Shown here in pieces: positions 1 through 64,000 of a DNA stretch of 64,000 nt (positions within the stretch are counted from its first letter, which is position 1; each line of letters opens with the position of its first letter). The notes beneath the pieces are model-generated. The model was not told where the DNA came from, searched no databases, and saw nothing but the letters and a program-made list of their open reading frames with translations. Source of the stretch: Glutamicibacter protophormiae (GTDB lineage: Bacteria > Actinomycetota > Actinomycetes > Actinomycetales > Micrococcaceae); the NCBI RefSeq assembly GCF_014647495.1, contig NZ_BMPH01000001.1, positions 62,001 to 126,000 on the forward strand, given 5' to 3'. Both the position numbers and the translations under genes were made by a program.

Positions 1-846
1 ATCACCTCGATGCCCGGCGTCTACCAGCACACCATGGACAGCCTGAAGGCCGCCGCAGCGCAGGCGGTCACGCTGGGCCTGGGCGGCATCATGCTCTTCG
101 GCATCCCGGCCGAACGCGATGAGAACGGCTCGGCGGGCATCGACCCGCAGGGCATCCTGAACCGCGGCATCGCCGCGGTGCGCGCCGAGGTGGGTGATGA
201 CCTGGTGGTCATGTCCGACGTGTGCCTGGACGAGTTCACCTCGCACGGCCACTGCGGCGTGCTGGATGCCGACGGCGCCGTGGACAACGACGCCACCTTG
301 GCGATCTACGGCCAGATGGCCGTGGCCCAGGCCCAGGCCGGGGCGCACATGCTCGGCCCGTCGGGCATGATGGACGGCCAGGTCGGCGTGATCCGCGAGG
401 CGCTGGACGCCGAAGGCCACCTGGACACCGCAATCCTCGCCTACAGCGCCAAGTACGCCAGCGCCTTCTACGGACCGTTCCGCGAAGCCGTGGATTCCCA
501 GCTCAAGGGCGACCGCCGCACCTACCAGATGGACGCCGCCAACCGCCGCGAAGCCATCCTGGAAGCCGAGCTGGACATCGCCGAGGGCGCCGACATGATC
601 ATGGTCAAGCCGGCCATGAGCTACCTGGACATCGTGCGCGACGTGGCGGAGATTTCCCCGGTGCCGGTCTCCGCCTACCAGATTTCCGGCGAGTACTCGA
701 TGATCGAGGCCGCCAGCGCCAACGGCTGGATCGACCGCAGGGCCTCGGTGCTCGAATCCCTGCTGTCCATCAAGCGGGCAGGCGCCGAACAGATCCTCAC
801 ATACTACGCAGCCGAAGTTGCCGGCTGGCTCAAGGAAGGCAAGTAA
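1..846 (+). CDS. hemB: Delta-aminolevulinic acid dehydratase (porphobilinogen synthase), 5' end outside window
   Basis: Condenses two 5-aminolevulinates to porphobilinogen in cytosolic haem synthesis. The frame is open from base 1, so the true start lies upstream; about 281 C-terminal residues are visible. Both active-site lysine contexts are present (YSAKYAS and MVKPAM). The metal-site loop reads [14 protein letters not shown]: of the three cysteines of a zinc-type enzyme, the middle one is replaced by Asp, so metal dependence may be mixed or Mg-type. The stop lies 5 bp before the hemL start, so the two genes form an operon for consecutive parts of the pathway. Confidence 0.95.
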
Positions 847-851
847 TACGC

Positions 852-2159
852 ATGTCGAACTCTGAAAAGCTCTTTGCCGAGGCCCGAGAGGTCATGCCCG
901 GCGGCGTGAACTCCCCGGTGCGCGCCTTCGGCTCGGTCGGCGGCATCCCGCCGTTCATGGTCGGCGCCAAGGGCGCGTACCTGACCGACGCGGACGGCAA
1001 GGAATATGTGGACCTGGTCTGCTCGTGGGGTCCTGCGCTGCTGGGCCACTCGCACCCCGCCATCCAGGCCGCCGTGCATGCAGCAGTGGACCGCGGGCTG
1101 TCCTTCGGCGCTTCCACCCCGGACGAGGCGAAGCTCGGCCAGCTGATCAAGAACCGCATGGGCGGGGTGGAGCGCCTGCGCATGGTCTCCACCGGCACCG
1201 AGGCCACCATGACCGCCGTGCGCCTGGCCCGCGGCTTCACCGGCCGCGAACTGATCATCAAGTTCTCCGGCTGCTACCACGGCCACCTGGACGGCCTGCT
1301 GGCCGATGCCGGTTCGGGCGTCGCCACCCTGGCCCTGCCGGGCTCCGCCGGCGTCACCGCCGCCACCGCCGCTGAAACCCTGGTGCTGCCGTACAACGAC
1401 CGCGCCGCCGTTCAAGCGGCCTTCGCCGAGCACGGAAGCAACATCGCCGCGGTGATCACCGAATCCGCACCGTGCAACATGGGTGTGGTGACCCCGGAGG
1501 AGGGCTTCAACAAGTTCCTCAAGGACACCACCGCCCAGCACGGCGCCCTGCTGATCCTGGACGAGGTGCTCACCGGCTTCCGCGCCTCGGATGCCGGCTA
1601 TTGGGGCCTGACCGGGCGGGTGGAGGGTTGGAACGCCGACCTGTACACCTTCGGCAAGGTCATCGGCGGCGGCCTGCCGACCGCCGCCCTGGGCGGCCGC
1701 GCCGAGGTCATGGACTACCTGGCACCGCTGGGCCCGGTCTACCAGGCCGGAACCCTGTCGGGCAACCCGGTGGCCATGGCCGCCGGCATCGCCCAGCTGG
1801 AGAATGCCACCGACGAGGTCTACTCCTTCCTGGCCAAGCAGTCAGCGGCCCTGCAGGATGCCATCACCTCGGCTTTCAACGCCGAGGGCCTGGACCACTC
1901 GATCCAGCGTGCCGGCACCCTGTTCTCCGTGGCCTTCGGCACCTCCGCCAACGGCGTGCACAACTACGCCGACGCCCAGAAGCAGGAAGCATTCCGCTAC
2001 GCGCCGTTCTTCCACTCCATGCTGGACTCCGGCGTCTACCTGCCGCCAAGCGTGTTCGAGGCATGGTTCGTTTCGGCCGCCCACGACGACGCGGCGCTTG
2101 ACCGGATCATCTCCGCCCTGCCGGCTGCGGCCAAGGCCGCGGCGGCCGCCACGGCCTAG
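852..2159 (+). CDS. hemL: Glutamate-1-semialdehyde 2,1-aminomutase
   Basis: PLP enzyme that isomerises glutamate-1-semialdehyde to 5-aminolevulinate, the substrate of the HemB encoded just upstream. 435 residues, the usual length. The start is ATG 852, 5 bp after hemB; the frame is open far upstream, but only this start gives the family N-terminus ([11 protein letters not shown], then [11 protein letters not shown]). The class III aminotransferase signature with the PLP lysine is seen in [11 protein letters not shown], and [15 protein letters not shown] is the cofactor phosphate region. The C-terminus is Ala-rich. A strong hairpin follows. Confidence 0.97.
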
Positions 2160-2185
2160 GTTCCGGCCCGGCCACGGGCATCACC

Positions 2186-2240
2186 GGCTCCCCGCCCATC
2201 CGCCCGACACACCACGTGTCGCGCGGATGGGCGGGGAGCC
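2186..2240 (+). terminator. Hairpin terminator after hemL
   Basis: Perfect 18-bp inverted repeat (2186-2203 with 2223-2240), with an inner GACAC/GTGTC stem in the loop. It begins 26 bp after the hemL stop. There is no clear T-tract, only TCCTGCGTTT. Confidence 0.7.
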
Positions 2241-2549
2241 TCCTGCGTTTAATGGCACTGCGCGCTACCGCTCCACGAGTCATGAGTCACAGGACGATGC
2301 TCCAAGTCGCTGGGGCTTCGTGGAGCTCCGCCTTCCGGCGTTGCCTTCTCCGGGCGGTTCGGGTCGTGGCATCAACCCACGTCAACCGGATTATTGTTGA
2401 ACAATATTCGGTGGCCGGTATCCCTCCAATCTGCCGAAACCAGTGCCCTGCTGCCTCCTGATCTGGGAAAATGCGGAAAACCGCTCCCATGTTGTACGGC
2501 TAGGCTTGTGCGGTAAGTTTTTCGCATTTCATCTCCCAAAGGGATCAAA
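2241..2549. other. Intergenic region upstream of the APC permease
   Basis: 309 bp with no supportable gene. It holds a 15-bp palindrome TATTGTTGAACAATA at 2392-2406, a candidate regulator site, and a GCGGAAAACCGC dyad near 2475. A purine stretch AAAGGGA about 8 bp before GTG 2550 serves as ribosome binding site. I could not fix a -10/-35 pair. Confidence 0.4.
2392..2406. promoter_or_regulatory. Perfect 15-bp palindrome, candidate operator
   Basis: TATTGTT-G-AACAATA, about 145 bp upstream of the permease start. It is AT-rich in GC-rich surroundings. The binding protein is unknown. Confidence 0.35.
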
Positions 2550-4073
2550 GTGAGCCTATTTCGTACCAAGCCAGTTGAGAGTTTCCTGGCGGACGCCGCA
2601 GGGCCCGGACGTCAGCTCAAAAGGACCCTGAACACCTGGGATCTGATGATCATGGGTGTCGCGGTGTCGGTGGGTGCGGGCATCTTCTCCGTGGGCGCGC
2701 GGGCGGCCGCCAATTTCGCCGGCCCCGCCGTCACGGTGTCCTTCGTCATCGCCGCACTGACCTGTGCGATGGCGATCATGTGTTATGCCGAGTTCGCGAC
2801 CGCGATCCCCGTGGCGGGTTCAGCGTATGTCTTTTCCTACGCCACCATGGGCGAGTTCATCGCCTGGATCATTGGATGGAACCTGATCCTCGAACTGTTC
2901 ACCGCGGCAGCGGTAATCGCCAAATATTGGGGTATCTACCTCACCGAAGTATTCCAGTTTGCCGGGATCCATCTCTCTCCGACCGTTGGCCTGGGTCCCG
3001 TGACCATGAGCTGGGGGCCGTTGCTGATTGTTGCGCTGTTCACGGTGCTGCTCGTCTTGGGGACCAAGTTGTCGGCAACTGTCGGGAACGTGTTCACCAT
3101 CATCAAGATCGCGGTGGTGCTCTTCGTGGTTGTCGCCGGGCTGTTCTACTTCAACGCGGAGAACTTGACCCCGTTCGTCCCCGAGGCGGTTCCGTCCGCC
3201 GGGAACGGCACTGCCGACGTGCTCCAGCAGTCGCTCTTCTCCTTTGCCACGGGAGCCGCACCGGCCCAGTACGGCATGGCGGGAGTGCTGGCGGGCGCCG
3301 CCTTGGTGTTCTTCGCCTTCGTCGGCTTCGACGTGGTGGCCACCAGCGCCGAAGAAGTCAAGAACTCCAGCAGGACGCTGCCCCGCGGCATCTTCGCAGG
3401 ACTGGCGCTCACCACGCTGCTCTACATTGGCGTGTCCTTCGCGCTGACCGGCATGGTTTCCTACAAGGATCTGGCAGCCGTGGAGAATCCGACGCTGGCC
3501 ACCGCCTTCGCCGCGGTAGGCAACGAAGGCGCGGCCTCCATCATCGCCGTCGGCTCGCTCATCGGGTTGACTACCGTGGTGATGGTGCTGCTGATGGGCT
3601 TGACGCGTGTCGTGCTTGCCATCAGCCGCGACGGGCTGCTGCCGCATTCGCTGTCCAAGGTCAGCGCCAAGCGCGGCACTCCGGTGCGCATCACGGTCAT
3701 CTGCGGGACCCTGGTGGCGTTGGCCGCCGGGTTCACTCGCGTAGATGTGCTCGAAGAGATGATCAACATCGGTACGCTGTCCGCCTTCGTGATGGTCAGC
3801 CTGGGTATCCTGGTGCTGCGTCGCAAGCGTCCGGACCTGAAGCCCGCGTTCCGCGTTCCCTTCGGCCCGGTGATCCCGATCGTCTCGGCCCTGCTGTGCA
3901 CCTACCTGATGCTCAACCTGGCCATCGAAACCTGGCTCTACTTCGTTGTATGGCTCGCAGCCGGCGTACTCATCTACTTCGCCTACGGCCGTCGCCATTC
4001 ACGGCTGAATGATGACGACGCCGCCGAGGACGGCGCAGAACTCGAAGACAGCTCGGCGGCATCAGCCCGGTAG
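2550..4073 (+). CDS. APC-family amino-acid permease (cationic amino-acid transporter-like)
   Basis: 507-residue integral membrane transporter, probably importing amino acids with protons. The N-terminus LNTWDLMIMGVAVSVGAGIF is the helix-1 signature of the APC superfamily, with the unwound GAGIF segment. AFVGFDVVATSAEEVKN is the conserved helix-6 region of the CAT/YfnA subgroup. I count about 12 hydrophobic segments and an acidic hydrophilic C-terminal tail. The start is GTG, preceded by AAAGGGA. It is a single gene, closed by a strong hairpin. Substrate specificity cannot be read from the sequence. Confidence 0.88.
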   Translation: MSLFRTKPVESFLADAAGPGRQLKRTLNTWDLMIMGVAVSVGAGIFSVGARAAANFAGPAVTVSFVIAALTCAMAIMCYAEFATAIPVAGSAYVFSYATMGEFIAWIIGWNLILELFTAAAVIAKYWGIYLTEVFQFAGIHLSPTVGLGPVTMSWGPLLIVALFTVLLVLGTKLSATVGNVFTIIKIAVVLFVVVAGLFYFNAENLTPFVPEAVPSAGNGTADVLQQSLFSFATGAAPAQYGMAGVLAGAALVFFAFVGFDVVATSAEEVKNSSRTLPRGIFAGLALTTLLYIGVSFALTGMVSYKDLAAVENPTLATAFAAVGNEGAASIIAVGSLIGLTTVVMVLLMGLTRVVLAISRDGLLPHSLSKVSAKRGTPVRITVICGTLVALAAGFTRVDVLEEMINIGTLSAFVMVSLGILVLRRKRPDLKPAFRVPFGPVIPIVSALLCTYLMLNLAIETWLYFVVWLAAGVLIYFAYGRRHSRLNDDDAAEDGAELEDSSAASAR

Positions 4074-4125
4074 CCGCATAACCCGCAGGCCCTGCCGCTG
4101 CAATGGCCCGACCGCCGGGCTTCTG

Positions 4126-4186
4126 AAAACACCGATGCATTCCCCCTTGCCTGTGATCCAGACGAGGCGGAATGCATCGGTGTTTT
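4126..4186 (+). terminator. Terminator after the permease
   Basis: Perfect 18-bp arms (AAAACACCGATGCATTCC at 4126-4143 with its complement at 4169-4186), ending in TTTT. The stem is symmetrical, so it could act in both directions. Confidence 0.8.
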
Positions 4187-4344
4187 GCGTTCGTGCGCGG
4201 GCATCCGCCAGACGCCCGCCTGAGGACCTGTGCCGTTAGATGGCTGGAACATGGCCGGGGCACTGAGATGCCCGGGGGAGCACGGCCGCGGTGCCGTCGC
4301 CGGCTGCGCGGGGGCTTGCCTGGCGGACTGGGGACCACCGGACG

Positions 4345-4405
4345 CAAAAAGCACGGCCGCCCATCCGATTCAATGAAGCGAGTCACTGAGGATGAGCGGC
4401 CGTGC
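4345..4405 (-). terminator. Terminator of the metNIQ operon
   Basis: On the minus strand, GCACGGCCGC arms (4396-4405 with 4351-4360) are extended by a further GGATG/CATCC pairing and followed by TTTTT at 4346-4350. It sits just downstream of metQ. Between this and the permease terminator (4187-4344) I see no gene. Confidence 0.8.
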
Positions 4406-4427
4406 AGGTCATGCGGTGCCGTGGTGG

Positions 4428-5282
4428 CTAGAAGGCCGGAATGACGCTTCCGTCGGTCCAGGTGTCCTTGATGTAGGTGCGGACCTCGTCCGAGTGCAGC
4501 AGCTCTTCGAGCTTCGCGATGGCCGGGGTCTCTTCGCCCTCACGCCAGGTCAGGAAGTTGGCGTTCGGGTTGTTCTCGCCGGATTCCTGAGCCAGGATCT
4601 CGTCCTTGTTCAGCTTGGCCTGGACGATGAAGTTGCCGTTGATGACGGCAAGGTCGATCGAATTGTCCTTGGTGTAGTACTGCGGGACCTGCTCGGCATT
4701 GACATCCTTGAGTTCCAGGCCCTTGGGGTTCTTGGCCTTGTCGTCCTGAACGGTGAGCACCGAGTCGGTGTCTTCCAGACCGGCCAGCAGGCCTGCGGAT
4801 TCCAGCACGCGCATGCCGCGCAGCTGGTTGACCGGGTCGTTGTTCAGCACCACGGTGGCGCCGTCGGTGACGTCTGCGGCCTTGTCGAACTTCTTCGAGA
4901 AGACGGTCATCGGCTCGACATGGATGCCGGCGCCGTGGGCGAACTTGTAGCCCTTCTCGGCAACTTCGGTAGCCAGGTACTTCTCGGTCTGGAAGTAGTT
5001 GGCGTCCAGCGACTTGTCGGCCAGGGAGGTGTTCGGGGTGACGTAGTCGTCGATTTCCACGACGTCCAGGTCGATGCCTGCGTCCTTGGCGAGGTTCTCG
5101 TCGATGTAGGTCAGGATCTGGGCCTGCGGAACCGGGCTGGCGCCGACCTTGAGGACCACCGGATTTGCCGGATCCAGCGGCTGGGCCGAGGCATCGGCGG
5201 CAGGTGCATCGCTGCCGCCGCAGGCGGAGAGTGCGAAGATTGCTGCGACACCGGTCAGTGCAAGAGCGAATTTTTTGCGCAT
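4428..5282 (-). CDS. metQ: Methionine ABC transporter substrate-binding lipoprotein
   Basis: Extracellular, membrane-anchored receptor of the MetNIQ D/L-methionine importer (NlpA/MetQ family). 284 residues. A lipoprotein signal peptide runs MRKKFALALTG to lipobox LSAC, with the lipidated Cys near residue 21. Family segments include LDPANPVVLKVGASPVPQAQ near the mature N-terminus and DYVTPNTSLADKSLDANYFQ. It is the last gene of the minus-strand metN-metI-metQ order, separated from metI by 103 bp that contain a hairpin. Confidence 0.94.
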   Translation of the reverse strand: MRKKFALALTGVAAIFALSACGGSDAPAADASAQPLDPANPVVLKVGASPVPQAQILTYIDENLAKDAGIDLDVVEIDDYVTPNTSLADKSLDANYFQTEKYLATEVAEKGYKFAHGAGIHVEPMTVFSKKFDKAADVTDGATVVLNNDPVNQLRGMRVLESAGLLAGLEDTDSVLTVQDDKAKNPKGLELKDVNAEQVPQYYTKDNSIDLAVINGNFIVQAKLNKDEILAQESGENNPNANFLTWREGEETPAIAKLEELLHSDEVRTYIKDTWTDGSVIPAF

Positions 5283-5358
5283 TGCGTATTCCTTAGTTTG
5301 ATGTGCCGTAAACGGCGTGTGCGAGTGTTTTCTGCCCGGAAGCCGAAGCGTTGCGGGC

Positions 5359-5381
5359 GACCGCCGGATGGACCGGCGGAC
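5359..5381 (-). other. Intercistronic hairpin between metI and metQ
   Basis: GACCGCCGG (5359-5367) pairs with CCGGCGGAC (5373-5381) with one mismatch and a 5-base loop. It begins directly after the metI stop and has no U-run on the minus strand, so an RNA processing or attenuation role, letting metQ be made in excess of metI, is more likely than full termination. The role is inferred. Confidence 0.45.
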
Positions 5382-5385
5382 GTTT

Positions 5386-6051
5386 CTAGCGGTGGTCGAC
5401 CTTGCGGGCGATCAGATCGCCGATGACCTGGACGATCTGCACCATGATGACGATGATGATGATCGTCAGGATCATGATGCCCGGGTTGTAGCGGGTGTAG
5501 CCGTAGGTGTAGGCCATGCGGCCCAGACCGCCGCCGCCGACCAGGCCGGCCATGGCCGAGTAGCCGATCAGCGTGACCACGGTCGTGGTGATGGCAGAGA
5601 CGATGCCTGGCATCGCTTCGGGCACCAAGACCTTGCGGATGACCTGCATCTTGGTGGAGCCCATGACCAGCGCGGCGTCGACCTTGCCGGAGGAGACATC
5701 GCGCAGGGCGGTCTCCACCAGGCGGGCGAAGAACGGGACGGTGCCGATGGTCAGCGAGACCGAGGCGGCGACCGGGCCCAGCGAGGTTCCCACGATGATG
5801 ACCGCGAGCGGAATCAGCGCCACCATCAGGATGGCGAAGGGGATCGAGCGGGTGATGTTCACGATGATCCCGGAGAGGATCGCGTTCAGCCAGCGCACGG
5901 GGGCCAGGCCGCCCTTGCCGGTGACGTGGAGCAGGATGCCCAGCAGCAGGCCGACGACGACGGTGACGACACCGGAGATGAGCACCATCTCCACGGTTTC
6001 CCAGGTGGCGGTCAGCATGGCTTTCTGGACGGTGGGAGTGAGGAAATCCAT
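5386..6051 (-). CDS. metI: Methionine ABC transporter permease
   Basis: Membrane subunit of MetNIQ. 221 residues with about five to six membrane segments. The ATPase-coupling (EAA-like) loop is at KVLVPEAMPGIVSAI, followed by SAMAGLVGGGGLG, typical of MetI. The start ATG (6049-6051) is 4 bp downstream of the metN stop, so the two are translated together. Confidence 0.95.
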   Translation of the reverse strand: MDFLTPTVQKAMLTATWETVEMVLISGVVTVVVGLLLGILLHVTGKGGLAPVRWLNAILSGIIVNITRSIPFAILMVALIPLAVIIVGTSLGPVAASVSLTIGTVPFFARLVETALRDVSSGKVDAALVMGSTKMQVIRKVLVPEAMPGIVSAITTTVVTLIGYSAMAGLVGGGGLGRMAYTYGYTRYNPGIMILTIIIIVIMVQIVQVIGDLIARKVDHR

Positions 6052-6055
6052 GGGT

Positions 6056-7048
6056 TTACTTGGTTCCCTTCACGGTCACGGCAATGCCGTTCGACAACAG
6101 GTAATTGGTGATCGTCTCGACATCCGCATCGAGGGGCAGCTGGATGCGCAGGTGCGCGTACTGCTGGTCGCCCAGCTGTTCCACCGAACCGGCCAGGACG
6201 TTGACGTCGATGTTGAAGGTGCGGGAGACCGCTGAAATCACCGGCTCGGTGGCCTGGTCGCCGGTGTACAGCAGGTCCAGGATCGTGCCGGCCCCGGCCG
6301 AACGCGGAGCGTCCCCGGGCAGCGGCAGCAGGGTGTGGGCCAAGCGGCCCTGGGCATTGGTGATCACCGAGGCGATGTCGCCGTGCTCGACGATGAACCC
6401 TCCCTCAAGCAGCGATACCGAATCGCAGGCCTGCTTCACCACGTGCATCTCATGGGTGATGATCAGCACCGTGATGTTCAGGCGGTCGCGCAGCTTCTTG
6501 ACCAGGTCCAGGATCTCGTCGGTGGTCTTGGGATCCAAGGCGCTGGTGGGCTCGTCGCACAGCAGGACATCCGGATCGGTGGCCAGGGCGCGGGCGATGC
6601 CCACACGCTGGCGCTGGCCGCCGGACAGCTGGGAAGGGTAGGCCTTGGCGAACTTGGTCAGGCCCACGAGCTCCAGCAGCTCGGCGACCTTGGCGGCGAT
6701 CTGCTTCTTCGGGGTGCCGGTGAGCTCCAGCGGGTAGCCGACGTTCTGCTCGGTGGTACGTGAATCGAAGAGGTTAGCGTGCTGGAAAACCATGCCGATC
6801 CGGCGGCGCGCGTCGCGCAGCTCGTCCGCGCTGACGTTGGTCAGCTCCTTGCCGTTAACCGCGACGGTCCCGGATGTGGGCTGGTCGAGCAAGGTCAGGC
6901 AGCGGACGAGGGTGGATTTGCCAGCTCCGGAATGTCCGACGATGCCATGAATTTTCCCGGTAGGGACTTCAAGGCTGACCCCGCCGAGGGCGACAACGTC
7001 ATTGCTTCCCTGGCGGTAGACCTTGCGCAGGTCACTAACTGTGATCAC
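6056..7048 (-). CDS. metN: Methionine ABC transporter ATP-binding protein
   Basis: 330-residue ATPase of the methionine importer. Walker A is GHSGAGKST, the signature is LSGGQRQR and Walker B is VLLCDEPTSALDP; the C-terminal 80 residues form a NIL-type domain, which senses methionine in characterised MetN proteins. The start is GTG (MITVSDLRKVY), chosen because GAAGGA lies about 9 bases upstream and ATG alternatives would cut the first strand. It is the first gene of the minus-strand operon. Confidence 0.95.
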   Translation of the reverse strand: MITVSDLRKVYRQGSNDVVALGGVSLEVPTGKIHGIVGHSGAGKSTLVRCLTLLDQPTSGTVAVNGKELTNVSADELRDARRRIGMVFQHANLFDSRTTEQNVGYPLELTGTPKKQIAAKVAELLELVGLTKFAKAYPSQLSGGQRQRVGIARALATDPDVLLCDEPTSALDPKTTDEILDLVKKLRDRLNITVLIITHEMHVVKQACDSVSLLEGGFIVEHGDIASVITNAQGRLAHTLLPLPGDAPRSAGAGTILDLLYTGDQATEPVISAVSRTFNIDVNVLAGSVEQLGDQQYAHLRIQLPLDADVETITNYLLSNGIAVTVKGTK

Positions 7049-7189
7049 TAGGCGTGTTCCTTCAGGTTCTCAGAGGGTGTTAGAGAGTACCCTCCATTCA
7101 ATCACTATCGAACAAAATCGCCCGAATAACCCTTTGTGCTTGGTCATCGTCCTTAATATCGGGTATTGGCAGGGTGGGTGTCGAATATA

Positions 7190-7201
7190 CTTCGCGCGAA
7201 G
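7190..7201. promoter_or_regulatory. 12-bp palindrome CTTCGCGCGAAG upstream of metN
   Basis: Lies in the 259-bp gap between metN and the exonuclease gene, next to an AT-rich stretch (GAATATAC before, GATATATG after). It could be an operator of the met operon. No SAM-riboswitch fold could be recognised in this gap. A short CCCCGGC/GCCGGGG hairpin at 7279-7298 lies 3' of the exonuclease gene. Confidence 0.3.
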
Positions 7202-7307
7202 GCGGTGATATATGAACGAATGACCTGTTTCGCGGCGTGCTAGGGCTGCCAGGACTGGCTGTGAAGTGCATTACCCACCCCCGGCGCTCCGGCCGGGGAG
7301 CCTGGTC

Positions 7308-7991
7308 CTAGTCGTCCTTGATGGGCCACGCGCCGTCGACGACCGCCTCCGGCTTGGTCTTGCGCAGGTAGGCCTGGAAACTTTCGGCCTGTTCGCGCGC
7401 CCAGCCGATCTGCCAGCCGTGCAGCACCTGCGGGTCGACCTGCAGCTGCGGGTACTTCTCCGCGATCGCCCGGGCCACCGCCACGCAGGCCACGGCGTCG
7501 GCAAAGGAGGTGTGGGCATTCTCCAGCACCACGCCGTAGTGCTCGCAGGCGGCGCCCAGGGTCCGCTTGCCCTTGCGCCACTTGTCGACTTGCTTGTCGA
7601 TGATGAACGGATCGATCACGTTGCCCGGGATGAACGGAGGCATGTCGTAGCGCAGGGCCTCGGAATGCAGCACCGAGAAATCGTAGGCGGCGTTGAAAGC
7701 GATCAGCGGGGCCTGCTGGGAGGCGAAGGCGAGCAGGCCCAGGATCTCACGCACCGCCTGCGGGGCCGGGATGCCCTCGGCGCGGGCCTTCTCGGTGGAG
7801 ACCCCGTGCACGGCCGTGGCTGCTTCGGGAATCTCGATCCCCGGATCAACTAGCCACTCGCGTTGGTTGACGATGTTCTCCTGAGCATCGAGCAGCACCA
7901 CCGAAGCGGTGACGATGCGCGCGGTGGCGGTGTCAACGCCGGTAGTTTCCAAGTCAAAGCCTACGGCGAGGCCGTTCTGCCATTCAGTCAT
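7308..7991 (-). CDS. DnaQ-like DEDDh 3'-5' exonuclease
   Basis: 227 residues, annotated in relatives as an exonuclease or DNA polymerase III epsilon-like protein. ExoI is FDLETTG (residues ~12-18), ExoII is AFNAAYDFSVL and ExoIII is HTSFADAVA, so all DEDDh acidic residues and the His are present. It is a stand-alone nuclease with no polymerase or GIY-YIG domain, ending in GAWPIKDD. It is transcribed divergently from the DNA-repair block that begins 88 bp away, consistent with a role in DNA proofreading or repair; the substrate is not known. Confidence 0.9.
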   Translation of the reverse strand: MTEWQNGLAVGFDLETTGVDTATARIVTASVVLLDAQENIVNQREWLVDPGIEIPEAATAVHGVSTEKARAEGIPAPQAVREILGLLAFASQQAPLIAFNAAYDFSVLHSEALRYDMPPFIPGNVIDPFIIDKQVDKWRKGKRTLGAACEHYGVVLENAHTSFADAVACVAVARAIAEKYPQLQVDPQVLHGWQIGWAREQAESFQAYLRKTKPEAVVDGAWPIKDD

Positions 7992-8078
7992 GGTTCAACG
8001 CTACAGCCCTGCGCAGACATGTCGGGTCTTGGACGCACCGGATGTGGAACACGGCGGCCGGCTTGGCACAATGGATTC

Positions 8079-8468
8079 ATGACCCGAGCCCCGCGCGATG
8101 ATTCACTGGCCTATCCCGACGCCGTCCACGAGCTGGCCCGGCTGGTCCCGCGCGGCGCGGTCCTGAGCTACGGCGACGTGGCCGAACTGCTGGGCGCAGG
8201 CTCGGCCCGGCAGTCGGGCAAGGCCATGGGTTCCGCCCCGCTTGGCACACCATGGTGGCGGATCCTGCGGGCCGATGGAACGATCACCGGTGCGCTCTTG
8301 GCGGAAGCCAGCCCGCACTGGGCCGCCGAGGGGCTCGCGGCGCCGGGCCGGCGGATCGACATGAACAGCAAACGCTGGAAGCCCGACCCCGAGCAGTGGG
8401 AACGCATCGACAAACTGCGTACGGCATTGGGCAACCCGAAAATGTCCGAGGCGGATGATCAACTATGA
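8079..8468 (+). CDS. Alkyltransferase-like DNA-binding protein (Atl1-type)
   Basis: 129 residues with the MGMT/Ada C-terminal DNA-binding fold (PRGAVLSYGDVAELLG, then ARQSGKAMGSAPLGTPWWRIL). The reactive PCHR cysteine is replaced by Trp (PWWR), so it cannot act as a suicide methyltransferase. Family members (COG3695) bind O6-alkylguanine and route it to nucleotide excision repair. The ATG at 8079 is chosen over upstream in-frame codons because it gives the family N-terminus. The last codons overlap the adnA start (ATGA). Confidence 0.88.
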   Translation: MTRAPRDDSLAYPDAVHELARLVPRGAVLSYGDVAELLGAGSARQSGKAMGSAPLGTPWWRILRADGTITGALLAEASPHWAAEGLAAPGRRIDMNSKRWKPDPEQWERIDKLRTALGNPKMSEADDQL

Positions 8469-11400
8469 GTATGCACGACGTACCCGCCGAGGAATCGGCC
8501 CCGCTGCTGGACACCCTGGCCAGCGCTCGAACACCCCTGCTGGTCACCGGAGCCCCCGGCACCGGCAAGACCACCGCGCTCATCGACACCGCCGTGGCCC
8601 GCCTGGACGCCGGACTGGACCCGCTGTCGCTGCTGGTCATCGCGCCCACCCGCCTGAGCGCCGCCTCCATCCGCGACGAGCTCAGCCGCCGCGCCCAGCG
8701 CACCTTCACCGAACCGGTGGTCCGCACCTGGTCCGCCTACGCGTTCGACCTGATCCGCCGGGCCAGGGTCGAAGGGCTGCTTCCCTTCATCGAGCGCTCC
8801 CCGCGCCTGCTGTCGGGCCCCGAGCAGGACACCCTCATCGGCAGCCTGCTCGAAGGCCATGCCCAGGGGCTGACCCCGGGCCCGGGCTGGCCGGCGGACC
8901 TCGACCTGGCGGTTCCGACCCGCGGTTTCCGCAAGGAGCTGCGCGAATTCTTCGACCGCGTCTCGGAGCTTGGCTTGGACCCGGCCGACATCGCGGACTA
9001 CGGCCAGGCGGTGGGACGGCAGGAATGGATTGCCGCGGCCCTGTTCTACCAGGAATACCGCGACCTGCTGGACCTGGGCAACGCCGAGGCCTTCGACCCC
9101 GCGGGCCTGATCACCCGGGCAGCGCAGCTCCTGGAAGAAAACCAGGACTTCCTGCACGCCGAGCAGGACCGCCTGCAATTGATCCTCGTGGATGACCTGC
9201 AGGAAGCCACGCTGTCCCAGCACCGGCTGCTGGCGCTGCTGGGCCGCGACCGCCCGCTGCTGGCCTTCGCCGCGCCGGACAGCGTGGTCCAGGGGTTCCG
9301 CGGTGCCCGCGCCGACCAGCTGCACCGTTTCTCCGAGCGCTACACCAGCGCAGCGGACGCGCGGATCCTGGAGCTGTCCACCGGCTACCGCATGGGCCCG
9401 GAGATCACCGAGGCCTGGCGCCGCATCGTCAAGCGCATCCCGGTGGCCACGGGAACCAGGGGCCGCGCCGTGGAACCGGTCGCTGCCGCCGGCACGGGTG
9501 CCGCCCGGGCGCTGACCTTCGAGAACTCCACCCTGGAGGAGCGCTTCATCGCCCAGCGCATCGTGCAGCTGAACCTGTTCGAGGGCAAGGACCTCTCGGA
9601 CATCGCCATCGTGGTGCGCAACGGCTCGCAGGTGCGCTCGCTCAGCCGCTTCCTGGAAGGCCAGGGCATCGCGGTGCAGGTGCCGCCGGCGGAGATCCCG
9701 CTCAAGGACGAGGCGGCCGTCCGCCCGCTGCTGGACCTGCTGGACCTGGCCTTCGCCGACGGCGCGGCCGAGGACCCGCTGCTGATGCAGAACCTGCTGC
9801 TCTCGCGCTACGGCATGAGCACCGCGCTGGAAATCCGCCGGCTGCGCCAGCTGCTGCGCCAGCAGGAATCGGCCCGCGGCGGCCGGCGTTCCAGCCAGGA
9901 GCTGCTCGAAGCCTGCCTGAGCGAGCCGGAGCTCGCCGCAGACCTGGGCAAACCGGCCTTCGGCCTGCAGCGCCTGCTGAAGATGTTCACCGCGCTGCGC
10001 GAGGAACTGGCCACCGGCACCGCCACCCCGGAAACCGCATTGTGGGTCATGTGGGAGGCCTCCGGGCGTGCCAAGTCCTGGCGGGAGGAAGCCCTGGGCG
10101 CCGGAACCAGCGCGCGCCGGGCCGACCACGACCTGGACGCGGTCCTGTCCCTGTTCCAGGCCGCCGAGCGATTCGTGGACCAGCTGCCCGGCGCGAGCGT
10201 GGAGCAGTTCATCGAGCACATCCTGCACCAGGAACTGCCCATGGACTCGCTGGCCAGCCGCGGCGCCGGGGGCCAGCACGTCACGGTGCTGACCACCGCG
10301 GCCGCCGCAGGCAAGCAGTGGCCGATTGTCTTCATCCCGGGGCTGCAGGAAGGCTCCTGGCCCAACCTGCGGCTGCGCGGCGAGCTGCTGGGTTCCAACG
10401 CGCTGGCCGACGTGGTGGAGCACGGCATCGGCTTCCTGTCGAGCCGGACCCCCACCCACCTGGTCCGCCAGATCCGCAGCGACGAGCTGCGCAGCTTCAG
10501 CAACGCAGTCTCCCGCGCCGGCTCGCAGCTGATCTGCACCGCCGTGGACAACGAGGACTCCCAGCCCTCCTCCTTCATGGACCTGGTGGAACCGCCCGGA
10601 GACGAGGGCCGCGCGCCCACCCCGGTGCCGCGCATCCGCGCGCTGCCCGCCCTGGTGGCGGAGCTGCGCAATACCGCCGAACGCGCCAAGGCCGCGCAGC
10701 TCGGCGCGATCGCCCCGCCTCCGCAGGTCAGCGCCGAGGACTTGTACCAGGACGCCGCCCAGGTGCTGGCTGGGCTGGCCGCCCAGCCGCGCACCGTCCG
10801 CGGGGCGCACCCTTCCTCATGGTGGGGCATGCTGCCGTTGAGCAGCCAAGGCCCGGTCATCCCGGAAGGCCAGCCGCGCAGGATCTCGCCCTCCAAGGTC
10901 GAGACGCTGGTCAAGTCTCCGCTGAACTGGTTCGTGCAGAGCGCCGGGGGCACCGCAGCCCACGACTTCGCCGCCTCGCTGGGAACGCTGATCCACTCCA
11001 TCGCCGAGGAGCACCCGGAGGCCACCGGCTCCGAATACGAGCGCATCCTCGAGGAGCGCTGGCCGGAACTGGAGAAGCTGGAGAACTGGGAAGGCCAGCG
11101 GGACTTCGACCGGGCCAACTCGATGCTGAAGAAATTCGCCCAGTACTGCGTGGCCGCGCGCCAGGAAGGGCGCACGCTCGTGGCCCGCGAGCTGCCCTTC
11201 AACGTGGAGGTCCCCACCGAGGGCGACCCGGTGCAGATCCGCGGCGTCATCGACCGCGTCGAAGCCGACGCCAACGGCAGGGTGACCGTGGTGGACCTGA
11301 AGACCGGCGCCTCGGCGCCGAGCAAGAACGACGTGCTGGAACACGCCCAGCTGGGCGTCTACCAGACGGCCATCCAGCTCGGGGCCCTGCAAGAGCACCC

Positions 11401-11665
11401 CGACACCGCAGGGCTGTCGGACGATCCCGCCGGCGCGTCGCTGGTCTATGTGGGAACCTCCGCCAAGAGCCCGGCGCTGCGCGACCAGCCGGCCCTGGGC
11501 GAGGACGACTGGGCCCGCACGCTGATCCTGGAAGCCGCCGAACTGATGGGCCACACCGAATTCACCACCCGGCACGTGGCCGGATCCGCAGGCCTGCTGG
11601 GCAGCTGCACCCTTCCCGAAATCTGTCCGCTGTGCAACGAAGGACGTCAGGTGACCGAGCCATGA
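8465..11665 (+). CDS. adnA: Helicase-nuclease AdnA-like subunit
   Basis: 1066 residues: an N-terminal UvrD-like SF1 motor (Walker A GAPGTGKTTA near residue 28) and a C-terminal PD-(D/E)XK (RecB-type) nuclease (GVIDRVEADA, VVDLKTG, HAQLGVYQ near residue ~940). The Walker B segment is ILVDDLQE where active motors have DEFQD, which fits the weak, non-lead motor reported for mycobacterial AdnA. A Cys trio (C-x5-C-x2-C) lies at the extreme C-terminus. ATGA overlaps couple it to the Atl gene upstream and to adnB downstream. With AdnB it should resect DNA double-strand ends. Confidence 0.88.
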   Translation: MSMHDVPAEESAPLLDTLASARTPLLVTGAPGTGKTTALIDTAVARLDAGLDPLSLLVIAPTRLSAASIRDELSRRAQRTFTEPVVRTWSAYAFDLIRRARVEGLLPFIERSPRLLSGPEQDTLIGSLLEGHAQGLTPGPGWPADLDLAVPTRGFRKELREFFDRVSELGLDPADIADYGQAVGRQEWIAAALFYQEYRDLLDLGNAEAFDPAGLITRAAQLLEENQDFLHAEQDRLQLILVDDLQEATLSQHRLLALLGRDRPLLAFAAPDSVVQGFRGARADQLHRFSERYTSAADARILELSTGYRMGPEITEAWRRIVKRIPVATGTRGRAVEPVAAAGTGAARALTFENSTLEERFIAQRIVQLNLFEGKDLSDIAIVVRNGSQVRSLSRFLEGQGIAVQVPPAEIPLKDEAAVRPLLDLLDLAFADGAAEDPLLMQNLLLSRYGMSTALEIRRLRQLLRQQESARGGRRSSQELLEACLSEPELAADLGKPAFGLQRLLKMFTALREELATGTATPETALWVMWEASGRAKSWREEALGAGTSARRADHDLDAVLSLFQAAERFVDQLPGASVEQFIEHILHQELPMDSLASRGAGGQHVTVLTTAAAAGKQWPIVFIPGLQEGSWPNLRLRGELLGSNALADVVEHGIGFLSSRTPTHLVRQIRSDELRSFSNAVSRAGSQLICTAVDNEDSQPSSFMDLVEPPGDEGRAPTPVPRIRALPALVAELRNTAERAKAAQLGAIAPPPQVSAEDLYQDAAQVLAGLAAQPRTVRGAHPSSWWGMLPLSSQGPVIPEGQPRRISPSKVETLVKSPLNWFVQSAGGTAAHDFAASLGTLIHSIAEEHPEATGSEYERILEERWPELEKLENWEGQRDFDRANSMLKKFAQYCVAARQEGRTLVARELPFNVEVPTEGDPVQIRGVIDRVEADANGRVTVVDLKTGASAPSKNDVLEHAQLGVYQTAIQLGALQEHPDTAGLSDDPAGASLVYVGTSAKSPALRDQPALGEDDWARTLILEAAELMGHTEFTTRHVAGSAGLLGSCTLPEICPLCNEGRQVTEP

Positions 11666-14600
11666 GCACTATCATGTACACCCCGCAGGAGCTCTCCGAA
11701 GCGCTGGGGGAGAAGTTCCCGCCCACCGACCAGCAGGCGCAGATCATCAGCGCCCCGCTGGAACCCATGCTGGTCATCGCCGGCGCCGGATCCGGAAAAA
11801 CCAAGACCATGGCGGACAAGGTGGTCTGGCTGGTCGCCAACCAGCTGGTGCGGCCGGAGGAAATCCTCGGCGTGACCTTCACCCGCAAGGCCGCCGGTGA
11901 GCTGTCGGTGCGCATCCGCGCCAAGATCGCCCAGCTGGTGGCCACCGGCCTGCTCAGCGAGGAAACCACCCGGGACTTCCTGGACCCGGCGGTGTCCACC
12001 TACCACTCCTACGCCAACACCCTGGTCCAGGACCACGGGCTGCGCCTGGGGCTGGAAGAGGACACCGTGCTGCTGGGCGCCGCCCAGTCCTGGCAGCTGG
12101 CCCATTCGGTGCTGGAAGGCTATACGGGGGACTACCACCACCTGAACAGCGCCACCAGCACGCTGATCGACGCCATCGTGTCCTTCAGCTCCGAAGCGGC
12201 CGAACACCTGCTCACCGCGCCCGAGGCCCACAGCTGGATCGACGACCTGGTAGCCCGGCTGCGCACCCTGCCGATGGATCCGGAGAAGAACAAGGCGCCC
12301 ACGCAGGCCGCGCTCAAGCTCATCGACAAGCTGGCCTCCCGCGCCACCATTGCGCAGCTGGCCGAGGACTACGCGGCGCAGAAGAAGAAGCTCGGAGTCA
12401 TGGACTACGGCGACCTGGTTGCCCACGCGGCCACCATCGCCCAGCAGGTTCCCGCCGCCGCGCTCGCCGAACGCACCGCGCACAAGGTCGTGCTGCTGGA
12501 CGAGTTCCAGGACACCTCGCACGCCCAGATGGTGCTGTTCTCCGAACTCTACGGCCAGGGCCACCCGGTGACCGCGGTCGGCGACCCCAACCAGTCGATC
12601 TACGGCTTCCGCGGAGCCAGCGCCGGCCAGCTGTTCCGCTTCCCGGAGAAGTTCCCGATCCACCGCCCCAACGGCCGCGAGCTGGCGCACGTCAACCACC
12701 TGACCATCGCCTGGCGCAACACGGTCAACGTGCTGGAAGCCGCCAACGCCATTACCGCCGGCTCCGCGCAGTCCACCGGGCCGGTGGCCGTGAAGCCGCT
12801 GGAGCCCTCGGCCTTCGCCATGCCCGGTCGCGTAGTGCTCAACCGCTGCGCCACGGTGCGCCAGGAAGCCGAAGCCATCGCCGATTTGATCCAGGCCGAG
12901 GGCTTCGTCGCCGCCGATGGCACCGTGCGCACCAGCGCCGTGCTCTCGCGCAACCGGGGGCAGCTATCCTCCATGGCCGAGGTGCTCGACGAACGGGGCA
13001 TCGACTACCAGTTCGTGGGCTTGTCCGGGCTGCTGAGCACCCCCGAGCTGACCGACCTGGTGGCCTGCCTGCACGTGCTGGTGGATCCGCTGCGCTCGGA
13101 CAAGCTCATGCGGCTGCTGGCCGGCGCGCGCTGGCGGCTGGGCGTCGCGGACCTGACGGCCTTCGCCGATTGGTCGCGCCAGCTCGAACGCCGCCGCGCC
13201 CGCGGGCTGAACCCGCAGGAAATCCAGAACGGGACCGGGGAGGAATCCGAGCCGGCGTTGGAGGCGGCCCGTGCGGAGCTGAATGACGGGGCCAGCCTGG
13301 TCGAAGCGCTGGACTACCTCCCTCCGGAGCACTGGACCAGCGGGGACGGACGCCGGCTGAGCGCCGTAGGCCGTTCCCGGCTGGTGCAGCTGCGCAAGGA
13401 GCTGGCCGGGCTGCGGCTGCTGGCCAACGACGACCTGGATACGCTGATCCGCGAGGTCGAACGATCCATGAACCTGGATATCGAGGTTGCCGTCCGTCCC
13501 TGGGTGGACCGCGACAAGTCCCGGGCGAACCTCGACGCCTTCGCTGACGTGGTCCGCGAGTACTGCCGCAATGCGCCGCGTGTGGAACTGGCCGGATTCC
13601 TGATGTGGCTGGAACAAGCCGCCGAAAAGGAAAAGGGGCTGCCGCTGCCGGGCGAGGACGCGGACCCGAGGGCCGTGCAGCTGCTGACGGTGCACGCCTC
13701 CAAGGGCCTGGAATGGGACACCGTGGCGGTCATGTCGATGAATGACGGGGTGTTCCCCGGCTCCAAGTCAGACCGCTGGACCAGCGGCGACAAGGCCGTG
13801 CCGTGGCCTTTGCGCGGCGATGCGCGGGATTTGCCCCAGTGGGACACCGACCAGAGTTCGCTCAAGGAGCTGCTCGAAGCCGAATCCGTGTTCACCTCCG
13901 ATGTGGAGGACCACCACATCGCGGAGGAACGGCGCCTGGCCTATGTGGCGGTGACCCGCGCCAAGACCCTGCTGGTCTGCAGCAGCAGCATCTGGACGAA
14001 CAGCCGCACCAAGCCGACCGAACCGTCGTTGTTCTTCACTGCGTTGATGCCGCTGGCAGAAGGGGAGCATCCCCGGGCCCAGATCGGCGTGTGGGTCAAG
14101 GACGAAGACGCGCCCGAGCAGAACCCCAGCCGCATGACGCCGCTGGAAGCCGACTGGCCCTATGACCCGCTGGCCGGACCCGAGATCCGCGGCGGCGTGG
14201 CCAAGAGCCCGCATCCGTATTCGCGGCGCAGCGTGCTGCAACAGCTGGCGCAGGACGTTGTGTCTGCTGACCAGCACCGCGAGATCAGCACCGATGTCGG
14301 GCGGGCCTGGGCCGAAGAAGCGCAGCGACTGGTCGCCCAGCGGGAATTCCTGGCGAACAGGGAACGCGGCATCGAAGCGCCCGAACACGTGCGCGCCTCG
14401 CTGTTCGTGGAGCTGGCGGAAGATCCCGTCGAGGTGCTGGAGAATCTGCGCAGGCCGGTGCCCCGCCGCCCGGGGCTTGCCGCCCGCCGCGGCACCGCGT
14501 TCCACGCCTGGATCGAGGAGTACTACGAGAAGACCGCGATGCTGGATTTGGGCGACTTCATGGAGCCGGCCGACAGCTACCTGGACGACGCGCTGGATTT

Positions 14601-15003
14601 GGCATCCATGAAGGAGGCGTTCCTCGCCAGCGAATGGGCGCAGCTGTCGCCAGCCTATGTGGAGGTGCCGCTGGAAACGCGGGTCGGCCCGGTCGCGGTG
14701 CGCGGTCGCATCGACGCGGTGTTCCGCCTGGAGGACGGCACCTGGCTGATGCTGGACTGGAAGACCGGGCGGGTGCCCTCAGGCAAGGATTTGAAGAGCA
14801 AGCTGGTGCAGCTGGCCGTCTACCGGCTGGGCTGGTCCAGGCTCCACGGAATTCCGTTGGAGCAGATCAAGGCTGCCTTCTACTACGTTGCCGCGGGTGT
14901 GACGATCCATGCGGAGCATCTTTCCGGCGAGGAAGAGCTCGAGGAAATGATCACCGCTGCCTTTGAGCAATTGACCGACGGGGAACCGGCCGGCACCCGG
15001 TAG
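11662..15003 (+). CDS. adnB: ATP-dependent helicase-nuclease AdnB-like subunit
   Basis: 1113 residues. The start ATG overlaps the adnA stop. An intact UvrD motor is seen: Walker A AGAGSGKTKTM, motif Ia GVTFTRKAAGEL, Walker B LLDEFQDTS, GDPNQSIYGFRGAS, TVHASKGLEWD (motif V) and YVAVTRAK (motif VI). The C-terminal RecB-family nuclease has GTAFHAWIEEYY, GRIDAVF, LDWKTG and QLAVYRLGW. Active motor plus nuclease fits AdnB, the lead motor of the AdnAB end-resection complex. Confidence 0.9.
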   Translation: MSTIMYTPQELSEALGEKFPPTDQQAQIISAPLEPMLVIAGAGSGKTKTMADKVVWLVANQLVRPEEILGVTFTRKAAGELSVRIRAKIAQLVATGLLSEETTRDFLDPAVSTYHSYANTLVQDHGLRLGLEEDTVLLGAAQSWQLAHSVLEGYTGDYHHLNSATSTLIDAIVSFSSEAAEHLLTAPEAHSWIDDLVARLRTLPMDPEKNKAPTQAALKLIDKLASRATIAQLAEDYAAQKKKLGVMDYGDLVAHAATIAQQVPAAALAERTAHKVVLLDEFQDTSHAQMVLFSELYGQGHPVTAVGDPNQSIYGFRGASAGQLFRFPEKFPIHRPNGRELAHVNHLTIAWRNTVNVLEAANAITAGSAQSTGPVAVKPLEPSAFAMPGRVVLNRCATVRQEAEAIADLIQAEGFVAADGTVRTSAVLSRNRGQLSSMAEVLDERGIDYQFVGLSGLLSTPELTDLVACLHVLVDPLRSDKLMRLLAGARWRLGVADLTAFADWSRQLERRRARGLNPQEIQNGTGEESEPALEAARAELNDGASLVEALDYLPPEHWTSGDGRRLSAVGRSRLVQLRKELAGLRLLANDDLDTLIREVERSMNLDIEVAVRPWVDRDKSRANLDAFADVVREYCRNAPRVELAGFLMWLEQAAEKEKGLPLPGEDADPRAVQLLTVHASKGLEWDTVAVMSMNDGVFPGSKSDRWTSGDKAVPWPLRGDARDLPQWDTDQSSLKELLEAESVFTSDVEDHHIAEERRLAYVAVTRAKTLLVCSSSIWTNSRTKPTEPSLFFTALMPLAEGEHPRAQIGVWVKDEDAPEQNPSRMTPLEADWPYDPLAGPEIRGGVAKSPHPYSRRSVLQQLAQDVVSADQHREISTDVGRAWAEEAQRLVAQREFLANRERGIEAPEHVRASLFVELAEDPVEVLENLRRPVPRRPGLAARRGTAFHAWIEEYYEKTAMLDLGDFMEPADSYLDDALDLASMKEAFLASEWAQLSPAYVEVPLETRVGPVAVRGRIDAVFRLEDGTWLMLDWKTGRVPSGKDLKSKLVQLAVYRLGWSRLHGIPLEQIKAAFYYVAAGVTIHAEHLSGEEELEEMITAAFEQLTDGEPAGTR

Positions 15004-15006
15004 GGC

Positions 15007-16314
15007 TCACCTGGAGGAGTCGGGTCCGTCCTCTGCCGAGGGGGCGGATTCCTCCTCCGGCGCCGCCGGATCGGAGGCGCCGGGACCTGCCTGGCGTTCT
15101 CCGGCCTTCGCGGCGGTCCCGGGGGCCGCGGCGTTGGCTGGATTCCCGGCCTTGGGCTGGGGGTCCGGCTCGGCGCCATTCGAGGCGGCTCCGTTCGGGG
15201 CTTCCGCCGGTGCAGCAGCTGAAGCGTTGCCTCCCAGCGCGGTGACCTTGGAAGAATTGACGGTCGGGGCCGAAGACTTGGGCACCATTACGGGGCGTTC
15301 GCTTGCCGGCGCCGGCGGGGCCGGGCTTGCGGCAGGTGCCGCCGGGGTGCCCAGCGGGCGCGGCGCTTCGACGACGGACAGCGGCTGGCCGCCGTACTCG
15401 GCGATATTCCGGTCCAGTTCCTGGAGCATCTCCTCGGCTTCGGCGATGCGTTCGGCATCCTTGCTGTCCAGCGACTTGACCAGCCATTGGGCCAAGGCGA
15501 ACTCGGCGGCGAGCGCCGCCCGGCGCATGATGTGCGGGTCGGCGGATTTTCCGCGGGCCTCGACGTAGGCGGCGAACACGCGCTCGCTGAAGTTCTGGTC
15601 CTCGATGGCCGACAGCCACGCAAAATCGTCCGCCGGGTCCCCGACATGCAGGTCGGTCCAGCCCTTGACGGCGGTAATGCTCGACTGGGAAATCTGGATC
15701 TGCTCTTCGTCGAAGTCGCCGTGCACCACGGCTGCGTTGAAGCGCCACAGGGAGACGTCTTCCATTGCATGCTCCCAGCGGCGCAGCAGCCGGCTGGGAA
15801 CCTTGCCGGTGGCGGCTGCGGTATCCAGCTCGTTGAGCTTGCGCTGGCGCACCTCGTCGGCGGTGTAGGTCGGAAGCCCGGCGATCTCCACGGACTCATC
15901 GGGAATCTGGTGGATGGCCGCCATGCACTGTCCCAAGGCGGCCGCCAAGCGGCTGCCCTCGTCCACCAGTTCGTCCAAGTTCGGAACCCGGCCCGGAAGA
16001 TCCTTGTAGACGAAGGTGCGCAGCGACCCCTGGCGCACCGTGCCGGCCACGCTGGGCAAGGCGAAGGGCAAGGAAGCGCGGACCTTCGCGGAGAAAGCGC
16101 GCAATGCCGACAACTCCGCTTCCAGCCTCATGCTGGCTTCGTCATGGCGCGGCGAACGTACGCGCCAGCGGTGCTTCTGCGCGTCGACGATCAGGGCTGA
16201 ATCGAAGTCTTCTGCATCATCGGATAGCGCGGCAAAGCCCACCGGTGACAATCCGGGTACAGCGGCGGTGGCAATTGCGGCGAGTTCCATGGCAGTGCGT
16301 TTCACAATGTCCAC
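15007..16314 (-). CDS. APH/Mph-like phosphotransferase-fold protein, probably inactive as a kinase
   Basis: About 435 residues. The first ~290 have the aminoglycoside/macrolide phosphotransferase fold: HGDFDEEQI (catalytic-loop Asp kept) and HVGDPADDFAWL. The metal-binding Asp expected in an I-D-W motif is Gly here (AVKGWTDLHVGD) and the loop Asn is Gln, so ATP:Mg chemistry is doubtful. The last ~130 residues are a low-complexity Ala/Pro/Glu tail. I chose GTG 16314 (AAAGGA 12 bases upstream); the frame stays open to 16458, which would leave 12 bp to the divergent nudC. It is not coupled to its neighbours. Relatives are often labelled macrolide phosphotransferases; that activity is unproven here. 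Confidence 0.72.
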   Translation of the reverse strand: MDIVKRTAMELAAIATAAVPGLSPVGFAALSDDAEDFDSALIVDAQKHRWRVRSPRHDEASMRLEAELSALRAFSAKVRASLPFALPSVAGTVRQGSLRTFVYKDLPGRVPNLDELVDEGSRLAAALGQCMAAIHQIPDESVEIAGLPTYTADEVRQRKLNELDTAAATGKVPSRLLRRWEHAMEDVSLWRFNAAVVHGDFDEEQIQISQSSITAVKGWTDLHVGDPADDFAWLSAIEDQNFSERVFAAYVEARGKSADPHIMRRAALAAEFALAQWLVKSLDSKDAERIAEAEEMLQELDRNIAEYGGQPLSVVEAPRPLGTPAAPAASPAPPAPASERPVMVPKSSAPTVNSSKVTALGGNASAAAPAEAPNGAASNGAEPDPQPKAGNPANAAAPGTAAKAGERQAGPGASDPAAPEEESAPSAEDGPDSSR

Positions 16315-16458
16315 CGTATGCGAGATTCCTTTCGGCATCGTTGAATGACGCACGGAAGATGCGCCGTTTTCCAGCGAAATACCGGTGTTGCGATGAAGAT
16401 CATTGTCAATTATTTCCACAGCGTCTTGCTGGCGCGTTCCCCTCTCCTCGAAGTGCAC

Positions 16459-16470
16459 TAGGTTAGAAGT
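16459..16470 (+). promoter_or_regulatory. Possible -10 element for leaderless nudC transcription
   Basis: TAGGTT at 16459-16464 lies six bases before the ATG at 16471, and there is no ribosome binding site, as in leaderless actinobacterial genes. The -35 region is weak (GTTCCC). Confidence 0.3.
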
Positions 16471-17397
16471 ATGGCGTTGGCAGACATTTACCGTTCACCG
16501 ATTAGTGGTTTGAGCTTTTCCCGGTCACAGATTCACCGACCTTTGACGGAACACGACGATCCGGAGAAGCTGCCGCGAGCCCTCTCCGAAGCGTCCACCC
16601 GGGTTCTGCTGCTCTCCGAGGCCGGTGCCGCCGTCACCGGCGGCCAACTGCTGTTTCTCGACGGTCCTGCCTACGTGCCGCAGGCCGATGACCGTCAGGT
16701 GTTCCTCGGATCCCATGGGGCGCAGAGCTTCGTGCTGGCCATCGTCAGTTCCGAGCATTACCCGCAGATCGCCCCCGAGCAGTGGATCAGCCTGCGCGAG
16801 GCATTCACCGTCCTGGGCGGCATCGAAGCGGAGCTTTTTGTCGAAGCCCAGGCCATCGCGAACTGGATCCGAACGGAAAAGTTCTGCCCGCGGTGCGGAT
16901 CGGCAACCCGGTCCGCCACCTTCGGCTGGGGCCAGCGTTGCGTGGCGAACGGCCACGAACTGTTCCCGCGCACCGATCCAGCGGTCATCGCCGCGATCAT
17001 CGACGCCGAGGATCGCATCCTGCTCGGAGCCAATGCGACATTCCGAACACACATGTATTCGGTCTTGGCAGGCTTCGTGGAAGCCGGCGAGTCCTTGGAG
17101 TCCGCGGTGCGCCGCGAGATCTTCGAGGAATCCGGCGTCCATGTGGGGGATGTCGCCTACCGCGGCTCCCAGCCGTGGCCGCTGCCCCGTTCGCTCATGC
17201 TCGGCTTCACCGGGGAAGCGTTGAGTACCGAGCTGGTCCCGGATGGCGCCGAAATCCAGGACCTGCGCTGGTTCACCCGTGAACAGCTCGGCGCGGAATT
17301 GCGCGCCGGCAGCCTGCAGATTCCCCGCGGTGCATCCATCGCGCATGCATTGATCAAGTCCTGGTACGGCGAGGACCTTCCGGAGGCATCCAAGTAG
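16471..17397 (+). CDS. nudC: NAD(+)/NADH pyrophosphatase (Nudix), NudC
   Basis: 308 residues. Hydrolyses NAD(H) to NMN(H) and AMP, and in characterised NudC proteins removes NAD caps from RNA. A zinc-ribbon start FCPRCG (~residue 132) is followed by a degenerate second half (RCVANGHE: one Cys plus His). The Nudix box GFVEAGESLESAVRREIFEESG is complete, and SQPWPLPRSLMLGF is the NudC-specific SQPWPFP motif. The stop shares its last base with the GTG start of uvrD2. Confidence 0.95.
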   Translation: MALADIYRSPISGLSFSRSQIHRPLTEHDDPEKLPRALSEASTRVLLLSEAGAAVTGGQLLFLDGPAYVPQADDRQVFLGSHGAQSFVLAIVSSEHYPQIAPEQWISLREAFTVLGGIEAELFVEAQAIANWIRTEKFCPRCGSATRSATFGWGQRCVANGHELFPRTDPAVIAAIIDAEDRILLGANATFRTHMYSVLAGFVEAGESLESAVRREIFEESGVHVGDVAYRGSQPWPLPRSLMLGFTGEALSTELVPDGAEIQDLRWFTREQLGAELRAGSLQIPRGASIAHALIKSWYGEDLPEASK

Positions 17398-19520
17398 TGA
17401 GCGCGTACGACAACCCTCCAATCCACGACCTGCTGGCCGGCCTCGATGCCGAGCAACGGGAAGCCGCTGAAACCCTGCGCGGACCGCTGTGCATCCTTGC
17501 CGGTGCCGGCACCGGTAAAACCCGGGCCATCACGCACCGCATAGCCCACGGCGTCCATTCGGGCATCTACAATCCGACCAGTGTGCTGGCCCTGACCTTC
17601 ACCACCCGCGCCGCCTCGGAAATGCGCACCCGGCTGCGCCAGCTCGGGGCCGCCGGGGTGCAGACGCGCACCTTCCACGCCGCCGCGTTGCGCCAGCTGC
17701 AGTATTTCTGGCCCCAGTCCATCGGGGGAACCCTGCCGAATCTGGTGGAGCACAAGGCTCCACTGATTGCCGAGGCCGCCCGCAGGCTGCGCATTTCCAG
17801 CGACCGTGCCATGGTGCGGGATCTTGCCGCCGAGGTCGAATGGGCCAAGGTCTCCATGCATTCCCCGGAAAGCTACGCCAAGATTGTTGAAAGCCGCGAA
17901 ATGCCCAATGGCCTGGCCCCCGTGAGCATGGCCCGGATCTTCCAGACCTACGAGGAGCTCAAGGACGACCGCAGCGTCATCGACTTCGAGGATGTGCTGC
18001 TGCTGACCAGCGCGATCCTGGAAGAGGACGAAAAGGTGGCGGCCAGCGTGCGCCTGCAGTACCGGCATTTCGTGGTCGACGAGTATCAGGACGTTTCGCC
18101 GCTGCAGCAGCGGTTGCTGGACTTGTGGCTTGGAGCCCGGGACGAACTGTGCGTGGTCGGCGATGCATCGCAGACCATCTATTCCTTCACCGGGGCGCGC
18201 CCGGACTACCTGCTGAACTTCGGAACCCGCTTCCCGGAAGCGAAGATCGTCAAGCTCGTGCGCGACTACCGTTCGACCCCGGAAATCGTTTCCCTGGCGA
18301 ACAAGGTGCTTGCCACCCGCCGTATCGAAACCGCGGTGCCCGACCGCACCGTCACCTGGCCGGAGCCGCTGGAGCTCGTGGCCCAGCGGGACCACGGGCC
18401 CGCCCCCGAATTCTTCGAGGCGACCGATGACGAGAACGAAGCCGACGAGGTCGCCCAGCGGATCAAGATGCTGGTCAAGCAGGGCCAGGACATCTCAGAG
18501 GTTGCGGTGCTGTATCGCACCAACGGGCAGTCGCAGGCCTTCGAGCAGGCACTGACCGCCCATTCGATCCCGTATGTCATGCGCGGCGCCGAACGCTTCT
18601 TCTCGCGACGGGAAGTCAAGGAAGGCATGCTCGCCCTGCGTGCGGCGCTGAACGTTTCGCAAGACGAGAACGTGGCGCAGCTCGTCCGCGATGTGCTTTC
18701 CTCCCACGGGTATTCCGCCACTGCGCCCAGCGGCGGCACCGGCGCCGTGAGGCAGCGCTGGGAATCGCTTTCGGCACTGGTGCGCCTGGCCGACGAACTC
18801 GTCGAGGGCCGCAAGTCGCAGGGGGAGAAGGCGACGCTGCATGATGTGGTCCGCGAGCTCGAAGAGCGCGCGGCGATCCAGCACGCACCGACCCTGGACG
18901 GCGTGACACTGGCATCTTTCCACGCCGCCAAGGGCCTGGAATGGGACGTGGTGTTCCTGGCCGGCCTGAGCGACGGACTGGTCCCCATCACCTATGCCAA
19001 GGACCAGGCCGGATACGATGAAGAACGCCGCCTGCTCTACGTGGGCATCACCCGTGCCCGCATCCGCTTGTACCTGTCTTGGTCGCTCGCCCGGACCCCG
19101 GGCGGTCGTGCCCACCGCTACCCTTCGAGGTTCCTGGACGGCATCAAATCGGTGCGCCAGGCCAGCAGCAGGCAGCAGGCCCCGGCCAAACGCCGCGAAC
19201 AGAAGGTGACTCCGGCGGTGTGCAGCACCTGCGGCTCCTTCCTCACCAGCGCCAAGGAACGCAAACTCAAGCGCTGCTCCTCTTGTCCGGCGACCTATGA
19301 TGAAGCCCTCTTCGAAGCGCTGCGTGCTTGGCGCTCGCAGGTAGCCAGCTCGAACTCGGTTCCGGCCTTCGTGATCTTCACCGATGCGACGCTGATGGCC
19401 ATCTCGGAGCATCGGCCGACCTCCGAGCAGGCGCTGGGCAAGATCTCCGGGGTGGGCCGCAGCAAACTGGAACGCTACGGCCAGGCCGTGCTGGAAGTGC
19501 TCTCCGACCACCTCGGCTAG
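17397..19520 (+). CDS. uvrD2: UvrD2-type ATP-dependent DNA helicase with HRDC domain
   Basis: 707 residues; SF1A 3'-5' helicase. Walker A AGAGTGKTRAI, Walker B VVDEYQDVS, GDASQTIYSFTGA, SFHAAKGLEWD and YVGITRARIRL. Residues ~605-630 carry a tetracysteine linker (CSTCG ... CSSCP), and the C-terminus is an HRDC domain (AISEHRPTSEQALGKISGVG). This architecture defines mycobacterial UvrD2. The start is GTG, overlapping the nudC stop by one base, so the two are coupled. Confidence 0.93.
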   Translation: MSAYDNPPIHDLLAGLDAEQREAAETLRGPLCILAGAGTGKTRAITHRIAHGVHSGIYNPTSVLALTFTTRAASEMRTRLRQLGAAGVQTRTFHAAALRQLQYFWPQSIGGTLPNLVEHKAPLIAEAARRLRISSDRAMVRDLAAEVEWAKVSMHSPESYAKIVESREMPNGLAPVSMARIFQTYEELKDDRSVIDFEDVLLLTSAILEEDEKVAASVRLQYRHFVVDEYQDVSPLQQRLLDLWLGARDELCVVGDASQTIYSFTGARPDYLLNFGTRFPEAKIVKLVRDYRSTPEIVSLANKVLATRRIETAVPDRTVTWPEPLELVAQRDHGPAPEFFEATDDENEADEVAQRIKMLVKQGQDISEVAVLYRTNGQSQAFEQALTAHSIPYVMRGAERFFSRREVKEGMLALRAALNVSQDENVAQLVRDVLSSHGYSATAPSGGTGAVRQRWESLSALVRLADELVEGRKSQGEKATLHDVVRELEERAAIQHAPTLDGVTLASFHAAKGLEWDVVFLAGLSDGLVPITYAKDQAGYDEERRLLYVGITRARIRLYLSWSLARTPGGRAHRYPSRFLDGIKSVRQASSRQQAPAKRREQKVTPAVCSTCGSFLTSAKERKLKRCSSCPATYDEALFEALRAWRSQVASSNSVPAFVIFTDATLMAISEHRPTSEQALGKISGVGRSKLERYGQAVLEVLSDHLG

Positions 19521-19642
19521 GTTTTGCACAACCGGCGCCCGCGGCACAACAGCCGCGAGGCCCCGGCCTATGGTGAACCGTAGCCACGCGGCTCGTATCC
19601 GGTCCCCGGATGCCTGCCCCCAGTCCTGAAGGGAACGCGCCC

Positions 19643-20254
19643 ATGCCTGCCTTGCCGAAGACCATAGACTTCGTGGCCTCGGACGACATTCCGGTGCGCG
19701 TCGTGCGGTCGGCCAAACGGCGGAAGACGATTTCCTCCCAGTGGAGGGACGACCGGCTTGTCGTCCAGGTGCCTGCGGCGCTGGATGAACGCTCGGAACG
19801 GATGCTGGTCGACGAGATGGTCAAGAAGTACCGCCGCAATCGTGTCCAGCGTGCCGAGGCGACCAGCGACGCGGGCCTCGCGGCCCGGGCCGAGCAGTTG
19901 GACCGTCGCTATTTCGGAGGCCTGGCGCAGCCGGTCTCCGTGCGCTGGGTCAACAACCAGAACAAGCGCTGGGGGTCGGCCAGCGTGTTTCAAAAGACGA
20001 TCCGGCTTTCCTCGAAGCTGCTGCACACCCCTCAGTGGGTGCAGGACTACGTGCTGGTGCACGAGCTCGCGCATCTGGTGGCGCCCGGGGACGGCCACGG
20101 CGCCACATTCCAGGCACTGCTGGACAGGTTTGAACGCCGCGCGGAGGCCGACCAGTACCTGGCCGGTTTCAGCGCAGGTTACCGGGCCCACGCAGCGGAC
20201 AACGGACAGGATGCGGCCGGGGCGGGCGGGTTCGACGGCGACGAGGACGAATAG
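19643..20254 (+). CDS. YgjP/WLM-type zinc metallopeptidase-domain protein
   Basis: 203 residues. The zinc motif VHELAHLVAPGDGH (HExxH with a third ligand downstream) and the preceding RWGSASVFQKTIRLSSKLLHTP are typical of the YgjP-like (DUF45/M48-related) family. The start ATG 19643 has AAGGGA 8 bases upstream and is preferred to the in-frame ATG at 19610. It is likely cytosolic (no signal peptide). Substrate unknown. Confidence 0.85.
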   Translation: MPALPKTIDFVASDDIPVRVVRSAKRRKTISSQWRDDRLVVQVPAALDERSERMLVDEMVKKYRRNRVQRAEATSDAGLAARAEQLDRRYFGGLAQPVSVRWVNNQNKRWGSASVFQKTIRLSSKLLHTPQWVQDYVLVHELAHLVAPGDGHGATFQALLDRFERRAEADQYLAGFSAGYRAHAADNGQDAAGAGGFDGDEDE

Positions 20255-20300
20255 TCTGTTCCTGCACGCGGGCACCGACGCTTTTCAGCCGGGACAGCAA

Positions 20301-20341
20301 TGGTGCGGGCGCCGAATCGACAAGATTCGGCGCCCGCACCA
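20301..20341. terminator. Bidirectional terminator between convergent genes
   Basis: Near-perfect long hairpin, GTGCGGGCGCCGAATC at 20303-20318 with its complement at 20324-20339 and a 5-base loop, between the metallopeptidase gene (plus) and the DUF2342 gene (minus). Confidence 0.8.
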
Positions 20342-20364
20342 CGTTACCGGTCCCGCACAGCAGT

Positions 20365-21801
20365 CTAGGCCTTGGGATCCTGCGGATCCTCGTCGTTGTT
20401 CTCATCCTTCGGCGCTTCGGCGACGGGGTCGATGCCGTCGAATTCGCCGTTGAGCAACTTGCCCAGGGCCACGTCGAATTCGTCGAATTCTTCGGCGGCC
20501 TCTTCACGGCGCTTGGTGAAGCCGGCGGGATCGCTCAGGTCCGCTTGGGTCGGCATCAGGTCTGGATGGTCCCAGACGGCATCGCGGCCTTCGATTCCCC
20601 GCTCGTTGAACAGGTGCTCCCACAGGGCCGCCGCTTCACGCAGCTTGCGCGGGCGCAGTTCCAAGCCGACCAAGGCGGCAAACGTCGACTCCGCCGGTCC
20701 GCCTGATGCGCGGCGGCGGCGCATGGTCTCGCGCAGGTGGCCTGCGAACGGCAGGTTCTGGGCCGCTTCGGAGACGACATGGTCGACCCAACCTTCGATC
20801 AGAGCCAAGGTGAGCTCCAGATTTTCCAAGGCCTTGTCCTGGGCCTGGGTGCGCTGCGGGGTGAACAGCCCCTCGCCGAGCATGGACTGCAGCGCTTCGG
20901 GATTCGACGGGTCGATCCCGCGAACTGCTTCCTCGATGCGCGACATGTCGATGTGGATGCCGCGGGCGTAGGACTCCACGGCGCCGATGAGCTTGGAGCT
21001 CAGCCAGGGTACGCGGTTGAACAGGCGGGCGTGGGCGCTTTCGCGCAGCACCGCATAGAGCAGCACTTCCTGCTCCGGAATTTCCAGGCCGTCGCCGAAC
21101 ACGGAAACGTTGGTTGCCACGATGCCCGGGGTCGTGCCGGCCAGCGGCAGCCCGATATCGGTCCCGCCCAGCACGTCCTTGGCCAGTTCTCCCAGCGCGG
21201 AGCCGAGCTGCATGCCGAACATGCTGGCGCCGAGGTTGCGGAACATGCCGTCGGCGTTGCCGAGCATGCCCTTCATCTCCTCGGGAATCTGGTCCTTCAT
21301 GGCACTGGTAATCGCCTGGGCCACGGATTCAGCCACCGGCTCGGTGATCTTCTTCCAAGTGCCCAGCGTCTTGTCGTACCAGCGCTTGCGGGTCCACGCC
21401 TCGATGGGTGTGGAACCTGCTTCGAAAACGGTGGAGTTGTTCAGCCACAGGTCCGCGAGGTAGGACGCGTCGGTGATCGCACTTTGGCGTGCGACCGACA
21501 CCTCGGGGTCTTCGCTGGCGTAGGCCTGCAGGGCGGTGTCGGAGGCGAGCTTCCAGTTCACCGGACCGGATGACGCGTTGCTGCTCATCATTGCCGACAT
21601 CATGGTCTGCGCCTGCTGCATCATTTTCTGCATCGCCGCTGGGTCGCCCTGGGCCCCCAAGGCATCTCGCAGCTGCGGTGGAAGATTATTTGGGTCGAAT
21701 CCGCTGCCGAAGAGCTGACCAAACATCGCAGAGAACGGATCCTGCGGGTTGTTCTCGTCGTCGTTACCGTCGGGGCGGTTATTCGGGGGGTTCTGTGCCA
21801 T
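20365..21801 (-). CDS. DUF2342-family (zincin type 2) putative metalloprotease
   Basis: 478 residues from ATG 21801 (MAQNPPNNRPDGNDD); the frame is open further upstream, but that part is unlike the family. Residues ~15-75 are low-complexity, Met/Gln/Asn rich. The core has LYAVLRESAHARLFNRVPWLSSKL, the place where F420-associated relatives carry HExxH; here the first His is Arg (RESAH), so zinc binding may be lost or differ. Actinobacteria-wide, function unknown. It lies divergent to the PDZ/Lon-like protease gene. Confidence 0.82.
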   Translation of the reverse strand: MAQNPPNNRPDGNDDENNPQDPFSAMFGQLFGSGFDPNNLPPQLRDALGAQGDPAAMQKMMQQAQTMMSAMMSSNASSGPVNWKLASDTALQAYASEDPEVSVARQSAITDASYLADLWLNNSTVFEAGSTPIEAWTRKRWYDKTLGTWKKITEPVAESVAQAITSAMKDQIPEEMKGMLGNADGMFRNLGASMFGMQLGSALGELAKDVLGGTDIGLPLAGTTPGIVATNVSVFGDGLEIPEQEVLLYAVLRESAHARLFNRVPWLSSKLIGAVESYARGIHIDMSRIEEAVRGIDPSNPEALQSMLGEGLFTPQRTQAQDKALENLELTLALIEGWVDHVVSEAAQNLPFAGHLRETMRRRRASGGPAESTFAALVGLELRPRKLREAAALWEHLFNERGIEGRDAVWDHPDLMPTQADLSDPAGFTKRREEAAEEFDEFDVALGKLLNGEFDGIDPVAEAPKDENNDEDPQDPKA

Positions 21802-21978
21802 GTAGTTAAAACTACCGCCTACGGCTGGGAGTTCGCAGTCGTAATAGTCCCAGTTCGCTTTCGGCACATAGATTCTGCACGCTTCCTCATGAATTTCACA
21901 GCATGCCTTCAGTAGGGTTAACAGTAGCCTTGCCACTCTTGGCATTGCTGCACCAATTTTCCGTCAGGAGTAGGGTAC

Positions 21979-23094
21979 GTGTACGAACAGGAACCAGTCA
22001 TTTCAGCCAGCGACCCGGCTCCAACCGGGGCGCCTGGCAGGGGTTTCTCGCGAGTGCAGCGCACCAGCGCCGGAATGATCGCCCTGCTGCTCATCGGCGC
22101 GATGATGTTCCTGCCCACGAACTTCGTAATCCGTTCGCCAGGCCCGGTGCTCAATACGCTCGGCGAAGTCGATGGCACCGAACTGATCACCATCGAGGGC
22201 GCCAAGTCCTTCGAATCCGAGAGCACGCTGGACATGCTGACCGTGTTCGTCCAGGGCGGCGGATCCAATCGCGTGACCATCCCGGTGGTGCTGGAAGCGC
22301 TGGTCAACCCGACAAAAGACATCGCCCCGGAGGAAACCGTCATCCCGCGCGGCGTGAGCACCGATGAGCAGTCGGAGCAGAACGACATGCAGATGGTTTC
22401 CTCGCAGGACCAGTCGGTGGCCGCGGCGCTAACCGAGCTGGGCTACGACTTCAAGACGTGGCTGGACGTCGCAGGGTTCGCCACCGATGCAAACAAGGCA
22501 GTCCTCAAGGAAGGCGACCGGTTGCTGAAGTATGAGGGCAAGGAGATCAAGTCCCTCGAACAGCTGAAGGCGGATCTCGACGAGCATGGTGATGCGCCGG
22601 CAACGATGACCATCCAGCGGCCCGGCGGCAAGGCTGCAGCCAAGCAGCTGGACGTGGAAGTTTCCACCACGCTCGGCGAGACCGGAAACCGGCAGTTGGG
22701 CGTGCTGCTGAACACCACCCACGATTTCCCGATCGACGTGAAGTTCGGCGTCGAGAACATCGGCGGGCCGAGCGCCGGCATGATGTTCGCACTGGCGATC
22801 ATCGACCGCCTCACCGAGGGTTCTCTGGCAGGGGACCACCACGTGTCCGGAACGGGCAGCATCGACCAGGCCGGAAACGTCGGGCCCATCGGTGGCATCG
22901 CCCAGAAAATGGTCTCGGCCAAGAAGGAAGGTGCAACGGTGTTCCTGGCTCCAGCGGAGAACTGTCCGGAAGTCGTAGGGAGAGTCCCCGACGGATTAAA
23001 CGTTGTCAAGGTATCGACGCTGCACGAAGCACGCGAAGTCCTTGAAAAGGTGGCCAGCGGCGCGGACCCGGCCAGCATGACGACCTGCGAATAG
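21979..23094 (+). CDS. PDZ-domain Lon-like (S16) membrane serine protease, YlbL type
   Basis: 371 residues. One N-terminal membrane helix (~30-50, MIALLLIGAMMFLPTNFVI), then an extracytoplasmic part with a PDZ domain (~140-225) and an S16 protease domain. The Ser-Lys dyad is visible in GGPSAGMMFAL (Ser) and GGIAQKMVSAKKEGA (Lys). The start is GTG with AGGAG 8 bases upstream. The neighbour downstream is UPF0182, the order I recall from other actinobacteria, where both are cell-envelope proteins. Confidence 0.9.
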   Translation: MYEQEPVISASDPAPTGAPGRGFSRVQRTSAGMIALLLIGAMMFLPTNFVIRSPGPVLNTLGEVDGTELITIEGAKSFESESTLDMLTVFVQGGGSNRVTIPVVLEALVNPTKDIAPEETVIPRGVSTDEQSEQNDMQMVSSQDQSVAAALTELGYDFKTWLDVAGFATDANKAVLKEGDRLLKYEGKEIKSLEQLKADLDEHGDAPATMTIQRPGGKAAAKQLDVEVSTTLGETGNRQLGVLLNTTHDFPIDVKFGVENIGGPSAGMMFALAIIDRLTEGSLAGDHHVSGTGSIDQAGNVGPIGGIAQKMVSAKKEGATVFLAPAENCPEVVGRVPDGLNVVKVSTLHEAREVLEKVASGADPASMTTCE

Positions 23095-23223
23095 ATTTAG
23101 CTGCGCAACACGGGAAGAATGTGGTGCAGACAGCAAGACTGGTGCGTAATCTCTCGCACGTGAATTAGGTACATGAGTTCTGACGCGAAACCAGCGTCGG
23201 GGACACAAGGTAAGGAATAAATA

Positions 23224-26200
23224 GTGTCATACGGATCGGATACACCGTCCGGGGGCCCACCGCGGCCCCGCCAACCGCAGCAACCGTCCAGGCCCTCGGG
23301 CAAGAAGGTGTCTCCGCTGACCCTGACCATCTTCGCGGTGGTCATCTTGGTCGCGGTGTTCGTTTTCCTGTCCAATTTCTACGCAGATATCCTGTGGTTC
23401 AACCAGCTCGGCTTCTCCGAGGTCTATTGGACCGAGCGCATTGCCAAGCTGGTGATCTTCCTGATCGCCCTGGTTCTCATGGCTGTTCCGATGTGGTTCT
23501 CCATGCGCAGCGCCTACAAGCACCGTCCGGTCTACGCACCGGACGGCGGCCGTGCGGACTCGATGTCGCGCTACCAGACCCAGCTGGAGCCGGTTCGCCG
23601 CTTCCTGATGATCGGCATTCCGCTGGTGGTCGGCATCTTCGCCGCCGTGGCGGTAGCCGGACAGTGGAAGACCATCCTGCTGTTCCTCAACCGCACCCCG
23701 TGGGGGAGCACCGATCCGCAGTTCAACATGGATCTGTCCTTCTTCATGTTCTCGCTGCCATTCATCGCACTGGTCACCGGATTCCTGATCTCGGTAGTGC
23801 TGCTCAGCGGTGTGGCCGGCTTGCTGACCCACTACCTCTACGGCGGCATCCGTGTTGAAGAGCGCGGCGGCATCACCATTGGCAAGGCAGCCCGCGTGCA
23901 CACCGCCATTGTGGTGGCAGTCTTCCTGCTGCTTCAAGCAGTGAACTTCTGGATCGGCCAGTACGAAACCCTGACCGACCAGTCCGGCCGCGTGGCCGGT
24001 GCGCTGTACCGCGACGTGCATGCAGTCATCCCTGCGCAGATGATCCTGGCGATCGTCGCCGTGCTGATTGCCATCACCTTCGTGATCGCCGCAATCACCG
24101 GCCGCTGGCGCCTGCCGCTGATCGGTACCGCAATGCTGGTGATCACCATGATCGTGGCCAGCGGCGTGTACCCGTACATGGTGCAGCAGTTCCAGGTCGT
24201 GCCTTCCCAGCGTGCGCTGGAAAGCCCGTACATCGAACGCAACATCGAGATGACACGACAGGCCTACGGTCTGGACGACATCGAGGTCACCCAGTACGAC
24301 GCGACCGTGACCACCGAGAAGAACGCGTTGGCCAAGGAAACCTCGACGACCGCGAACATCCGCCTGCTTGATCCCAACCTGGTCTCGGCCGCCTTCGCAC
24401 AGCTGCAGCAGTTCCGCGGTTACTACACCTTCGCCGAAACCCTCAACGTGGACCGCTACAAGGTCAACGGCAAGGTCGAGGACACCGTGATCGCGGCCCG
24501 CGAAGTCAACGTTTCGCCGACCGACACCTGGGTGAACCAGCACATCTCCTACACCCACGGCTACGGCCTGGTTGCCGCCTACGGCAACCGCGTTGCCGCC
24601 GGCGGCCGTCCGGACTTCATGCTCGGCGGCATCCCGACCAACGGCGATTTGGCCAGCGACAAGGACTACGAGCCGCGCATCTACTTCGGCGAGAATTCGC
24701 CGCAGTACTCGATCGTCGGCGGCCCGGAGGAGGGCTGGGACGACCGCGAGCTGGACCGCCCGAGCGCCAGCGGCGACGCCCAGGACACCCGCTACACCTT
24801 CACCGGCAACGGCGGCCCGAACGTGGGCAACATGTTCAACCGCATCGTCTACTCGCTGAAATTCGCCTCGACCGACCTGCTGCTTTCGCAGGACGTAAAC
24901 GCCGATTCGCAGATCCTCTACGACCGCGATCCACGCGAGCGCGTCAGCAAGGTTGCCCCGTACCTGACCCTGGATTCGAACGCCTACCCGGCGATCGTCG
25001 ACGGCCGCGTGCAGTGGATCATCGACGGCTACACCACGTCGAACAACTTCCCGTACTCGCAGCAGCAGCAGCTGTCCTCCGCGGTCACGGATTCCCTGAC
25101 CAACGCCCAGGACATCGACGCGCTCAACGGACGCGTGAACTACCTGCGCAACTCGGTCAAGGCTACCGTCGATGCCTACGATGGCTCGGTCAAGCTGTAC
25201 GCCTGGGATGACGAAGATCCGCTGCTGAAGTCCTGGCAGAGCATCTTCCCGAACACCATCCAGCCGATGACGGATATGTCGGCACAACTGATGGAGCATG
25301 TGCGCTACCCCGAGGACATGTTCAAGGTGCAGCGCGAAGTCTTGTCGACGTACCACGTGGATGATCCAGGTACCTTCTACGAGGCGAATGACGCATGGGC
25401 AGTCCCGGATGACCCGACCACCGCCAACGCAAAGGTCAAGCAGCCTCCGTACTACATGTCGCTGAAGATGCCGACGCAGGATGAAGCCGCGTTCTCGTTG
25501 ACCTCGACCTTCATCCCTGCAAGCTCGGCCAGCGGCCAGCAGCGCAACGTGCTGTTCGGATTCCTCTCGGCGAACGCGGATGCGGGAACCGCAGCGGGAA
25601 CCAAATCCGAGGACTATGGCAAGCTCAGACTCTTGGAGCTGCCGACCGACACCGCCGTGCCGGGCCCCGGACAGGCACAGCAGAACTTCGATACGAATAC
25701 ACGGGTGACCCAGGAGCTTAACCTGCTTCGCCAGGGTGCTTCGGAAGTGAAGAACGGCAACCTGCTGTCGCTGCCTGTTGGTGGCGGTATCCTCTATGTC
25801 CAGCCTGTCTATGTCCAGTCCTCGGGTGCTACAAGCTACCCGACATTGCGCAAGGTGCTGGTGGCCTTCGGCGACCAGGTTGGATTTGCCGATACGCTCA
25901 CCGAAGCCCTTGACCAGGTCTTTGGCGGCGACTCGGGTGCGGTGACCGGTGAAAGCGGCGCCAACGCTGGCGAGAAGCCGAGTGAGGGCGACAACGGTTC
26001 GAAGCCGACGCAGACCGACTCCCAGAAGCTTTCTGACGCACTGAACGCCGCCAATGCGGCGATCAAGGCCGGTCAAGAAGCCTTGGCCAAGAACGACTTC
26101 GCCGCCTATGGCAAGTCGCAGAAGGACCTGGAAGCCGCGCTGCAGAAGGCCATCGAGGCCGATGCCGCGATTAATGGCACTCCAAAGGAAACCGAGAATC

Positions 26201-26268
26201 CAGCCCAGGACCAGGGCAGCGAACAGGGAACTGAATCGCCTGCCCCAACCGACGGGAACAACGGATAG
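23224..26268 (+). CDS. UPF0182 family membrane protein
   Basis: 1014 residues. About seven N-terminal transmembrane helices (first ~300 residues, beginning LTLTIFAVVILVAVFVFLSNFYADILWF), then a large extracytoplasmic domain, ending in a Glu/Ala/Lys-rich helical stretch and an acidic Pro/Gly tail. The family COG1615 is widespread in actinobacteria and cyanobacteria, and its function is unknown. The start is GTG with AAGGA about 7 bases upstream. Confidence 0.92.
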   Translation: MSYGSDTPSGGPPRPRQPQQPSRPSGKKVSPLTLTIFAVVILVAVFVFLSNFYADILWFNQLGFSEVYWTERIAKLVIFLIALVLMAVPMWFSMRSAYKHRPVYAPDGGRADSMSRYQTQLEPVRRFLMIGIPLVVGIFAAVAVAGQWKTILLFLNRTPWGSTDPQFNMDLSFFMFSLPFIALVTGFLISVVLLSGVAGLLTHYLYGGIRVEERGGITIGKAARVHTAIVVAVFLLLQAVNFWIGQYETLTDQSGRVAGALYRDVHAVIPAQMILAIVAVLIAITFVIAAITGRWRLPLIGTAMLVITMIVASGVYPYMVQQFQVVPSQRALESPYIERNIEMTRQAYGLDDIEVTQYDATVTTEKNALAKETSTTANIRLLDPNLVSAAFAQLQQFRGYYTFAETLNVDRYKVNGKVEDTVIAAREVNVSPTDTWVNQHISYTHGYGLVAAYGNRVAAGGRPDFMLGGIPTNGDLASDKDYEPRIYFGENSPQYSIVGGPEEGWDDRELDRPSASGDAQDTRYTFTGNGGPNVGNMFNRIVYSLKFASTDLLLSQDVNADSQILYDRDPRERVSKVAPYLTLDSNAYPAIVDGRVQWIIDGYTTSNNFPYSQQQQLSSAVTDSLTNAQDIDALNGRVNYLRNSVKATVDAYDGSVKLYAWDDEDPLLKSWQSIFPNTIQPMTDMSAQLMEHVRYPEDMFKVQREVLSTYHVDDPGTFYEANDAWAVPDDPTTANAKVKQPPYYMSLKMPTQDEAAFSLTSTFIPASSASGQQRNVLFGFLSANADAGTAAGTKSEDYGKLRLLELPTDTAVPGPGQAQQNFDTNTRVTQELNLLRQGASEVKNGNLLSLPVGGGILYVQPVYVQSSGATSYPTLRKVLVAFGDQVGFADTLTEALDQVFGGDSGAVTGESGANAGEKPSEGDNGSKPTQTDSQKLSDALNAANAAIKAGQEALAKNDFAAYGKSQKDLEAALQKAIEADAAINGTPKETENPAQDQGSEQGTESPAPTDGNNG

Positions 26269-26332
26269 TTCAACTGGCACGAACGCCCGATTTGCGTTTC
26301 ACTCCGCGATGATGCAATAATTGACTAGTCAT

Positions 26333-26406
26333 CGCGGGGTGGAGCAGTTCGGTAGCTCGCCGGGCTCATAACCCGGAGGTCAGAGGTTCAAATCCTCTCC
26401 CCGCCA
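26333..26406 (+). tRNA. Initiator tRNA-fMet (CAT), copy 1
   Basis: 74-nt cloverleaf without encoded CCA (ACGA follows). The anticodon loop is CTCATAA, the anticodon stem ends in three G:C pairs (GGG/CCC), and position 1 (C) does not pair with position 72 (C). These are initiator marks. Confidence 0.95.
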
Positions 26407-26414
26407 CGAAGGCC

Positions 26415-26446
26415 AAAAAGACGGAAGCGAAAGCTTCCGTCTTTTT
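26415..26446 (+). terminator. Terminator after tRNA-fMet copy 1
   Basis: AAAAAGACGGAAGC-GAAA-GCTTCCGTC-TTTTT: perfect 14-bp stem, GAAA tetraloop and T-run. The same hairpin follows copy 2. Confidence 0.9.
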
Positions 26447-27277
26447 GCATTCCCAGGCACCTGAACCTGACGTCAAGATCGTGAATCTGGCAGGACAGCT
26501 TCCCCTCATTTGTTATGGACGTCTCGGACGCTGTCTTTCGAGCCGTTCGCAGCCGCCCATTGCAGCCGGCCGGCGGTTTTCCATCATCATTCCCTGCGAA
26601 GTTCAATTGACCGCAATTGGCAGCGTCTCCTCGGGTTCAAGTTAGCGTCGCGGTCCGAACACAAGTTTGGTATCAGGGTCCCGTGACGATTGCAGAATCG
26701 CATCCGAGCCGATAGTGGATTCCAGGGCGGGTGCAGGTGAAGCATTCATCCGCCATGAACTTTGCCAGCGAAGTCCGCAGTAAATTCCCTGCGGCCGGTC
26801 TGACGGCAGAAACCTTGTCCGTCCAGGTTGCGTTCCGTGATCGAGCGCTGATCCGGCCCGCTGCAATGCCACCGGCGCCCGCAACTCGCTTGAGAGCCTT
26901 GCCCAGCCGTGCCGGCCAGGGAAGTGTCCTCCCGGCGGGCGTGGACGTTGCTTGGGCCGCAAACCGGCAAAGAATGGCACCGTCGACAGGCCGAAGGCCA
27001 GGAAGCCAGGGCTCGCAGCCGGCCTCCAGCGTCGCGCACGATAACAAGTGCGACTCGGCCTCGGCGCCTGTGCTCGGAATTCCCGCTCGGCGCACGGCCT
27101 GGGGAACTCTCGGTCGTGTCCTGCTGCTGGACCAAGAGAAGCATTGAGCATCCGTTTTTACCGCTACCTTGAGGCTGGTTGCCGCTTCGATGAACTCCGA
27201 AGGCGACCGGGGTGACGAAGGCCACGGGCGCTCGATTCGCGATTCAGTTTCCTTGTTGGTAATGTTGTATTTACCGA
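26447..27277. other. Spacer A between initiator tRNA copies 1 and 2, no supportable gene
   Basis: 831 bp. Only short open frames with no family resemblance and no good ribosome binding sites. The last ~70 bp (from GGGGTGACGAAGG) resemble the end of the second spacer, and the last 22 bases before the tRNA (TTGGTAATGTTGTATTTACC plus GA) are identical to it. Confidence 0.6.
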
Positions 27278-27351
27278 CGCGGGGTGGAGCAGTTCGGTAG
27301 CTCGCCGGGCTCATAACCCGGAGGTCAGAGGTTCAAATCCTCTCCCCGCCA
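27278..27351 (+). tRNA. Initiator tRNA-fMet (CAT), copy 2
   Basis: Identical in its 74 bases to copies 1 and 3. CTA follows in place of CCA. The upstream GGTAATGTTGTATTTACC, with 5-bp inverted arms, is shared with copy 3 but not copy 1. Confidence 0.95.
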
Positions 27352-27359
27352 CTAAGGCG

Positions 27360-27391
27360 AAAGACGGAAGCGAAAGCTTCCGTCTTTTTTT
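27360..27391 (+). terminator. Terminator after tRNA-fMet copy 2
   Basis: AAGACGGAAGC-GAAA-GCTTCCGTCTT followed by a T-run to 27391; the stem is identical to that after copy 1. Confidence 0.9.
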
Positions 27392-28087
27392 ATTTCCGAA
27401 GCGTATGCACCCACCCCTCGGATCCAATCAGCGCTGCCTCCAAGGCCTCCAGGAACTGCAGCGCGTACGACGGGGCGGCGGCCTCAGCTGGTGGCACCGC
27501 TCGCTCGCCCCCCTTATTGCGGGTCTGGCGGAATCGTTCGCAGGCTCGTCATCGATTGACGCGTGGCAGGCGCCATCCCCTGGTGGATCCAGATGCCATC
27601 AATTCCGACCCCGTCGAAGACCTCGTCGACGCGGCGTGGGGGAGGGGGCACTGTCCGCCAGCAGGCGGTTCAGTAGCGGAAGAGCCACGCGGCTTGCCGC
27701 CTCCGTGATCTGTTGGAGTTTTCCTATTCGCCAACCGGTGGTCCGGGGTGGCCCATTGACCATGTTTGACTCGGGCCGGGCGGCGGTAGGTGGTTGAAGT
27801 GTTGCAGTTGATGCGCCGCGCTCATTGTTGGCCATTGCGCGTTGCCGTTTTCTTTCGGGGATTGACGGACTGTTTGGCTGGAGGTTTTCCGTCTGGGGTT
27901 GCTGTGCGGGGATGGCATCCATGGGCGACTTGGTCCTTTCCAGGCTTTCGGGGGCGGGAGCAGGTTTTCAGGCCTCCTTTATCGCAGTTAGCCCGAGAAA
28001 GAGCCAAGCCGGAATGCGGTGGTGACGAACGACACGTGCCCCGGATTCGCGTTCATGGTTACGCGTTGGTAATGTTGTATTTACCGA
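27392..28087. other. Spacer B between initiator tRNA copies 2 and 3, no supportable gene
   Basis: 696 bp with only small unconvincing frames on both strands. Apart from its two ends it does not visibly match the first spacer. Confidence 0.6.
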
Positions 28088-28161
28088 CGCGGGGTGGAGC
28101 AGTTCGGTAGCTCGCCGGGCTCATAACCCGGAGGTCAGAGGTTCAAATCCTCTCCCCGCCA
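28088..28161 (+). tRNA. Initiator tRNA-fMet (CAT), copy 3
   Basis: Same 74 bases as the other copies. Here the next three bases are CCA (28162-28164), so the 3' end is encoded, unlike copies 1 and 2. Confidence 0.95.
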
Positions 28162-28169
28162 CCAAGGTG

Positions 28170-28196
28170 AATGGAGATCCGAAAGGGTCTCCATTT
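28170..28196 (+). terminator. Terminator after tRNA-fMet copy 3
   Basis: AATGGAGATCC-GAAA-GGGTCTCCATT, with one T:G pair, followed by TT. The sequence differs from the other two but the GAAA loop is the same. Confidence 0.75.
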
Positions 28197-28263
28197 TGCT
28201 TTTCCCCGTGAAGCTTCCTTCCGGAACCAGTTCGCGGGAATGCGCTTCACCACTTGCCGGGAA

Positions 28264-28328
28264 CTGAAAAAAAGGGGGCTCCCCCTTGGCTGACCTCGAA
28301 CGGTCTTGCCAAGGGGGAGCCCCCTTTT
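28264..28328. terminator. Bidirectional terminator, mainly for the PspA-like gene
   Basis: Perfect 21-bp arms (28270-28290 with 28308-28328), with an A-run on one side and TTTT on the other. Between the tRNA terminator and this hairpin (28197-28263) I see nothing. Confidence 0.85.
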
Positions 28329-28352
28329 CCCGGTGATGACCCCGGCCGGCGC

Positions 28353-29084
28353 TTAGCCTTCCAGCTGGCCCGTTTGCTTGGCCTTCAACGCGGCCAATCG
28401 GGCCTCTACCTCGGTCTGCTCCCCGAGATCTTCCAGCGATTCGAACTGTGCATCCAAGCTGGAGGATGCGAGCTCTGCGGCGCCGCGGACACGAGCCTCT
28501 TCGCGACGGACCTTTTCCTCGAAGCGGCCGATTTCGCTGGACGGATCCATGATGTTGACGGCCTTGACCGCCTCATTGACCTGGTTCTGGGCGTGGGCCG
28601 CCTTGGAACGGGCGATCAGCTCATCGCGCTTGCTGGACAGCTCGGTGCGCTTCTCCTTCATCTGGTTCAGGCCGGTCTTCAGCTTCTCGACGATTTCACG
28701 CTGTGAAGCGATCGTCGGCTCGGCAGTCTTCATCTCCGATTCCGACTGCATCTGGCGCTGGATGGCCACCTTGGCCAAGTTGTCGAACTTGGCCGCGTCA
28801 GCGGCGTTTCCTGCGCTGCGGAACTCATCAGCCTTGTTGGAGGCGGCCAAGGCCTTGGTGCCCCAATCCGCAGCGGCCTGCTGGTCTTCCTTGTAATCGT
28901 CTTCGATCATTCGCAAGTTGCCGATGGTCTGGGCAATGGCCTGCTCGGCTTCGGCGATGTTGTCGTTGTAGTCCCGAACCATCTGATCCATCATCTTCTG
29001 GGGATCTTCTGCGGAATCAAGCAGTGCGTTGATGTTGGCTTTCGCCAGCTGGGAGATACGTCCGAAAATTGACTGTTTGGTCAT
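28353..29084 (-). CDS. PspA/IM30 family protein
   Basis: 243 residues, almost wholly alpha-helical coiled coil. Starts MTKQSIFGRISQLAKANINALLDSAEDPQKMM, the membrane-binding amphipathic helix and conserved EDP segment of PspA/Vipp1. These ESCRT-III-like proteins assemble on the inner membrane face under envelope stress. It lies 74 bp downstream of the TPM-domain gene on the same strand, and relatives of the two are often neighbours. Confidence 0.92.
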   Translation of the reverse strand: MTKQSIFGRISQLAKANINALLDSAEDPQKMMDQMVRDYNDNIAEAEQAIAQTIGNLRMIEDDYKEDQQAAADWGTKALAASNKADEFRSAGNAADAAKFDNLAKVAIQRQMQSESEMKTAEPTIASQREIVEKLKTGLNQMKEKRTELSSKRDELIARSKAAHAQNQVNEAVKAVNIMDPSSEIGRFEEKVRREEARVRGAAELASSSLDAQFESLEDLGEQTEVEARLAALKAKQTGQLEG

Positions 29085-29158
29085 GGTTGGCTCGTCCTGT
29101 CTGATTGATGATTATGAAATCGGGTCGTGCACACTGTCAAAATCTCTTGGCCGTCCGG

Positions 29159-31219
29159 CTAGAAGCTGCCGCCGCTTCCACCGAAGCCGCCGCCGTCCCC
29201 TCCTCCGAAGCCTCCTCCGAAGCCTCCTCCGAAGCCGCCGAAGCCGCCGCCGCCGAACATCCCGCCGCCGTCGCCGTTGTTGCCGCCGTGGCCGCCATGG
29301 AGGATGGAATCGATGAGAATGCCGCCCAGCACCGCGCCGCCGATACCGTCGAACATGCCGCCGCGTCCGCGTCCTCGACCTCCATAGCCTCCACCGAAAT
29401 CGTCCCCGCCGCCGAAGCCGTTGACGTCCTGTTCAGCCATGCTTGCAGCCTGATCGGCCAGTTGGATCGCGCGCTGGGCGGATGCCACTGCGGCGGAAGG
29501 GTTGCGGCTGGACTGCGAACGGGCGTCGTCGTAGGCGCGCTGCGCTTCGGAAAGTCGGGTTCGCGCCGATGAACGTACGCCACCGCGACGGGCGCGGATG
29601 TAGTCTTCGGTGCCGTTGATCCGCGATTCGGCCGTATGCAGCAGGCTCTGCAGCTGCTCGCGAGCGGCCTGCTCCTGCTCTGCCTGGTTGCGCAAATTGG
29701 CCAGCGACGTCGCCAGCGGCTTGCTGGCTTCATTAAGCTGCGAAATCAGGGCTAGCGGGTTGTGTTTGCTGCCTAGCGACTTCTTGATGTTGTTCAAGGC
29801 GCTGAGCACACCGGCAACGGGGCCGGCCAGGTTGGGCTGGGAGCCATTATTCACCAGTGCCTGGGCCTGGGCTACATCTCGCGAGGCGAGCGCAACCGCC
29901 GATTCCAGATCGGATTCTGCCTGGCTCAGTGCCGTTGCGGACTTGTTGATGGCTTCCAGCAGGACTTCCGCCTGGTCCTGGGCTTCCTCCGCGTTCTGGA
30001 TCAGCAGTGCGGCGTTTGCCCGGTCGCTGCCCAGCTGCTCGGATGCCTGCTTCAGCGCCGAGGCGGCGAAACTCAGGCGATCAGAGGCCTGCTTTGCGTT
30101 GTCCAGGATTTGCGATACCGCGGACTGGTCGTACCTGTCGGTGAGCTGTTCAAGGATGGCAACCCGTGCGGAGAGCTGCTGATTCAGGGGTTCCTGCTCG
30201 GCGGCTACTTCGGTGATCCGGGTTTCTGCGTTCTGCTCCAACTGGCGCAGTTTCCTGAAGTCGTCGGCGTGCTTCTGCAACGTCTCATTGACCTGTCCGC
30301 AACGATTGATGATTTCGCCGAGCCAGGAGCGCTGCTCCTGTTCCGTGTCCGGGATGTCATCATCCAACTGCTGCTGCAGCCGGAATGATTCGGACAGGTG
30401 CTGCTTGGCCTGGACCAGGTCCTGGGTGAATACCTCGATGGATTCTTTGCCGTATTGGGCTTCGGCGAATCCCAGCTCCTGCTCTGAGGAGCGAATCGAG
30501 TCATCTGCTGCGACAAGCAGCTGGTCGGCTTGGCGGCGCAGCTGGTCCAACGGAACGAGTTGTTGCTGCGGCATGCCAGGGAAACCGGGACCCTGTCCCG
30601 TTGGCAACTGCGCAGACTTCGTCTTTCCGCGGCGGCTCAACACCATGAACGCGAGGACAGCGCCACCGGCGATGATGATCATGACCCAGAAGAAGCTGAA
30701 ACCAGACGAGGAACTGGACGAACCGCTGCCGGCCAAGGTTCCGCTGTCGAAAGCCTCAATGCCTGAGATAGCTCCCTCTGCCGCCCCCAGCCAATCGTCA
30801 TCGCTTAAGGCCGGTAGTACTTCATTCGAAAAGATCTCTTGGCGGTAATCATCGAGGGGGCTTTTGTCGGAAGTACCCAGGAATGCCTGGCGGCTTTCGG
30901 TTCCGACAACCAAAATGGCATCATTTGTGCCCATGTTCTTCTTGTTGAAAACTGCTTCGGCCCACTTCTGGGGATTCTCTGGGCTGGTGAACTCATCGAC
31001 GTAGATGGCGAACAGGCTGTACCCAGTAGCCTTGCGCAGCTGCGCAATCTGGTTTTCCAGCTGTGGCACATCTGAACCAAGTACGTTTGAATTGTCGACA
31101 ACGAAGTCCCCGGGAGGTATCGTGACCGGAGATTCCGCCATGGCCGGCGAGGTCAAACCCACCGCAGCCACCGAGGCCAATAGGGCTCCGGCCAATATTC
31201 GCCGAGCTTTGCTACTCAT
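29159..31219 (-). CDS. TPM-domain secreted/membrane protein with glycine-rich tail
   Basis: 686 residues. Signal peptide (MSSKARRILAGALLASVAAVGLTSPAMA|ES), TPM_phosphatase domain (~35-160: DNSNVLGSDVPQLENQI ... FAIYVDEFTSPEN ... DAILVVGTESRQAFLG), Ser-rich linker, one transmembrane helix (~178-198), then ~400 residues of cytosolic coiled coil and a C-terminal run of GGGFGG repeats. TPM domains are linked to membrane-protein repair or phosphatase activity. The coiled coil may interact with the PspA-like neighbour (inference). Confidence 0.88.
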   Translation of the reverse strand: MSSKARRILAGALLASVAAVGLTSPAMAESPVTIPPGDFVVDNSNVLGSDVPQLENQIAQLRKATGYSLFAIYVDEFTSPENPQKWAEAVFNKKNMGTNDAILVVGTESRQAFLGTSDKSPLDDYRQEIFSNEVLPALSDDDWLGAAEGAISGIEAFDSGTLAGSGSSSSSSGFSFFWVMIIIAGGAVLAFMVLSRRGKTKSAQLPTGQGPGFPGMPQQQLVPLDQLRRQADQLLVAADDSIRSSEQELGFAEAQYGKESIEVFTQDLVQAKQHLSESFRLQQQLDDDIPDTEQEQRSWLGEIINRCGQVNETLQKHADDFRKLRQLEQNAETRITEVAAEQEPLNQQLSARVAILEQLTDRYDQSAVSQILDNAKQASDRLSFAASALKQASEQLGSDRANAALLIQNAEEAQDQAEVLLEAINKSATALSQAESDLESAVALASRDVAQAQALVNNGSQPNLAGPVAGVLSALNNIKKSLGSKHNPLALISQLNEASKPLATSLANLRNQAEQEQAAREQLQSLLHTAESRINGTEDYIRARRGGVRSSARTRLSEAQRAYDDARSQSSRNPSAAVASAQRAIQLADQAASMAEQDVNGFGGGDDFGGGYGGRGRGRGGMFDGIGGAVLGGILIDSILHGGHGGNNGDGGGMFGGGGFGGFGGGFGGGFGGGDGGGFGGSGGSF

Positions 31220-31458
31220 GCTTTCCCACCTGAACTGCTACGTCGAACTAAAACCAAGGGCGATACCCCGATTTGGTAAATACAGGAAGCCGTATTCACA
31301 CTTCGAATTGATTCTATTTGCCCCAGTGAAGCACGTCTATGACATTCAGCTTCCAGAATAGTTAACTCACAGGGGGCGCTAAGTTTGTGCAGTTTCATGC
31401 CACAGAACGCAACGGAATAATTGAAGTCAAGAGATCCTAGAGCTGAAAGAGACGAACA

Positions 31459-33015
31459 ATGAGCCAGAACCCGAACGAGCCAAGCGACAACAACGCAGAC
31501 GGCTCTGCTCAGTCGGGAAACAATCCCGATGCCACCGTGCCGGCTTCGTCTGAGCCGACAGTCAACGTTCCCCGGGTCGGCCAGACCCCCCAGGGCAACG
31601 ATCAGCCAACAGACGCCTACCCGCATGCCAATCGCGGCGAAGACGCTACCTCGGAATACCAGCCAGCCCAGCATGCCGGGCCAGGAGCCTCATACAACTA
31701 CACGAATGCCTCGGACAACACGTCGAACGCCGCCTACGGTTCGGGATACTCCGCGCCGCAGTCGCAGCACGTGAACTACCCGGTGCCGCCTGAACGCAAG
31801 CCATCGGACAAGAAGACCTTCACCGGAACCACCTTGATCTCCGGCATGGTCGCGGCCGCCTTGGTTGGCGGCCTGACCGCGGCGGGAACGAGCTACTTCC
31901 TGTCGGATACGGGAAGCACCGGCGGCACCACCACCCCCGCCCCGCAGGCAGGGGTTGTCATCAACAATCCCGACTCCGTCACCGAAGTCACTGCGGCGGC
32001 GGCCAAGGCCAGCCCCAGCGTGGTGACCATCGAGGTCTCCGGCAGTGGATCCAGCGGATCCGGTTCGGGCATCATCTTGGACAAGGACGGACATATTCTG
32101 ACGAACACCCACGTGGTGACGCTTGGCGGCAAGGTCGCCAACCCGGACATTTCGGTGCAAACCAACGACGGACAGGTCTATAACGCCAAGGTCGTCGGCA
32201 CCGACCCGATGTCGGATCTGGCCGTGATCAAGATCGAGGCGAGCAACCTTGTCCCGGCAACCCTCGGCAGCTCTGCTGACCTGAACGTTGGCGATACATC
32301 GGTAGCCATCGGTGCACCCCTGGGACTGAGCGGTACGGTGACCGACGGCATCATCTCGACACTGAATCGCACGATCTCCATCGCGTCCTCCGCCGTGCCT
32401 GAGAATACCGCGCCGGAAAGCAACGGCGACAACGGAAGCCAGTTCAACTTCCAGTTCCCGGGAGAAGAGCAGCAGCAGAGTTCGGCTGGCACCATCTTCG
32501 TCAACGTCATCCAGACCGACGCGGCCATCAACCACGGCAACTCGGGCGGCGCGCTGGTCAACGCGAAGGGCGAAATCATCGGCGTCAATGTCGCGATCGC
32601 CTCGGCGGGCGGCACCGAGGACTCGGGTTCCATCGGGGTCGGCTTCGCCATCCCGATCGACTACGCCAAGCGCATCGCAAACGACCTGATCGCCAACGGC
32701 ACCGCCACCCATGGCCTGCTGGGCGCCACCGTCCAGGCCACGGCCGGAGCCAAGGATTCTTCTGGCACCGCCACAACGTCCTTCTCGGTGGGCGCCACCA
32801 TCGTGGATGTGACCAAGGGGTCGGCTGCGGAAAAGGCCGGCCTGAAGTCCGGGGACGTCATCACGTCGGTCAACGGCCGCGCGGTCCGCGATTCGCAGAC
32901 CGTTACAGCTGCAATCCGCGAGGTGCCAGCTGGCGGCGAGGCGAAGATCACCTACCTGCGCAGCGGGCAGGAGAATACCGCAACGGCCACCGTGGGATCG
33001 TTGAGCAGCAAGTAA
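31459..33015 (+). CDS. HtrA/DegP-type trypsin-like serine protease with PDZ domain
   Basis: 518 residues. A cytosolic disordered N-terminus rich in Asn/Gln/Pro (1-115), one membrane helix (~122-145, LISGMVAAALVGGLTAAGTS), then a trypsin-like domain with the catalytic triad His ~218 (TNTHVV), Asp ~253 (MSDLAVIKI) and Ser ~363 (NHGNSGGAL), and one PDZ domain (~415-510, VTKGSAAEKAGLKSGDVITS). An envelope quality-control protease. It is divergent from the TPM gene across a 239-bp gap that should hold both promoters. Confidence 0.95.
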   Translation: MSQNPNEPSDNNADGSAQSGNNPDATVPASSEPTVNVPRVGQTPQGNDQPTDAYPHANRGEDATSEYQPAQHAGPGASYNYTNASDNTSNAAYGSGYSAPQSQHVNYPVPPERKPSDKKTFTGTTLISGMVAAALVGGLTAAGTSYFLSDTGSTGGTTTPAPQAGVVINNPDSVTEVTAAAAKASPSVVTIEVSGSGSSGSGSGIILDKDGHILTNTHVVTLGGKVANPDISVQTNDGQVYNAKVVGTDPMSDLAVIKIEASNLVPATLGSSADLNVGDTSVAIGAPLGLSGTVTDGIISTLNRTISIASSAVPENTAPESNGDNGSQFNFQFPGEEQQQSSAGTIFVNVIQTDAAINHGNSGGALVNAKGEIIGVNVAIASAGGTEDSGSIGVGFAIPIDYAKRIANDLIANGTATHGLLGATVQATAGAKDSSGTATTSFSVGATIVDVTKGSAAEKAGLKSGDVITSVNGRAVRDSQTVTAAIREVPAGGEAKITYLRSGQENTATATVGSLSSK

Positions 33016-33051
33016 ATATGACTCCGAGAGTCGTCATATCGTCATTGTGAG

Positions 33052-33098
33052 ACACGTGACGCGGTCTGGTGATTAACCAACCGCGTCACGTGTTGTTC
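33052..33098 (+). terminator. Terminator after the htrA-type gene
   Basis: ACACGTGACGCGGT (33052-33065) pairs with ACCGCGTCACGTGT (33080-33093), followed by TGTTC. Confidence 0.8.
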
Positions 33099-33214
33099 TC
33101 TGAGCGATAAACGGCAATGGCATCGCCGTTCGTGGATACGATAGATGCAGATGAGATCTTCCGGCGCCTGGCGCACAGTGCGGCCGGATTACCCGAACTT
33201 CGAGGAAGGCGCGA

Positions 33215-34036
33215 ATGAGCGACGCGAGCACTACGCCACTGACCATCGTGGTCCTGGTCAAACATGTTCCAGATGTCCAGTTTGACCGGCACATCGACCA
33301 GGATTCCCTGCGGCTGGACCGTACCGAGTCGGTTCTTTCGGAACTAGACGAGTACGCCGTCGAGGCGGCCCTCGCCATCGTTGAGGACAACGGGGGATTC
33401 GCGGCCGGCCACCAGGTCATCGCGGCGACCATGGGTTCCGGCAGTTCGGTGAACTCGGTGAAGAAGGCGCTGCAGATGGGTGCCTCCTCGGGGCTGCACC
33501 TGAATGATGCTGCGCTCGCCGGGTCGGACGCCGTGGCCACTTCCAGGGCCCTGGCTGCCCTGGTGCGGCACGTACCCGATGCGGATCTGGTGATCACCGG
33601 CATGGCTTCCACCGATGCTGAAACCTCGGTCGTTCCGGCGCAGCTCGCCGAGCTGCTCGGCTTCGCCCAGCTGACCCATGCGGCATCGGTGGCTTTCGAT
33701 GCCTCGGTCCGTGAGCTGACCGTCGAACGAGACCACCTCAACCAACGTGTGACGCTCAAGGCAGGGCTTCCCGCCGTGCTGTCGGTCACCGACCAGGCCA
33801 ACGATCCCCGCTATCCGAACTTCAAGGGCATCATGGCCGCGAAGAAGAAGAAGATCGTGGAAGTCGATCTGGCCGCGATCGGCCTGGCTGCGCAGGACGT
33901 CGGGGCCGAAGGTTCCACCACTTCCGTGCTGGCCGCCGAACAACGACCTGCCCGGCCGGCCGGCACCATCATCAATGACAGCGGTGAAGCGGGCATTGCC
34001 CTCGTCGACTTCCTTGCCGAACAGAAGCTGATCTAA
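33215..34036 (+). CDS. etfB: Electron transfer flavoprotein beta subunit
   Basis: 273 residues. Forms the ETF heterodimer with EtfA and binds AMP, passing electrons from acyl-CoA and other dehydrogenases. Family N-terminus TIVVLVKHVPDVQFDRHID, and the recognition-loop/AMP-binding region LAALVRHVPDADLVITGMASTDAETSVVPAQLAELLG. Start ATG with GAAGG 6 bases upstream. EtfA begins 14 bp after its stop. Confidence 0.94.
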   Translation: MSDASTTPLTIVVLVKHVPDVQFDRHIDQDSLRLDRTESVLSELDEYAVEAALAIVEDNGGFAAGHQVIAATMGSGSSVNSVKKALQMGASSGLHLNDAALAGSDAVATSRALAALVRHVPDADLVITGMASTDAETSVVPAQLAELLGFAQLTHAASVAFDASVRELTVERDHLNQRVTLKAGLPAVLSVTDQANDPRYPNFKGIMAAKKKKIVEVDLAAIGLAAQDVGAEGSTTSVLAAEQRPARPAGTIINDSGEAGIALVDFLAEQKLI

Positions 34037-34050
34037 GGACCTATTCGAAC

Positions 34051-34995
34051 ATGTCTTCTGCACTTGTATTTTTCTCCGATCTCAGCGCCGCCCCGGGCAA
34101 GGCACAGCGTGAGCTGCTGACCTTGGCCTCGCGCTTCCAGACCGCGGTGGTGGCCGCGGCCACCGAGATTTCCGCCGAGGCCCGCGACGTGATCGCCAGC
34201 TACGGCATCGGCACCGCCTTGCAGGCCGCCAACCCTGGACAGGGGTTCGGCGAGCATGAACTGGCAGTGCTGGATGCGGCGCTGCTGCAGACCGATGCCG
34301 ACCTGGTGCTGCTGGGCAACGACAGCTTCAGCCGCGAGCTCGGCGCGCGCATCGCGGTGCGCCGCAACGCGGCGATCGTCACCGACGTCGTCGACGTGTC
34401 CGCCGACCTGATTGCCACCAAGGACGAACTGGCTGGAAGCTACAGCGCGAGCGCCAAGTCCACCACCGGCGTGCTGATCGCCGCCGTCAAGCCGAACAGC
34501 ATCCAGGATGCGCCGGCTGGTTCCGCGGGAACCGTGCAGGTCAAGGAGCTGGACCTCGGCGCCGAGCAGGCGCCGAAGGTCAGTGTTGTCGGGGTGGAGG
34601 AGAAGGCTGTTTCCGAGCGCCCGTCGCTGGGCGAAGCCCGCGTGGTGGTCGCCGGCGGTCGCGGCGTCGACGGCGACTTCGGACCGCTGGAGGACCTTGC
34701 CGACGCGCTGGGCGCCGCCATTGGCGCCTCCCGCGCCGCGACCGACGCCGGATGGATTTCACATGACGCGCAGGTGGGCCAGACCGGCATCACCGTGTCG
34801 CCGCAGCTGTACATCTCCGCCGGAATCTCGGGGGCGATCCAGCAGAAGGCCGGAATGCAGACCAGCAAGTACATCATCGCGGTGAACAAGGACGTCGACG
34901 CGCCGGTCTTCGAGATCGCGGACCTGGGCATTGTCGGGGACCTGGCCAAGGTGCTGCCGCAGGCCGCCGCCGAGATCAGGCGCCGCCGAGCATGA
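34051..34995 (+). CDS. etfA: Electron transfer flavoprotein alpha subunit
   Basis: 314 residues. The C-terminal FAD-binding domain is clear: VVAGGRGVDGDFGPLEDLADALGAAIGASRAATDAGW, QVGQTGITVSPQLYISAGISGAIQ and NKDVDAPVFEIADLGIVGD. Completes the ETF pair. The last four bases (ATGA) overlap the start of the PIG-L deacetylase gene, so translation is coupled. Confidence 0.95.
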   Translation: MSSALVFFSDLSAAPGKAQRELLTLASRFQTAVVAAATEISAEARDVIASYGIGTALQAANPGQGFGEHELAVLDAALLQTDADLVLLGNDSFSRELGARIAVRRNAAIVTDVVDVSADLIATKDELAGSYSASAKSTTGVLIAAVKPNSIQDAPAGSAGTVQVKELDLGAEQAPKVSVVGVEEKAVSERPSLGEARVVVAGGRGVDGDFGPLEDLADALGAAIGASRAATDAGWISHDAQVGQTGITVSPQLYISAGISGAIQQKAGMQTSKYIIAVNKDVDAPVFEIADLGIVGDLAKVLPQAAAEIRRRRA

Positions 34996-35753
34996 TCGAC
35001 ACAACCCAATTCATCACGGCCCAGACCGAGCGGGTGCTGGCCTTCGCCGCCCACCCCGACGACCTGGACTTCGGCGCCGCCGGAACCATCGCCGCGCTGA
35101 CCGCAGCCGGTGTCGAGGTGCAGTATTGCATCATGACCGACGGGGATGCCGGCGGCTTCGACGAACGCGACCCGCAGGAAACCGCGCGCCTGCGCCACCA
35201 GGAGCAGACCGTTGCAGCTTCCAAGGTCGGTGTCAGCACGGTGCACTTCCTCGGCGAGCGTGACGGGTACCTGGAGCCCACCCATGAGGTCATCCGCAAG
35301 GTGGTGCGCCTGATCCGCCAGGTGCGTCCGAGCATTGTGATGGCCATGCATCCCGAGCGGAACTGGGACCGCATCCAGCGCTCGCATCCGGACCACCTGG
35401 CCTGCGGCGAAGCGGTCACCCGGGCGATCTACCCGGCGGTGGAGAACCCGTTCGCCTACCCGGAACTGGTGGCCGAGGAAGGCCTGGACGCCTACAAGGT
35501 GCCGTGGCTGTGGCTGTACGGCGCTCCGCGCGAGCGCGAGAACGGTTTCGTGGACATCACGCAGTTCTTCGGGCAGAAGATGGAGGCGTTGCGCGCGCAT
35601 TTCACCCAGCACCCCGACGTTGCCTCCATGGAGCGTTTCGTGGAGCGCCAGTGCCGGACGAATGCCGAACGCGGGGGATTGCCTGCCGCCGCGTTGGCCG
35701 AGTCCTTCCATCTGGTCGCCGTGAATGCGGACGACACGATTTCCGGCTTCTAG
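34992..35753 (+). CDS. PIG-L/LmbE family deacetylase
   Basis: 253 residues. Zinc-dependent N-acetylglucosaminyl-type deacetylase fold: FAAHPDDLDFGAAGTIAAL (AHPDD zinc/catalytic motif, ~residue 17) and the downstream HPDHLACGEAV zinc His. Relatives include MshB and Mca of mycothiol metabolism, but the substrate cannot be decided here. Start overlaps etfA (ATGA). A terminator follows 21 bp after the stop. Confidence 0.88.
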   Translation: MIDTTQFITAQTERVLAFAAHPDDLDFGAAGTIAALTAAGVEVQYCIMTDGDAGGFDERDPQETARLRHQEQTVAASKVGVSTVHFLGERDGYLEPTHEVIRKVVRLIRQVRPSIVMAMHPERNWDRIQRSHPDHLACGEAVTRAIYPAVENPFAYPELVAEEGLDAYKVPWLWLYGAPRERENGFVDITQFFGQKMEALRAHFTQHPDVASMERFVERQCRTNAERGGLPAAALAESFHLVAVNADDTISGF

Positions 35754-35774
35754 GACCGCAAGCCGGAACCGGAC

Positions 35775-35818
35775 AAAACATGAGGCGCGTTCCCTTTGGG
35801 GAACGCGCCTCATGTTTT
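35775..35818. terminator. Bidirectional terminator between convergent genes
   Basis: Perfect 20-bp arms (AAAACATGAGGCGCGTTCCC and complement) around a 4-base loop, with A-run and T-run ends. Confidence 0.9.
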
Positions 35819-35834
35819 GCGGCTTGGACGGCTG

Positions 35835-36440
35835 CTAGTCGTCCGCGCCCGGGGTGCTGGTGTCGCTGGCGCCGCTGTCCTGGGCGTCGGGAACTTCGGA
35901 TGCTCCAGGGTCCAGCGGCAGGTCCACCGATGCTTCGGTGTCCTCCGACGGGGCCGAAGGGATCGTGGATCCTTCGACGGTGATATGGATGGCCAGGACG
36001 TCGCCGGCCGGGGTCAAGCCCGCATCGACATCGTCGCCGGTGGACGAGGCGACAACGGACACTCCGGTTTCCTCATGGACGGCCCACACGACATACTGCT
36101 GGCCGTCGGCGAGGCCCGGCAGGCTGGTCAGGTCCACGCCGATGGCGTCTTCCGATGCGGAGGAGCTGAGGACGGCCTGTCCGCCGTTCTTGAGCTGGAT
36201 GGTCTGGATCACCGCGTCGTCGGCTTTGGCGGCTTTGGAAGCCTTGGGGCCGCCGTTGAGCAGCGAGAAGACCACGAGAGCGAGAACCGCAACGATCACG
36301 ACGCCAACAACACCGAGGATCCAGCGCTTCGGCCTGGAGTTCCTCTCGGCGCGTGAACTGCTGGCCACTTGGTCAACCAGGTCTAGACCCAGGTCTTCGT
36401 CCTGAGGCTCGTCGCGGTGCTGGGAATGGCTACCGTTCAT
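35835..36440 (-). CDS. Single-pass membrane protein with RskA-like (anti-sigma-K C-terminal) domain
   Basis: 201 residues from ATG 36440 (GGGAG 11 bases upstream); a TTG 10 codons earlier is possible. Hydrophilic N-terminus (~1-40), one transmembrane helix (WILGVVGVVIVAVLALVVFSLL), then an extracytoplasmic domain of RskA C-terminal type (GGQAVLSSSASEDAIGVDLTSLPGLADGQQYVVWAVHE) and an acidic Ser/Asp/Pro tail. No zinc-finger anti-sigma motif in the N-terminus and no sigma-factor gene nearby, so a true anti-sigma role is unproven. Confidence 0.72.
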   Translation of the reverse strand: MNGSHSQHRDEPQDEDLGLDLVDQVASSSRAERNSRPKRWILGVVGVVIVAVLALVVFSLLNGGPKASKAAKADDAVIQTIQLKNGGQAVLSSSASEDAIGVDLTSLPGLADGQQYVVWAVHEETGVSVVASSTGDDVDAGLTPAGDVLAIHITVEGSTIPSAPSEDTEASVDLPLDPGASEVPDAQDSGASDTSTPGADD

Positions 36441-36561
36441 TGTCTTGGTTTCTCCCGGGGTTGTGGTCAAAGTTCAATACCTGCGGATCAGCGGGCACAT
36501 ATCGAGCCTACTTTATAAAGATTGGGTAAACCTGTATACGTGGCCGTACTTCGCTGGTACT

Positions 36562-37023
36562 TTATGCTCCGGCAAAGCCGTGCTGGCGCCACGCTTCGAA
36601 GGCAACAATCGACGCAGCGTTGGCCAGATTCAGCGAGCGGCGGCCCGGGAGCATGGGGAGCTTGACCAGGTCGGTGACGCGGGGATGCTGCTTGTCCTCG
36701 GCACTCAATCCCACCGATTCCTTGCCGAACAGCAGGATGTCGCTCGGCTCATAGCTGATATCGCTGTAGATGGTCTCGCCCTCGGAGGTGTAGGCGAAGA
36801 CTCGCCCTTCGCCGAGAGCCTCGAAGGCGGCATCGAGATTTTCATGCACGGTCACGAATGCCAGGTCGTGGTAGTCCAGGCCGGCGCGACGGAGGTTGGC
36901 GTCCTCGAAGTTGAAGCCCAGGGGTTTGACCAGATGCAGTTCTGCGCCGGTGATGGCTGATAGTCGGATGGCATTGCCCGAGTTGCCGGGAATTTCTGGG
37001 GCATTGAAAACGATACGAAACAC
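36562..37023 (-). CDS. TrmL-like tRNA (cytidine/uridine-34 2'-O)-methyltransferase
   Basis: 153 residues, SPOUT fold, minimal TrmL size. Motif 1 FNAPEIPGNSGNAIRLS, motif 2 LLFGKESVGL (E. coli has FGPE), motif 3 LPMLPGRRSLNLANAASIVAFE; motifs 2 and 3 form the SAM-binding knot. Methylates the wobble ribose of some tRNA-Leu species in E. coli. Single gene on the minus strand. Confidence 0.9.
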   Translation of the reverse strand: MFRIVFNAPEIPGNSGNAIRLSAITGAELHLVKPLGFNFEDANLRRAGLDYHDLAFVTVHENLDAAFEALGEGRVFAYTSEGETIYSDISYEPSDILLFGKESVGLSAEDKQHPRVTDLVKLPMLPGRRSLNLANAASIVAFEAWRQHGFAGA

Positions 37024-37065
37024 ACTTCCAGTTTAAGGGGTGCGAACGCAGATCGAGTCATCGGC

Positions 37066-37965
37066 CTAGTACATGCCGCCGATCAGCCGGGCGAGGACTT
37101 CGCGGTCCACGATATTCGGCGAGGGTCCGGAGCCGAGGAACAGCTTGAGCTCGCGCACCAGACCCGCTGCATTGAGCACGTTCGCGGAGCTCGCCAGCGA
37201 GGGCTGGGCGTTGCGATGGTAATCGATCACCGGTTCGTGGTGGTTCCCGTTGGAGGCCAGGACCAGCGTGTAGGCGGCGACATTCATCTGCATGAAGGCC
37301 CGCTGCATGCCGGAGATCTGAATTTCCGGGGGCTGCGTCATCTTGTTGCCGTGGCGGAGCACCGAGCCGTCGAAGGCATAATAGCCCTCGGGCAGCGTCA
37401 TCGTGTTGACAACCGCCATCCGGTATCCGGCGGTCAGCACGTGGTCGTAGTGGCCCCCGTTGGGGGAGCGCAGCCCGTTGACCAGGCGTGCCGCCGGCAG
37501 CACGTTGAGCACGTTCTTGCTGAGCAGGTTGATGGTCGTGGCCTCGCGCTGCAGGCGCGACCGGGAGCTGAACATGCCGCGTTTGCGCGGTTCCCCGTGC
37601 ACCCGCTGCGCGGACCGCTTGGAGTCCAGGGCGGTGAACTGGGCATCGTTCAGCGGCGGAACGTACTCGGTGGGCAGCTGGGCCTTGGGCTGCTGCGGCG
37701 TGGTGCGCAGCCGTTCATCGTACTGGCGGGCGCTGAAGCCTGCCCGCGGCGCCTGGCCCGGGGACTGGAAGCTGCGTTCGAAGGAATCATCGGACTGCTG
37801 GTCGCTGAGCTGCTGGAACGCGCGTTGGACTTCCTTGAAGGCATCTTCGCTTCCGCCCAGATCCGGATGCGTGGCGCGCGCGGCCCTGCGGTAGGCGACC
37901 TTGATTTCTTCCATGCTTGCCGTGCGGGATACGCCAAGGATTTCGTGGGGGCTCGGCGAGCTCAT
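37066..37965 (-). CDS. J-domain (DnaJ-like) protein
   Basis: 299 residues. N-terminal J domain (SPHEILGVSRTASMEEIKVAYRRAARATHPDLGG) with an intact HPD motif, which stimulates Hsp70 ATPase. No Gly/Phe region or zinc domain. The remaining ~230 residues are an actinobacterial-specific region I do not recognise. DnaK partner not in the window. Confidence 0.88.
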   Translation of the reverse strand: MSSPSPHEILGVSRTASMEEIKVAYRRAARATHPDLGGSEDAFKEVQRAFQQLSDQQSDDSFERSFQSPGQAPRAGFSARQYDERLRTTPQQPKAQLPTEYVPPLNDAQFTALDSKRSAQRVHGEPRKRGMFSSRSRLQREATTINLLSKNVLNVLPAARLVNGLRSPNGGHYDHVLTAGYRMAVVNTMTLPEGYYAFDGSVLRHGNKMTQPPEIQISGMQRAFMQMNVAAYTLVLASNGNHHEPVIDYHRNAQPSLASSANVLNAAGLVRELKLFLGSGPSPNIVDREVLARLIGGMY

Positions 37966-38080
37966 AGTCAGGCAAGTTCCTTTCGATGCGGCGCACTATC
38001 GCCGACCCTTACTATCGTAGCGAAAGACCTGTGGCCAATGCTTTCCGAATCTGTACGTTAGCTGGGTATTGTCTATAGGC

Positions 38081-38980
38081 ATGTCCGTCCAGCACCGTTT
38101 CCAGCGCATCGAGATCGTCTTCCACCCCGCCTCGGGCAGGGGCCGGGGAAGCCGCCGCGCAACGCAGCTGGCCCAACGGCTGGCTGGCGCGGGCATCCAG
38201 GCGAACCTGCTCGACGTCTCGTCGCTGCCTTCGGCGCGGATCGCCGCACAGCTTGCGGAAGCGGACGCGGTGGTGGTGGTCGGCGGGGACGGGCTGATCC
38301 ACCACGTGGTGCAGGTGCTGGCCGGGACCGGGATTCCGCTCGGGATCATCCCGGCGGGCAGCGGCAACGACACCTGGCGTATGCTCCGCGACGCGAATCC
38401 CGCGCAGTCCATGGACCGGGTTGCCTCGTTCCTTGGCGGGGGGACTGCCGCGCACCCGGTCGATCTGCTGGAGGTCGAGTTCGACGAAACACCGCACCGC
38501 ACCCGGCTCGTGGTCGGGGCGATCTCCTGGGGATTCGAGGCCACGGTCAACGCCCGGGCCAACCGGCTGCCGCGCGGCCTGGGATCTTTGCGCTACATCG
38601 TGGCGCTGCCGCTGTGTCTGCCGAGGCTCAGGGCCTTCGACACCCGGGTCGCCGCCAAGGGGCTGGACTACCGCGGACCGGCGCTGGCCGCCAGCATCGC
38701 CAATATCCGTTCGCTGGGCGGCGGCATCACGCTGTTCGCCTCGGCCGAGTTCGACAACGGGCTGGCGGACCTGTCGCTGGTGCGCGGCGGCCGGATCGCC
38801 CCGGTGCTCAGGCATGTGCCGCGGATCCTGGCCGGGCGGGAGCATCCCTTCCGGGTTTCGGCCAGGGCGAAGGAATTCAGGGTGGGGGCCGCAGGGGACT
38901 GCTATGCCGACGGGGAACGGCTGGGTCGAGGGGCGTTGACCGTGCGGGTCGTCCCCGGAGCCCTGCCGCTGATGCGCTAG
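38081..38980 (+). CDS. Diacylglycerol/lipid kinase family protein (DagK catalytic domain)
   Basis: 299 residues. Catalytic-domain signatures: IVFHPASGRGRGSRRATQLAQRL, DAVVVVGGDGLIHHVVQVL (GGDG nucleotide-binding motif) and LGIIPAGSGNDTWR (usual form PLGTGND.AR). Phosphorylates a lipid such as diacylglycerol or a sphingoid-like base; substrate unknown. The stop codon region CTAG is shared with the convergent reductase gene. Confidence 0.9.
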   Translation: MSVQHRFQRIEIVFHPASGRGRGSRRATQLAQRLAGAGIQANLLDVSSLPSARIAAQLAEADAVVVVGGDGLIHHVVQVLAGTGIPLGIIPAGSGNDTWRMLRDANPAQSMDRVASFLGGGTAAHPVDLLEVEFDETPHRTRLVVGAISWGFEATVNARANRLPRGLGSLRYIVALPLCLPRLRAFDTRVAAKGLDYRGPALAASIANIRSLGGGITLFASAEFDNGLADLSLVRGGRIAPVLRHVPRILAGREHPFRVSARAKEFRVGAAGDCYADGERLGRGALTVRVVPGALPLMR

Positions 38981-39714
38981 CGGTCGACGCGGTACTCGGC
39001 GAAGAGCATCGAATTTTCCTCCAACAGGGTATGCAGCCTGAGGCTGCGCTGCTGCTCGCGGACCGAGCGGGCGATACGCGACCCGGCTCCCGCCGCGAGG
39101 ACGGGGGAGTAGCTCACGCACAGGGAGTCGACCTGCCCGGCGGAGATGAACTGCCCGAAGATGTGCGGTCCTCCCTCGGCGTGGATGAACTGCAGGCCCC
39201 GCGCATCGAGGTCGGCGACGATCTGCACCGGGTCGGGGCCCTCGCCGTTGTTTGCGACCTGGACCAGCTGGACATGCTCCGGATAGCTCTCGCGCAGCGG
39301 CTCGGCGACCTGTGCGCAGGTGTACAGCAGCACCGGCCCGGGCGAGGCCGTCAGTACCTCGGCGTCCGGGGCGATGGACAGGTTGTGGGAGACGATGGCG
39401 AAGACGGGGTGGGCGTCCAGCCCGTGGGCGGTGCGCCAGGCCTGGTCCGCGTCGGAGACCAGCGGGCCGGCATAACCCTCGGCGCGGACCGTGCCTGAAC
39501 CAACCAGCACCACATGGGCCAGCCGGCGCAGCAGGCTGAAGATCCTGTGGTCCCCGTTTGAGCCGAGCGCCCCGGACAGCCCGCCGAGCTGGGCGCTGCC
39601 GTCGGCGCTGGACACGAAGTTGAACCGGACGAACGGCAGGGCGGCGCCGGCGTAGCGGGAGAGCAGGTAGTCGTCGTCGACCTGCTCAATCGGCTGGGGC
39701 AGAAGGGCTCGCAT
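38977..39714 (-). CDS. RibD-C-like pyrimidine reductase family protein
   Basis: 245 residues. Resembles the reductase half of RibD/dihydrofolate reductase fold: FVRFNFVSSADGSAQLGGLSG, SLLRRLAHVVLVGSGTVRAEGY and FIHAEGGPHIFGQFI (the EGGP cofactor motif). Start ATG 39714 with AAGGAG five bases upstream. It lies 17 bp downstream of the FolP2-like gene, so the two form an operon; both folds belong to pterin/flavin pathways. The exact substrate is unknown. Confidence 0.85.
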   Translation of the reverse strand: MRALLPQPIEQVDDDYLLSRYAGAALPFVRFNFVSSADGSAQLGGLSGALGSNGDHRIFSLLRRLAHVVLVGSGTVRAEGYAGPLVSDADQAWRTAHGLDAHPVFAIVSHNLSIAPDAEVLTASPGPVLLYTCAQVAEPLRESYPEHVQLVQVANNGEGPDPVQIVADLDARGLQFIHAEGGPHIFGQFISAGQVDSLCVSYSPVLAAGAGSRIARSVREQQRSLRLHTLLEENSMLFAEYRVDR

Positions 39715-39731
39715 GGATCTCCTTGGATGCT

Positions 39732-40658
39732 CTAGGCGCTGGCTTCGCATTCGGGATGCGCCGGGGGATTGACGTCCCCCATATTGTGGATCTGCCTCAC
39801 CGGCTGGCGCCAGCCCTGGGCGGCTTCGATCAGGCGCACGGTTTGCATGGATTCCGGGATGTTGTGCATCCGCAGGATCCGCGCCCCGCCCATGGCGCAC
39901 ATGGTGGCCGCGACCATGGAGCCCAGCATGCGTTCGGACTTCGGCAGGTCCAGCGTCTCCCCGATGAAGTCCTTGTTGGACACCGCCGCCAGCGCCGGAT
40001 AGCCTAGTTCGGCAATGGCCTGGAACCCGGCGGTCAAGTCGAGGGTATGCCGGGTGTTCTTGTTCAGGTCGTGCCCGGGATCGATGATGAGCTTCGAATC
40101 CTTGATGCCGAAGCCCTTGGCCAGCTGCACCTTCTCGTGCAGGTAGCGGCGCACCTCGGCGAGCACGTCGTCGTAGTGCGGGCGGGGGTAGATGGTGCGC
40201 GGTTTGGCCAGCGAATGGGTCAGCACCAGATGCACGTCGTTGGCGGCCACGACCTTCGCCAGCTCGGGATAGGCCAGGCCGGTGGTGTCGTTGATGACAT
40301 CCGCCCCGGCGTCGATGGCCGCCTGCGCCACCAGCGGATGGAAGGTGTCCGCCGAAATCACCACGTCGCTGCGCCGGCGCACCTCGCGGATCACCGGCAC
40401 CACGCGCTCTGCTTCCTCGCGCCAGGGCAGCTCCGGGCCCGGGGAGAACGGCACCCCGCCGATATCCACCCAGTCCGCCCCGGCGTCCACCGCACGCAGC
40501 GCCGCCGAAACGGCCTCATCCAATCCGAACGTCGACCCGGCGTCGTAGAAGGAATCCGGCGTGCGGTTAATCACCGCCATGACCGCGATGCGACGCGAGA
40601 AATCGATGCTCTTGCGGGCGAACTGATGAATCGGGACCAACAGATCTGGCATGTACAT
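39732..40658 (-). CDS. folP2: Dihydropteroate-synthase-like protein (FolP2 type)
   Basis: 308 residues. TIM-barrel pterin-binding family: VMAVINRTPDSFYDAG, DAGADWVDIGG and IDPGHDLNKNTRHTL. The usual DHPS loop DIGGESTRPGA reads DIGGVPFSPGP, as in mycobacterial FolP2, which to my memory lacks classical DHPS activity. Start ATG 40658 has AAGGGAG 9 bases upstream; the frame is open far upstream but that part has no family match. First gene of a two-gene operon with the reductase. Confidence 0.8.
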   Translation of the reverse strand: MYMPDLLVPIHQFARKSIDFSRRIAVMAVINRTPDSFYDAGSTFGLDEAVSAALRAVDAGADWVDIGGVPFSPGPELPWREEAERVVPVIREVRRRSDVVISADTFHPLVAQAAIDAGADVINDTTGLAYPELAKVVAANDVHLVLTHSLAKPRTIYPRPHYDDVLAEVRRYLHEKVQLAKGFGIKDSKLIIDPGHDLNKNTRHTLDLTAGFQAIAELGYPALAAVSNKDFIGETLDLPKSERMLGSMVAATMCAMGGARILRMHNIPESMQTVRLIEAAQGWRQPVRQIHNMGDVNPPAHPECEASA

Positions 40659-40772
40659 CGGTGGCGGCTCCCTTGAGACGGCTGGCTGACGGTGTGGACC
40701 TACTTCATCATTCATATCACTGCGGCAGCCGAAACCCTCGGTGGCAGGGGAATGGCTCGGTAGTCTTAGGAC

Positions 40773-41579
40773 ATGCAGTTTTCCCATGTCTCCGCTGAAT
40801 ACGGCCAATGGATCATCGACGCCTGCGCCGATGCAGACCCGCTGACGGTCACCGCCCAGGTGCCGGTCGGCTATGAACGCTACGCCCGCATCCTCCATCC
40901 GGCGCTGGATGAGGACGACCGCCAGGTGGGCTGGTCCACCGTGGCCGCCAGCCGCGGCCACGTGCTGACCGCCGCCGATTCGTTTGAAACGGTTGCCGGA
41001 CTGGATGCCCAGGGCAACCCGGTGGCCGAGGACGCCTGGGTGGATACCGACCTGCCGCTGGACGAGCTGCCGGCCAACCAGTGGAAGGACCTGGCCCTGC
41101 AACTGATCCAGGCCAGCGGCAAGCAGGAGTTCGTGCTGGGCCTCTGGGCGGGCTATGCCTTCATTGAAGGCGGCGAGCGCATCCAGATCGAGCTGGAGCC
41201 GGATCCTGCGCTGAACGACGAGCAGAATGCCGCGGCCCATGCCGCCGCGCTCGCCGAGGCGCAGAAGCCCGCCTTCGCGGACGAAGACCTGGCCGGAGGC
41301 CCGCTGGAGCTGGGCGGCGGCTACCGCAACTACCACCTGTTCCGCGCCGATGCGGCGTTCTTGAGCGATCCGCTGTGGGCGAAAACCGCGGCGGGGGAGC
41401 AGCGCCAGCGCCCCTCGCTGGTCTTCCCGGAGGACCGCTGCTGGATGCTGTCCACCGAACCCTATGACGACTGCACGTTGGTCGGCGGGCCGTCCGCGCT
41501 GATCGAGGCGATCTTGAAGGATCCGGGCCTCGAAGCCATCGAGGTCGGGCAATTCACACGGATCGGGCATTCAAACTAG
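40773..41579 (+). CDS. Conserved actinobacterial protein of unknown function
   Basis: 268 residues, acidic, no signal peptide or membrane helix. Starts MQFSHVSAEYGQWIIDAC. Trp-rich, with a repeated theme of a domain that ends RDCWMLSTEPYDD-like (here DRCWMLSTEPYDDCTLVGG). I do not recognise a catalytic motif. Little room for a leader; TAGTCT seven bases before the ATG may be a -10 of a leaderless transcript. The neighbour downstream, 29 bp away, is the cysteine desulfurase. Confidence 0.75.
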   Translation: MQFSHVSAEYGQWIIDACADADPLTVTAQVPVGYERYARILHPALDEDDRQVGWSTVAASRGHVLTAADSFETVAGLDAQGNPVAEDAWVDTDLPLDELPANQWKDLALQLIQASGKQEFVLGLWAGYAFIEGGERIQIELEPDPALNDEQNAAAHAAALAEAQKPAFADEDLAGGPLELGGGYRNYHLFRADAAFLSDPLWAKTAAGEQRQRPSLVFPEDRCWMLSTEPYDDCTLVGGPSALIEAILKDPGLEAIEVGQFTRIGHSN

Positions 41580-41608
41580 GAGCGCGAAGCTCGTACCATG
41601 GAAGGGAT

Positions 41609-42844
41609 ATGAATACTTCCGCCGTATACTTGGACCACGCGGCAACCACGGACATGACCCCGGCGGCGCTGGCCGCCATCACCGCGCAGTTCGCCGCCAC
41701 CGGCAACCCCTCGTCGCTGCACACGGCGGGCCGCCGCGCCAACCGCGTGGTCGACGACGCCCGCATCGCGATCGCGGCCGCCGCCGGCGCGCATTCCAGC
41801 GAGCTGATCTTCACCTCCGGCGGCACCGAATCGGACAACCTGGCGCTCAAGGGCCTGTTCTGGAACCGCGTGAACGCCAACCCGGCGGCGCGGATGATCC
41901 TGGTTTCCGGGATAGAGCACCACGCGGTGCTGGATACCGTCACCTGGCTGGCCGAGCACGAGCAGGCCGAACTGTGCTGGATGCCGGTGGACGCCGACGG
42001 CGTGCTGGACCTGCAGGCCGTGCGCGCCCTGCTGGAAGAACACCACGAACACATCGCCCTGGGCACCATCATGTGGGCCAACAACGAGGTCGGCACCGTG
42101 CAGCCGGTTCCGGAATTCGCGGCGCTGCTGGCCGGTTACGGGATTCCTGCGCACAGCGACGCGGTGCAGGCCTTCGGCGCCGTGCCGACGAACTTCGCGG
42201 ACTCGAAGCTGGCGGCGATGTCCATCAGCGCCCACAAGATCGGCGGCCCCGTGGGCATCGGCGGACTGCTGGTGCGCCGCGACGTGGCCCTGATGCCGGT
42301 GCAGCACGGCGGAGGACATGAACGCAAAATGCGTTCGGGAACGCTGAACGCCGCGGCGGCGGCAGGCTTCGCCGCGGCCGCCACGGAAGTCGCGGATCAC
42401 CTCGCCGAGGAAGCCGCGCGGCTGAGCGGGTTGCGCGAATACGCGGTGCAGCAGATTTCGCAGCTGGTCCCCGAGGCGGTGCTCAACGGCCCGCGCGACG
42501 CGGAGAACCGGGGCACCCGGCTGCCGGGGAACCTGCACTTCACCTTCCCCGAATGCGAGGGGGATTCGCTGCTGTTCGTGCTGGACATGCTGGGGATCGC
42601 CTCCTCCACCGGATCGGCGTGCACCGCCGGGGTCCCGCAACCCTCCCATGTGCTGCTGGCCATGGGCCGGGATGCCCGGTCGGCGCGCAGTGTGCAACGT
42701 TTCACACTGGGGCATAGATCCACCCGGGCAGACGTTGACGCATTATTGGAAGCCTTGCCGCAGGCCTATGAGCGGGCAAGGAAGGCTGGAATGGCAGCCG
42801 ATGAAAGCAGCATCCACACGGCAGGAACGGGTTTTACGCGATGA
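41609..42844 (+). CDS. iscS: Cysteine desulfurase (NifS/IscS family)
   Basis: 411 residues; PLP enzyme that releases sulfane sulfur from cysteine. [17 protein letters not shown]-terminus, [16 protein letters not shown] lysine in [12 protein letters not shown] (~210) and the catalytic Cys in [10 protein letters not shown]. The overlap ATGA with mnmA shows the job: it supplies sulfur to MnmA for 2-thiouridine. Start ATG with GAAGGGA just upstream. Confidence 0.93.
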
Positions 42845-43977
42845 AGGTACTAGCAGCAATGTCCGGCGGCGTGGACTCGGCGGTCGCCGCGGCCCGTGCG
42901 GTCGAGGCCGGCCACGATGTGGTCGGCGTGCACCTGGCCCTCTCGCGCATGCCCGGAACCCTGCGCACCGGCTCGCGTGGCTGCTGCACGGTGGAGGACT
43001 CCAACGACGCCTGGCGCGCCTGCGACAAGCTGGGCATCCCGTTCTACGTGTGGGATTTCTCCGACCGGTTCGCCGAGGACGTGGTGGACGACTTCGTTTC
43101 GGAGTACGAGGCAGGCCGCACCCCGAACCCGTGCATGCGCTGCAATGAGAAGATCAAGTTCGCCGCCCTGCTGGAAAAGGCGCTGGCCCTGGGCTTCGAC
43201 GCGGTCTGCACCGGCCACTACGCCAAGGTGCTGCGCGACGAGCAGGGCAATCCGGAACTGCACCGCGCCGCCGACTGGGCCAAGGACCAGTCCTATGTGC
43301 TGGGTGTGCTGACCCACGAGCAGCTGGAGCACTGCATGTTCCCGCTGGCCGAGACCCCGTCCAAGGCCGAGGTGCGCGCCGAGGCGGCCGCCCGCGGCCT
43401 GACCGTGGCGAACAAGCCGGACAGCTATGACATCTGCTTCATTCCCGACGGCGACACCCGCGGCTGGCTGGCCGAACGCATCGAGATGAAGCCCGGCGCG
43501 ATCGTCGACCACGAGGGCAACGAGCTCGGCGAGCACGCCGGAGCCCAGGCCTTTACCGTCGGGCAGCGCAAGGGGCTGCGCCTGGGCCGCCCGGCTGCGG
43601 ACGGCAAGCCGCGCTTCGTGCTGGAGATCCGCCCGAAGGAAAACAAGGTCATCGTCGGCCCGGAGGCCCTGCTGGCCGTGGACCAGCTGCGCGGCATCCG
43701 CATTTCCTGGGCCGGACTGCCCATCGGGGAAGTGTCCACCGGCGCCGAATTCGACTGCATGGTGCAGGTGCGCGCCCACGGCGACCCGGTCGCCGCGGTG
43801 GCCCACATGGAACGCTCGGCCGAAGGCCGCGACGAACTGGTAGTCAACCTGCCCGAGGGAATGCGCGGCGTCGCCCCGGGCCAGACCATGGTCGTCTACC
43901 AGGGCAGCCGAGTGCTGGGCCAGGCGACCATCGACTCCGCCCGCTCCAGCGCCTGGGATCCCGCGAAGGTCGGATAA
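42841..43977 (+). CDS. mnmA: tRNA 2-thiouridylase MnmA
   Basis: 378 residues. Adds sulfur to U34 of tRNA-Lys/Glu/Gln. PP-loop [10 protein letters not shown] (residues 8-17), first catalytic Cys in [14 protein letters not shown], second in [16 protein letters not shown], and the C-terminal beta-barrel begins at [16 protein letters not shown]. The start overlaps the iscS stop by four bases. A strong hairpin closes the unit. Confidence 0.97.
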
Positions 43978-44002
43978 CGCGCCCCAAGGATTGCGCTTCA
44001 CG

Positions 44003-44062
44003 AGCGATGGCCCCGGCCTGCGCGAAACCCGTTGAGGTTTCGCGCAGGCCGGGGCCATCGCT
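44003..44062. terminator. Bidirectional terminator between mnmA and the DUF2249 gene
   Basis: Perfect 27-bp arms (44003-44029 with 44036-44062) and a 6-base loop, followed by GTTTC. Confidence 0.85.
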
Positions 44063-44073
44063 GTTTCGACCGG

Positions 44074-44388
44074 CTAGCTGCGCACGAACTTGAGCTTCCA
44101 CCGCTGCGGTCCTTCTTCGAGGTAGCTGACCTCGAAGGCCGTCTCATCGCGCTGCCGCAGCTGGGCCAGCAGCGGCAGCGGATCATGCGTGGCCGACAGC
44201 ACCAGGCCTGCACCGGGCCGCAGCGAATCCAGCGCGCCGAAGATGGCCGCGTGGCGGACCGCATGGGGGATCGCCTGGACATCGAGCTGGGGGAGGTCCT
44301 CGTCATGCCCGCCGCAGGCGCAGCCGCCCGGCGCGTGCTGCTTCTGGGCTTCTTCCCTGCTGCCGGAAATCTCGATGCGTTCTGCCAT
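44074..44388 (-). CDS. DUF2249-family protein
   Basis: 104 residues from ATG 44388 (GGGAG 6 bases upstream). N-terminal Cys/His cluster GGCACGGHDED, then the DUF2249 core: LDVQAIPHAVRHAAIFGALDSLRPGAGLVLSATHDPLPLLAQL and ending GPQRWKLKFVRS. This family commonly accompanies denitrification and NO-response genes and hemerythrins, which fits its place beside a nitrite reductase locus. It diverges from the COG2345-type regulator gene and shares an operator-like dyad with it. Confidence 0.85.
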   Translation of the reverse strand: MAERIEISGSREEAQKQHAPGGCACGGHDEDLPQLDVQAIPHAVRHAAIFGALDSLRPGAGLVLSATHDPLPLLAQLRQRDETAFEVSYLEEGPQRWKLKFVRS

Positions 44389-44458
44389 GATCTGCTCCCT
44401 TGCCCGGCTCCGGCGTCGCCTCGTGGGGCGCATGCCGGTCCGCGTGGTGCGGTTCGAT

Positions 44459-44491
44459 TTATTTTATTACACTTAACTTAGTGGAAAATAA
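44459..44491. promoter_or_regulatory. Nested dyad between the DUF2249 gene and the regulator gene
   Basis: Outer arms TTATTTT (44459-44465) and AAAATAA (44485-44491); inner arms CACT (44470-44473) and AGTG (44480-44483). It is an AT-rich island in a GC-rich gap and lies 40 bp before the regulator start. A likely binding site for the regulator itself. Confidence 0.5.
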
Positions 44492-44530
44492 CGGGGCAGG
44501 AAAGAGCTGGCTCCAAGGAGGCGCGGAATC

Positions 44531-45196
44531 ATGGGCAAAGGACCGGAGGGCGGAGCGCCCCGGCGCAGCGGAGGCGGGCGCGTTCACTCGTCGACCCGCG
44601 AGCGGATACTGTCGCTGGTCGAAATGCGGAACGAGGGCCTGAGCCTGCCTCAGGTGGCCGAGTTTATGGGCCTGCATGAGAACACCGTCCGGAGCCATCT
44701 GGACGCGCTGCTCGCCGACGGGTACGTGCAGCGGGAGTCCGCGCCCGCCGCCGGCCGCGGGCGGCCAGCATGGATCTGGCGGGCCGCGGCGCCAACCCCC
44801 TCGCCGTTCGCCGCGCTGGCCAACGTACTGGCCGACCAGGTGGCGCTGTTCAGCGACAACCCGGCCCGGGCCGGCATCGAGGCCGGCCAGCGCTGGGGCG
44901 CAATGCTGCCAGAAGCCGCCCGGGAAGGCGATGCCCGTGGCGCGGTTCTCGACTCGCTGGCTGCGCTCGGTTTTGCGCCCCGTCTCGAAGCCGACCACAG
45001 CGTGTCGCTGCTCTCCTGCCCGCTGCTCAGCGCGGCCCGGGAGAACCCGCAGGTCATCTGCAACGTGCATCTGGGGATCGTGCGGGGGATCCTGCAGTCC
45101 CGCGGACGGGATCCTGCAGGAAGCCGGATCCTGCCTTTCGCGCTGGAGCACGGCTGCCGCCTTGAACTGTCGCCACAGCGCGAGGGGCAACGATGA
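44531..45196 (+). CDS. COG2345-type winged-helix regulator with cysteine cluster
   Basis: 221 residues. N-terminal HTH (STRERILSLVEMRNEGLSLPQVAEFMGLHENTVRSHLDALLADGYV), then a sensory domain with cysteines in LLSCPLLSAARENPQVICNVH and HGC near the C-terminus. SufR-type relatives use such cysteines for an Fe-S cluster, so an NO- or redox-sensing role is plausible. AAGGAGG sits 9 bases before the start. It is coupled by ATGA to the NnrS-like gene, so it probably controls the nitrite locus. Confidence 0.85.
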   Translation: MGKGPEGGAPRRSGGGRVHSSTRERILSLVEMRNEGLSLPQVAEFMGLHENTVRSHLDALLADGYVQRESAPAAGRGRPAWIWRAAAPTPSPFAALANVLADQVALFSDNPARAGIEAGQRWGAMLPEAAREGDARGAVLDSLAALGFAPRLEADHSVSLLSCPLLSAARENPQVICNVHLGIVRGILQSRGRDPAGSRILPFALEHGCRLELSPQREGQR

Positions 45197-46326
45197 GCCC
45201 GGCCTCCTATGCTGCGCCGTCCAGGCCCAAACGCCGGGGACGGTGGCGCCTGGCCCTGATGCTCCCGGCCGGCCTGTGCCTGCTGGCCGGGCTGGATGCG
45301 GCGCTGATCCTGCTGGATGTACCCGCCCCGGTGCAGATTGCCGCGTGGGGGCCGGCGCATTCGCTGGCCATGGTCTTCGGGTTTGTCGGAGCGCTGATTG
45401 CCTTGGAGCGAGCGGTGGCCTGGGGGCGGGCCGCGGGCTACGCGGCGCCCGTCCTGCTGGCGCTAGGCGGTGGCAGCCAGCTGTTCGCCGCGCCCCGGGC
45501 GCTGACCGGAACGCTGCTGATCCTGGGCATGGCCGCCCTGCTGGCCACCTACTACCCGTTGTGGCGCAGGCAGCGTGCCGACGCGGTGCTGATCCAGATG
45601 CTCGGCGCCTGCGCCGGGCTGGGCGCCACCGTGCTGTACACCGGCGCAGTGGAGATCTCCTTGCTGCTGCCGTGGCTGGCCGCGTTCCTGGTGATGACCA
45701 TCGCCGGGGAACGGGTTGAGCTGGCCCGCATCCAGTTGACCTCGCGCTCGCAAGCCCTGGCGGTGGTCCTCAACGTTGCGCTGCTCATGTCCGCCGCGGC
45801 GTCCACGCTGTTCGTCCAAGCCGGGACCGTGCTCTTCGGTCTGGTGCTGTGCGCACTGGTGCTCTGGCTGGCGGTCAACGACGTCGCGCGGCGCACCGTC
45901 AAGTTGAAGGGCGCGCCGCGCTACATGGCGGCCTGCCTGCTGGCCGGCTACTTCTGGCTGCTGGTTGCCGGCGTCGTCTGGATGCTGGGGTACCCGGCCG
46001 GCTCCGGCGCCTATGATACTGCGGTGCACGCGGTTTTCCTGGGCTTCGTGATGTCCATGATCATGGCCCATGCGCCCACGATCCTGCCGGCCGTACTGGC
46101 CATCGACCTTCCCTACCGCCAGGCCATGTGGCTGCCGGTGATCCTCATGCATGCCGGCTTGGTGATCCGCCTGTGGCTCGGCAACGGGTTGGGTGGGCAG
46201 CTGGCATGGCAGGTCGGTGGTGTTCTCAACGTCGTCGCGCTGCTGCTTTTCGTGTTCGTGGCCCTCGCCAGCGCGTTGCTGGCGCTCGCGTCCGCACCCG
46301 CCTCCGGGAAGGAATCCGTTAAATGA
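45193..46326 (+). CDS. NnrS-like polytopic membrane protein
   Basis: 377 residues, about 12 hydrophobic segments. NnrS-type histidine contexts: WGPAHSLAMVFGFVGALIALERA and DTAVHAVFLGFVMSMIMAHAPTILPAVL. NnrS proteins are haem/copper membrane proteins that protect against nitrosative stress. ATGA overlaps tie it to the regulator gene before and the nitrite reductase fusion after. Confidence 0.78.
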   Translation: MSPASYAAPSRPKRRGRWRLALMLPAGLCLLAGLDAALILLDVPAPVQIAAWGPAHSLAMVFGFVGALIALERAVAWGRAAGYAAPVLLALGGGSQLFAAPRALTGTLLILGMAALLATYYPLWRRQRADAVLIQMLGACAGLGATVLYTGAVEISLLLPWLAAFLVMTIAGERVELARIQLTSRSQALAVVLNVALLMSAAASTLFVQAGTVLFGLVLCALVLWLAVNDVARRTVKLKGAPRYMAACLLAGYFWLLVAGVVWMLGYPAGSGAYDTAVHAVFLGFVMSMIMAHAPTILPAVLAIDLPYRQAMWLPVILMHAGLVIRLWLGNGLGGQLAWQVGGVLNVVALLLFVFVALASALLALASAPASGKESVK

Positions 46327-49037
46327 ACCTGCCGTTGAGCACCGGGCCCGCCGCGGCGAAGGTCCCCGGCCGGGGTTTCTGGCCGCTGCGCGACCTGCCC
46401 ACGGCGCTGTGGCTGATCCTGGTGGTTGTCGTCGCGCTGGTCCACCGCCAGCTGCCGGCGCCCCGCTGGCTGCTGATCCACCTGCTGCTGCTCGGCGCGC
46501 TGTCCCACGCCATTCTGGTCTGGTCGCAGTACTTCGCCACCGCGCTGCTTAAACGCGTGGTGACCGTCCAGGAACGCCGCCGGCAGTCGCTGCGCCTGGG
46601 GCTGATGAACGGCGGCGCCGCCGTGGTGGTTGCCGGGGTGCTTGCCGAACTGTGGCCGTTGACGCTGGCCGGTGCGCTGCTGGTCGCCGCGGCCGCGGCA
46701 TGGCACGGAGCCTGGCTGTACCGCAGCCTGCGCGGCGCGCTGCCCTCGCCCTATGCCGCGAGCGTGCGCTACTACATCGCCGCCGCCTGCTTCCTGCCGA
46801 TCGGCGCCGGGCTGGGAACCTGGATTTCCGCCGGGCTCGCTTCTCCGCTGCATGAGCGGCTGACCTTGGCCCATGCGCTGGTGAACCTGCTGGGCTGGGT
46901 CGGGCTGACCGTCGCCGGAACCCTGATCACGCTGTGGCCCACGATGCTGCGCACCCGCATCGCCACCCATGCCGCGGTGCGCCTGCGCCGGGCGCTGCCG
47001 GTACTCGCAGCCTCGGTGCTGGTGGCCGCGGGCGGGGCGGCCGCGGGACTGCTGCTGGTGGCAGCCCTGGGTGTGCTCGGCTATCTGGCAGGGCTGGGAA
47101 TGACTGCCTCGCCGTTCATCCATGCCGCCAGGGCCAAGCCGCCGCGCAGCTTCGCCACCTTGTCGGTCCTGTCCGCGGTCTGCTGGTGGACGGGCACCCT
47201 GGTGTGGACGCTCTACGCCCTAGCTGCCAGCGGCGACTGGACGCAGATGGGCCGGCACTTCGACACCATCGTGCCGTACCTGGCCGCAGGCTTCGCCGCG
47301 CAGATCCTGCTGGGCGCGCTGTCCTATCTGGTGCCCGTGGCGCTTGGCGGCGGGCCGCGCCCGGTCCGCGCGGCGGCCACGGCCTTCGACCGTGGAGCCG
47401 CCTGGCGGGTGAGCATGGCCAACGCGGCCTTGCTGGCCTGCGCCCTGCCGGTCTCCTCGCTGGTGCGTGTGCTGTGCTCGGTGCTTTACCTCGGCGCCAT
47501 GGGCAGCTTCATCCCCTTGCTCTTCACCGCCTTGAAGGCCCATCGCTTGGCCAAGAAAGAAGCCGCGGAATCCGCAGGCCAGCCGAGGGCCCGCGAGCGC
47601 GGCCCGGTGGAACCCGAAGGCGCCCGCCCGCCCGGCCAACGCCTGGGCCAGGCGGCCGCAGGTCTGATGTCGGTTGTGCTGGTGATCGCCGTCGGCGTAG
47701 CGCTGGATCCCGCGGCCGCCGGGATCCGCCCGCCGGCCGCTTCCACCGCGCAGCAGCCGGTCGACCCTGCCAACGCACCGGTCAAGACCGTGCAGATGAC
47801 CGCCAAGGACATGCGGTTCACACCTTCCACCATCGAGGTGGAAGCAGGAACACGGCTGGTCATCGAATTGGCCAACACTGATGCCGCGCAGGTCCACGAC
47901 CTGGTGCTGGCCAACGGGAGCGACTCCGGGCGCCTGGCGCCGGGCCAGAGCGCCACCGTGGACGCCGGGGTCATCACCGCAGACATGGAGGGCTGGTGCT
48001 CCATCGTCGGGCACAAGCAGATGGGCATGGTGATGCGGATCGTGGTGACCGGCGCCGCCGCCGCCGCCGCCGCACCCGGCGACACGGCACCCGAGACGTC
48101 CCACGGACACCTGCAGGATGCTGGCCAGCCGCCCGCGGCCGCGGGACCCGACCTGCTGGCCCAGCCCGCGGACGGATTCACCGCACGCAACCCGGTAATG
48201 GATCCACTGCCTGCGGACACCGGCAAGCCGGCGCTGCACAAGAAACGCTTCACGGTCAGCGAGCTGCAGGCCGAGGTGTCGCCGGGGTTCACGCAGAACC
48301 TGTGGACCTTCAACGGCACCGCCCCGGGTCCGGTCCTGCACGGACGGATCGGCGACAAATTCGAAATCACGCTCTACAACGACGGCACCATGGGCCACTC
48401 CATCGACTTCCACGCCGGGTCCCTGGCCCCGGACAAACCGATGCGAACCATCGTCCCTGGCGAGGAACTGACCTACACGTTCACTGCCACCAAGTCAGGG
48501 ATCTGGATGTACCACTGCGCCACCGCACCCATGAGCGCGCACATCGCCAACGGCATGTACGGAGCGGTCATCATCGAACCCGAGGACCTGCCCGCGGTGG
48601 ACAAGTCGTATGTGATGGTGCAGTCCGAGTACTACCTCGGCGCGGAAGGGCAACCGGTGGACGTGGACAAGATTGCAGGAGGGAACCCCGATCTGGTGGT
48701 GTTCAACGGCTACGCAAATCAATACTCCTTCGACCCGCTGCAGGTTGCCACCGGTGAACGCATCCGCATCTGGGTACTCGCCGCGGGCCCCAACAGGCCC
48801 AGCAGCTTCCACGTGATCGGCGGCCAGTTCGACACCGTGTACTTCGAAGGCGCCTACCAGCTGGACGCCCGCGATCGAACTGGCGGGGGTTCCCAATCCC
48901 TGGCGTTGGCACCGGCGCAGGGAGGATTCGTGGAACTGGTGCTGCCCGAGGCCGGGAACTACCCGTTCGTCACGCACTACATGTCGGACGGGGAGAAAGG
49001 GGCGCACGGCATGATCAGGGTTTCTGATCCTAACTAG
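46323..49037 (+). CDS. nirK: Membrane-anchored fusion of NnrS-like module, cupredoxin and copper nitrite reductase
   Basis: 904 residues. 1-~415: about 11 membrane segments with conserved His (HLLLLGALSHAILVWSQYF, LAHALVNLLGWVGLTVAGTL). ~443-462: one more helix. ~485-580: cupredoxin with type 1 copper ligands AQVHDLVL and GWCSIVGHKQMGM. ~640-904: two-domain NirK with HSIDFH (~692; type 1 His, Asp98-like, type 2 His), IWMYHCATAPMSAHIANGMYG (type 2 His, then Cys, His, Met of type 1), SFHVIGGQFD and THYMSD. All catalytic ligands are present, so it should reduce nitrite to NO outside the membrane. The N-terminal cupredoxin could donate electrons. Confidence 0.88.
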   Translation: MNLPLSTGPAAAKVPGRGFWPLRDLPTALWLILVVVVALVHRQLPAPRWLLIHLLLLGALSHAILVWSQYFATALLKRVVTVQERRRQSLRLGLMNGGAAVVVAGVLAELWPLTLAGALLVAAAAAWHGAWLYRSLRGALPSPYAASVRYYIAAACFLPIGAGLGTWISAGLASPLHERLTLAHALVNLLGWVGLTVAGTLITLWPTMLRTRIATHAAVRLRRALPVLAASVLVAAGGAAAGLLLVAALGVLGYLAGLGMTASPFIHAARAKPPRSFATLSVLSAVCWWTGTLVWTLYALAASGDWTQMGRHFDTIVPYLAAGFAAQILLGALSYLVPVALGGGPRPVRAAATAFDRGAAWRVSMANAALLACALPVSSLVRVLCSVLYLGAMGSFIPLLFTALKAHRLAKKEAAESAGQPRARERGPVEPEGARPPGQRLGQAAAGLMSVVLVIAVGVALDPAAAGIRPPAASTAQQPVDPANAPVKTVQMTAKDMRFTPSTIEVEAGTRLVIELANTDAAQVHDLVLANGSDSGRLAPGQSATVDAGVITADMEGWCSIVGHKQMGMVMRIVVTGAAAAAAAPGDTAPETSHGHLQDAGQPPAAAGPDLLAQPADGFTARNPVMDPLPADTGKPALHKKRFTVSELQAEVSPGFTQNLWTFNGTAPGPVLHGRIGDKFEITLYNDGTMGHSIDFHAGSLAPDKPMRTIVPGEELTYTFTATKSGIWMYHCATAPMSAHIANGMYGAVIIEPEDLPAVDKSYVMVQSEYYLGAEGQPVDVDKIAGGNPDLVVFNGYANQYSFDPLQVATGERIRIWVLAAGPNRPSSFHVIGGQFDTVYFEGAYQLDARDRTGGGSQSLALAPAQGGFVELVLPEAGNYPFVTHYMSDGEKGAHGMIRVSDPN

Positions 49038-49542
49038 CGATCGCCGTAGCCCCGGGTCCTTCCATGCCGCCCGGGTCCGGAGCGTCAGCGGCAGCGCCGG
49101 CAAGGAACCTGCCGAGCTGCGCCAGCACGATGCGGTGGCCGGAACGGCTGCCCTCGATCATCGCCGCTCCGATGAAAGAGGTCACCTGGCTGGTGACAGC
49201 CACCTGCGTCGCGCCGCCCAACGGCTCCAAGGTCCAGGAGACCAGTGCGGAGGACAGCGGTGTCTCGTTGGTCCACACGGTTTCCGCATAGACGATCACC
49301 CGCTGCTCGACCACGCGGAGGTACTGCGCCTCGACGAGGAAATCCAGGGAACCCAGCGGGCCGCAGCGGTAGCTCTCGCGTCCGCCTTCGCGGAAGTCCT
49401 CGGCGGCGTACTCGATGCCTTCCCCGGCAGGTACGCCCCACACGCAGCGGCGCGCGGGGTCGGCATACGCATTCCAGACCTCGACGCAGGGAAAGGGGAT
49501 GCGCCTGCTCAGCGTGATGGTCTCATGGACAAGTGCATTCAT
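49030..49542 (-). CDS. SRPBCC/AHSA1-like domain protein
   Basis: 170 residues. Begins MNALVHETITLSRRIPFPCVEVWNAYADPARRCVWGVPAGEG, the lipid/aromatic-binding START-like fold of the AHSA1 family, with FREGGRESYRCGPLG as family signature. Function unknown. It converges on the nirK fusion, and the two coding regions overlap by 8 bp, so no separate terminator exists between them. Confidence 0.82.
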   Translation of the reverse strand: MNALVHETITLSRRIPFPCVEVWNAYADPARRCVWGVPAGEGIEYAAEDFREGGRESYRCGPLGSLDFLVEAQYLRVVEQRVIVYAETVWTNETPLSSALVSWTLEPLGGATQVAVTSQVTSFIGAAMIEGSRSGHRIVLAQLGRFLAGAAADAPDPGGMEGPGATAIAS

Positions 49543-49670
49543 TGCGCCGCTTTTCCTCGGTTCGGCTAGTTGCTCGCAATTATTGGCACTGCGACGGGCG
49601 AATTCAAGGGCCTCTCAGGGGGATCGACCTGCGGACAGGGGCATGTTGTGAGTGTACTCATAACAGGAAT

Positions 49671-49684
49671 ATTGACGCGTCAAT
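49671..49684. promoter_or_regulatory. 14-bp palindrome ATTGACGCGTCAAT upstream of the LLM gene
   Basis: Perfect palindrome in the 197-bp gap between the SRPBCC gene and the interrupted oxidoreductase gene, 56 bp before its start. Candidate operator; the TTGACG could double as a -35. Confidence 0.35.
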
Positions 49685-49739
49685 TACTATTGTGGCTGGT
49701 AGGTGAAAAGACCACCGACTTTGTTCAAACGGAGATGAC

Positions 49740-49994
49740 ATGCCAAAGAAAATTGGTTTCCTGACCTTCGGCCACTGGTCGGGCACTGCAAACTCCGCGG
49801 TTCCCACGGGTGCCGCCGCGGTGCGGCAGATGGTGGATCTGGCGCAGGCCGCTGAGCGCAGCGGCTTCGACGGAGCCTGGCTGCGCGTGCACCACTTCGA
49901 CCGTTCGCTGTCCGCCCCGTTTCCGCTACTGGCGGCCATGGCCGCCTCGACGACCACACTTGAGGTTGGCACCGGAGTGATCGACATGCGTTAG
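49740..49994 (+). pseudogene. LLM-class flavin-dependent oxidoreductase, 5' fragment cut by element insertion
   Basis: First ~84 codons of a luciferase-like monooxygenase (MPKKIGFLTFGHWSGTANS ... GFDGAWLRVHHF ... LEVGTGVIDMR), then a TAG stop created at the element junction. GGAG lies 6 bases before the start. The missing C-terminal part (MRYENPLYMAEEAA onward) resumes at 59119, 9.1 kb away. Joined at the CATGCG core, the pieces give a continuous frame of about 339 codons, normal for this family, so the gene was intact before the insertion. Confidence 0.9.
49985..49990. repeat. attL core CATGCG
   Basis: Left copy of the recombination core, within codons for Asp-Met-Arg of the host gene. Element DNA begins TTAGCGCATATCG directly after it. 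Confidence 0.75.
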
Positions 49995-50037
49995 CGCATA
50001 TCGTGGTTACAACACTCGTCCACGTAAGCTTGGTTGC

Positions 50038-51474
50038 ATGGTCGAACTGGTAGCGCTGAGGAAGACGAACGAGGTGGCGGCCTACGTCCGCGCCTCCATG
50101 GACCGCAAGGGCGACCGCTGGACGGTCGATACGCAACTGAGGAAGATCAGGGCACTGGCCGAGGCCAAGGACTGGACCGTGGTCGAGGTCTACGAGGACA
50201 ACGCGGTGTCGGCGACGAAGAAGCGTCGAGCTGGTACCCGCTGGGCCGAGATGCTGGACGACGCCCGAGCAGGTCGGTTCTCGATGGTCGTCGCCGTGGA
50301 CATGGACCGACTGCTGCGGAGCACGAAGGACCTCAACACGCTGATCGACCTCGGCCTGCGCGTCGTCACAGTGGACGGCGAGATCGATCTCTCGACAGCA
50401 GATGGAGAGTTTCGGGCGACGATGCTCGCAGCACTCGCCCGGTTCGAGGCACGGCGGAAGGCGGAGCGGCAGATCAGGTCGAACGAGCGCCGACGTGCCG
50501 AGGGCATCCCCGCGTCCACATGGAAGGCGTTCGGCTGGACGAGGGAGGGCGAAGTGATCGAGGAGGAGGCCGCCGCCGTCCGGCGGGCCTTCGACGCGTT
50601 CCTCGGCGAGCCATCGCTGTCGATCCGGCGCATCCGAGAGGACCTGAACAACGCCGGTCATCTCACCGCGCGCGGGTCCGAGTTCTCCGTCGATGCCGTG
50701 CGGTACCTGCTGGCGAACTCGCTCTACGCTGGCTTCATCCGCCACTACAAGACCGGCGAGCTGTACCCGGTGCAGGGCGAGGCGTTCCCGCCCATCGTCG
50801 GCGAGCAGACGTGGCGGGCCGCGGTGGCGAAGCTGGAGGACAACGTGCGGAGGTCGGCGAGGCAGGGCAATCAGCCGAAGTACCTCCTGTCCACGATCGG
50901 CCTCTGTGGGAAGTGCGGCGCGACGCTCGTCTCGGGGACAAATAGCCGCAAGCAGCCGACGTACCGCTGTGGCGAGCAGTTCCACCTCACCCGCCAGCGC
51001 GAGCCCGTCGATGCGATGGTCACCGAGGCGGTGCTCACGCGCCTGTCGTCCGTGGACGTGCACGACCTCGTGATGCCGCAGGAGGACGACGGGCCGGATC
51101 GCGAGGAACTGCTGACCGAGCGGAACGCCCTGGTCGAGCGTGTGAAAGAGCTGAGCCCGCTGCTGCGCGACATCCATCAGCCGGTCCTGGAGATCACCGC
51201 GGCGATCAACGAGGTGAAGGCCCGCATCGATGAGATCGACACGGAGCTGCTGGACCGCTCGGTGTCGGTGGCGGCGAAGCTGCTGGCGGGCGGGGAGGAG
51301 GCGGTCGGCACCGCGGAGCGTCGTGAGGTCGTCGAGTCGAAGTGGAAGGCGTTGGACATGGACCGTCGCCGGATGCTCGTGGACGAGCTGGTGACGGTGA
51401 CCATCGAGCCCATAATGCCGGGTCACGTGAAGTTCGACCCCGATCTCGTGCGGATCGAGCCGAGAAGCGACTGA
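50038..51474 (+). CDS. Large serine recombinase (integrase)
   Basis: 478 residues. N-terminal resolvase domain with nucleophile Ser20 (AAYVRASMDRKGD), VAVDMDRLLRSTKDL and the conserved GEIDLSTADGEFRATMLAALARFE helix. Recombinase domain ~150-270 (RRAEGIPASTWKAFGW, DAVRYLLANSLYAGFIRH), zinc ribbon CGKCG (~299) with further Cys in YRCGEQFHL, and a coiled coil ~360-410. It starts 48 bp from the attL core, as expected for the enzyme that integrates and excises this element. A directionality factor is not identified; the small ORFs downstream are candidates. Confidence 0.92.
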   Translation: MVELVALRKTNEVAAYVRASMDRKGDRWTVDTQLRKIRALAEAKDWTVVEVYEDNAVSATKKRRAGTRWAEMLDDARAGRFSMVVAVDMDRLLRSTKDLNTLIDLGLRVVTVDGEIDLSTADGEFRATMLAALARFEARRKAERQIRSNERRRAEGIPASTWKAFGWTREGEVIEEEAAAVRRAFDAFLGEPSLSIRRIREDLNNAGHLTARGSEFSVDAVRYLLANSLYAGFIRHYKTGELYPVQGEAFPPIVGEQTWRAAVAKLEDNVRRSARQGNQPKYLLSTIGLCGKCGATLVSGTNSRKQPTYRCGEQFHLTRQREPVDAMVTEAVLTRLSSVDVHDLVMPQEDDGPDREELLTERNALVERVKELSPLLRDIHQPVLEITAAINEVKARIDEIDTELLDRSVSVAAKLLAGGEEAVGTAERREVVESKWKALDMDRRRMLVDELVTVTIEPIMPGHVKFDPDLVRIEPRSD

Positions 51475-51476
51475 CT

Positions 51477-51516
51477 CATGACTCGACTCGTCATTGCACT
51501 GGTGAGTCGAGTCATG
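51477..51516. promoter_or_regulatory. 13-bp inverted repeat after the integrase gene
   Basis: CATGACTCGACTC (51477-51489) and GAGTCGAGTCATG (51504-51516), 14-base gap. It has no T-tract and overlaps a promoter-like pair (TTGCAC at 51494, GAGAAT 18 bases on), so it may be an operator for the genes that follow, or a weak terminator. Confidence 0.4.
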
Positions 51517-51655
51517 GGAGAATGGTTGCAGACAAGAAGATCCCACCGGGGCCGCGACTTAGAAGCGCGGGGTTCTGCTCCCGGATGAGTAGCCGGTCAA
51601 ACAGCCCAATTACCGTGGCGGGGAACCGGAAGATACTCATGTCTGAGGACTTCCG

Positions 51656-51868
51656 ATGTCTGTCGTTATCGACGTCCCCCGCGCATCCGCGCTCGACCAC
51701 CCTCGCCTCGATCAGGGCTCCACTCCTTCGCCGCAGGCAGACGGCCACGATCCCGTCATCGCCGCCGCCCGTGCCGCTGGCCGCCGAGCCGGTGAGCGCC
51801 TGGCACTCACTCCGCTGACCCCGCGCCAGCGCGCCGCCGTTGCCTCTGTGATGGGTGGTGGTCGCTGA
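51656..51868 (+). CDS. Small protein of unknown function
   Basis: 70 residues (MSVVIDVPRASALDHPRL ... TPLTPRQRAAVASVMGGGR). Not recognised. Its stop overlaps the next ATG (TGATG), which supports real translation. The 140 bp between the inverted repeat and this ORF hold no other gene I can see. Confidence 0.5.
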   Translation: MSVVIDVPRASALDHPRLDQGSTPSPQADGHDPVIAAARAAGRRAGERLALTPLTPRQRAAVASVMGGGR

Positions 51869-52116
51869 TGAGCGCGAACTCCGCCGCCTTCGATCACCTG
51901 ACCGGCTTCCGCTGGCGTCAGGGCGACCCGTCCCTCGCCGACGCCGAGGCCCAGCTCTACGACCTCGGCGTGCTCCGCTCCGTACTGGAGGAGGCGGTCG
52001 AGATCGCCGTCGCCGACGCCCGCGCCGACGGGGTGACCTGGGCCAGGATCGGCGACGCGCTCGGCGTCACGCATCAGGCTGTCATCAAGCGCTACGGCCG
52101 GGGCGGTGGTCGCTGA
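51868..52116 (+). CDS. Small helix-turn-helix protein
   Basis: 82 residues. The C-terminal half ADGVTWARIGDALGVTHQAVIKRYG is a clear HTH of the sigma-region-4/homeodomain-like sort; the N-terminal half is acidic and helical. Start overlaps the stop of the previous small ORF, and its own stop overlaps the following ATG. Placed between integrase and rep, it may control excision or copy number (inference). Confidence 0.65.
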   Translation: MSANSAAFDHLTGFRWRQGDPSLADAEAQLYDLGVLRSVLEEAVEIAVADARADGVTWARIGDALGVTHQAVIKRYGRGGGR

Positions 52117-52475
52117 TGTACGCCGACGCACGCAACCTCAGCACCGCTCCCACCGACCTGACCCCGCCCGGAGGGCCTGGCCTGGCACCCGCCGAAGGCG
52201 GGCTGCCCGTCGTCGTGATGACTGCCCGTAGCCGTGCTTCGCACTCCAAGAGTTACGAGACCCTCATTCGTTCCTACGGGCGCGGCAAGGGCTTGTCGAT
52301 TGCCGCGCCATGCAACAACGTGCCTGGTCAGCAGCCGGTTCCGCCCTCGCTCCGTCGCGTGGCCTCGTGGGATCATTTTGGGTCTCATTTGGGGGTCAAT
52401 AGGGGGTCATTTAGGCGCCGCACTCCCTCTGAGACCCTCCGCGCCGCCCGCGGCGGGGGTGGTCGCCGTGGCTAA
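52116..52475 (+). CDS. Doubtful small ORF overlapping the replication-origin region
   Basis: 119 codons beginning at the TGATG overlap with the HTH gene and ending 8 bp inside rep. Composition is not protein-like in the second half (it reads the hairpin and direct repeats in front of rep), and nothing is recognised. It may be translated as a leader that couples to rep, or may be chance. Confidence 0.3.
   Translation: MYADARNLSTAPTDLTPPGGPGLAPAEGGLPVVVMTARSRASHSKSYETLIRSYGRGKGLSIAAPCNNVPGQQPVPPSLRRVASWDHFGSHLGVNRGSFRRRTPSETLRAARGGGGRRG
52279..52415 (+). other. Candidate double-strand origin (hairpin plus ~11-bp direct repeats)
   Basis: A hairpin GGCGCGGCA / TGCCGCGCC (52279-52287, 52301-52309; 13-base loop), preceded by TTCCTACGG, is followed about 60 bp later by four ~11-bp tandem repeats at 52369-52415 (units of the form GGGGGTCATTT, GGGGGTCAATA, GGGTCTCATTT, GGATCATTTT). 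In pMV158-type plasmids a nic hairpin lies upstream of three 11-bp Rep-binding repeats and rep. The nic site itself is not assigned. Confidence 0.5.
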
Positions 52476-53880
52476 GCAGGAGAACAACCCGACGAGCATC
52501 GGGCTCACGCAATACCTCGATCCGTCGTACTGGGCCTGGGCTGCCGAGGACCCGAACGGGGCCGCGCTGCTCCAGCAGGGTGCCGAGGCGATCCTCGCCT
52601 ACGTGGTGCAGCGGCTCGAGGCCACCGGCTGCGAGGTCGTCGAGGCCTACGGCATCGTGCACGACAAGGACGAGCGCGAGGTCTGGAGCGACACGGAGAA
52701 GGCCCTGGTGGTCGAATTGAAGCCCGAGCACCTGCACGCCGTGATCAAGTTCGCCAGCCGTGCGAAGAGTGCGCCGCTGGATCGGCTCGCGTTCGGCATC
52801 GGTGTCGAGCCTCAGTACGTCGAGAAGCCTGGCCGCGGGCGGTACGCCTTCGACAACATGCTGTCGTATCTGACGCACGTGAAGTACGCGGACAAGCACC
52901 AGTACGCGCCTTCGGAGGTTGCCACGGTGCGCGGGCCTGAGTATCTCGGGATCGACGCCCAGCGCCGGGAGACGTGGCTGAAGGGCCGCGCCCACGTGAA
53001 GAAGAAGGTCGTCGCCGAGAACTTCGAGGACATGCGGGAGCGCGTGCTCCAGGATGAGATCACGCGGGATCAGATCATGCTCACGGACGAGCTGTTCGAC
53101 ATCTACTCGCGGCATCAGCGGGAGATCGACGACGCGCTGTCGGCCTACGGCCAGCGTCGCGCATACCGGGCAGCGGCGAAGCTCCGCGCCGGTGAGTTCT
53201 CGACGCACGTGGTGTTCGTCCATGGGGATGCCGGGATCGGTAAGACCCGGTTCGCCACGGACTTCATCACCGAGGCGATCAACGCGGCGAACGCGCACGG
53301 CGAACGGTGGCAGGTCTACCGGGCTGCGACGGGGAACCCGCTTGATGACTGGCGAGGCGAGGAGGTGCTGCTGCTGGACGATCTGCGGGCCTCGGCGATG
53401 GATGCGAACGACTGGCTGCTGCTGCTTGATCCGTACAACGCCTCGCCTGCGAAGGCTCGGTACAAGAACAAGGGCGAGGTGGCCCCGCGGCTCATCGTCA
53501 TCACGGCGACGATCGAGCCTGTCGAGTTCTTCTACTACGCCCGCCAGAAGGGCAACGTGGACGAGGCGCTGGACCAGTTCATCCGCCGCTTGGCCTCGGT
53601 CGTGAAGGTCTATCGTGCCGACGACATCAATCGTTACCTCGTGCAGCACATCGGGAAGATCGAGCCCTACGAGTGGCACCAGTGCAGCATCCCGACCGCC
53701 GCACACACGCCCGGCATGTACGGCAACGCGTATCACCAGAACGTCGGGTCGCGGGAACTGACCTACGGTCCGGAGACCTCGGCGGAACATGACGCGGAGG
53801 GCGCGGTTGCTGAGCTGCTGGGCGGGCTCGCGGTGCGGAGCCCTGACGTGCCGCTGGCGCTGATCGGAGGTGCCGCATGA
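52468..53880 (+). CDS. rep: Rolling-circle replication initiator: HUH endonuclease fused to SF3-type helicase
   Basis: 470 residues from GTG 52468 (MAKQENNPTS); longer starts are possible in the same frame. N-terminal Rep_2-like HUH domain: metal-binding EHLHAVIKF and the catalytic Tyr at ~134 in SYLTHVKYADKHQY. C-terminal AAA/SF3 helicase: Walker A VFVHGDAGIGKTRFA (~253), Walker B EEVLLLDDLRAS and RLIVITATI. The same two-domain layout is found in CRESS-DNA virus Reps and some bacterial plasmids. It probably nicks and unwinds the element's circular form. Last bases ATGA overlap mobC. Confidence 0.85.
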   Translation: MAKQENNPTSIGLTQYLDPSYWAWAAEDPNGAALLQQGAEAILAYVVQRLEATGCEVVEAYGIVHDKDEREVWSDTEKALVVELKPEHLHAVIKFASRAKSAPLDRLAFGIGVEPQYVEKPGRGRYAFDNMLSYLTHVKYADKHQYAPSEVATVRGPEYLGIDAQRRETWLKGRAHVKKKVVAENFEDMRERVLQDEITRDQIMLTDELFDIYSRHQREIDDALSAYGQRRAYRAAAKLRAGEFSTHVVFVHGDAGIGKTRFATDFITEAINAANAHGERWQVYRAATGNPLDDWRGEEVLLLDDLRASAMDANDWLLLLDPYNASPAKARYKNKGEVAPRLIVITATIEPVEFFYYARQKGNVDEALDQFIRRLASVVKVYRADDINRYLVQHIGKIEPYEWHQCSIPTAAHTPGMYGNAYHQNVGSRELTYGPETSAEHDAEGAVAELLGGLAVRSPDVPLALIGGAA

Positions 53881-54464
53881 GCACCGAACGCGATGCGCTC
53901 TTCCAGGGGGTCGAGGGGGCCGGAGGCCCCTCGCAAGCAGCCGGGGAGGACATGAGCGCCAGCGAAATGTCCGACACGGCTACTGCTTGCCACTCTGGCG
54001 TACAGGTGGAGCAGCAGACCGACTCCCAGGTGAACACCGGTCGGACTGATGCGGAGGCTGTGCGGCAGAGTCACGGCGGCGCGAAGCGTCGTGGGGGCCG
54101 CGCGAAGCTCGATACCGACTTCGGAGAGGAGACGCTCATGGCGCTTCGCACTCGTGCGAAGCGGCTCGGGCTGGCTCCGAGCACGTGGGTGCGGACCGTC
54201 GTGCGCGATGCGCTCCATGCCTCTCGGAGCGAGGAGCTGGACGCCGCCGTGGCCGCGCACCTGCTCGGGGTCGAGGAGCGCGTGCAGGCGTCTGCTGATG
54301 CTCGGGAGCTGGCCGCCCAGGTGCGCCCGCTCGCGATCAACGTCAACGACCTGGACCGCCGTGCTCGCGCGGGTGAGCCGGTGGCGCTGTCGGCGGAGGT
54401 GCCCGAGCTGATCGAGCTGCTGCGCGAGGTCCGCGCGCTGCTCGGGGATCGGGCGGCCTCATGA
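53877..54464 (+). CDS. MobC-like relaxosome accessory protein
   Basis: 195 residues. A disordered polar first third, then a ribbon-helix-helix-like DNA-binding segment (DFGEETLMALRTRAKRLGLAPSTWVRTVVRDAL), and a MobC-type motif AINVNDLDRRARAGEPV (compare NNLNQIARRLN). Accessory proteins of this kind bind oriT and help the relaxase. Overlaps rep and mobA by ATGA on both sides. Confidence 0.75.
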   Translation: MSTERDALFQGVEGAGGPSQAAGEDMSASEMSDTATACHSGVQVEQQTDSQVNTGRTDAEAVRQSHGGAKRRGGRAKLDTDFGEETLMALRTRAKRLGLAPSTWVRTVVRDALHASRSEELDAAVAAHLLGVEERVQASADARELAAQVRPLAINVNDLDRRARAGEPVALSAEVPELIELLREVRALLGDRAAS

Positions 54465-55747
54465 GCACGACGCATTACAGTCCGAGCGCCAGCGCCGCCG
54501 ACACCGAGCGCTACATCCGTGGCAAGGAGGACGAGCGGGGCGTCGCGATCACGTGCGACGTGCCGGGAGGCCCCGGCGCGTTCTCGGCGCGCGCTCGGGC
54601 GCTCACGCAGAACACGACGCGCGAGGTCGAGGCGCTGCACTACCGCCAGTCGTTCAGCGACGAGGAGTTCGACCCGAAGAACCCCGAACACGTGCAGCGG
54701 GTGAACGATCTGGGCTACCAGCTCGCGAAGAAGATGCACCCGGATTCCGACTGCCTCATCGTCAGTCATGTGGATGGGCGGGGAAAGAAGCCGCACAACC
54801 ATATTTTGGTCCTCAATCACAACAACCGCACGGGAAAGGCGCTCTCGGACTACCGCACGTTCCACGACCGCAAGGCCGGGAATCAGAAAGGCGTGCAGTC
54901 GGCGAACGACGAGCTGATGCGCGATCACGGCCTCTCGGTCGTGAAGCGTCTGGAGCACGCGCCGAAGGACTGGGAGCTGCGCCGCGAGGACTTCGCCGAG
55001 GGATCGCTCGACCGCGAGATGGGCGACCGGATGAGCGCTGCCCTGACCGATCCCCGCGCGGTGGACAAGGCCGGTCTCGAAGCGGTGATCGACGAGCAGA
55101 ACCAGCAGCTCGGCGATGACGGGGAGAGGGTGCCGCGGATGCGGCTGCACAGCCCCGTCAGCAAGAAGGGCAAGCGCGCCGGGCAGGAGACCTGGACGCT
55201 CTACATCGAGGACCGCCGCGGCGAGTCCGGGCGCGCCGAGCGCCGCAAGCGCGCGAGCGCACTCTCGGCGGACTTCACCCCGGAGGGCGCGCAGGCGTTC
55301 TTCGACTACCACCAGCAGCAGAAGGAGCAGGAACATGAGCGCAGCACTCGACAGGCTGAAGCAGCAGAACGGGCCCGTGCAGTCGCCGCCGCCGCTCGGC
55401 AGTCCGGAGACGATGGAGCTGTTGACCTCGATCCTCGCCGCCGTCGAGGCGCAGAATACGAGGATCGCCACGCTGGCCGAGCAGCAGAAGAAGCTCGCGG
55501 GGTTCGTGAAGGTCATGGACGAGGAGACGACGAGGCGGCTGGAGCGGATCACGGCCCCGGCGTCGACCTCCTCGCCCTCCAGCGACGTGTCCGCGAGGAT
55601 CGCGAGTATCGAGAGCAGGCAGAACGAGATCGCGAGCACGCTCGGCGAGTTCGCGCAGAGTCTCAACGGCGAGAGCTTGAACGCCGCGTCGCGGAGCTTG
55701 GTCGCGGAGGCGCAGAAGAATCGCGCGGCTACGGCCTCGGCGATTGA
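54461..55747 (+). CDS. MobA-type relaxase
   Basis: 428 residues. Relaxase domain ~1-260: early Tyr candidates (HYSPSASAADTERY), an Asp/His segment CLIVSHVDGRGKK and the HUH motif PHNHILVLN (~111). C-terminus is a charged coiled coil rich in Glu/Arg. Should nick the element's oriT and lead single-strand transfer by a helper conjugation system. Its last 413 bp overlap the MobB-like gene in another frame. oriT not located. Confidence 0.82.
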   Translation: MSTTHYSPSASAADTERYIRGKEDERGVAITCDVPGGPGAFSARARALTQNTTREVEALHYRQSFSDEEFDPKNPEHVQRVNDLGYQLAKKMHPDSDCLIVSHVDGRGKKPHNHILVLNHNNRTGKALSDYRTFHDRKAGNQKGVQSANDELMRDHGLSVVKRLEHAPKDWELRREDFAEGSLDREMGDRMSAALTDPRAVDKAGLEAVIDEQNQQLGDDGERVPRMRLHSPVSKKGKRAGQETWTLYIEDRRGESGRAERRKRASALSADFTPEGAQAFFDYHQQQKEQEHERSTRQAEAAERARAVAAAARQSGDDGAVDLDPRRRRGAEYEDRHAGRAAEEARGVREGHGRGDDEAAGADHGPGVDLLALQRRVREDREYREQAERDREHARRVRAESQRRELERRVAELGRGGAEESRGYGLGD

Positions 55748-56240
55748 GGGGCTCAAGGCGCAGGCCGCGGCGAACCAGAAGCTCTTGAGCCAGGTCGGCG
55801 GCGCGGTGCAGCGGATCGAGAAGCGCACCGAGGAACGGGTCGAGAAGGCCGTCGAGCAGGTCGCCGGGGAGGCTTCGACCACGATGACCGCGAACCTCGA
55901 TGCGTCGAACGAACGGGCCGAGCGGATCATCGCGGCGACGGCGAAGCTGGAAGCGCGTCAGCTCTGGTCGGCGGCCGCGGCGATGTGCCTCGCCCTCCTG
56001 CCGGTGGTCGTGGTCGTCGCCGGGCTTTGGATGGGTATCGCCGGGCTCATCACCGGCGCTCAGTGGGCGCTGGACGTGGACGGGAGCGTGTGGCTCGGCA
56101 TCGGGCGGTGGCTCGCGGTCGGCGCTGGCCTTGCCGGGTCCGGCTACGGGCTCTTCGCGTCCGTCCGGTGGGCCGCCGGTCTCGTGGAGACGTGGAAGGG
56201 TCGCGGGATGCCGACGTGGCCGAGCTGGCGCAAGAGGTGA
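55335..56240 (+). CDS. MobB-like coiled-coil membrane protein overlapping the relaxase gene
   Basis: 301 residues from ATG 55335 (GAAGGAG 8-10 bases upstream). Long coiled coil (~25-205), then two transmembrane helices (LWSAAAAMCLALLPVVVVVAGLWMGIAGLI and a second around WLAVGAGLAGSGYGLFASV). The nested position inside the relaxase gene and the helix-then-membrane layout match MobB/MbeB accessory proteins of ColE1 and RSF1010 type mobilization systems, which link the relaxosome to the membrane. No sequence family recognised beyond that. Confidence 0.72.
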   Translation: MSAALDRLKQQNGPVQSPPPLGSPETMELLTSILAAVEAQNTRIATLAEQQKKLAGFVKVMDEETTRRLERITAPASTSSPSSDVSARIASIESRQNEIASTLGEFAQSLNGESLNAASRSLVAEAQKNRAATASAIEGLKAQAAANQKLLSQVGGAVQRIEKRTEERVEKAVEQVAGEASTTMTANLDASNERAERIIAATAKLEARQLWSAAAAMCLALLPVVVVVAGLWMGIAGLITGAQWALDVDGSVWLGIGRWLAVGAGLAGSGYGLFASVRWAAGLVETWKGRGMPTWPSWRKR

Positions 56241-56300
56241 CCGTGATTCCCGAGGGCAAGCGCGCGGAGCGCGTGCGGCAGCCCTGCAACTGGACGATAG

Positions 56301-56335
56301 GTCAGCACACACTGTATAGTTCAGTGCATGCTGAC
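56301..56335. promoter_or_regulatory. cmt operator/promoter: nested dyad over the -10 and start codon
   Basis: GTCAGCA (56301-56307) pairs with TGCTGAC (56329-56335), and CACTG (56310-56314) with CAGTG (56322-56326); centre TATAGTT at 56315-56321 contains a -10-like TATAGT. The right arm covers the cmtR ATG. Binding of CmtR here would block its own transcription. Confidence 0.6.
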
Positions 56336-56696
56336 TATTGCTTCGCGCCTCGACGTCATGAACCGGCTGGGCCGGGCCATGGCGGACCCGACGCGCTCCA
56401 AGATACTGATGTCCCTGCTCGACGGCCCGAGCCACCCCGCCGTGCTCTCGCGCGAGTTGGGGCTGACGCGGTCGAACGTGTCGAACCACCTAACCTGCCT
56501 GCGCGACTGCGGGATCGTGGTCGCCGAGCCCGAGGGCCGCCAGACCCGCTACGAGATCGCCGACCCACACCTGGCCGCGGCGCTGACGGCGCTGGTGGAC
56601 GTGACGCTGGCGGTGGACGAGAGCGCGCCGTGCATCGACCCGCACTGCTCGGTGCCCGGTTGCTGCGCCGCGACAGGCTCGGAGGACGCTTCGTGA
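56328..56696 (+). CDS. cmtR: Cd(II)/Pb(II)-sensing ArsR-family repressor CmtR
   Basis: 122 residues. Winged HTH (GRAMADPTRSKILMSLLDGP ... LGLTRSNVSNHLTCLRDCG). The metal ligands Cys57, Cys61 and Cys102 fall at the same residue numbers as in M. tuberculosis CmtR, and extra cysteines follow (CIDPHCSVPGCC). Metal binding releases the operator. The stop overlaps the GTG start of the ATPase gene, so the repressor and its target pump are co-translated. Confidence 0.92.
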   Translation: MLTIASRLDVMNRLGRAMADPTRSKILMSLLDGPSHPAVLSRELGLTRSNVSNHLTCLRDCGIVVAEPEGRQTRYEIADPHLAAALTALVDVTLAVDESAPCIDPHCSVPGCCAATGSEDAS

Positions 56697-58660
56697 GCGC
56701 GGCCTGCGGCTGCGACGAGCCGGCCGCCAGCGCCGCCGAGGAGGTGGAGGAGGAGGCCGAGCGCCCGTGGTGGCGCGACCCGGGCCTGGTGGTGCCGATC
56801 CTCTCCGGCGTCGCGTTCGGCATCGGCCTGTTGCTGGAGTGGTTGGGGCTGCACGTCGCGGCGCTGGTCGCGTTCTGGGCGGGCCTGCTGCTGGGCGCGT
56901 ACACGTTCGCGCCCGGCGCGCTGCGGAACCTGTTCGTCAAGCGGAAGCTGGGGATCGCGCTGCTGATGACGATCAGCGCCGTCGGCGCGGTCATCCTCGG
57001 CTACGTCGAAGAGGCCGCCGCGCTGGCGTTCCTGTACTCGATCGCCGAGGCCCTGGAAGACAAGGCGATGGACCGCGCCCGCGGCGGCCTGCGCGCGCTA
57101 CTCAAGCTCGTGCCGGAGACCGCCACCGTGCTGCGCGACGGTGCCTCGGTCGAGATCCCGGCGAAGGAGATCGCCGTCGGCGACGTGCTGCTGGTCCGCC
57201 CGGGCGAGCGGGTCGCGACCGACGGCCTGGTCCGCGTTGGCCGCTCCAGTCTGGACACGTCGGCGATCACCGGCGAGTCGATCCCGGTCGAGGTCGCGCC
57301 CGATGATGCAGTGTCGGCGGGCGCGATCAACACCGCCGGAGTCCTGGAGGTCGAGGCGACCGCGGCGGGCACCGACAACTCGCTGACCACCATTGTGGAG
57401 CTGGTCGAGCAAGCCCAGGCCGAGAAGGGCGACCGGGCCCGCATCGCCGACCGGATCGCCCGCCCGCTGGTGCCCGGCGTGATGGTCCTCGCCGTCCTTA
57501 TCGGCGTGCTCGGCTCGCTGCTCGGCGACCCCGAGACCTGGATCACCCGCGCCCTGGTCGTCCTCGTCGCCGCCAGCCCGTGCGCGCTGGCGATCGCGGT
57601 GCCCGTCACCGTGGTCTCCGCGATCGGCGCGGCGACGAAGTTCGGCGTCGTCATCAAGAGCGGTGCCGCCTTCGAGCGCCTCGGCGGCATCCGCCACCTC
57701 GCCGTCGACAAGACCGGCACCCTGACCCGCAACCGGCCCGAGGTCACCGCCGTCGTCGCCGCCGACGGGTTCGACGACGCCCAGGTGCTCGCCTGGGCAG
57801 CGGCCGTGGAGCAGCACTCGACGCACCCGCTCGCCGCCGCCATCGCCGCCGCGGGCCAAGGAGCGCCCGCCGCCCAGGACGTGACGGAGGAGGCCGGGCG
57901 CGGCATTGGCGGCATGGTGGACGGCCGCCGGGTGACGGTGGGCAGCCCCCGCTGGATCGACGCGGGGCCGCTCAAGGCCCGGGTCGAGGACCTGGAGGCC
58001 GAGGGCCAGACTTGCGTGCTCGTGGCCGTCGACGGCGAACTGGCCGGGGCGATCGGCGTCCGCGACGAGCTGCGCCCCGAGGTCCCCGAGGTCGTGCGCA
58101 CGCTGCGGGCCCAGGGCGTCGAGGTGAGCATGCTCACCGGCGACAACGCCCGCACCGCGCACGCGCTCGCGCAGCTCGCTGGGATCGGCGACGTGCACGC
58201 CGAGCTGCGGCCCGAGGACAAGGCCCGCATCGTCGCCCAGCTCTCTAAGGCCTCGCCGACGGCGATGATCGGCGACGGCATCAACGACGCCCCCGCCCTG
58301 GCCGGTGCGACCGTGGGCATCGCGATGGGCGCGACCGGATCCGACGCCGCGATCGAGTCCGCCGACGTCGCCTTCACCGGTCACGACCTCGGCCTGATCC
58401 CGCAGGCTCTGCGGCACGCCCGCCGAGGCCGGGCGATCATGAACCAGAACATCGTGCTGTCCCTGGCGATCATCACCGTGCTGCTGCCGCTGGCCATCAC
58501 CGGCGTGCTCGGCCTGGCCGCAGTCGTCCTCGTCCACGAAGTCGCCGAGGTCGTCGTCATCGCCAACGGGCTGCGCGCCGCGCGTGCCCGCAAGAGCCAA
58601 GCGGCGGCTGCGTCGCCTGAGACGGCGTCACCGGCCGCGGTCCGCGCGGACAGAGCCTGA
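56693..58660 (+). CDS. cadA: Heavy-metal P1B-type ATPase (Cd/Pb/Zn efflux)
   Basis: 655 residues from GTG 56693 (GGAGG upstream, overlap GTGA with cmtR). Short N-terminus with AACGCDEP cysteines but no full HMA domain, eight membrane helices, TGES phosphatase loop (~191), SPC metal-binding motif (ASPCALAIAVP, ~295), DKTGT phosphorylation site (~339), HP motif (STHPLAAAIA) and GDGINDAPAL. Specificity inferred from SPC plus the CmtR partner: Cd(II)/Pb(II), possibly Zn(II). Confidence 0.92.
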   Translation: MSAACGCDEPAASAAEEVEEEAERPWWRDPGLVVPILSGVAFGIGLLLEWLGLHVAALVAFWAGLLLGAYTFAPGALRNLFVKRKLGIALLMTISAVGAVILGYVEEAAALAFLYSIAEALEDKAMDRARGGLRALLKLVPETATVLRDGASVEIPAKEIAVGDVLLVRPGERVATDGLVRVGRSSLDTSAITGESIPVEVAPDDAVSAGAINTAGVLEVEATAAGTDNSLTTIVELVEQAQAEKGDRARIADRIARPLVPGVMVLAVLIGVLGSLLGDPETWITRALVVLVAASPCALAIAVPVTVVSAIGAATKFGVVIKSGAAFERLGGIRHLAVDKTGTLTRNRPEVTAVVAADGFDDAQVLAWAAAVEQHSTHPLAAAIAAAGQGAPAAQDVTEEAGRGIGGMVDGRRVTVGSPRWIDAGPLKARVEDLEAEGQTCVLVAVDGELAGAIGVRDELRPEVPEVVRTLRAQGVEVSMLTGDNARTAHALAQLAGIGDVHAELRPEDKARIVAQLSKASPTAMIGDGINDAPALAGATVGIAMGATGSDAAIESADVAFTGHDLGLIPQALRHARRGRAIMNQNIVLSLAIITVLLPLAITGVLGLAAVVLVHEVAEVVVIANGLRAARARKSQAAAASPETASPAAVRADRA

Positions 58661-58672
58661 GAGGAGTGGATC

Positions 58673-58975
58673 GTGGAGATCACGTTGCAGTACTTCGACG
58701 GGTGCCCGAACTGGGAGGTGCTCGACCGGCGGCTCACCGAGGCCCTCGACGGCCGATCGGACGTCCGCGTCGTGCATCAGCGAGTCGAGACTGCCGAGGA
58801 CGCCGCCCGCCTCGGGTTCCACGGGTCCCCGACCGTCCTCATTGACGGCTCCGACCCCTTCGCCGACGAGCACACGCCGGTGGGGCTCGCCTGTCGAGTG
58901 TTCCGCACTCCTGCCGGGCTGGCTGGTTCGCCCACCGTCGATCAGCTGCGCGAAGTACTCGATGCGCCTCTATGA
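58673..58975 (+). CDS. Small thioredoxin-fold protein
   Basis: 100 residues from GTG 58673 (AGGAG about 6 bases upstream). Thioredoxin-like start EITLQYFDGCPNWEVLDRRL with a single Cys in place of CxxC, and RLGFHGSPTVLIDG (cis-Pro region). Such proteins often sit in mercury or metal-resistance cassettes; function unknown. Follows the ATPase by 12 bp. The stop overlaps the ATG at 58972 of a junction-spanning frame. Confidence 0.75.
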   Translation: MEITLQYFDGCPNWEVLDRRLTEALDGRSDVRVVHQRVETAEDAARLGFHGSPTVLIDGSDPFADEHTPVGLACRVFRTPAGLAGSPTVDQLREVLDAPL

Positions 58976-59117
58976 GGGTGGAGCACCGCCGGGTTGCGCG
59001 ATCATCGCACCGACGCTCAGCGCAGGAAGAGCCGCCTTCATCGAAAACCAGCCAGGATTGCCGTCAACGTTGTGCTGTAGAGCGCGCCGACGCTGACAAC
59101 AAGTGCTACAACCCAGG

Positions 59118-59123
59118 CATGCG
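59118..59123. repeat. attR core CATGCG
   Basis: Right copy of the recombination core. It contains the ATG of the in-frame Met-Arg that restores MRYENPLYM of the host gene. Confidence 0.75.
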
Positions 59124-59883
59124 CTACGAGAACCCGCTGTACATGGCGGAGGAAGCCGCGGTGACCGACGCCATCGCCCGCGGCCGCATGCAGCTTGGCA
59201 TCAGCCGTGGTTCACCCGAGCCCGCAGCCAACGGTCAGGAGCTGTTCGGCTACACGCTGGGCGAGGGCGAGAGCTGGTCCAGCGTGACCCGCGAACGCGC
59301 AGCCACCTTCCGCGAAGCCATTGCCGGCACGCCGATTGCCCGCCCGGTGCATCCCGAGCAGCACGGCGGCCAGCTGCTGCCGATCACCCCGGTTTCCCCG
59401 GGGTTGGAAAACCGCATCTGGTGGGGCGCGGCGGGATTCGAGACCGCTGAGTGGGCCGGTCGAGAAGGCATGAACCTGCTGTCCTCGACCCTGCTGCTGG
59501 AGGACGACGGGCGTCCCTTCCACATCGCCCAGCGCGAGCAGATCCGCCGCTATCTGGATTCCTACAACGCCAGCGGGCACACCACCGGAGGGCAGACCGC
59601 GGTAACGCGCAGCGCCTTCCCGGTGATCACCGATACCGACGACTTGTACTTCGGACGCCGCGAGCGCGGAGACTCCGTCGGGCAGATCGAAGGCATGCGG
59701 GCACGCTCGGGTCCGACCTATGCGGGATCCCTGGACGAGCTGGCCGAGCTGTTCACCCGCGACGCGGCGATGTCCGAAGCCGACTACCTGCTTTTCGCCC
59801 TGCCGAACCAGCTGGGCGTTGAATACAACGAGCATGTGATGGCCAACATTACGAAGGTCGTCAAGGACATCGGCTGGAAGTAG
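59119..59883 (+). pseudogene. LLM-class flavin-dependent oxidoreductase, 3' fragment
   Basis: 254 codons, the C-terminal three quarters of the split enzyme (MAEEAAVTDAIARGRMQLGISRGSPE ... LLFALPNQLGVEYNEHVMANITKVVKDIGWK). An open frame continues upstream into the element from ATG 58972, giving a 303-codon chimera whose first 49 codons (MRVEHRRVARSSHRR...) are element DNA. That ATG overlaps the stop of the thioredoxin-like gene, so the fragment could be translated from the metal-resistance operon. It lacks the N-terminal flavin-site strands and is probably inactive. Confidence 0.88.
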
Positions 59884-59909
59884 CCGCCGTTCCGGGCCCC
59901 GGAGCACTT

Positions 59910-59954
59910 GGGCCCCTGGGCCTTCCGCGGATGATCCGGAAGGCCGAGGGGCCC
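59910..59954 (+). terminator. Hairpin after the LLM 3' fragment
   Basis: GGGCCCC-TG-GGCCTTCCG (59910-59927) pairs with CGGAAGGCC-GA-GGGGCCC (59937-59954), one 2-base internal bulge. It lies 27 bp after the stop. The following ~200 bp to 60167 hold no gene; the lipoprotein promoter should lie there. Confidence 0.75.
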
Positions 59955-60167
59955 GTTGCACATTTCGGGCGGCGATTCTCCGGAGCCACCGCGGGCGGCG
60001 GGGAAAAATGAAATGTTATGCCCCGTGGAGGAAATCTTCCGCACATACTCGCAGCGTCAAACGCTTGATGATAGCTTGTTGCCCGTATCGCCTCAGGTGA
60101 GTGCCTGATCTCCCAGGCGATGCAGGCAGATGCCACATGATGCACCGACTATCTATTGGAAGGTTTT

Positions 60168-60815
60168 ATGCGCGCACGAAAATTGCTGTCCGTCTGGGCC
60201 GCCCTGCTGCTGGGGGTATCCCTGAGCGCTTGCAGCAACGCCGATCCGGCGCCACCGCCGGCCGAAGCAGCGGCTGGTACCGAAACGACACCTTCGGCAG
60301 GTCCTCCCGCAGACGCCGCCGGCGGCGACGTGTCGTTTCCCAGTTGTGCAGAAGTTGCAGAACTCAGCGGCGACTTGTTTAAGGGCTTGGTGTTTGCCGA
60401 CGAAGCGATGACAACTGATATGGGATCCCTCGGGGAAGCGGACGTGAGCTGCATATGGGTCACGGAAGCTGCCGCGAAGCAGTCGCCAGATCTGACGAAG
60501 CATGCGACCGTGGGGCTGACATTCCAGTGGGAAGAGGAAGCACTCGAATATGAGTCCTTCGCCTCGATGGGGATGGCGTTCAGCACCCCTCAGACCGAGG
60601 AGGTCGGGGCTTTCCTGCTCAACAAGAAGGAATCCCTGGACCTTGGCGGCCCGCCAAGCCTGAGCGGCCCGCTGCTGGTCAAGGGGAAGCTGAGCATCGG
60701 AGCCTCCGGCATGGGGGCCATGGCCGGAGACGCCGTGGTTCTGGACTTCACGAACCAGGACCTGCTGGACGTCCAGGTGGAAATCCTCAAGTACATGGAA
60801 AGCCGTCAGGCCTGA
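60168..60815 (+). CDS. Putative secreted lipoprotein of unknown function
   Basis: 215 residues from ATG 60168 (GGAAGG four bases upstream; a TTG four codons earlier is the alternative). Lipoprotein signal peptide MRARKLLSVWAALLLGVSLSAC with lipobox LSAC, then a Pro/Ala/Thr-rich linker and a domain with two Cys (SFPSCAEVAEL, DVSCIWVTE) that may form a disulfide, as in DUF3558-like actinobacterial lipoproteins. Not recognised more closely. Confidence 0.78.
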   Translation: MRARKLLSVWAALLLGVSLSACSNADPAPPPAEAAAGTETTPSAGPPADAAGGDVSFPSCAEVAELSGDLFKGLVFADEAMTTDMGSLGEADVSCIWVTEAAAKQSPDLTKHATVGLTFQWEEEALEYESFASMGMAFSTPQTEEVGAFLLNKKESLDLGGPPSLSGPLLVKGKLSIGASGMGAMAGDAVVLDFTNQDLLDVQVEILKYMESRQA

Positions 60816-60857
60816 TCGCACGCGCTGACCGGATGGAGCCAGGAGAGAAGCGAAAAG

Positions 60858-60907
60858 AACCCTGCGGTGCCTGCCGTCCCTCGGGACGGCAGGCACCGCA
60901 GGGTTTT
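60858..60907. terminator. Bidirectional terminator between convergent genes
   Basis: Perfect 23-bp arms (60858-60880 with 60883-60905), 2-base centre (loop opens the last pairs), followed by TTTTC. Confidence 0.88.
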
Positions 60908-60955
60908 CTCGACGTTGGATTAGCAGCCAAGGGTCACGGGCCCTGCAGGCGGTGG

Positions 60956-61315
60956 CTAGTCCTCGTCGACGATGCCGTACATGCGCGCGGAGATATCCGG
61001 GTACTCGACCCGTGTCCGGCCGGCTTCCAATTTCGGCAGCTGGGCGGGGGAGTGATGAGAGCAGTGCACGAAGTCAAAGGTCGGCCACCATTTCTTTGGT
61101 CGTTCGTAGTCCTCGGTGCCGCATACTTCGCAGACCAGATGCACCCAGACCGGGCGCTTGCCGGTCCGGTTGGCGCGGGACTGGGCCAGCCATGCCGGCG
61201 GATTTGAATTCAGCTCGCGGAACTCGGCTTCGCTCATCTTCGAAGGGATGCCGTGCTTCTTGGCCATTTCTAGGGGGATATCCAACGCAATGGCGGCGTC
61301 TCTACGTGTCATCAT
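60956..61315 (-). CDS. Small conserved protein with Cys/His zinc-ribbon-like motif
   Basis: 119 residues. MMTRRDAAIALDIPLEMAKKHGIP at the N-terminus, NPPAWLAQSRANRTGKRPVWVHLVCEVCG in the middle and FVHCSHHSP later, giving C-x2-C ... C-x-H-H, a possible zinc site. No family name recognised. Between its start and the next gene (61316-61541) I see no gene. Confidence 0.65.
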   Translation of the reverse strand: MMTRRDAAIALDIPLEMAKKHGIPSKMSEAEFRELNSNPPAWLAQSRANRTGKRPVWVHLVCEVCGTEDYERPKKWWPTFDFVHCSHHSPAQLPKLEAGRTRVEYPDISARMYGIVDED

Positions 61316-61541
61316 CGCCTACCAGCCTAATCTACCGGTGCGCCCGCGCATCCAAGCCGGGTGGGAAACTGGACGTCAGGCACGGAAGCTGTGAGCCAAA
61401 GCATCGAAATCAGGCCCGGAAGTGAAATTTTTGCGACTTGACCCAGTGTGCTATTGGTCATAGGTGGGCTGTATCACTTAGTCTATGTGAAGCATGTGTT
61501 TTCAATCACCGCAAGCATGCTCACAGATTAAGGATCACTTC

Positions 61542-63182
61542 ATGACTCGCAAGAAGAACGGGCTGCGACTCGCCGCGGCCGCTTTGGGAATTTCCGCCCT
61601 CGCACTGACCGGCTGCACCTCTTCCGCCTCCAATGACGGCGACGCATCGGGTGCGCCAAGCGGCGACGCATCAGGCGCGCCGATCACCTTGGGAACCACG
61701 GACAAGGTCACCTCGCTCGACCCGGCCGGCTCCTATGACAATGGTTCATTCATGGTCATGAACCAGATCTTCCCGTTCCTGCTGAACTCCGAGCCGGGCA
61801 GCCCTGAACCCTCGAACGACCTGGCCGAGTCCGCCGAGTTCACCTCGGACAAGGAATTCACCGTGAAGCTGAAGCCGGGGTTGAAGTGGGCCAACGGCAA
61901 CGATCTTGACTCCAAGGACGTGAAGTTCACCTTCGACCGCCAGCTGAAGATCGCGGACCCCAACGGCCCGTCCTCGCTGCTGGGCAACGTCGAGTCCATC
62001 ACCGCACCGGATGCCACTACCGTGGTCTTCAAGCTCAAGGTCGCCAACGACCAGACCTTCCCGCAGGTGCTCACCTCGCCGGTCGGCCCGATCGTGGATG
62101 ACGAGGTCTTCCCGGCCGACAAGGTGATGGCCGATGAGGAAATCGTCGCAGGCAAGGCCTTCGGCGGCCAGTACGTGATCGACTCGTACAACAAGAACAG
62201 CCTGATCTCGATGTCGGCCAACGACGCCTACGCCGGCGTGCTCGGCGCACCGGCCAACAAGTCGGCCGCCATCAAGTACTACGCGGATTCGAACAACCTG
62301 AAGCTGGACGTCCAGCAGGGCAACATCGATGTCGCGTATCGTTCGCTGACCCCGACCGACGTGGAGGACTTGGGCAAGGACAGCAACCTCGTGGTCCACA
62401 AGGGCCCGGGCGGCGAGCTGCGCTACATCGTGTTCAACTTCGACACCATGCCGTACGGCGCCAAGACCGCGGACGCTGATGCCGCGAAGTCGCTGGCCGT
62501 GCGCCAGGCCGCCGCGAACCTGATCGACCGCGAGGCCATCGCCAGCGAGGTCTACAAGGGCACCTACACCCCGGCCTACTCCTACGTGCCGCAGGGCTTC
62601 ACCGGCGCCATCGAGCCGTTGAAGGAGCTGTACGGCACCGACGGCAAGCCGGATGCCGCCAAGGCGAAGAAGGTCTTGGAGGATGCCGGCGTCGACATCC
62701 CGGTCAGCCTTCCGCTGCAGTACAACCCGGACCACTATGGCCCGAGCTCGGGCGACGAGTACGCCCTGGTGAAGAAGCAGCTGGAGGCCGACGGCCTGTT
62801 CAAGGTCGACCTGAAGTCCACCGAATGGGTCACCTACCAGAAGCAGCGCGTCACCGACTACCCGGCCTACCAGCTGGGCTGGTTCCCTGACTACTCGGAC
62901 GCCGACAACTACCTGTCGCCGTTCTTCGCCAAGGACAACTTCCTGTCGAACAACTACGACAACCCGGCGGTCGACAAGCTGATCTCGGAGCAGCGCGGCA
63001 TGGCCGACGCGGCCGAGCGCACCAAGGCCATCGAGGACCTGCAGACCATGGTCGCCAAGGACCTCTCCACCCTGCCGCTGCTGCAGGGCGCGCAGGTCGC
63101 CGTGGCGGGCAAGGACGTGCAGGGAGTCGAGAAGACCCTGGACCCGTCGTTCAAGTTCCGCTTGGGCGTTCTGAGCAAGTAA
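61542..63182 (+). CDS. Oligopeptide/dipeptide ABC transporter substrate-binding lipoprotein
   Basis: 546 residues from ATG 61542 (AAGGA seven bases upstream; the open frame extends 16 codons further). Lipobox LALTGC after an Arg/Lys-rich signal peptide, a Ser/Gly/Asp linker with a repeated GDASGAP, then SBP_bac_5: TSLDPAGSYDNGSFMVMNQIFPFL, LKPGLKWANGNDLDSKDVKFTFDR and RQAAANLIDREAIASEVYKG. Captures peptides or similar solutes for the permease encoded next. Confidence 0.92.
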   Translation: MTRKKNGLRLAAAALGISALALTGCTSSASNDGDASGAPSGDASGAPITLGTTDKVTSLDPAGSYDNGSFMVMNQIFPFLLNSEPGSPEPSNDLAESAEFTSDKEFTVKLKPGLKWANGNDLDSKDVKFTFDRQLKIADPNGPSSLLGNVESITAPDATTVVFKLKVANDQTFPQVLTSPVGPIVDDEVFPADKVMADEEIVAGKAFGGQYVIDSYNKNSLISMSANDAYAGVLGAPANKSAAIKYYADSNNLKLDVQQGNIDVAYRSLTPTDVEDLGKDSNLVVHKGPGGELRYIVFNFDTMPYGAKTADADAAKSLAVRQAAANLIDREAIASEVYKGTYTPAYSYVPQGFTGAIEPLKELYGTDGKPDAAKAKKVLEDAGVDIPVSLPLQYNPDHYGPSSGDEYALVKKQLEADGLFKVDLKSTEWVTYQKQRVTDYPAYQLGWFPDYSDADNYLSPFFAKDNFLSNNYDNPAVDKLISEQRGMADAAERTKAIEDLQTMVAKDLSTLPLLQGAQVAVAGKDVQGVEKTLDPSFKFRLGVLSK

Positions 63183-63214
63183 GCATCAGCGCACTGGCTT
63201 GACCTGAACCCCAG

Positions 63215-63261
63215 GGGGTTCGCCGCGCGGAATCCACCGGATCCCGCGCGGCGGATCCCCT
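63215..63261 (+). other. Intercistronic hairpin between binding protein and permease
   Basis: CGCCGCGCGG (63222-63231) pairs with CCGCGCGGCG (63244-63253), with outer GGGG/CCCC pairing (63215-63218, 63258-63261). It lies 33 bp after the stop and is not followed by a T-run. A partial terminator or mRNA stabiliser, giving more binding protein than permease, is likely. Confidence 0.5.
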
Positions 63262-63324
63262 AAATCTGTGCCCGGGGATCTCCCGGCGCAACGCACGTAT
63301 TTTGCGATTTCCAAAGGATTGACG

Positions 63325-64000
63325 ATGACCATCACGTCTCCACCGGGACAAGTTCCCAGCCCGCTGGCGGCACCCAAGCCAGCCAAGCAGAAGGGCGGGG
63401 GGTTCCTCCGCTACGTGATCACGCGCTTCCTGCTGATCATCCCCACCGTCTTCATCCTCATTACGGTGGTCTTCTTCCTGATGCGCGTGACCGGCGACCC
63501 GATCACCGCCGCGCTGGGCGGGCGCCTGACCCCGGACCAGCTTGCCGAACGCATCCATGAGGCCGGATACGACCGGCCGCTGTTCATCCAGTACTTCGAG
63601 TACCTGGGGCAGATCTTCACCGGCAACCTGGGCCGCACCCTGACCGACAATACCGCGGTCACCGACATCCTCACCACCTATGGCGCCGCCACTCTGGAAC
63701 TGGCCATCAACGCCGTGCTCGTGGCGCTGATCGTGGGCATCCCGCTGGGCCTGGTCGCTGCCAAGTTCCGCGACCGCTACCCGGACGCCATCCTGCGCGT
63801 GCTGGCCATTCTGGCCTACGCCACCCCGGTCTTCTTCGCCGGTCTGCTGCTCAAGCTGATCTTCGGCGTCTGGCTGCACTGGCTGCCGATCGCCGGGCGC
63901 GCCGACTGGCAGACCGAACTGCAGCTGACCACGCTCCAGGCGCCGACCGGCATCTACTGGCTCGACGCACTGCGCAGCGGCAACATGGAAGCGTTCGTGA
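63325..64000 (+). CDS. Oligopeptide/dipeptide ABC transporter permease (DppB/OppB type), 3' end outside window
   Basis: 225 codons visible, open to the window edge. Start ATG 63325 with AAAGGA six bases upstream. A Pro/Lys-rich N-terminus (MTITSPPGQVPSP) precedes the first helix in FLRYVITRFLLIIPTVFILITVVFFLMRVTGDP, the DppB signature; then YDRPLFIQYFEYLGQIFTGNLG and a helix pair from TYGAATLELAINAVLVALIVG. Partner of the binding protein upstream. Confidence 0.92.
   Translation, partial: MTITSPPGQVPSPLAAPKPAKQKGGGFLRYVITRFLLIIPTVFILITVVFFLMRVTGDPITAALGGRLTPDQLAERIHEAGYDRPLFIQYFEYLGQIFTGNLGRTLTDNTAVTDILTTYGAATLELAINAVLVALIVGIPLGLVAAKFRDRYPDAILRVLAILAYATPVFFAGLLLKLIFGVWLHWLPIAGRADWQTELQLTTLQAPTGIYWLDALRSGNMEAFV

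Follow-up and report, generated by a model that had tools for sequence, protein, structure and literature searches.

A copper nitrite reductase fused to a membrane module with a predicted haem-copper oxidase fold in Glutamicibacter protophormiae

To our knowledge, how electrons are supplied to the copper nitrite reductase NirK in Gram-positive bacteria without a soluble cytochrome c is an open question. A 64,000-nucleotide stretch of the Glutamicibacter protophormiae genome (contig NZ_BMPH01000001.1; hereafter the window) encodes a 904-aa protein in which a membrane module of 12 helices is followed by a 13th helix, a cupredoxin and a NirK domain (Table 1). The same architecture was described previously in Propionibacterium acnes, where the transmembrane domain was said to be "of unknown function" (Decleyre et al. 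2016, PMC4770552). The protein from the window matches that description (about 900 aa, an N-terminal transmembrane domain of about 400 aa, a cupredoxin with a CX4HX4M motif and a NirK domain), with C559, H564 and M569 providing the CX4HX4M spacing next to the 12-helix module; the likeness is to the published description, from which no architectural difference was seen (PMC4770552). The architecture is thus already known; what is added here for the transmembrane domain is the fold predicted for it, its relatives and the genes around it. A literature search that covered a minority of subscription journals found neither a fold nor a function for this domain.

Table 1. Features of the nitrite reductase locus, in coordinates of the window
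Feature	Coordinates	Strand	Basis
DUF2249 protein adjoining the operon	44074..44433	-	PF10006, E 2.2e-23
Winged-helix regulator of 221 aa, opening an apparent three-gene operon	44531..45196	+	Weak HTH matches
NnrS-like membrane protein encoded upstream, 377 aa; H279 and H293 invariant, H56 nearly so	45193..46326	+	Model, alignment A2
Three-part membrane copper nitrite reductase	46323..49037	+	904-aa ORF, translation, domain matches
12-helix module, residues 1-440, predicted haem-copper oxidase subunit I fold	46323..47642	+	Model pLDDT 91.8
His53, module helix 2	46479..46481	+	His in 78/78 aligned modules, including that of the window
His184, module helix 6	46872..46874	+	His in 78/78 aligned modules, including that of the window
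13th hydrophobic helix, residues 443-461, preceding the cupredoxin	47649..47705	+	Hydropathy 2.25
Cupredoxin, residues ~484-575; type 1 Cu ligands H525, C559, H564, M569	47772..48047	+	PF13473; ligands in 44/44 loci
NirK domain, residues ~627-904	48201..49034	+	TIGR02376, E 2e-48; PDB alignments; conservation

Residues 484–547 match the Pfam model Cupredoxin_1 (E = 5.6e-11) and residues 627–901 match the NCBIfam profile for copper nitrite reductase with 165.4 bits, below its curated cut-off of 296.3 bits, which is an annotation threshold and not a biochemical feature. This match covers positions 16–311 of the 326 positions of the profile, i.e. two-cupredoxin-domain homology along the whole enzyme, in agreement with alignments of the NirK part to nitrite reductases in the PDB. 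Among these, and for the soluble part, 2dv6 ranks first (E = 1.1e-49, query residues 481–904), a structure presumably from Hyphomicrobium, which shares the cupredoxin-then-NirK order but is a 447-aa chain without a membrane module. Each of the cupredoxin ligands is conserved across all the loci compared, as are H692, D695, H697, H731, C732, H740, H830 and H885 of the NirK domain, and M745 is conserved in 41 of the 44, with Leu in its place in the other three; this count leaves out the window itself and two other multicopper-oxidase-like frames of the same genome. We take H692, C732, H740 and M745 to be the type 1 ligands, H697, H731 and H885 the type 2 ligands, and D695 and H830 the catalytic residues. 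Because conservation extends over 44 loci of many genera, a chance origin is excluded and, judging by sequence, the three-part copper nitrite reductase is real. The first-pass annotation had proposed exactly these parts, with a full set of type 1 ligands in the cupredoxin and of type 1 and type 2 ligands in NirK, and both proposals are borne out, the former by the domain matches and the modelled 12-helix module, the latter by the conservation.

The model of the module, in which 12 membrane helices were counted, aligns with the cbb3 oxidase subunit CcoN (8smr_E; Z 30.5, rmsd 3.4, 384 residues aligned) and with NorB (4xyd_A; Z 28.6, rmsd 3.5, 372 residues aligned), and gave a best Foldseek E-value of 2.5e-4. 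The module is therefore predicted, from its model, to adopt the haem-copper oxidase subunit I fold over its whole length, at about 10% identity. No match of the 904-aa ORF to PF00115 (COX1) was found at E ≤ 1, nor in a COX1 search of its own genome, and when the module was compared by hhalign with NorB, CtaD and an unrelated transporter, no score exceeded those of the decoys. Likewise, its profile had no relevant match among PDB sequences (three matches, best E = 0.04, to sugar transporters), and an hhalign self-comparison gave no match indicative of internal repeats.

The active site of the haem-copper oxidase superfamily is built from six histidines in helices 2, 6, 7 and 10. Among the 78 aligned modules, only His53 and His184 are invariant, and no conserved histidine is found in helix 7 or helix 10; His128, considered as a key ligand, was rejected, being His in just 48 of the 78 sequences. 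By helix order, a mapping that involves no superposition of residues, the module thus keeps two of the six positions, and since only these two histidines are invariant, the six-histidine site of oxidases and NO reductases appears to be absent. The 78 sequences comprise the 43 rows of alignment A1, 29 modules, fused and unfused, from a scan of the phylum (the window itself was omitted, and no locus was available for the 11 remaining genomes) and six rhizobial proteins. Alignment A1 consists of the window plus 42 of the 44 loci, after removal of the window's own locus entry, a 98% identical locus and the locus with a cut module (L017, see below).

The gene upstream of the fusion gene overlaps it by 4 bases and is itself overlapped by 4 bases by the regulator gene, whose product matches two Pfam models at cut-off (HTH_IclR, 24.6 bits; HTH_24, 22.1 bits) and no NCBIfam model. 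The model of the upstream protein (pLDDT 92.1) also aligns with CcoN (8smr_E; Z 27.3, rmsd 3.5, 343 residues aligned), with a best Foldseek E-value of 1.4e-3 and none at or below 0.001, so that the same 12-helix oxidase fold is predicted for both proteins. According to alignment A2, the upstream protein keeps a helix 2/helix 10 histidine pair, H56/H279, as a candidate haem b pair, and has no conserved histidine in helix 6 or helix 7. By sequence, hhalign aligned the two proteins with a score of 37.8 (E = 5.6e-4, probability 30%) in a run without decoys, and with 30.1 under a second setting with decoys, of which the best scored 30.2. The decoys were 11 reversed-alignment comparisons with up to four alignments each; the best was that of the module with itself reversed, and apart from the second alignment of that comparison (29.8) the others scored 24.3 or less. 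The earlier claim that the membrane part resembles its upstream neighbour is hence clear by predicted fold and marginal, at decoy level, by sequence. The upstream protein is encoded in the fetched stretch at 24 of the 44 loci and elsewhere in four of the other 20 genomes; it was not found in the remaining 16 genomes and therefore cannot be essential everywhere.

How well the name NnrS fits these proteins is a separate matter. Of 24 proteins encoded upstream, nine are matched by the Pfam NnrS model (PF05940; best E = 8.4e-4), and of 43 modules four are (best E = 0.044); the unrelated-looking DUF373 model matches six of the 43. The window's own module is not matched, and its upstream protein gives a weak full-length match of 10.2 bits, under the curated 28. 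With hhalign, the upstream protein scored 29.2 against NnrS without decoys and 24.6 in decoy-controlled runs, while the score of the module against true NnrS (21.2, decoy 20.8) is not above decoys. In an hhalign match that is likewise not above decoys, His279 in helix 10 of the upstream protein aligns with the invariant His312 of NnrS, a histidine that the module lacks. True NnrS was found in two of 198 sampled genomes of the phylum at E ≤ 0.01 and in none over the curated cut-off, and no structure of NnrS was found in the literature searched, which included a minority of subscription journals. The label "NnrS-like" used in the first-pass annotation is a fair lead and no more: the Pfam matches are repeated but weak, and the hhalign matches are not above decoys.

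The module was detected in 41 genomes, its own among them, out of 296 sampled across the phylum. At 31 of the 44 loci, module, cupredoxin and NirK are fused, with one of these (L017) having lost most of its module, and at 13 they are encoded by separate genes. In all 13 unfused cupredoxin-NirK frames a hydrophobic stretch lies ahead of the cupredoxin, and a module gene is still found nearby. Unfused modules were also viewed from their own side, in 20 genomes of the 296-genome scan taken with flanks, several of which ended at contig ends, and with neighbours sought by 10 protein probes and four profiles only. A NirK gene was found near five of them and a cupredoxin/multicopper-oxidase-like gene near two, and 13 had no NirK-like match within the stretch read. 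One of these regions (L126) has the module, a cupredoxin-like protein and NirK as three neighbouring genes, and three others (L123, L128, L132) carry a cupredoxin-like domain on the opposite end of NirK. Beyond the phylum, three rhizobial clusters encode an unnamed 450-aa protein together with nirK, nnrS and DUF2249 genes. Like the module, it has an invariant histidine in helix 2 and in helix 6, and an in-register profile match connects the two (E = 7.9e-5, score 43.9, best decoy 30.2), although in the top-scoring alignment (52.1) the two are offset by four helices; unlike the window's module, it is unfused and has a longer C-terminus. The DUF2249 family flanks both the operon described here and this related rhizobial gene.

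The host genome encodes the nitrate reductase subunit NarG and a flavohaemoglobin, the latter as a separate gene. Two cytochrome c models identified a single protein over cut-off, a dihaem cytochrome of 269 aa with a hydrophobic C-terminus, read here as a helix, which we take to be QcrC; a further match, of 18.9 bits, stayed under the cut-off. With this dihaem cytochrome as the only protein over cut-off, the two models revealed no soluble cytochrome c that could act as donor. A single COX1-family protein was detected in the host; it reads as a subunit of the aa3 type, and no COX1-family NO reductase was detected in this genome. Seven of the 44 genomes with this NirK also contain the NO-reductase marker PF22085, which was not found in the other 37.

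These observations suggest that the module holds the nitrite reductase at the membrane, and it may also feed it electrons. We give about an even chance to a membrane-built respiratory enzyme of the following kind. The module, an oxidase fold without a complete oxidase site, and the 13th helix would hold the cupredoxin and NirK on the outer face of the cytoplasmic membrane. Electrons from the menaquinol pool would enter through the module, probably together with the upstream protein, pass to the type 1 copper of the cupredoxin and from there to the type 1 and type 2 coppers of NirK, where nitrite produced by nitrate reductase would be reduced to NO. The predicted oxidase fold of both membrane proteins, the failure to find a soluble donor in the host with the two models, the presence of NarG and the recurrence of the upstream protein in 28 of the genomes all argue for this reading, as does the association of module, cupredoxin and NirK through differing layouts, including the rearranged loci and the unfused modules with NirK or cupredoxin-like neighbours. 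Against it, no histidine is conserved in helix 10 of the module, so that an oxidase-type bis-histidine haem is not expected there; the upstream protein was not found in some genomes, most of the unfused-module regions read have no NirK-like match, and the cupredoxin could be reduced without an intermediary by the dihaem cytochrome. The enzyme may be "quinol- or haem-linked", as the first-pass annotation suggested; the module itself lacks the usual haem pair, and the upstream protein keeps a candidate one. A more specific version, in which the two catalytically retired oxidase folds jointly make up a menaquinol:cupredoxin oxidoreductase that contains haem and drives NirK, is a tentative proposal that we consider possible rather than probable.

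If the dihaem cytochrome is indeed the donor, the module could be a mere anchor or assembly platform, with electrons arriving at the cupredoxin from the membrane cytochrome bcc complex. The QcrC-like character of the only c-type cytochrome over cut-off and the retention of just two of six oxidase histidines by helix order are consistent with this, but 12 helices and two histidines invariant in every aligned module are more than an anchor needs, and the unfused NirK frames, each with its own hydrophobic stretch, still keep a module gene nearby; we regard this explanation as rather unlikely. Less probable still is a part that protects against or senses NO in the manner of NnrS, binding the NO made by NirK and carrying no electrons. 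The weak, repeated NnrS matches, the clustering of the rhizobial relative with nnrS, nirK and DUF2249 genes and the rarity of the NO-reductase marker point in this direction. However, the match of the module to true NnrS is not above decoys, the host has a flavohaemoglobin, and two unfused modules have as a neighbour a cupredoxin/multicopper-oxidase-like gene instead of a nitrite reductase gene. The likeness of the predicted fold to NorB, together with the aa3-type assignment of the host's COX1-family protein and the same scarcity of the marker, might also suggest an unusual NO reductase formed by the module, either by itself or in combination with the upstream protein, so that one operon would take nitrite to N2O. 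This we consider very improbable and have rejected on ligands, as neither helices 7 and 10 of the module nor helices 6 and 7 of the upstream protein have a conserved histidine; moreover, seven genomes carry this NirK alongside the marker. The earlier suggestion that the enzyme handles its own NO is accordingly not supported, the six-histidine site appearing to be absent and flavohaemoglobin being encoded separately.

The domain left without a function in 2016 now has a predicted fold and a link to an unnamed gene of rhizobial nirK clusters, and an oxidase-fold module attached to NirK is a direct candidate for the electron supply to this enzyme. If most of the genomes concerned truly have no NO reductase, their owners would be producers of NO rather than of N2O. 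If the two oxidase folds do form the menaquinol:cupredoxin oxidoreductase tentatively proposed above, electrons would pass from quinol to nitrite reductase with no cytochrome c involved, by a route that Actinomycetota keep in fused or in separate genes and to whose module a protein of rhizobial denitrification clusters is related.

The 904-residue frame encodes a three-part protein, and the first-pass annotation's description of it is borne out: a membrane module (residues 1-440) and a 13th helix are followed by a soluble part, composed of a cupredoxin and a NirK domain, with the full set of copper ligands. The ligands of both domains are kept in all 44 database loci with this NirK, with the sole exception of Met745, which is kept in 41. 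In L013, L029 and L031, the NirK type 1 copper methionine is replaced by leucine, which would be expected to alter colour and potential. The architecture is a known one, confirmed here; Decleyre et al. 2016 (PMC4770552) already described it in Propionibacterium acnes, assigning no function to the transmembrane domain. The genes for the regulator, the NnrS-like protein and the nitrite reductase overlap by 4 bases at both junctions, and a DUF2249 gene adjoins the group on the opposite strand. In the one collection scanned, the nearest named relative is Glutamicibacter soli, with 98% identity across the 904 residues. L008, filed as an Acidobacteria metagenome bin, encodes this fusion too, with 49% identity; the bin assignment may be wrong.

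Coordinates of the three-gene group (window numbering) and of rhizobial relatives of the membrane module (locus numbering)
Feature	Location	Strand	Remark
Winged-helix regulator	44531-45196	+	first of three genes
NnrS-like membrane protein	45193-46326	+	middle of three genes
Three-part copper nitrite reductase, 904 aa	46323-49037	+	open frame; last of three genes
Unnamed 450-aa membrane protein, rhizobial nirK/nnrS/hemN clusters	L053 18232-19590	-	module relative by profile
Unnamed 450-aa membrane protein, rhizobial nirK/nnrS/hemN clusters	L067 3001-4353		module relative by profile
Unnamed 450-aa membrane protein, rhizobial nirK/nnrS/hemN clusters	L070 3001-4350		module relative by profile

Immediately beyond the nitrite reductase region, a gene for a large serine recombinase (PF00239, PF07508; 50038-51474, +) is followed by one for a replication protein of plasmid type (Rep_OBD, RNA_helicase; 52234-53880, +); the two probably represent an integrated mobile element or what remains of one. 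Elsewhere in the window, three tRNA-Met genes (anticodon CAT) of equal Rfam score are spaced 0.8-0.95 kb apart (26333-28164, +).

The membrane module was modelled from an alignment of 43 modules (pLDDT 91.8), giving 14 helix elements, counted as 12 membrane helices. CcoN was the top Foldseek match (E 2.5e-4), and haem-copper oxidases or NO reductases made up 48 of the best 50 rows, the remaining two having probabilities of 0.13 and 0.05. In VIA-align 2, all 50 entries among the matches listed belonged to the haem-copper oxidase superfamily; the module aligned with cbb3 CcoN at Z 30.5 (rmsd 3.4, 384 aligned) and with NorB 4xyd at Z 28.6 (rmsd 3.5, 372 aligned). The annotation had also likened the module to the protein of the preceding gene, and the predicted structures agree. 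Modelled from a separate alignment (pLDDT 92.1), the upstream protein aligned with CcoN at Z 27.3 (rmsd 3.5, 343 aligned) and with NorB 4xyd at Z 25.5 (rmsd 4.0, 346 aligned); Foldseek gave it no rows at E 0.001 or below (best 1.4e-3). Both proteins are thus predicted to share a haem-copper oxidase subunit I-type fold.

In the oxidase superfamily, helices 2 and 10 supply the low-spin haem ligands, helix 10 holds the high-spin haem, and helices 6 and 7 bind copper. Among 78 aligned modules (43 from the model alignment, 29 from a phylum scan and six rhizobial), the sole invariant histidines are His53 in helix 2 and His184 in helix 6; His128 is histidine in 48, and helix 10 has none that is conserved. 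Mapped by helix order, the module would retain two of the six oxidase histidines. The upstream protein would retain His56 (helix 2) and His279 (helix 10), a candidate haem b pair; hhalign places His279 opposite the invariant His312 of NnrS, in a match (24.6) not above decoys. Despite the likeness to NorB, these ligands make an NO-reducing role unlikely. Of the 44 genomes with this NirK, which include several metagenome bins, seven carry the NO-reductase marker PF22085; because of the bins, its absence from the others is uncertain.

Of the 44 loci, 31 carry the module as a fusion with cupredoxin-NirK and 13 as a separate gene (10 Corynebacterium, two Cellulomonas and one Mycobacteriaceae bin). 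Counted as fused is L017 (Brevibacterium sp. 239c, around 6073), whose frame lacks roughly the N-terminal two thirds of the module. All 13 unfused cupredoxin-NirK frames have a hydrophobic stretch ahead of the cupredoxin, at the position of the fusion's 13th helix. The phylum scan found the module in 41 of 296 genomes. In 20 fetched regions around unfused members, NirK lies near the module in five (L117, L123, L126, L128, L132) and a cupredoxin/multicopper-oxidase-like gene in two (L114, L125). Three of these five NirK pass the TIGR02376 cut-off (296.3), L123 falling narrowly under (294.6) and L117 scoring 173.7. L126 has three genes side by side, for the module, a cupredoxin-like protein and NirK; in L123, L128 and L132 an amicyanin/plastocyanin-like domain, with all cupredoxin-family matches below cut-off, is C-terminal to the NirK adjoining the module. 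L124 and L129 carry an upstream-type protein and DUF2249. In the other eleven regions the sequence read showed no NirK, cupredoxin/multicopper-oxidase-like, upstream-type or DUF2249 gene; L118, which is among these, has a cupredoxin-like match about 5 kb away.

Aligned in register, the rhizobial protein matched the module profile with a score of 43.9 (E 7.9e-5); an alignment shifted by four helices scored higher (52.1), and the best reversed-alignment decoy scored 30.2. Two DUF2249 genes and one for a metal-sulfur cluster assembly factor border its gene in L067 and L070, with nnrS and nirK alongside.

The 3.83-Mb host genome encodes NarG, one COX1-family protein (apparently an aa3-type subunit) and one flavohaemoglobin. 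One protein, with two haem c domains, scored above cut-off in two cytochrome c models; by sequence its gene appears to sit between COX3-like and Rieske-like frames. No soluble cytochrome c was found with these models, one of which matched a third genomic place below cut-off (18.9 bits). Together with the predicted fold, and with module, cupredoxin and NirK staying linked under several gene arrangements, this result makes the entry of electrons from the membrane the likeliest role of the module. The upstream protein, which has a candidate pair of haem b ligands, may be a partner in this. It lies within the fetched stretch of 24 of the 44 loci and elsewhere in the genome for four of the remaining 20; it was not found in 16 genomes and is therefore not obligatory. 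A literature search listed no later work on the transmembrane domain of this architecture; the new elements are the oxidase-like fold predicted for the membrane module, the two histidines invariant in it, and the occurrence of unfused relatives near copper enzymes.
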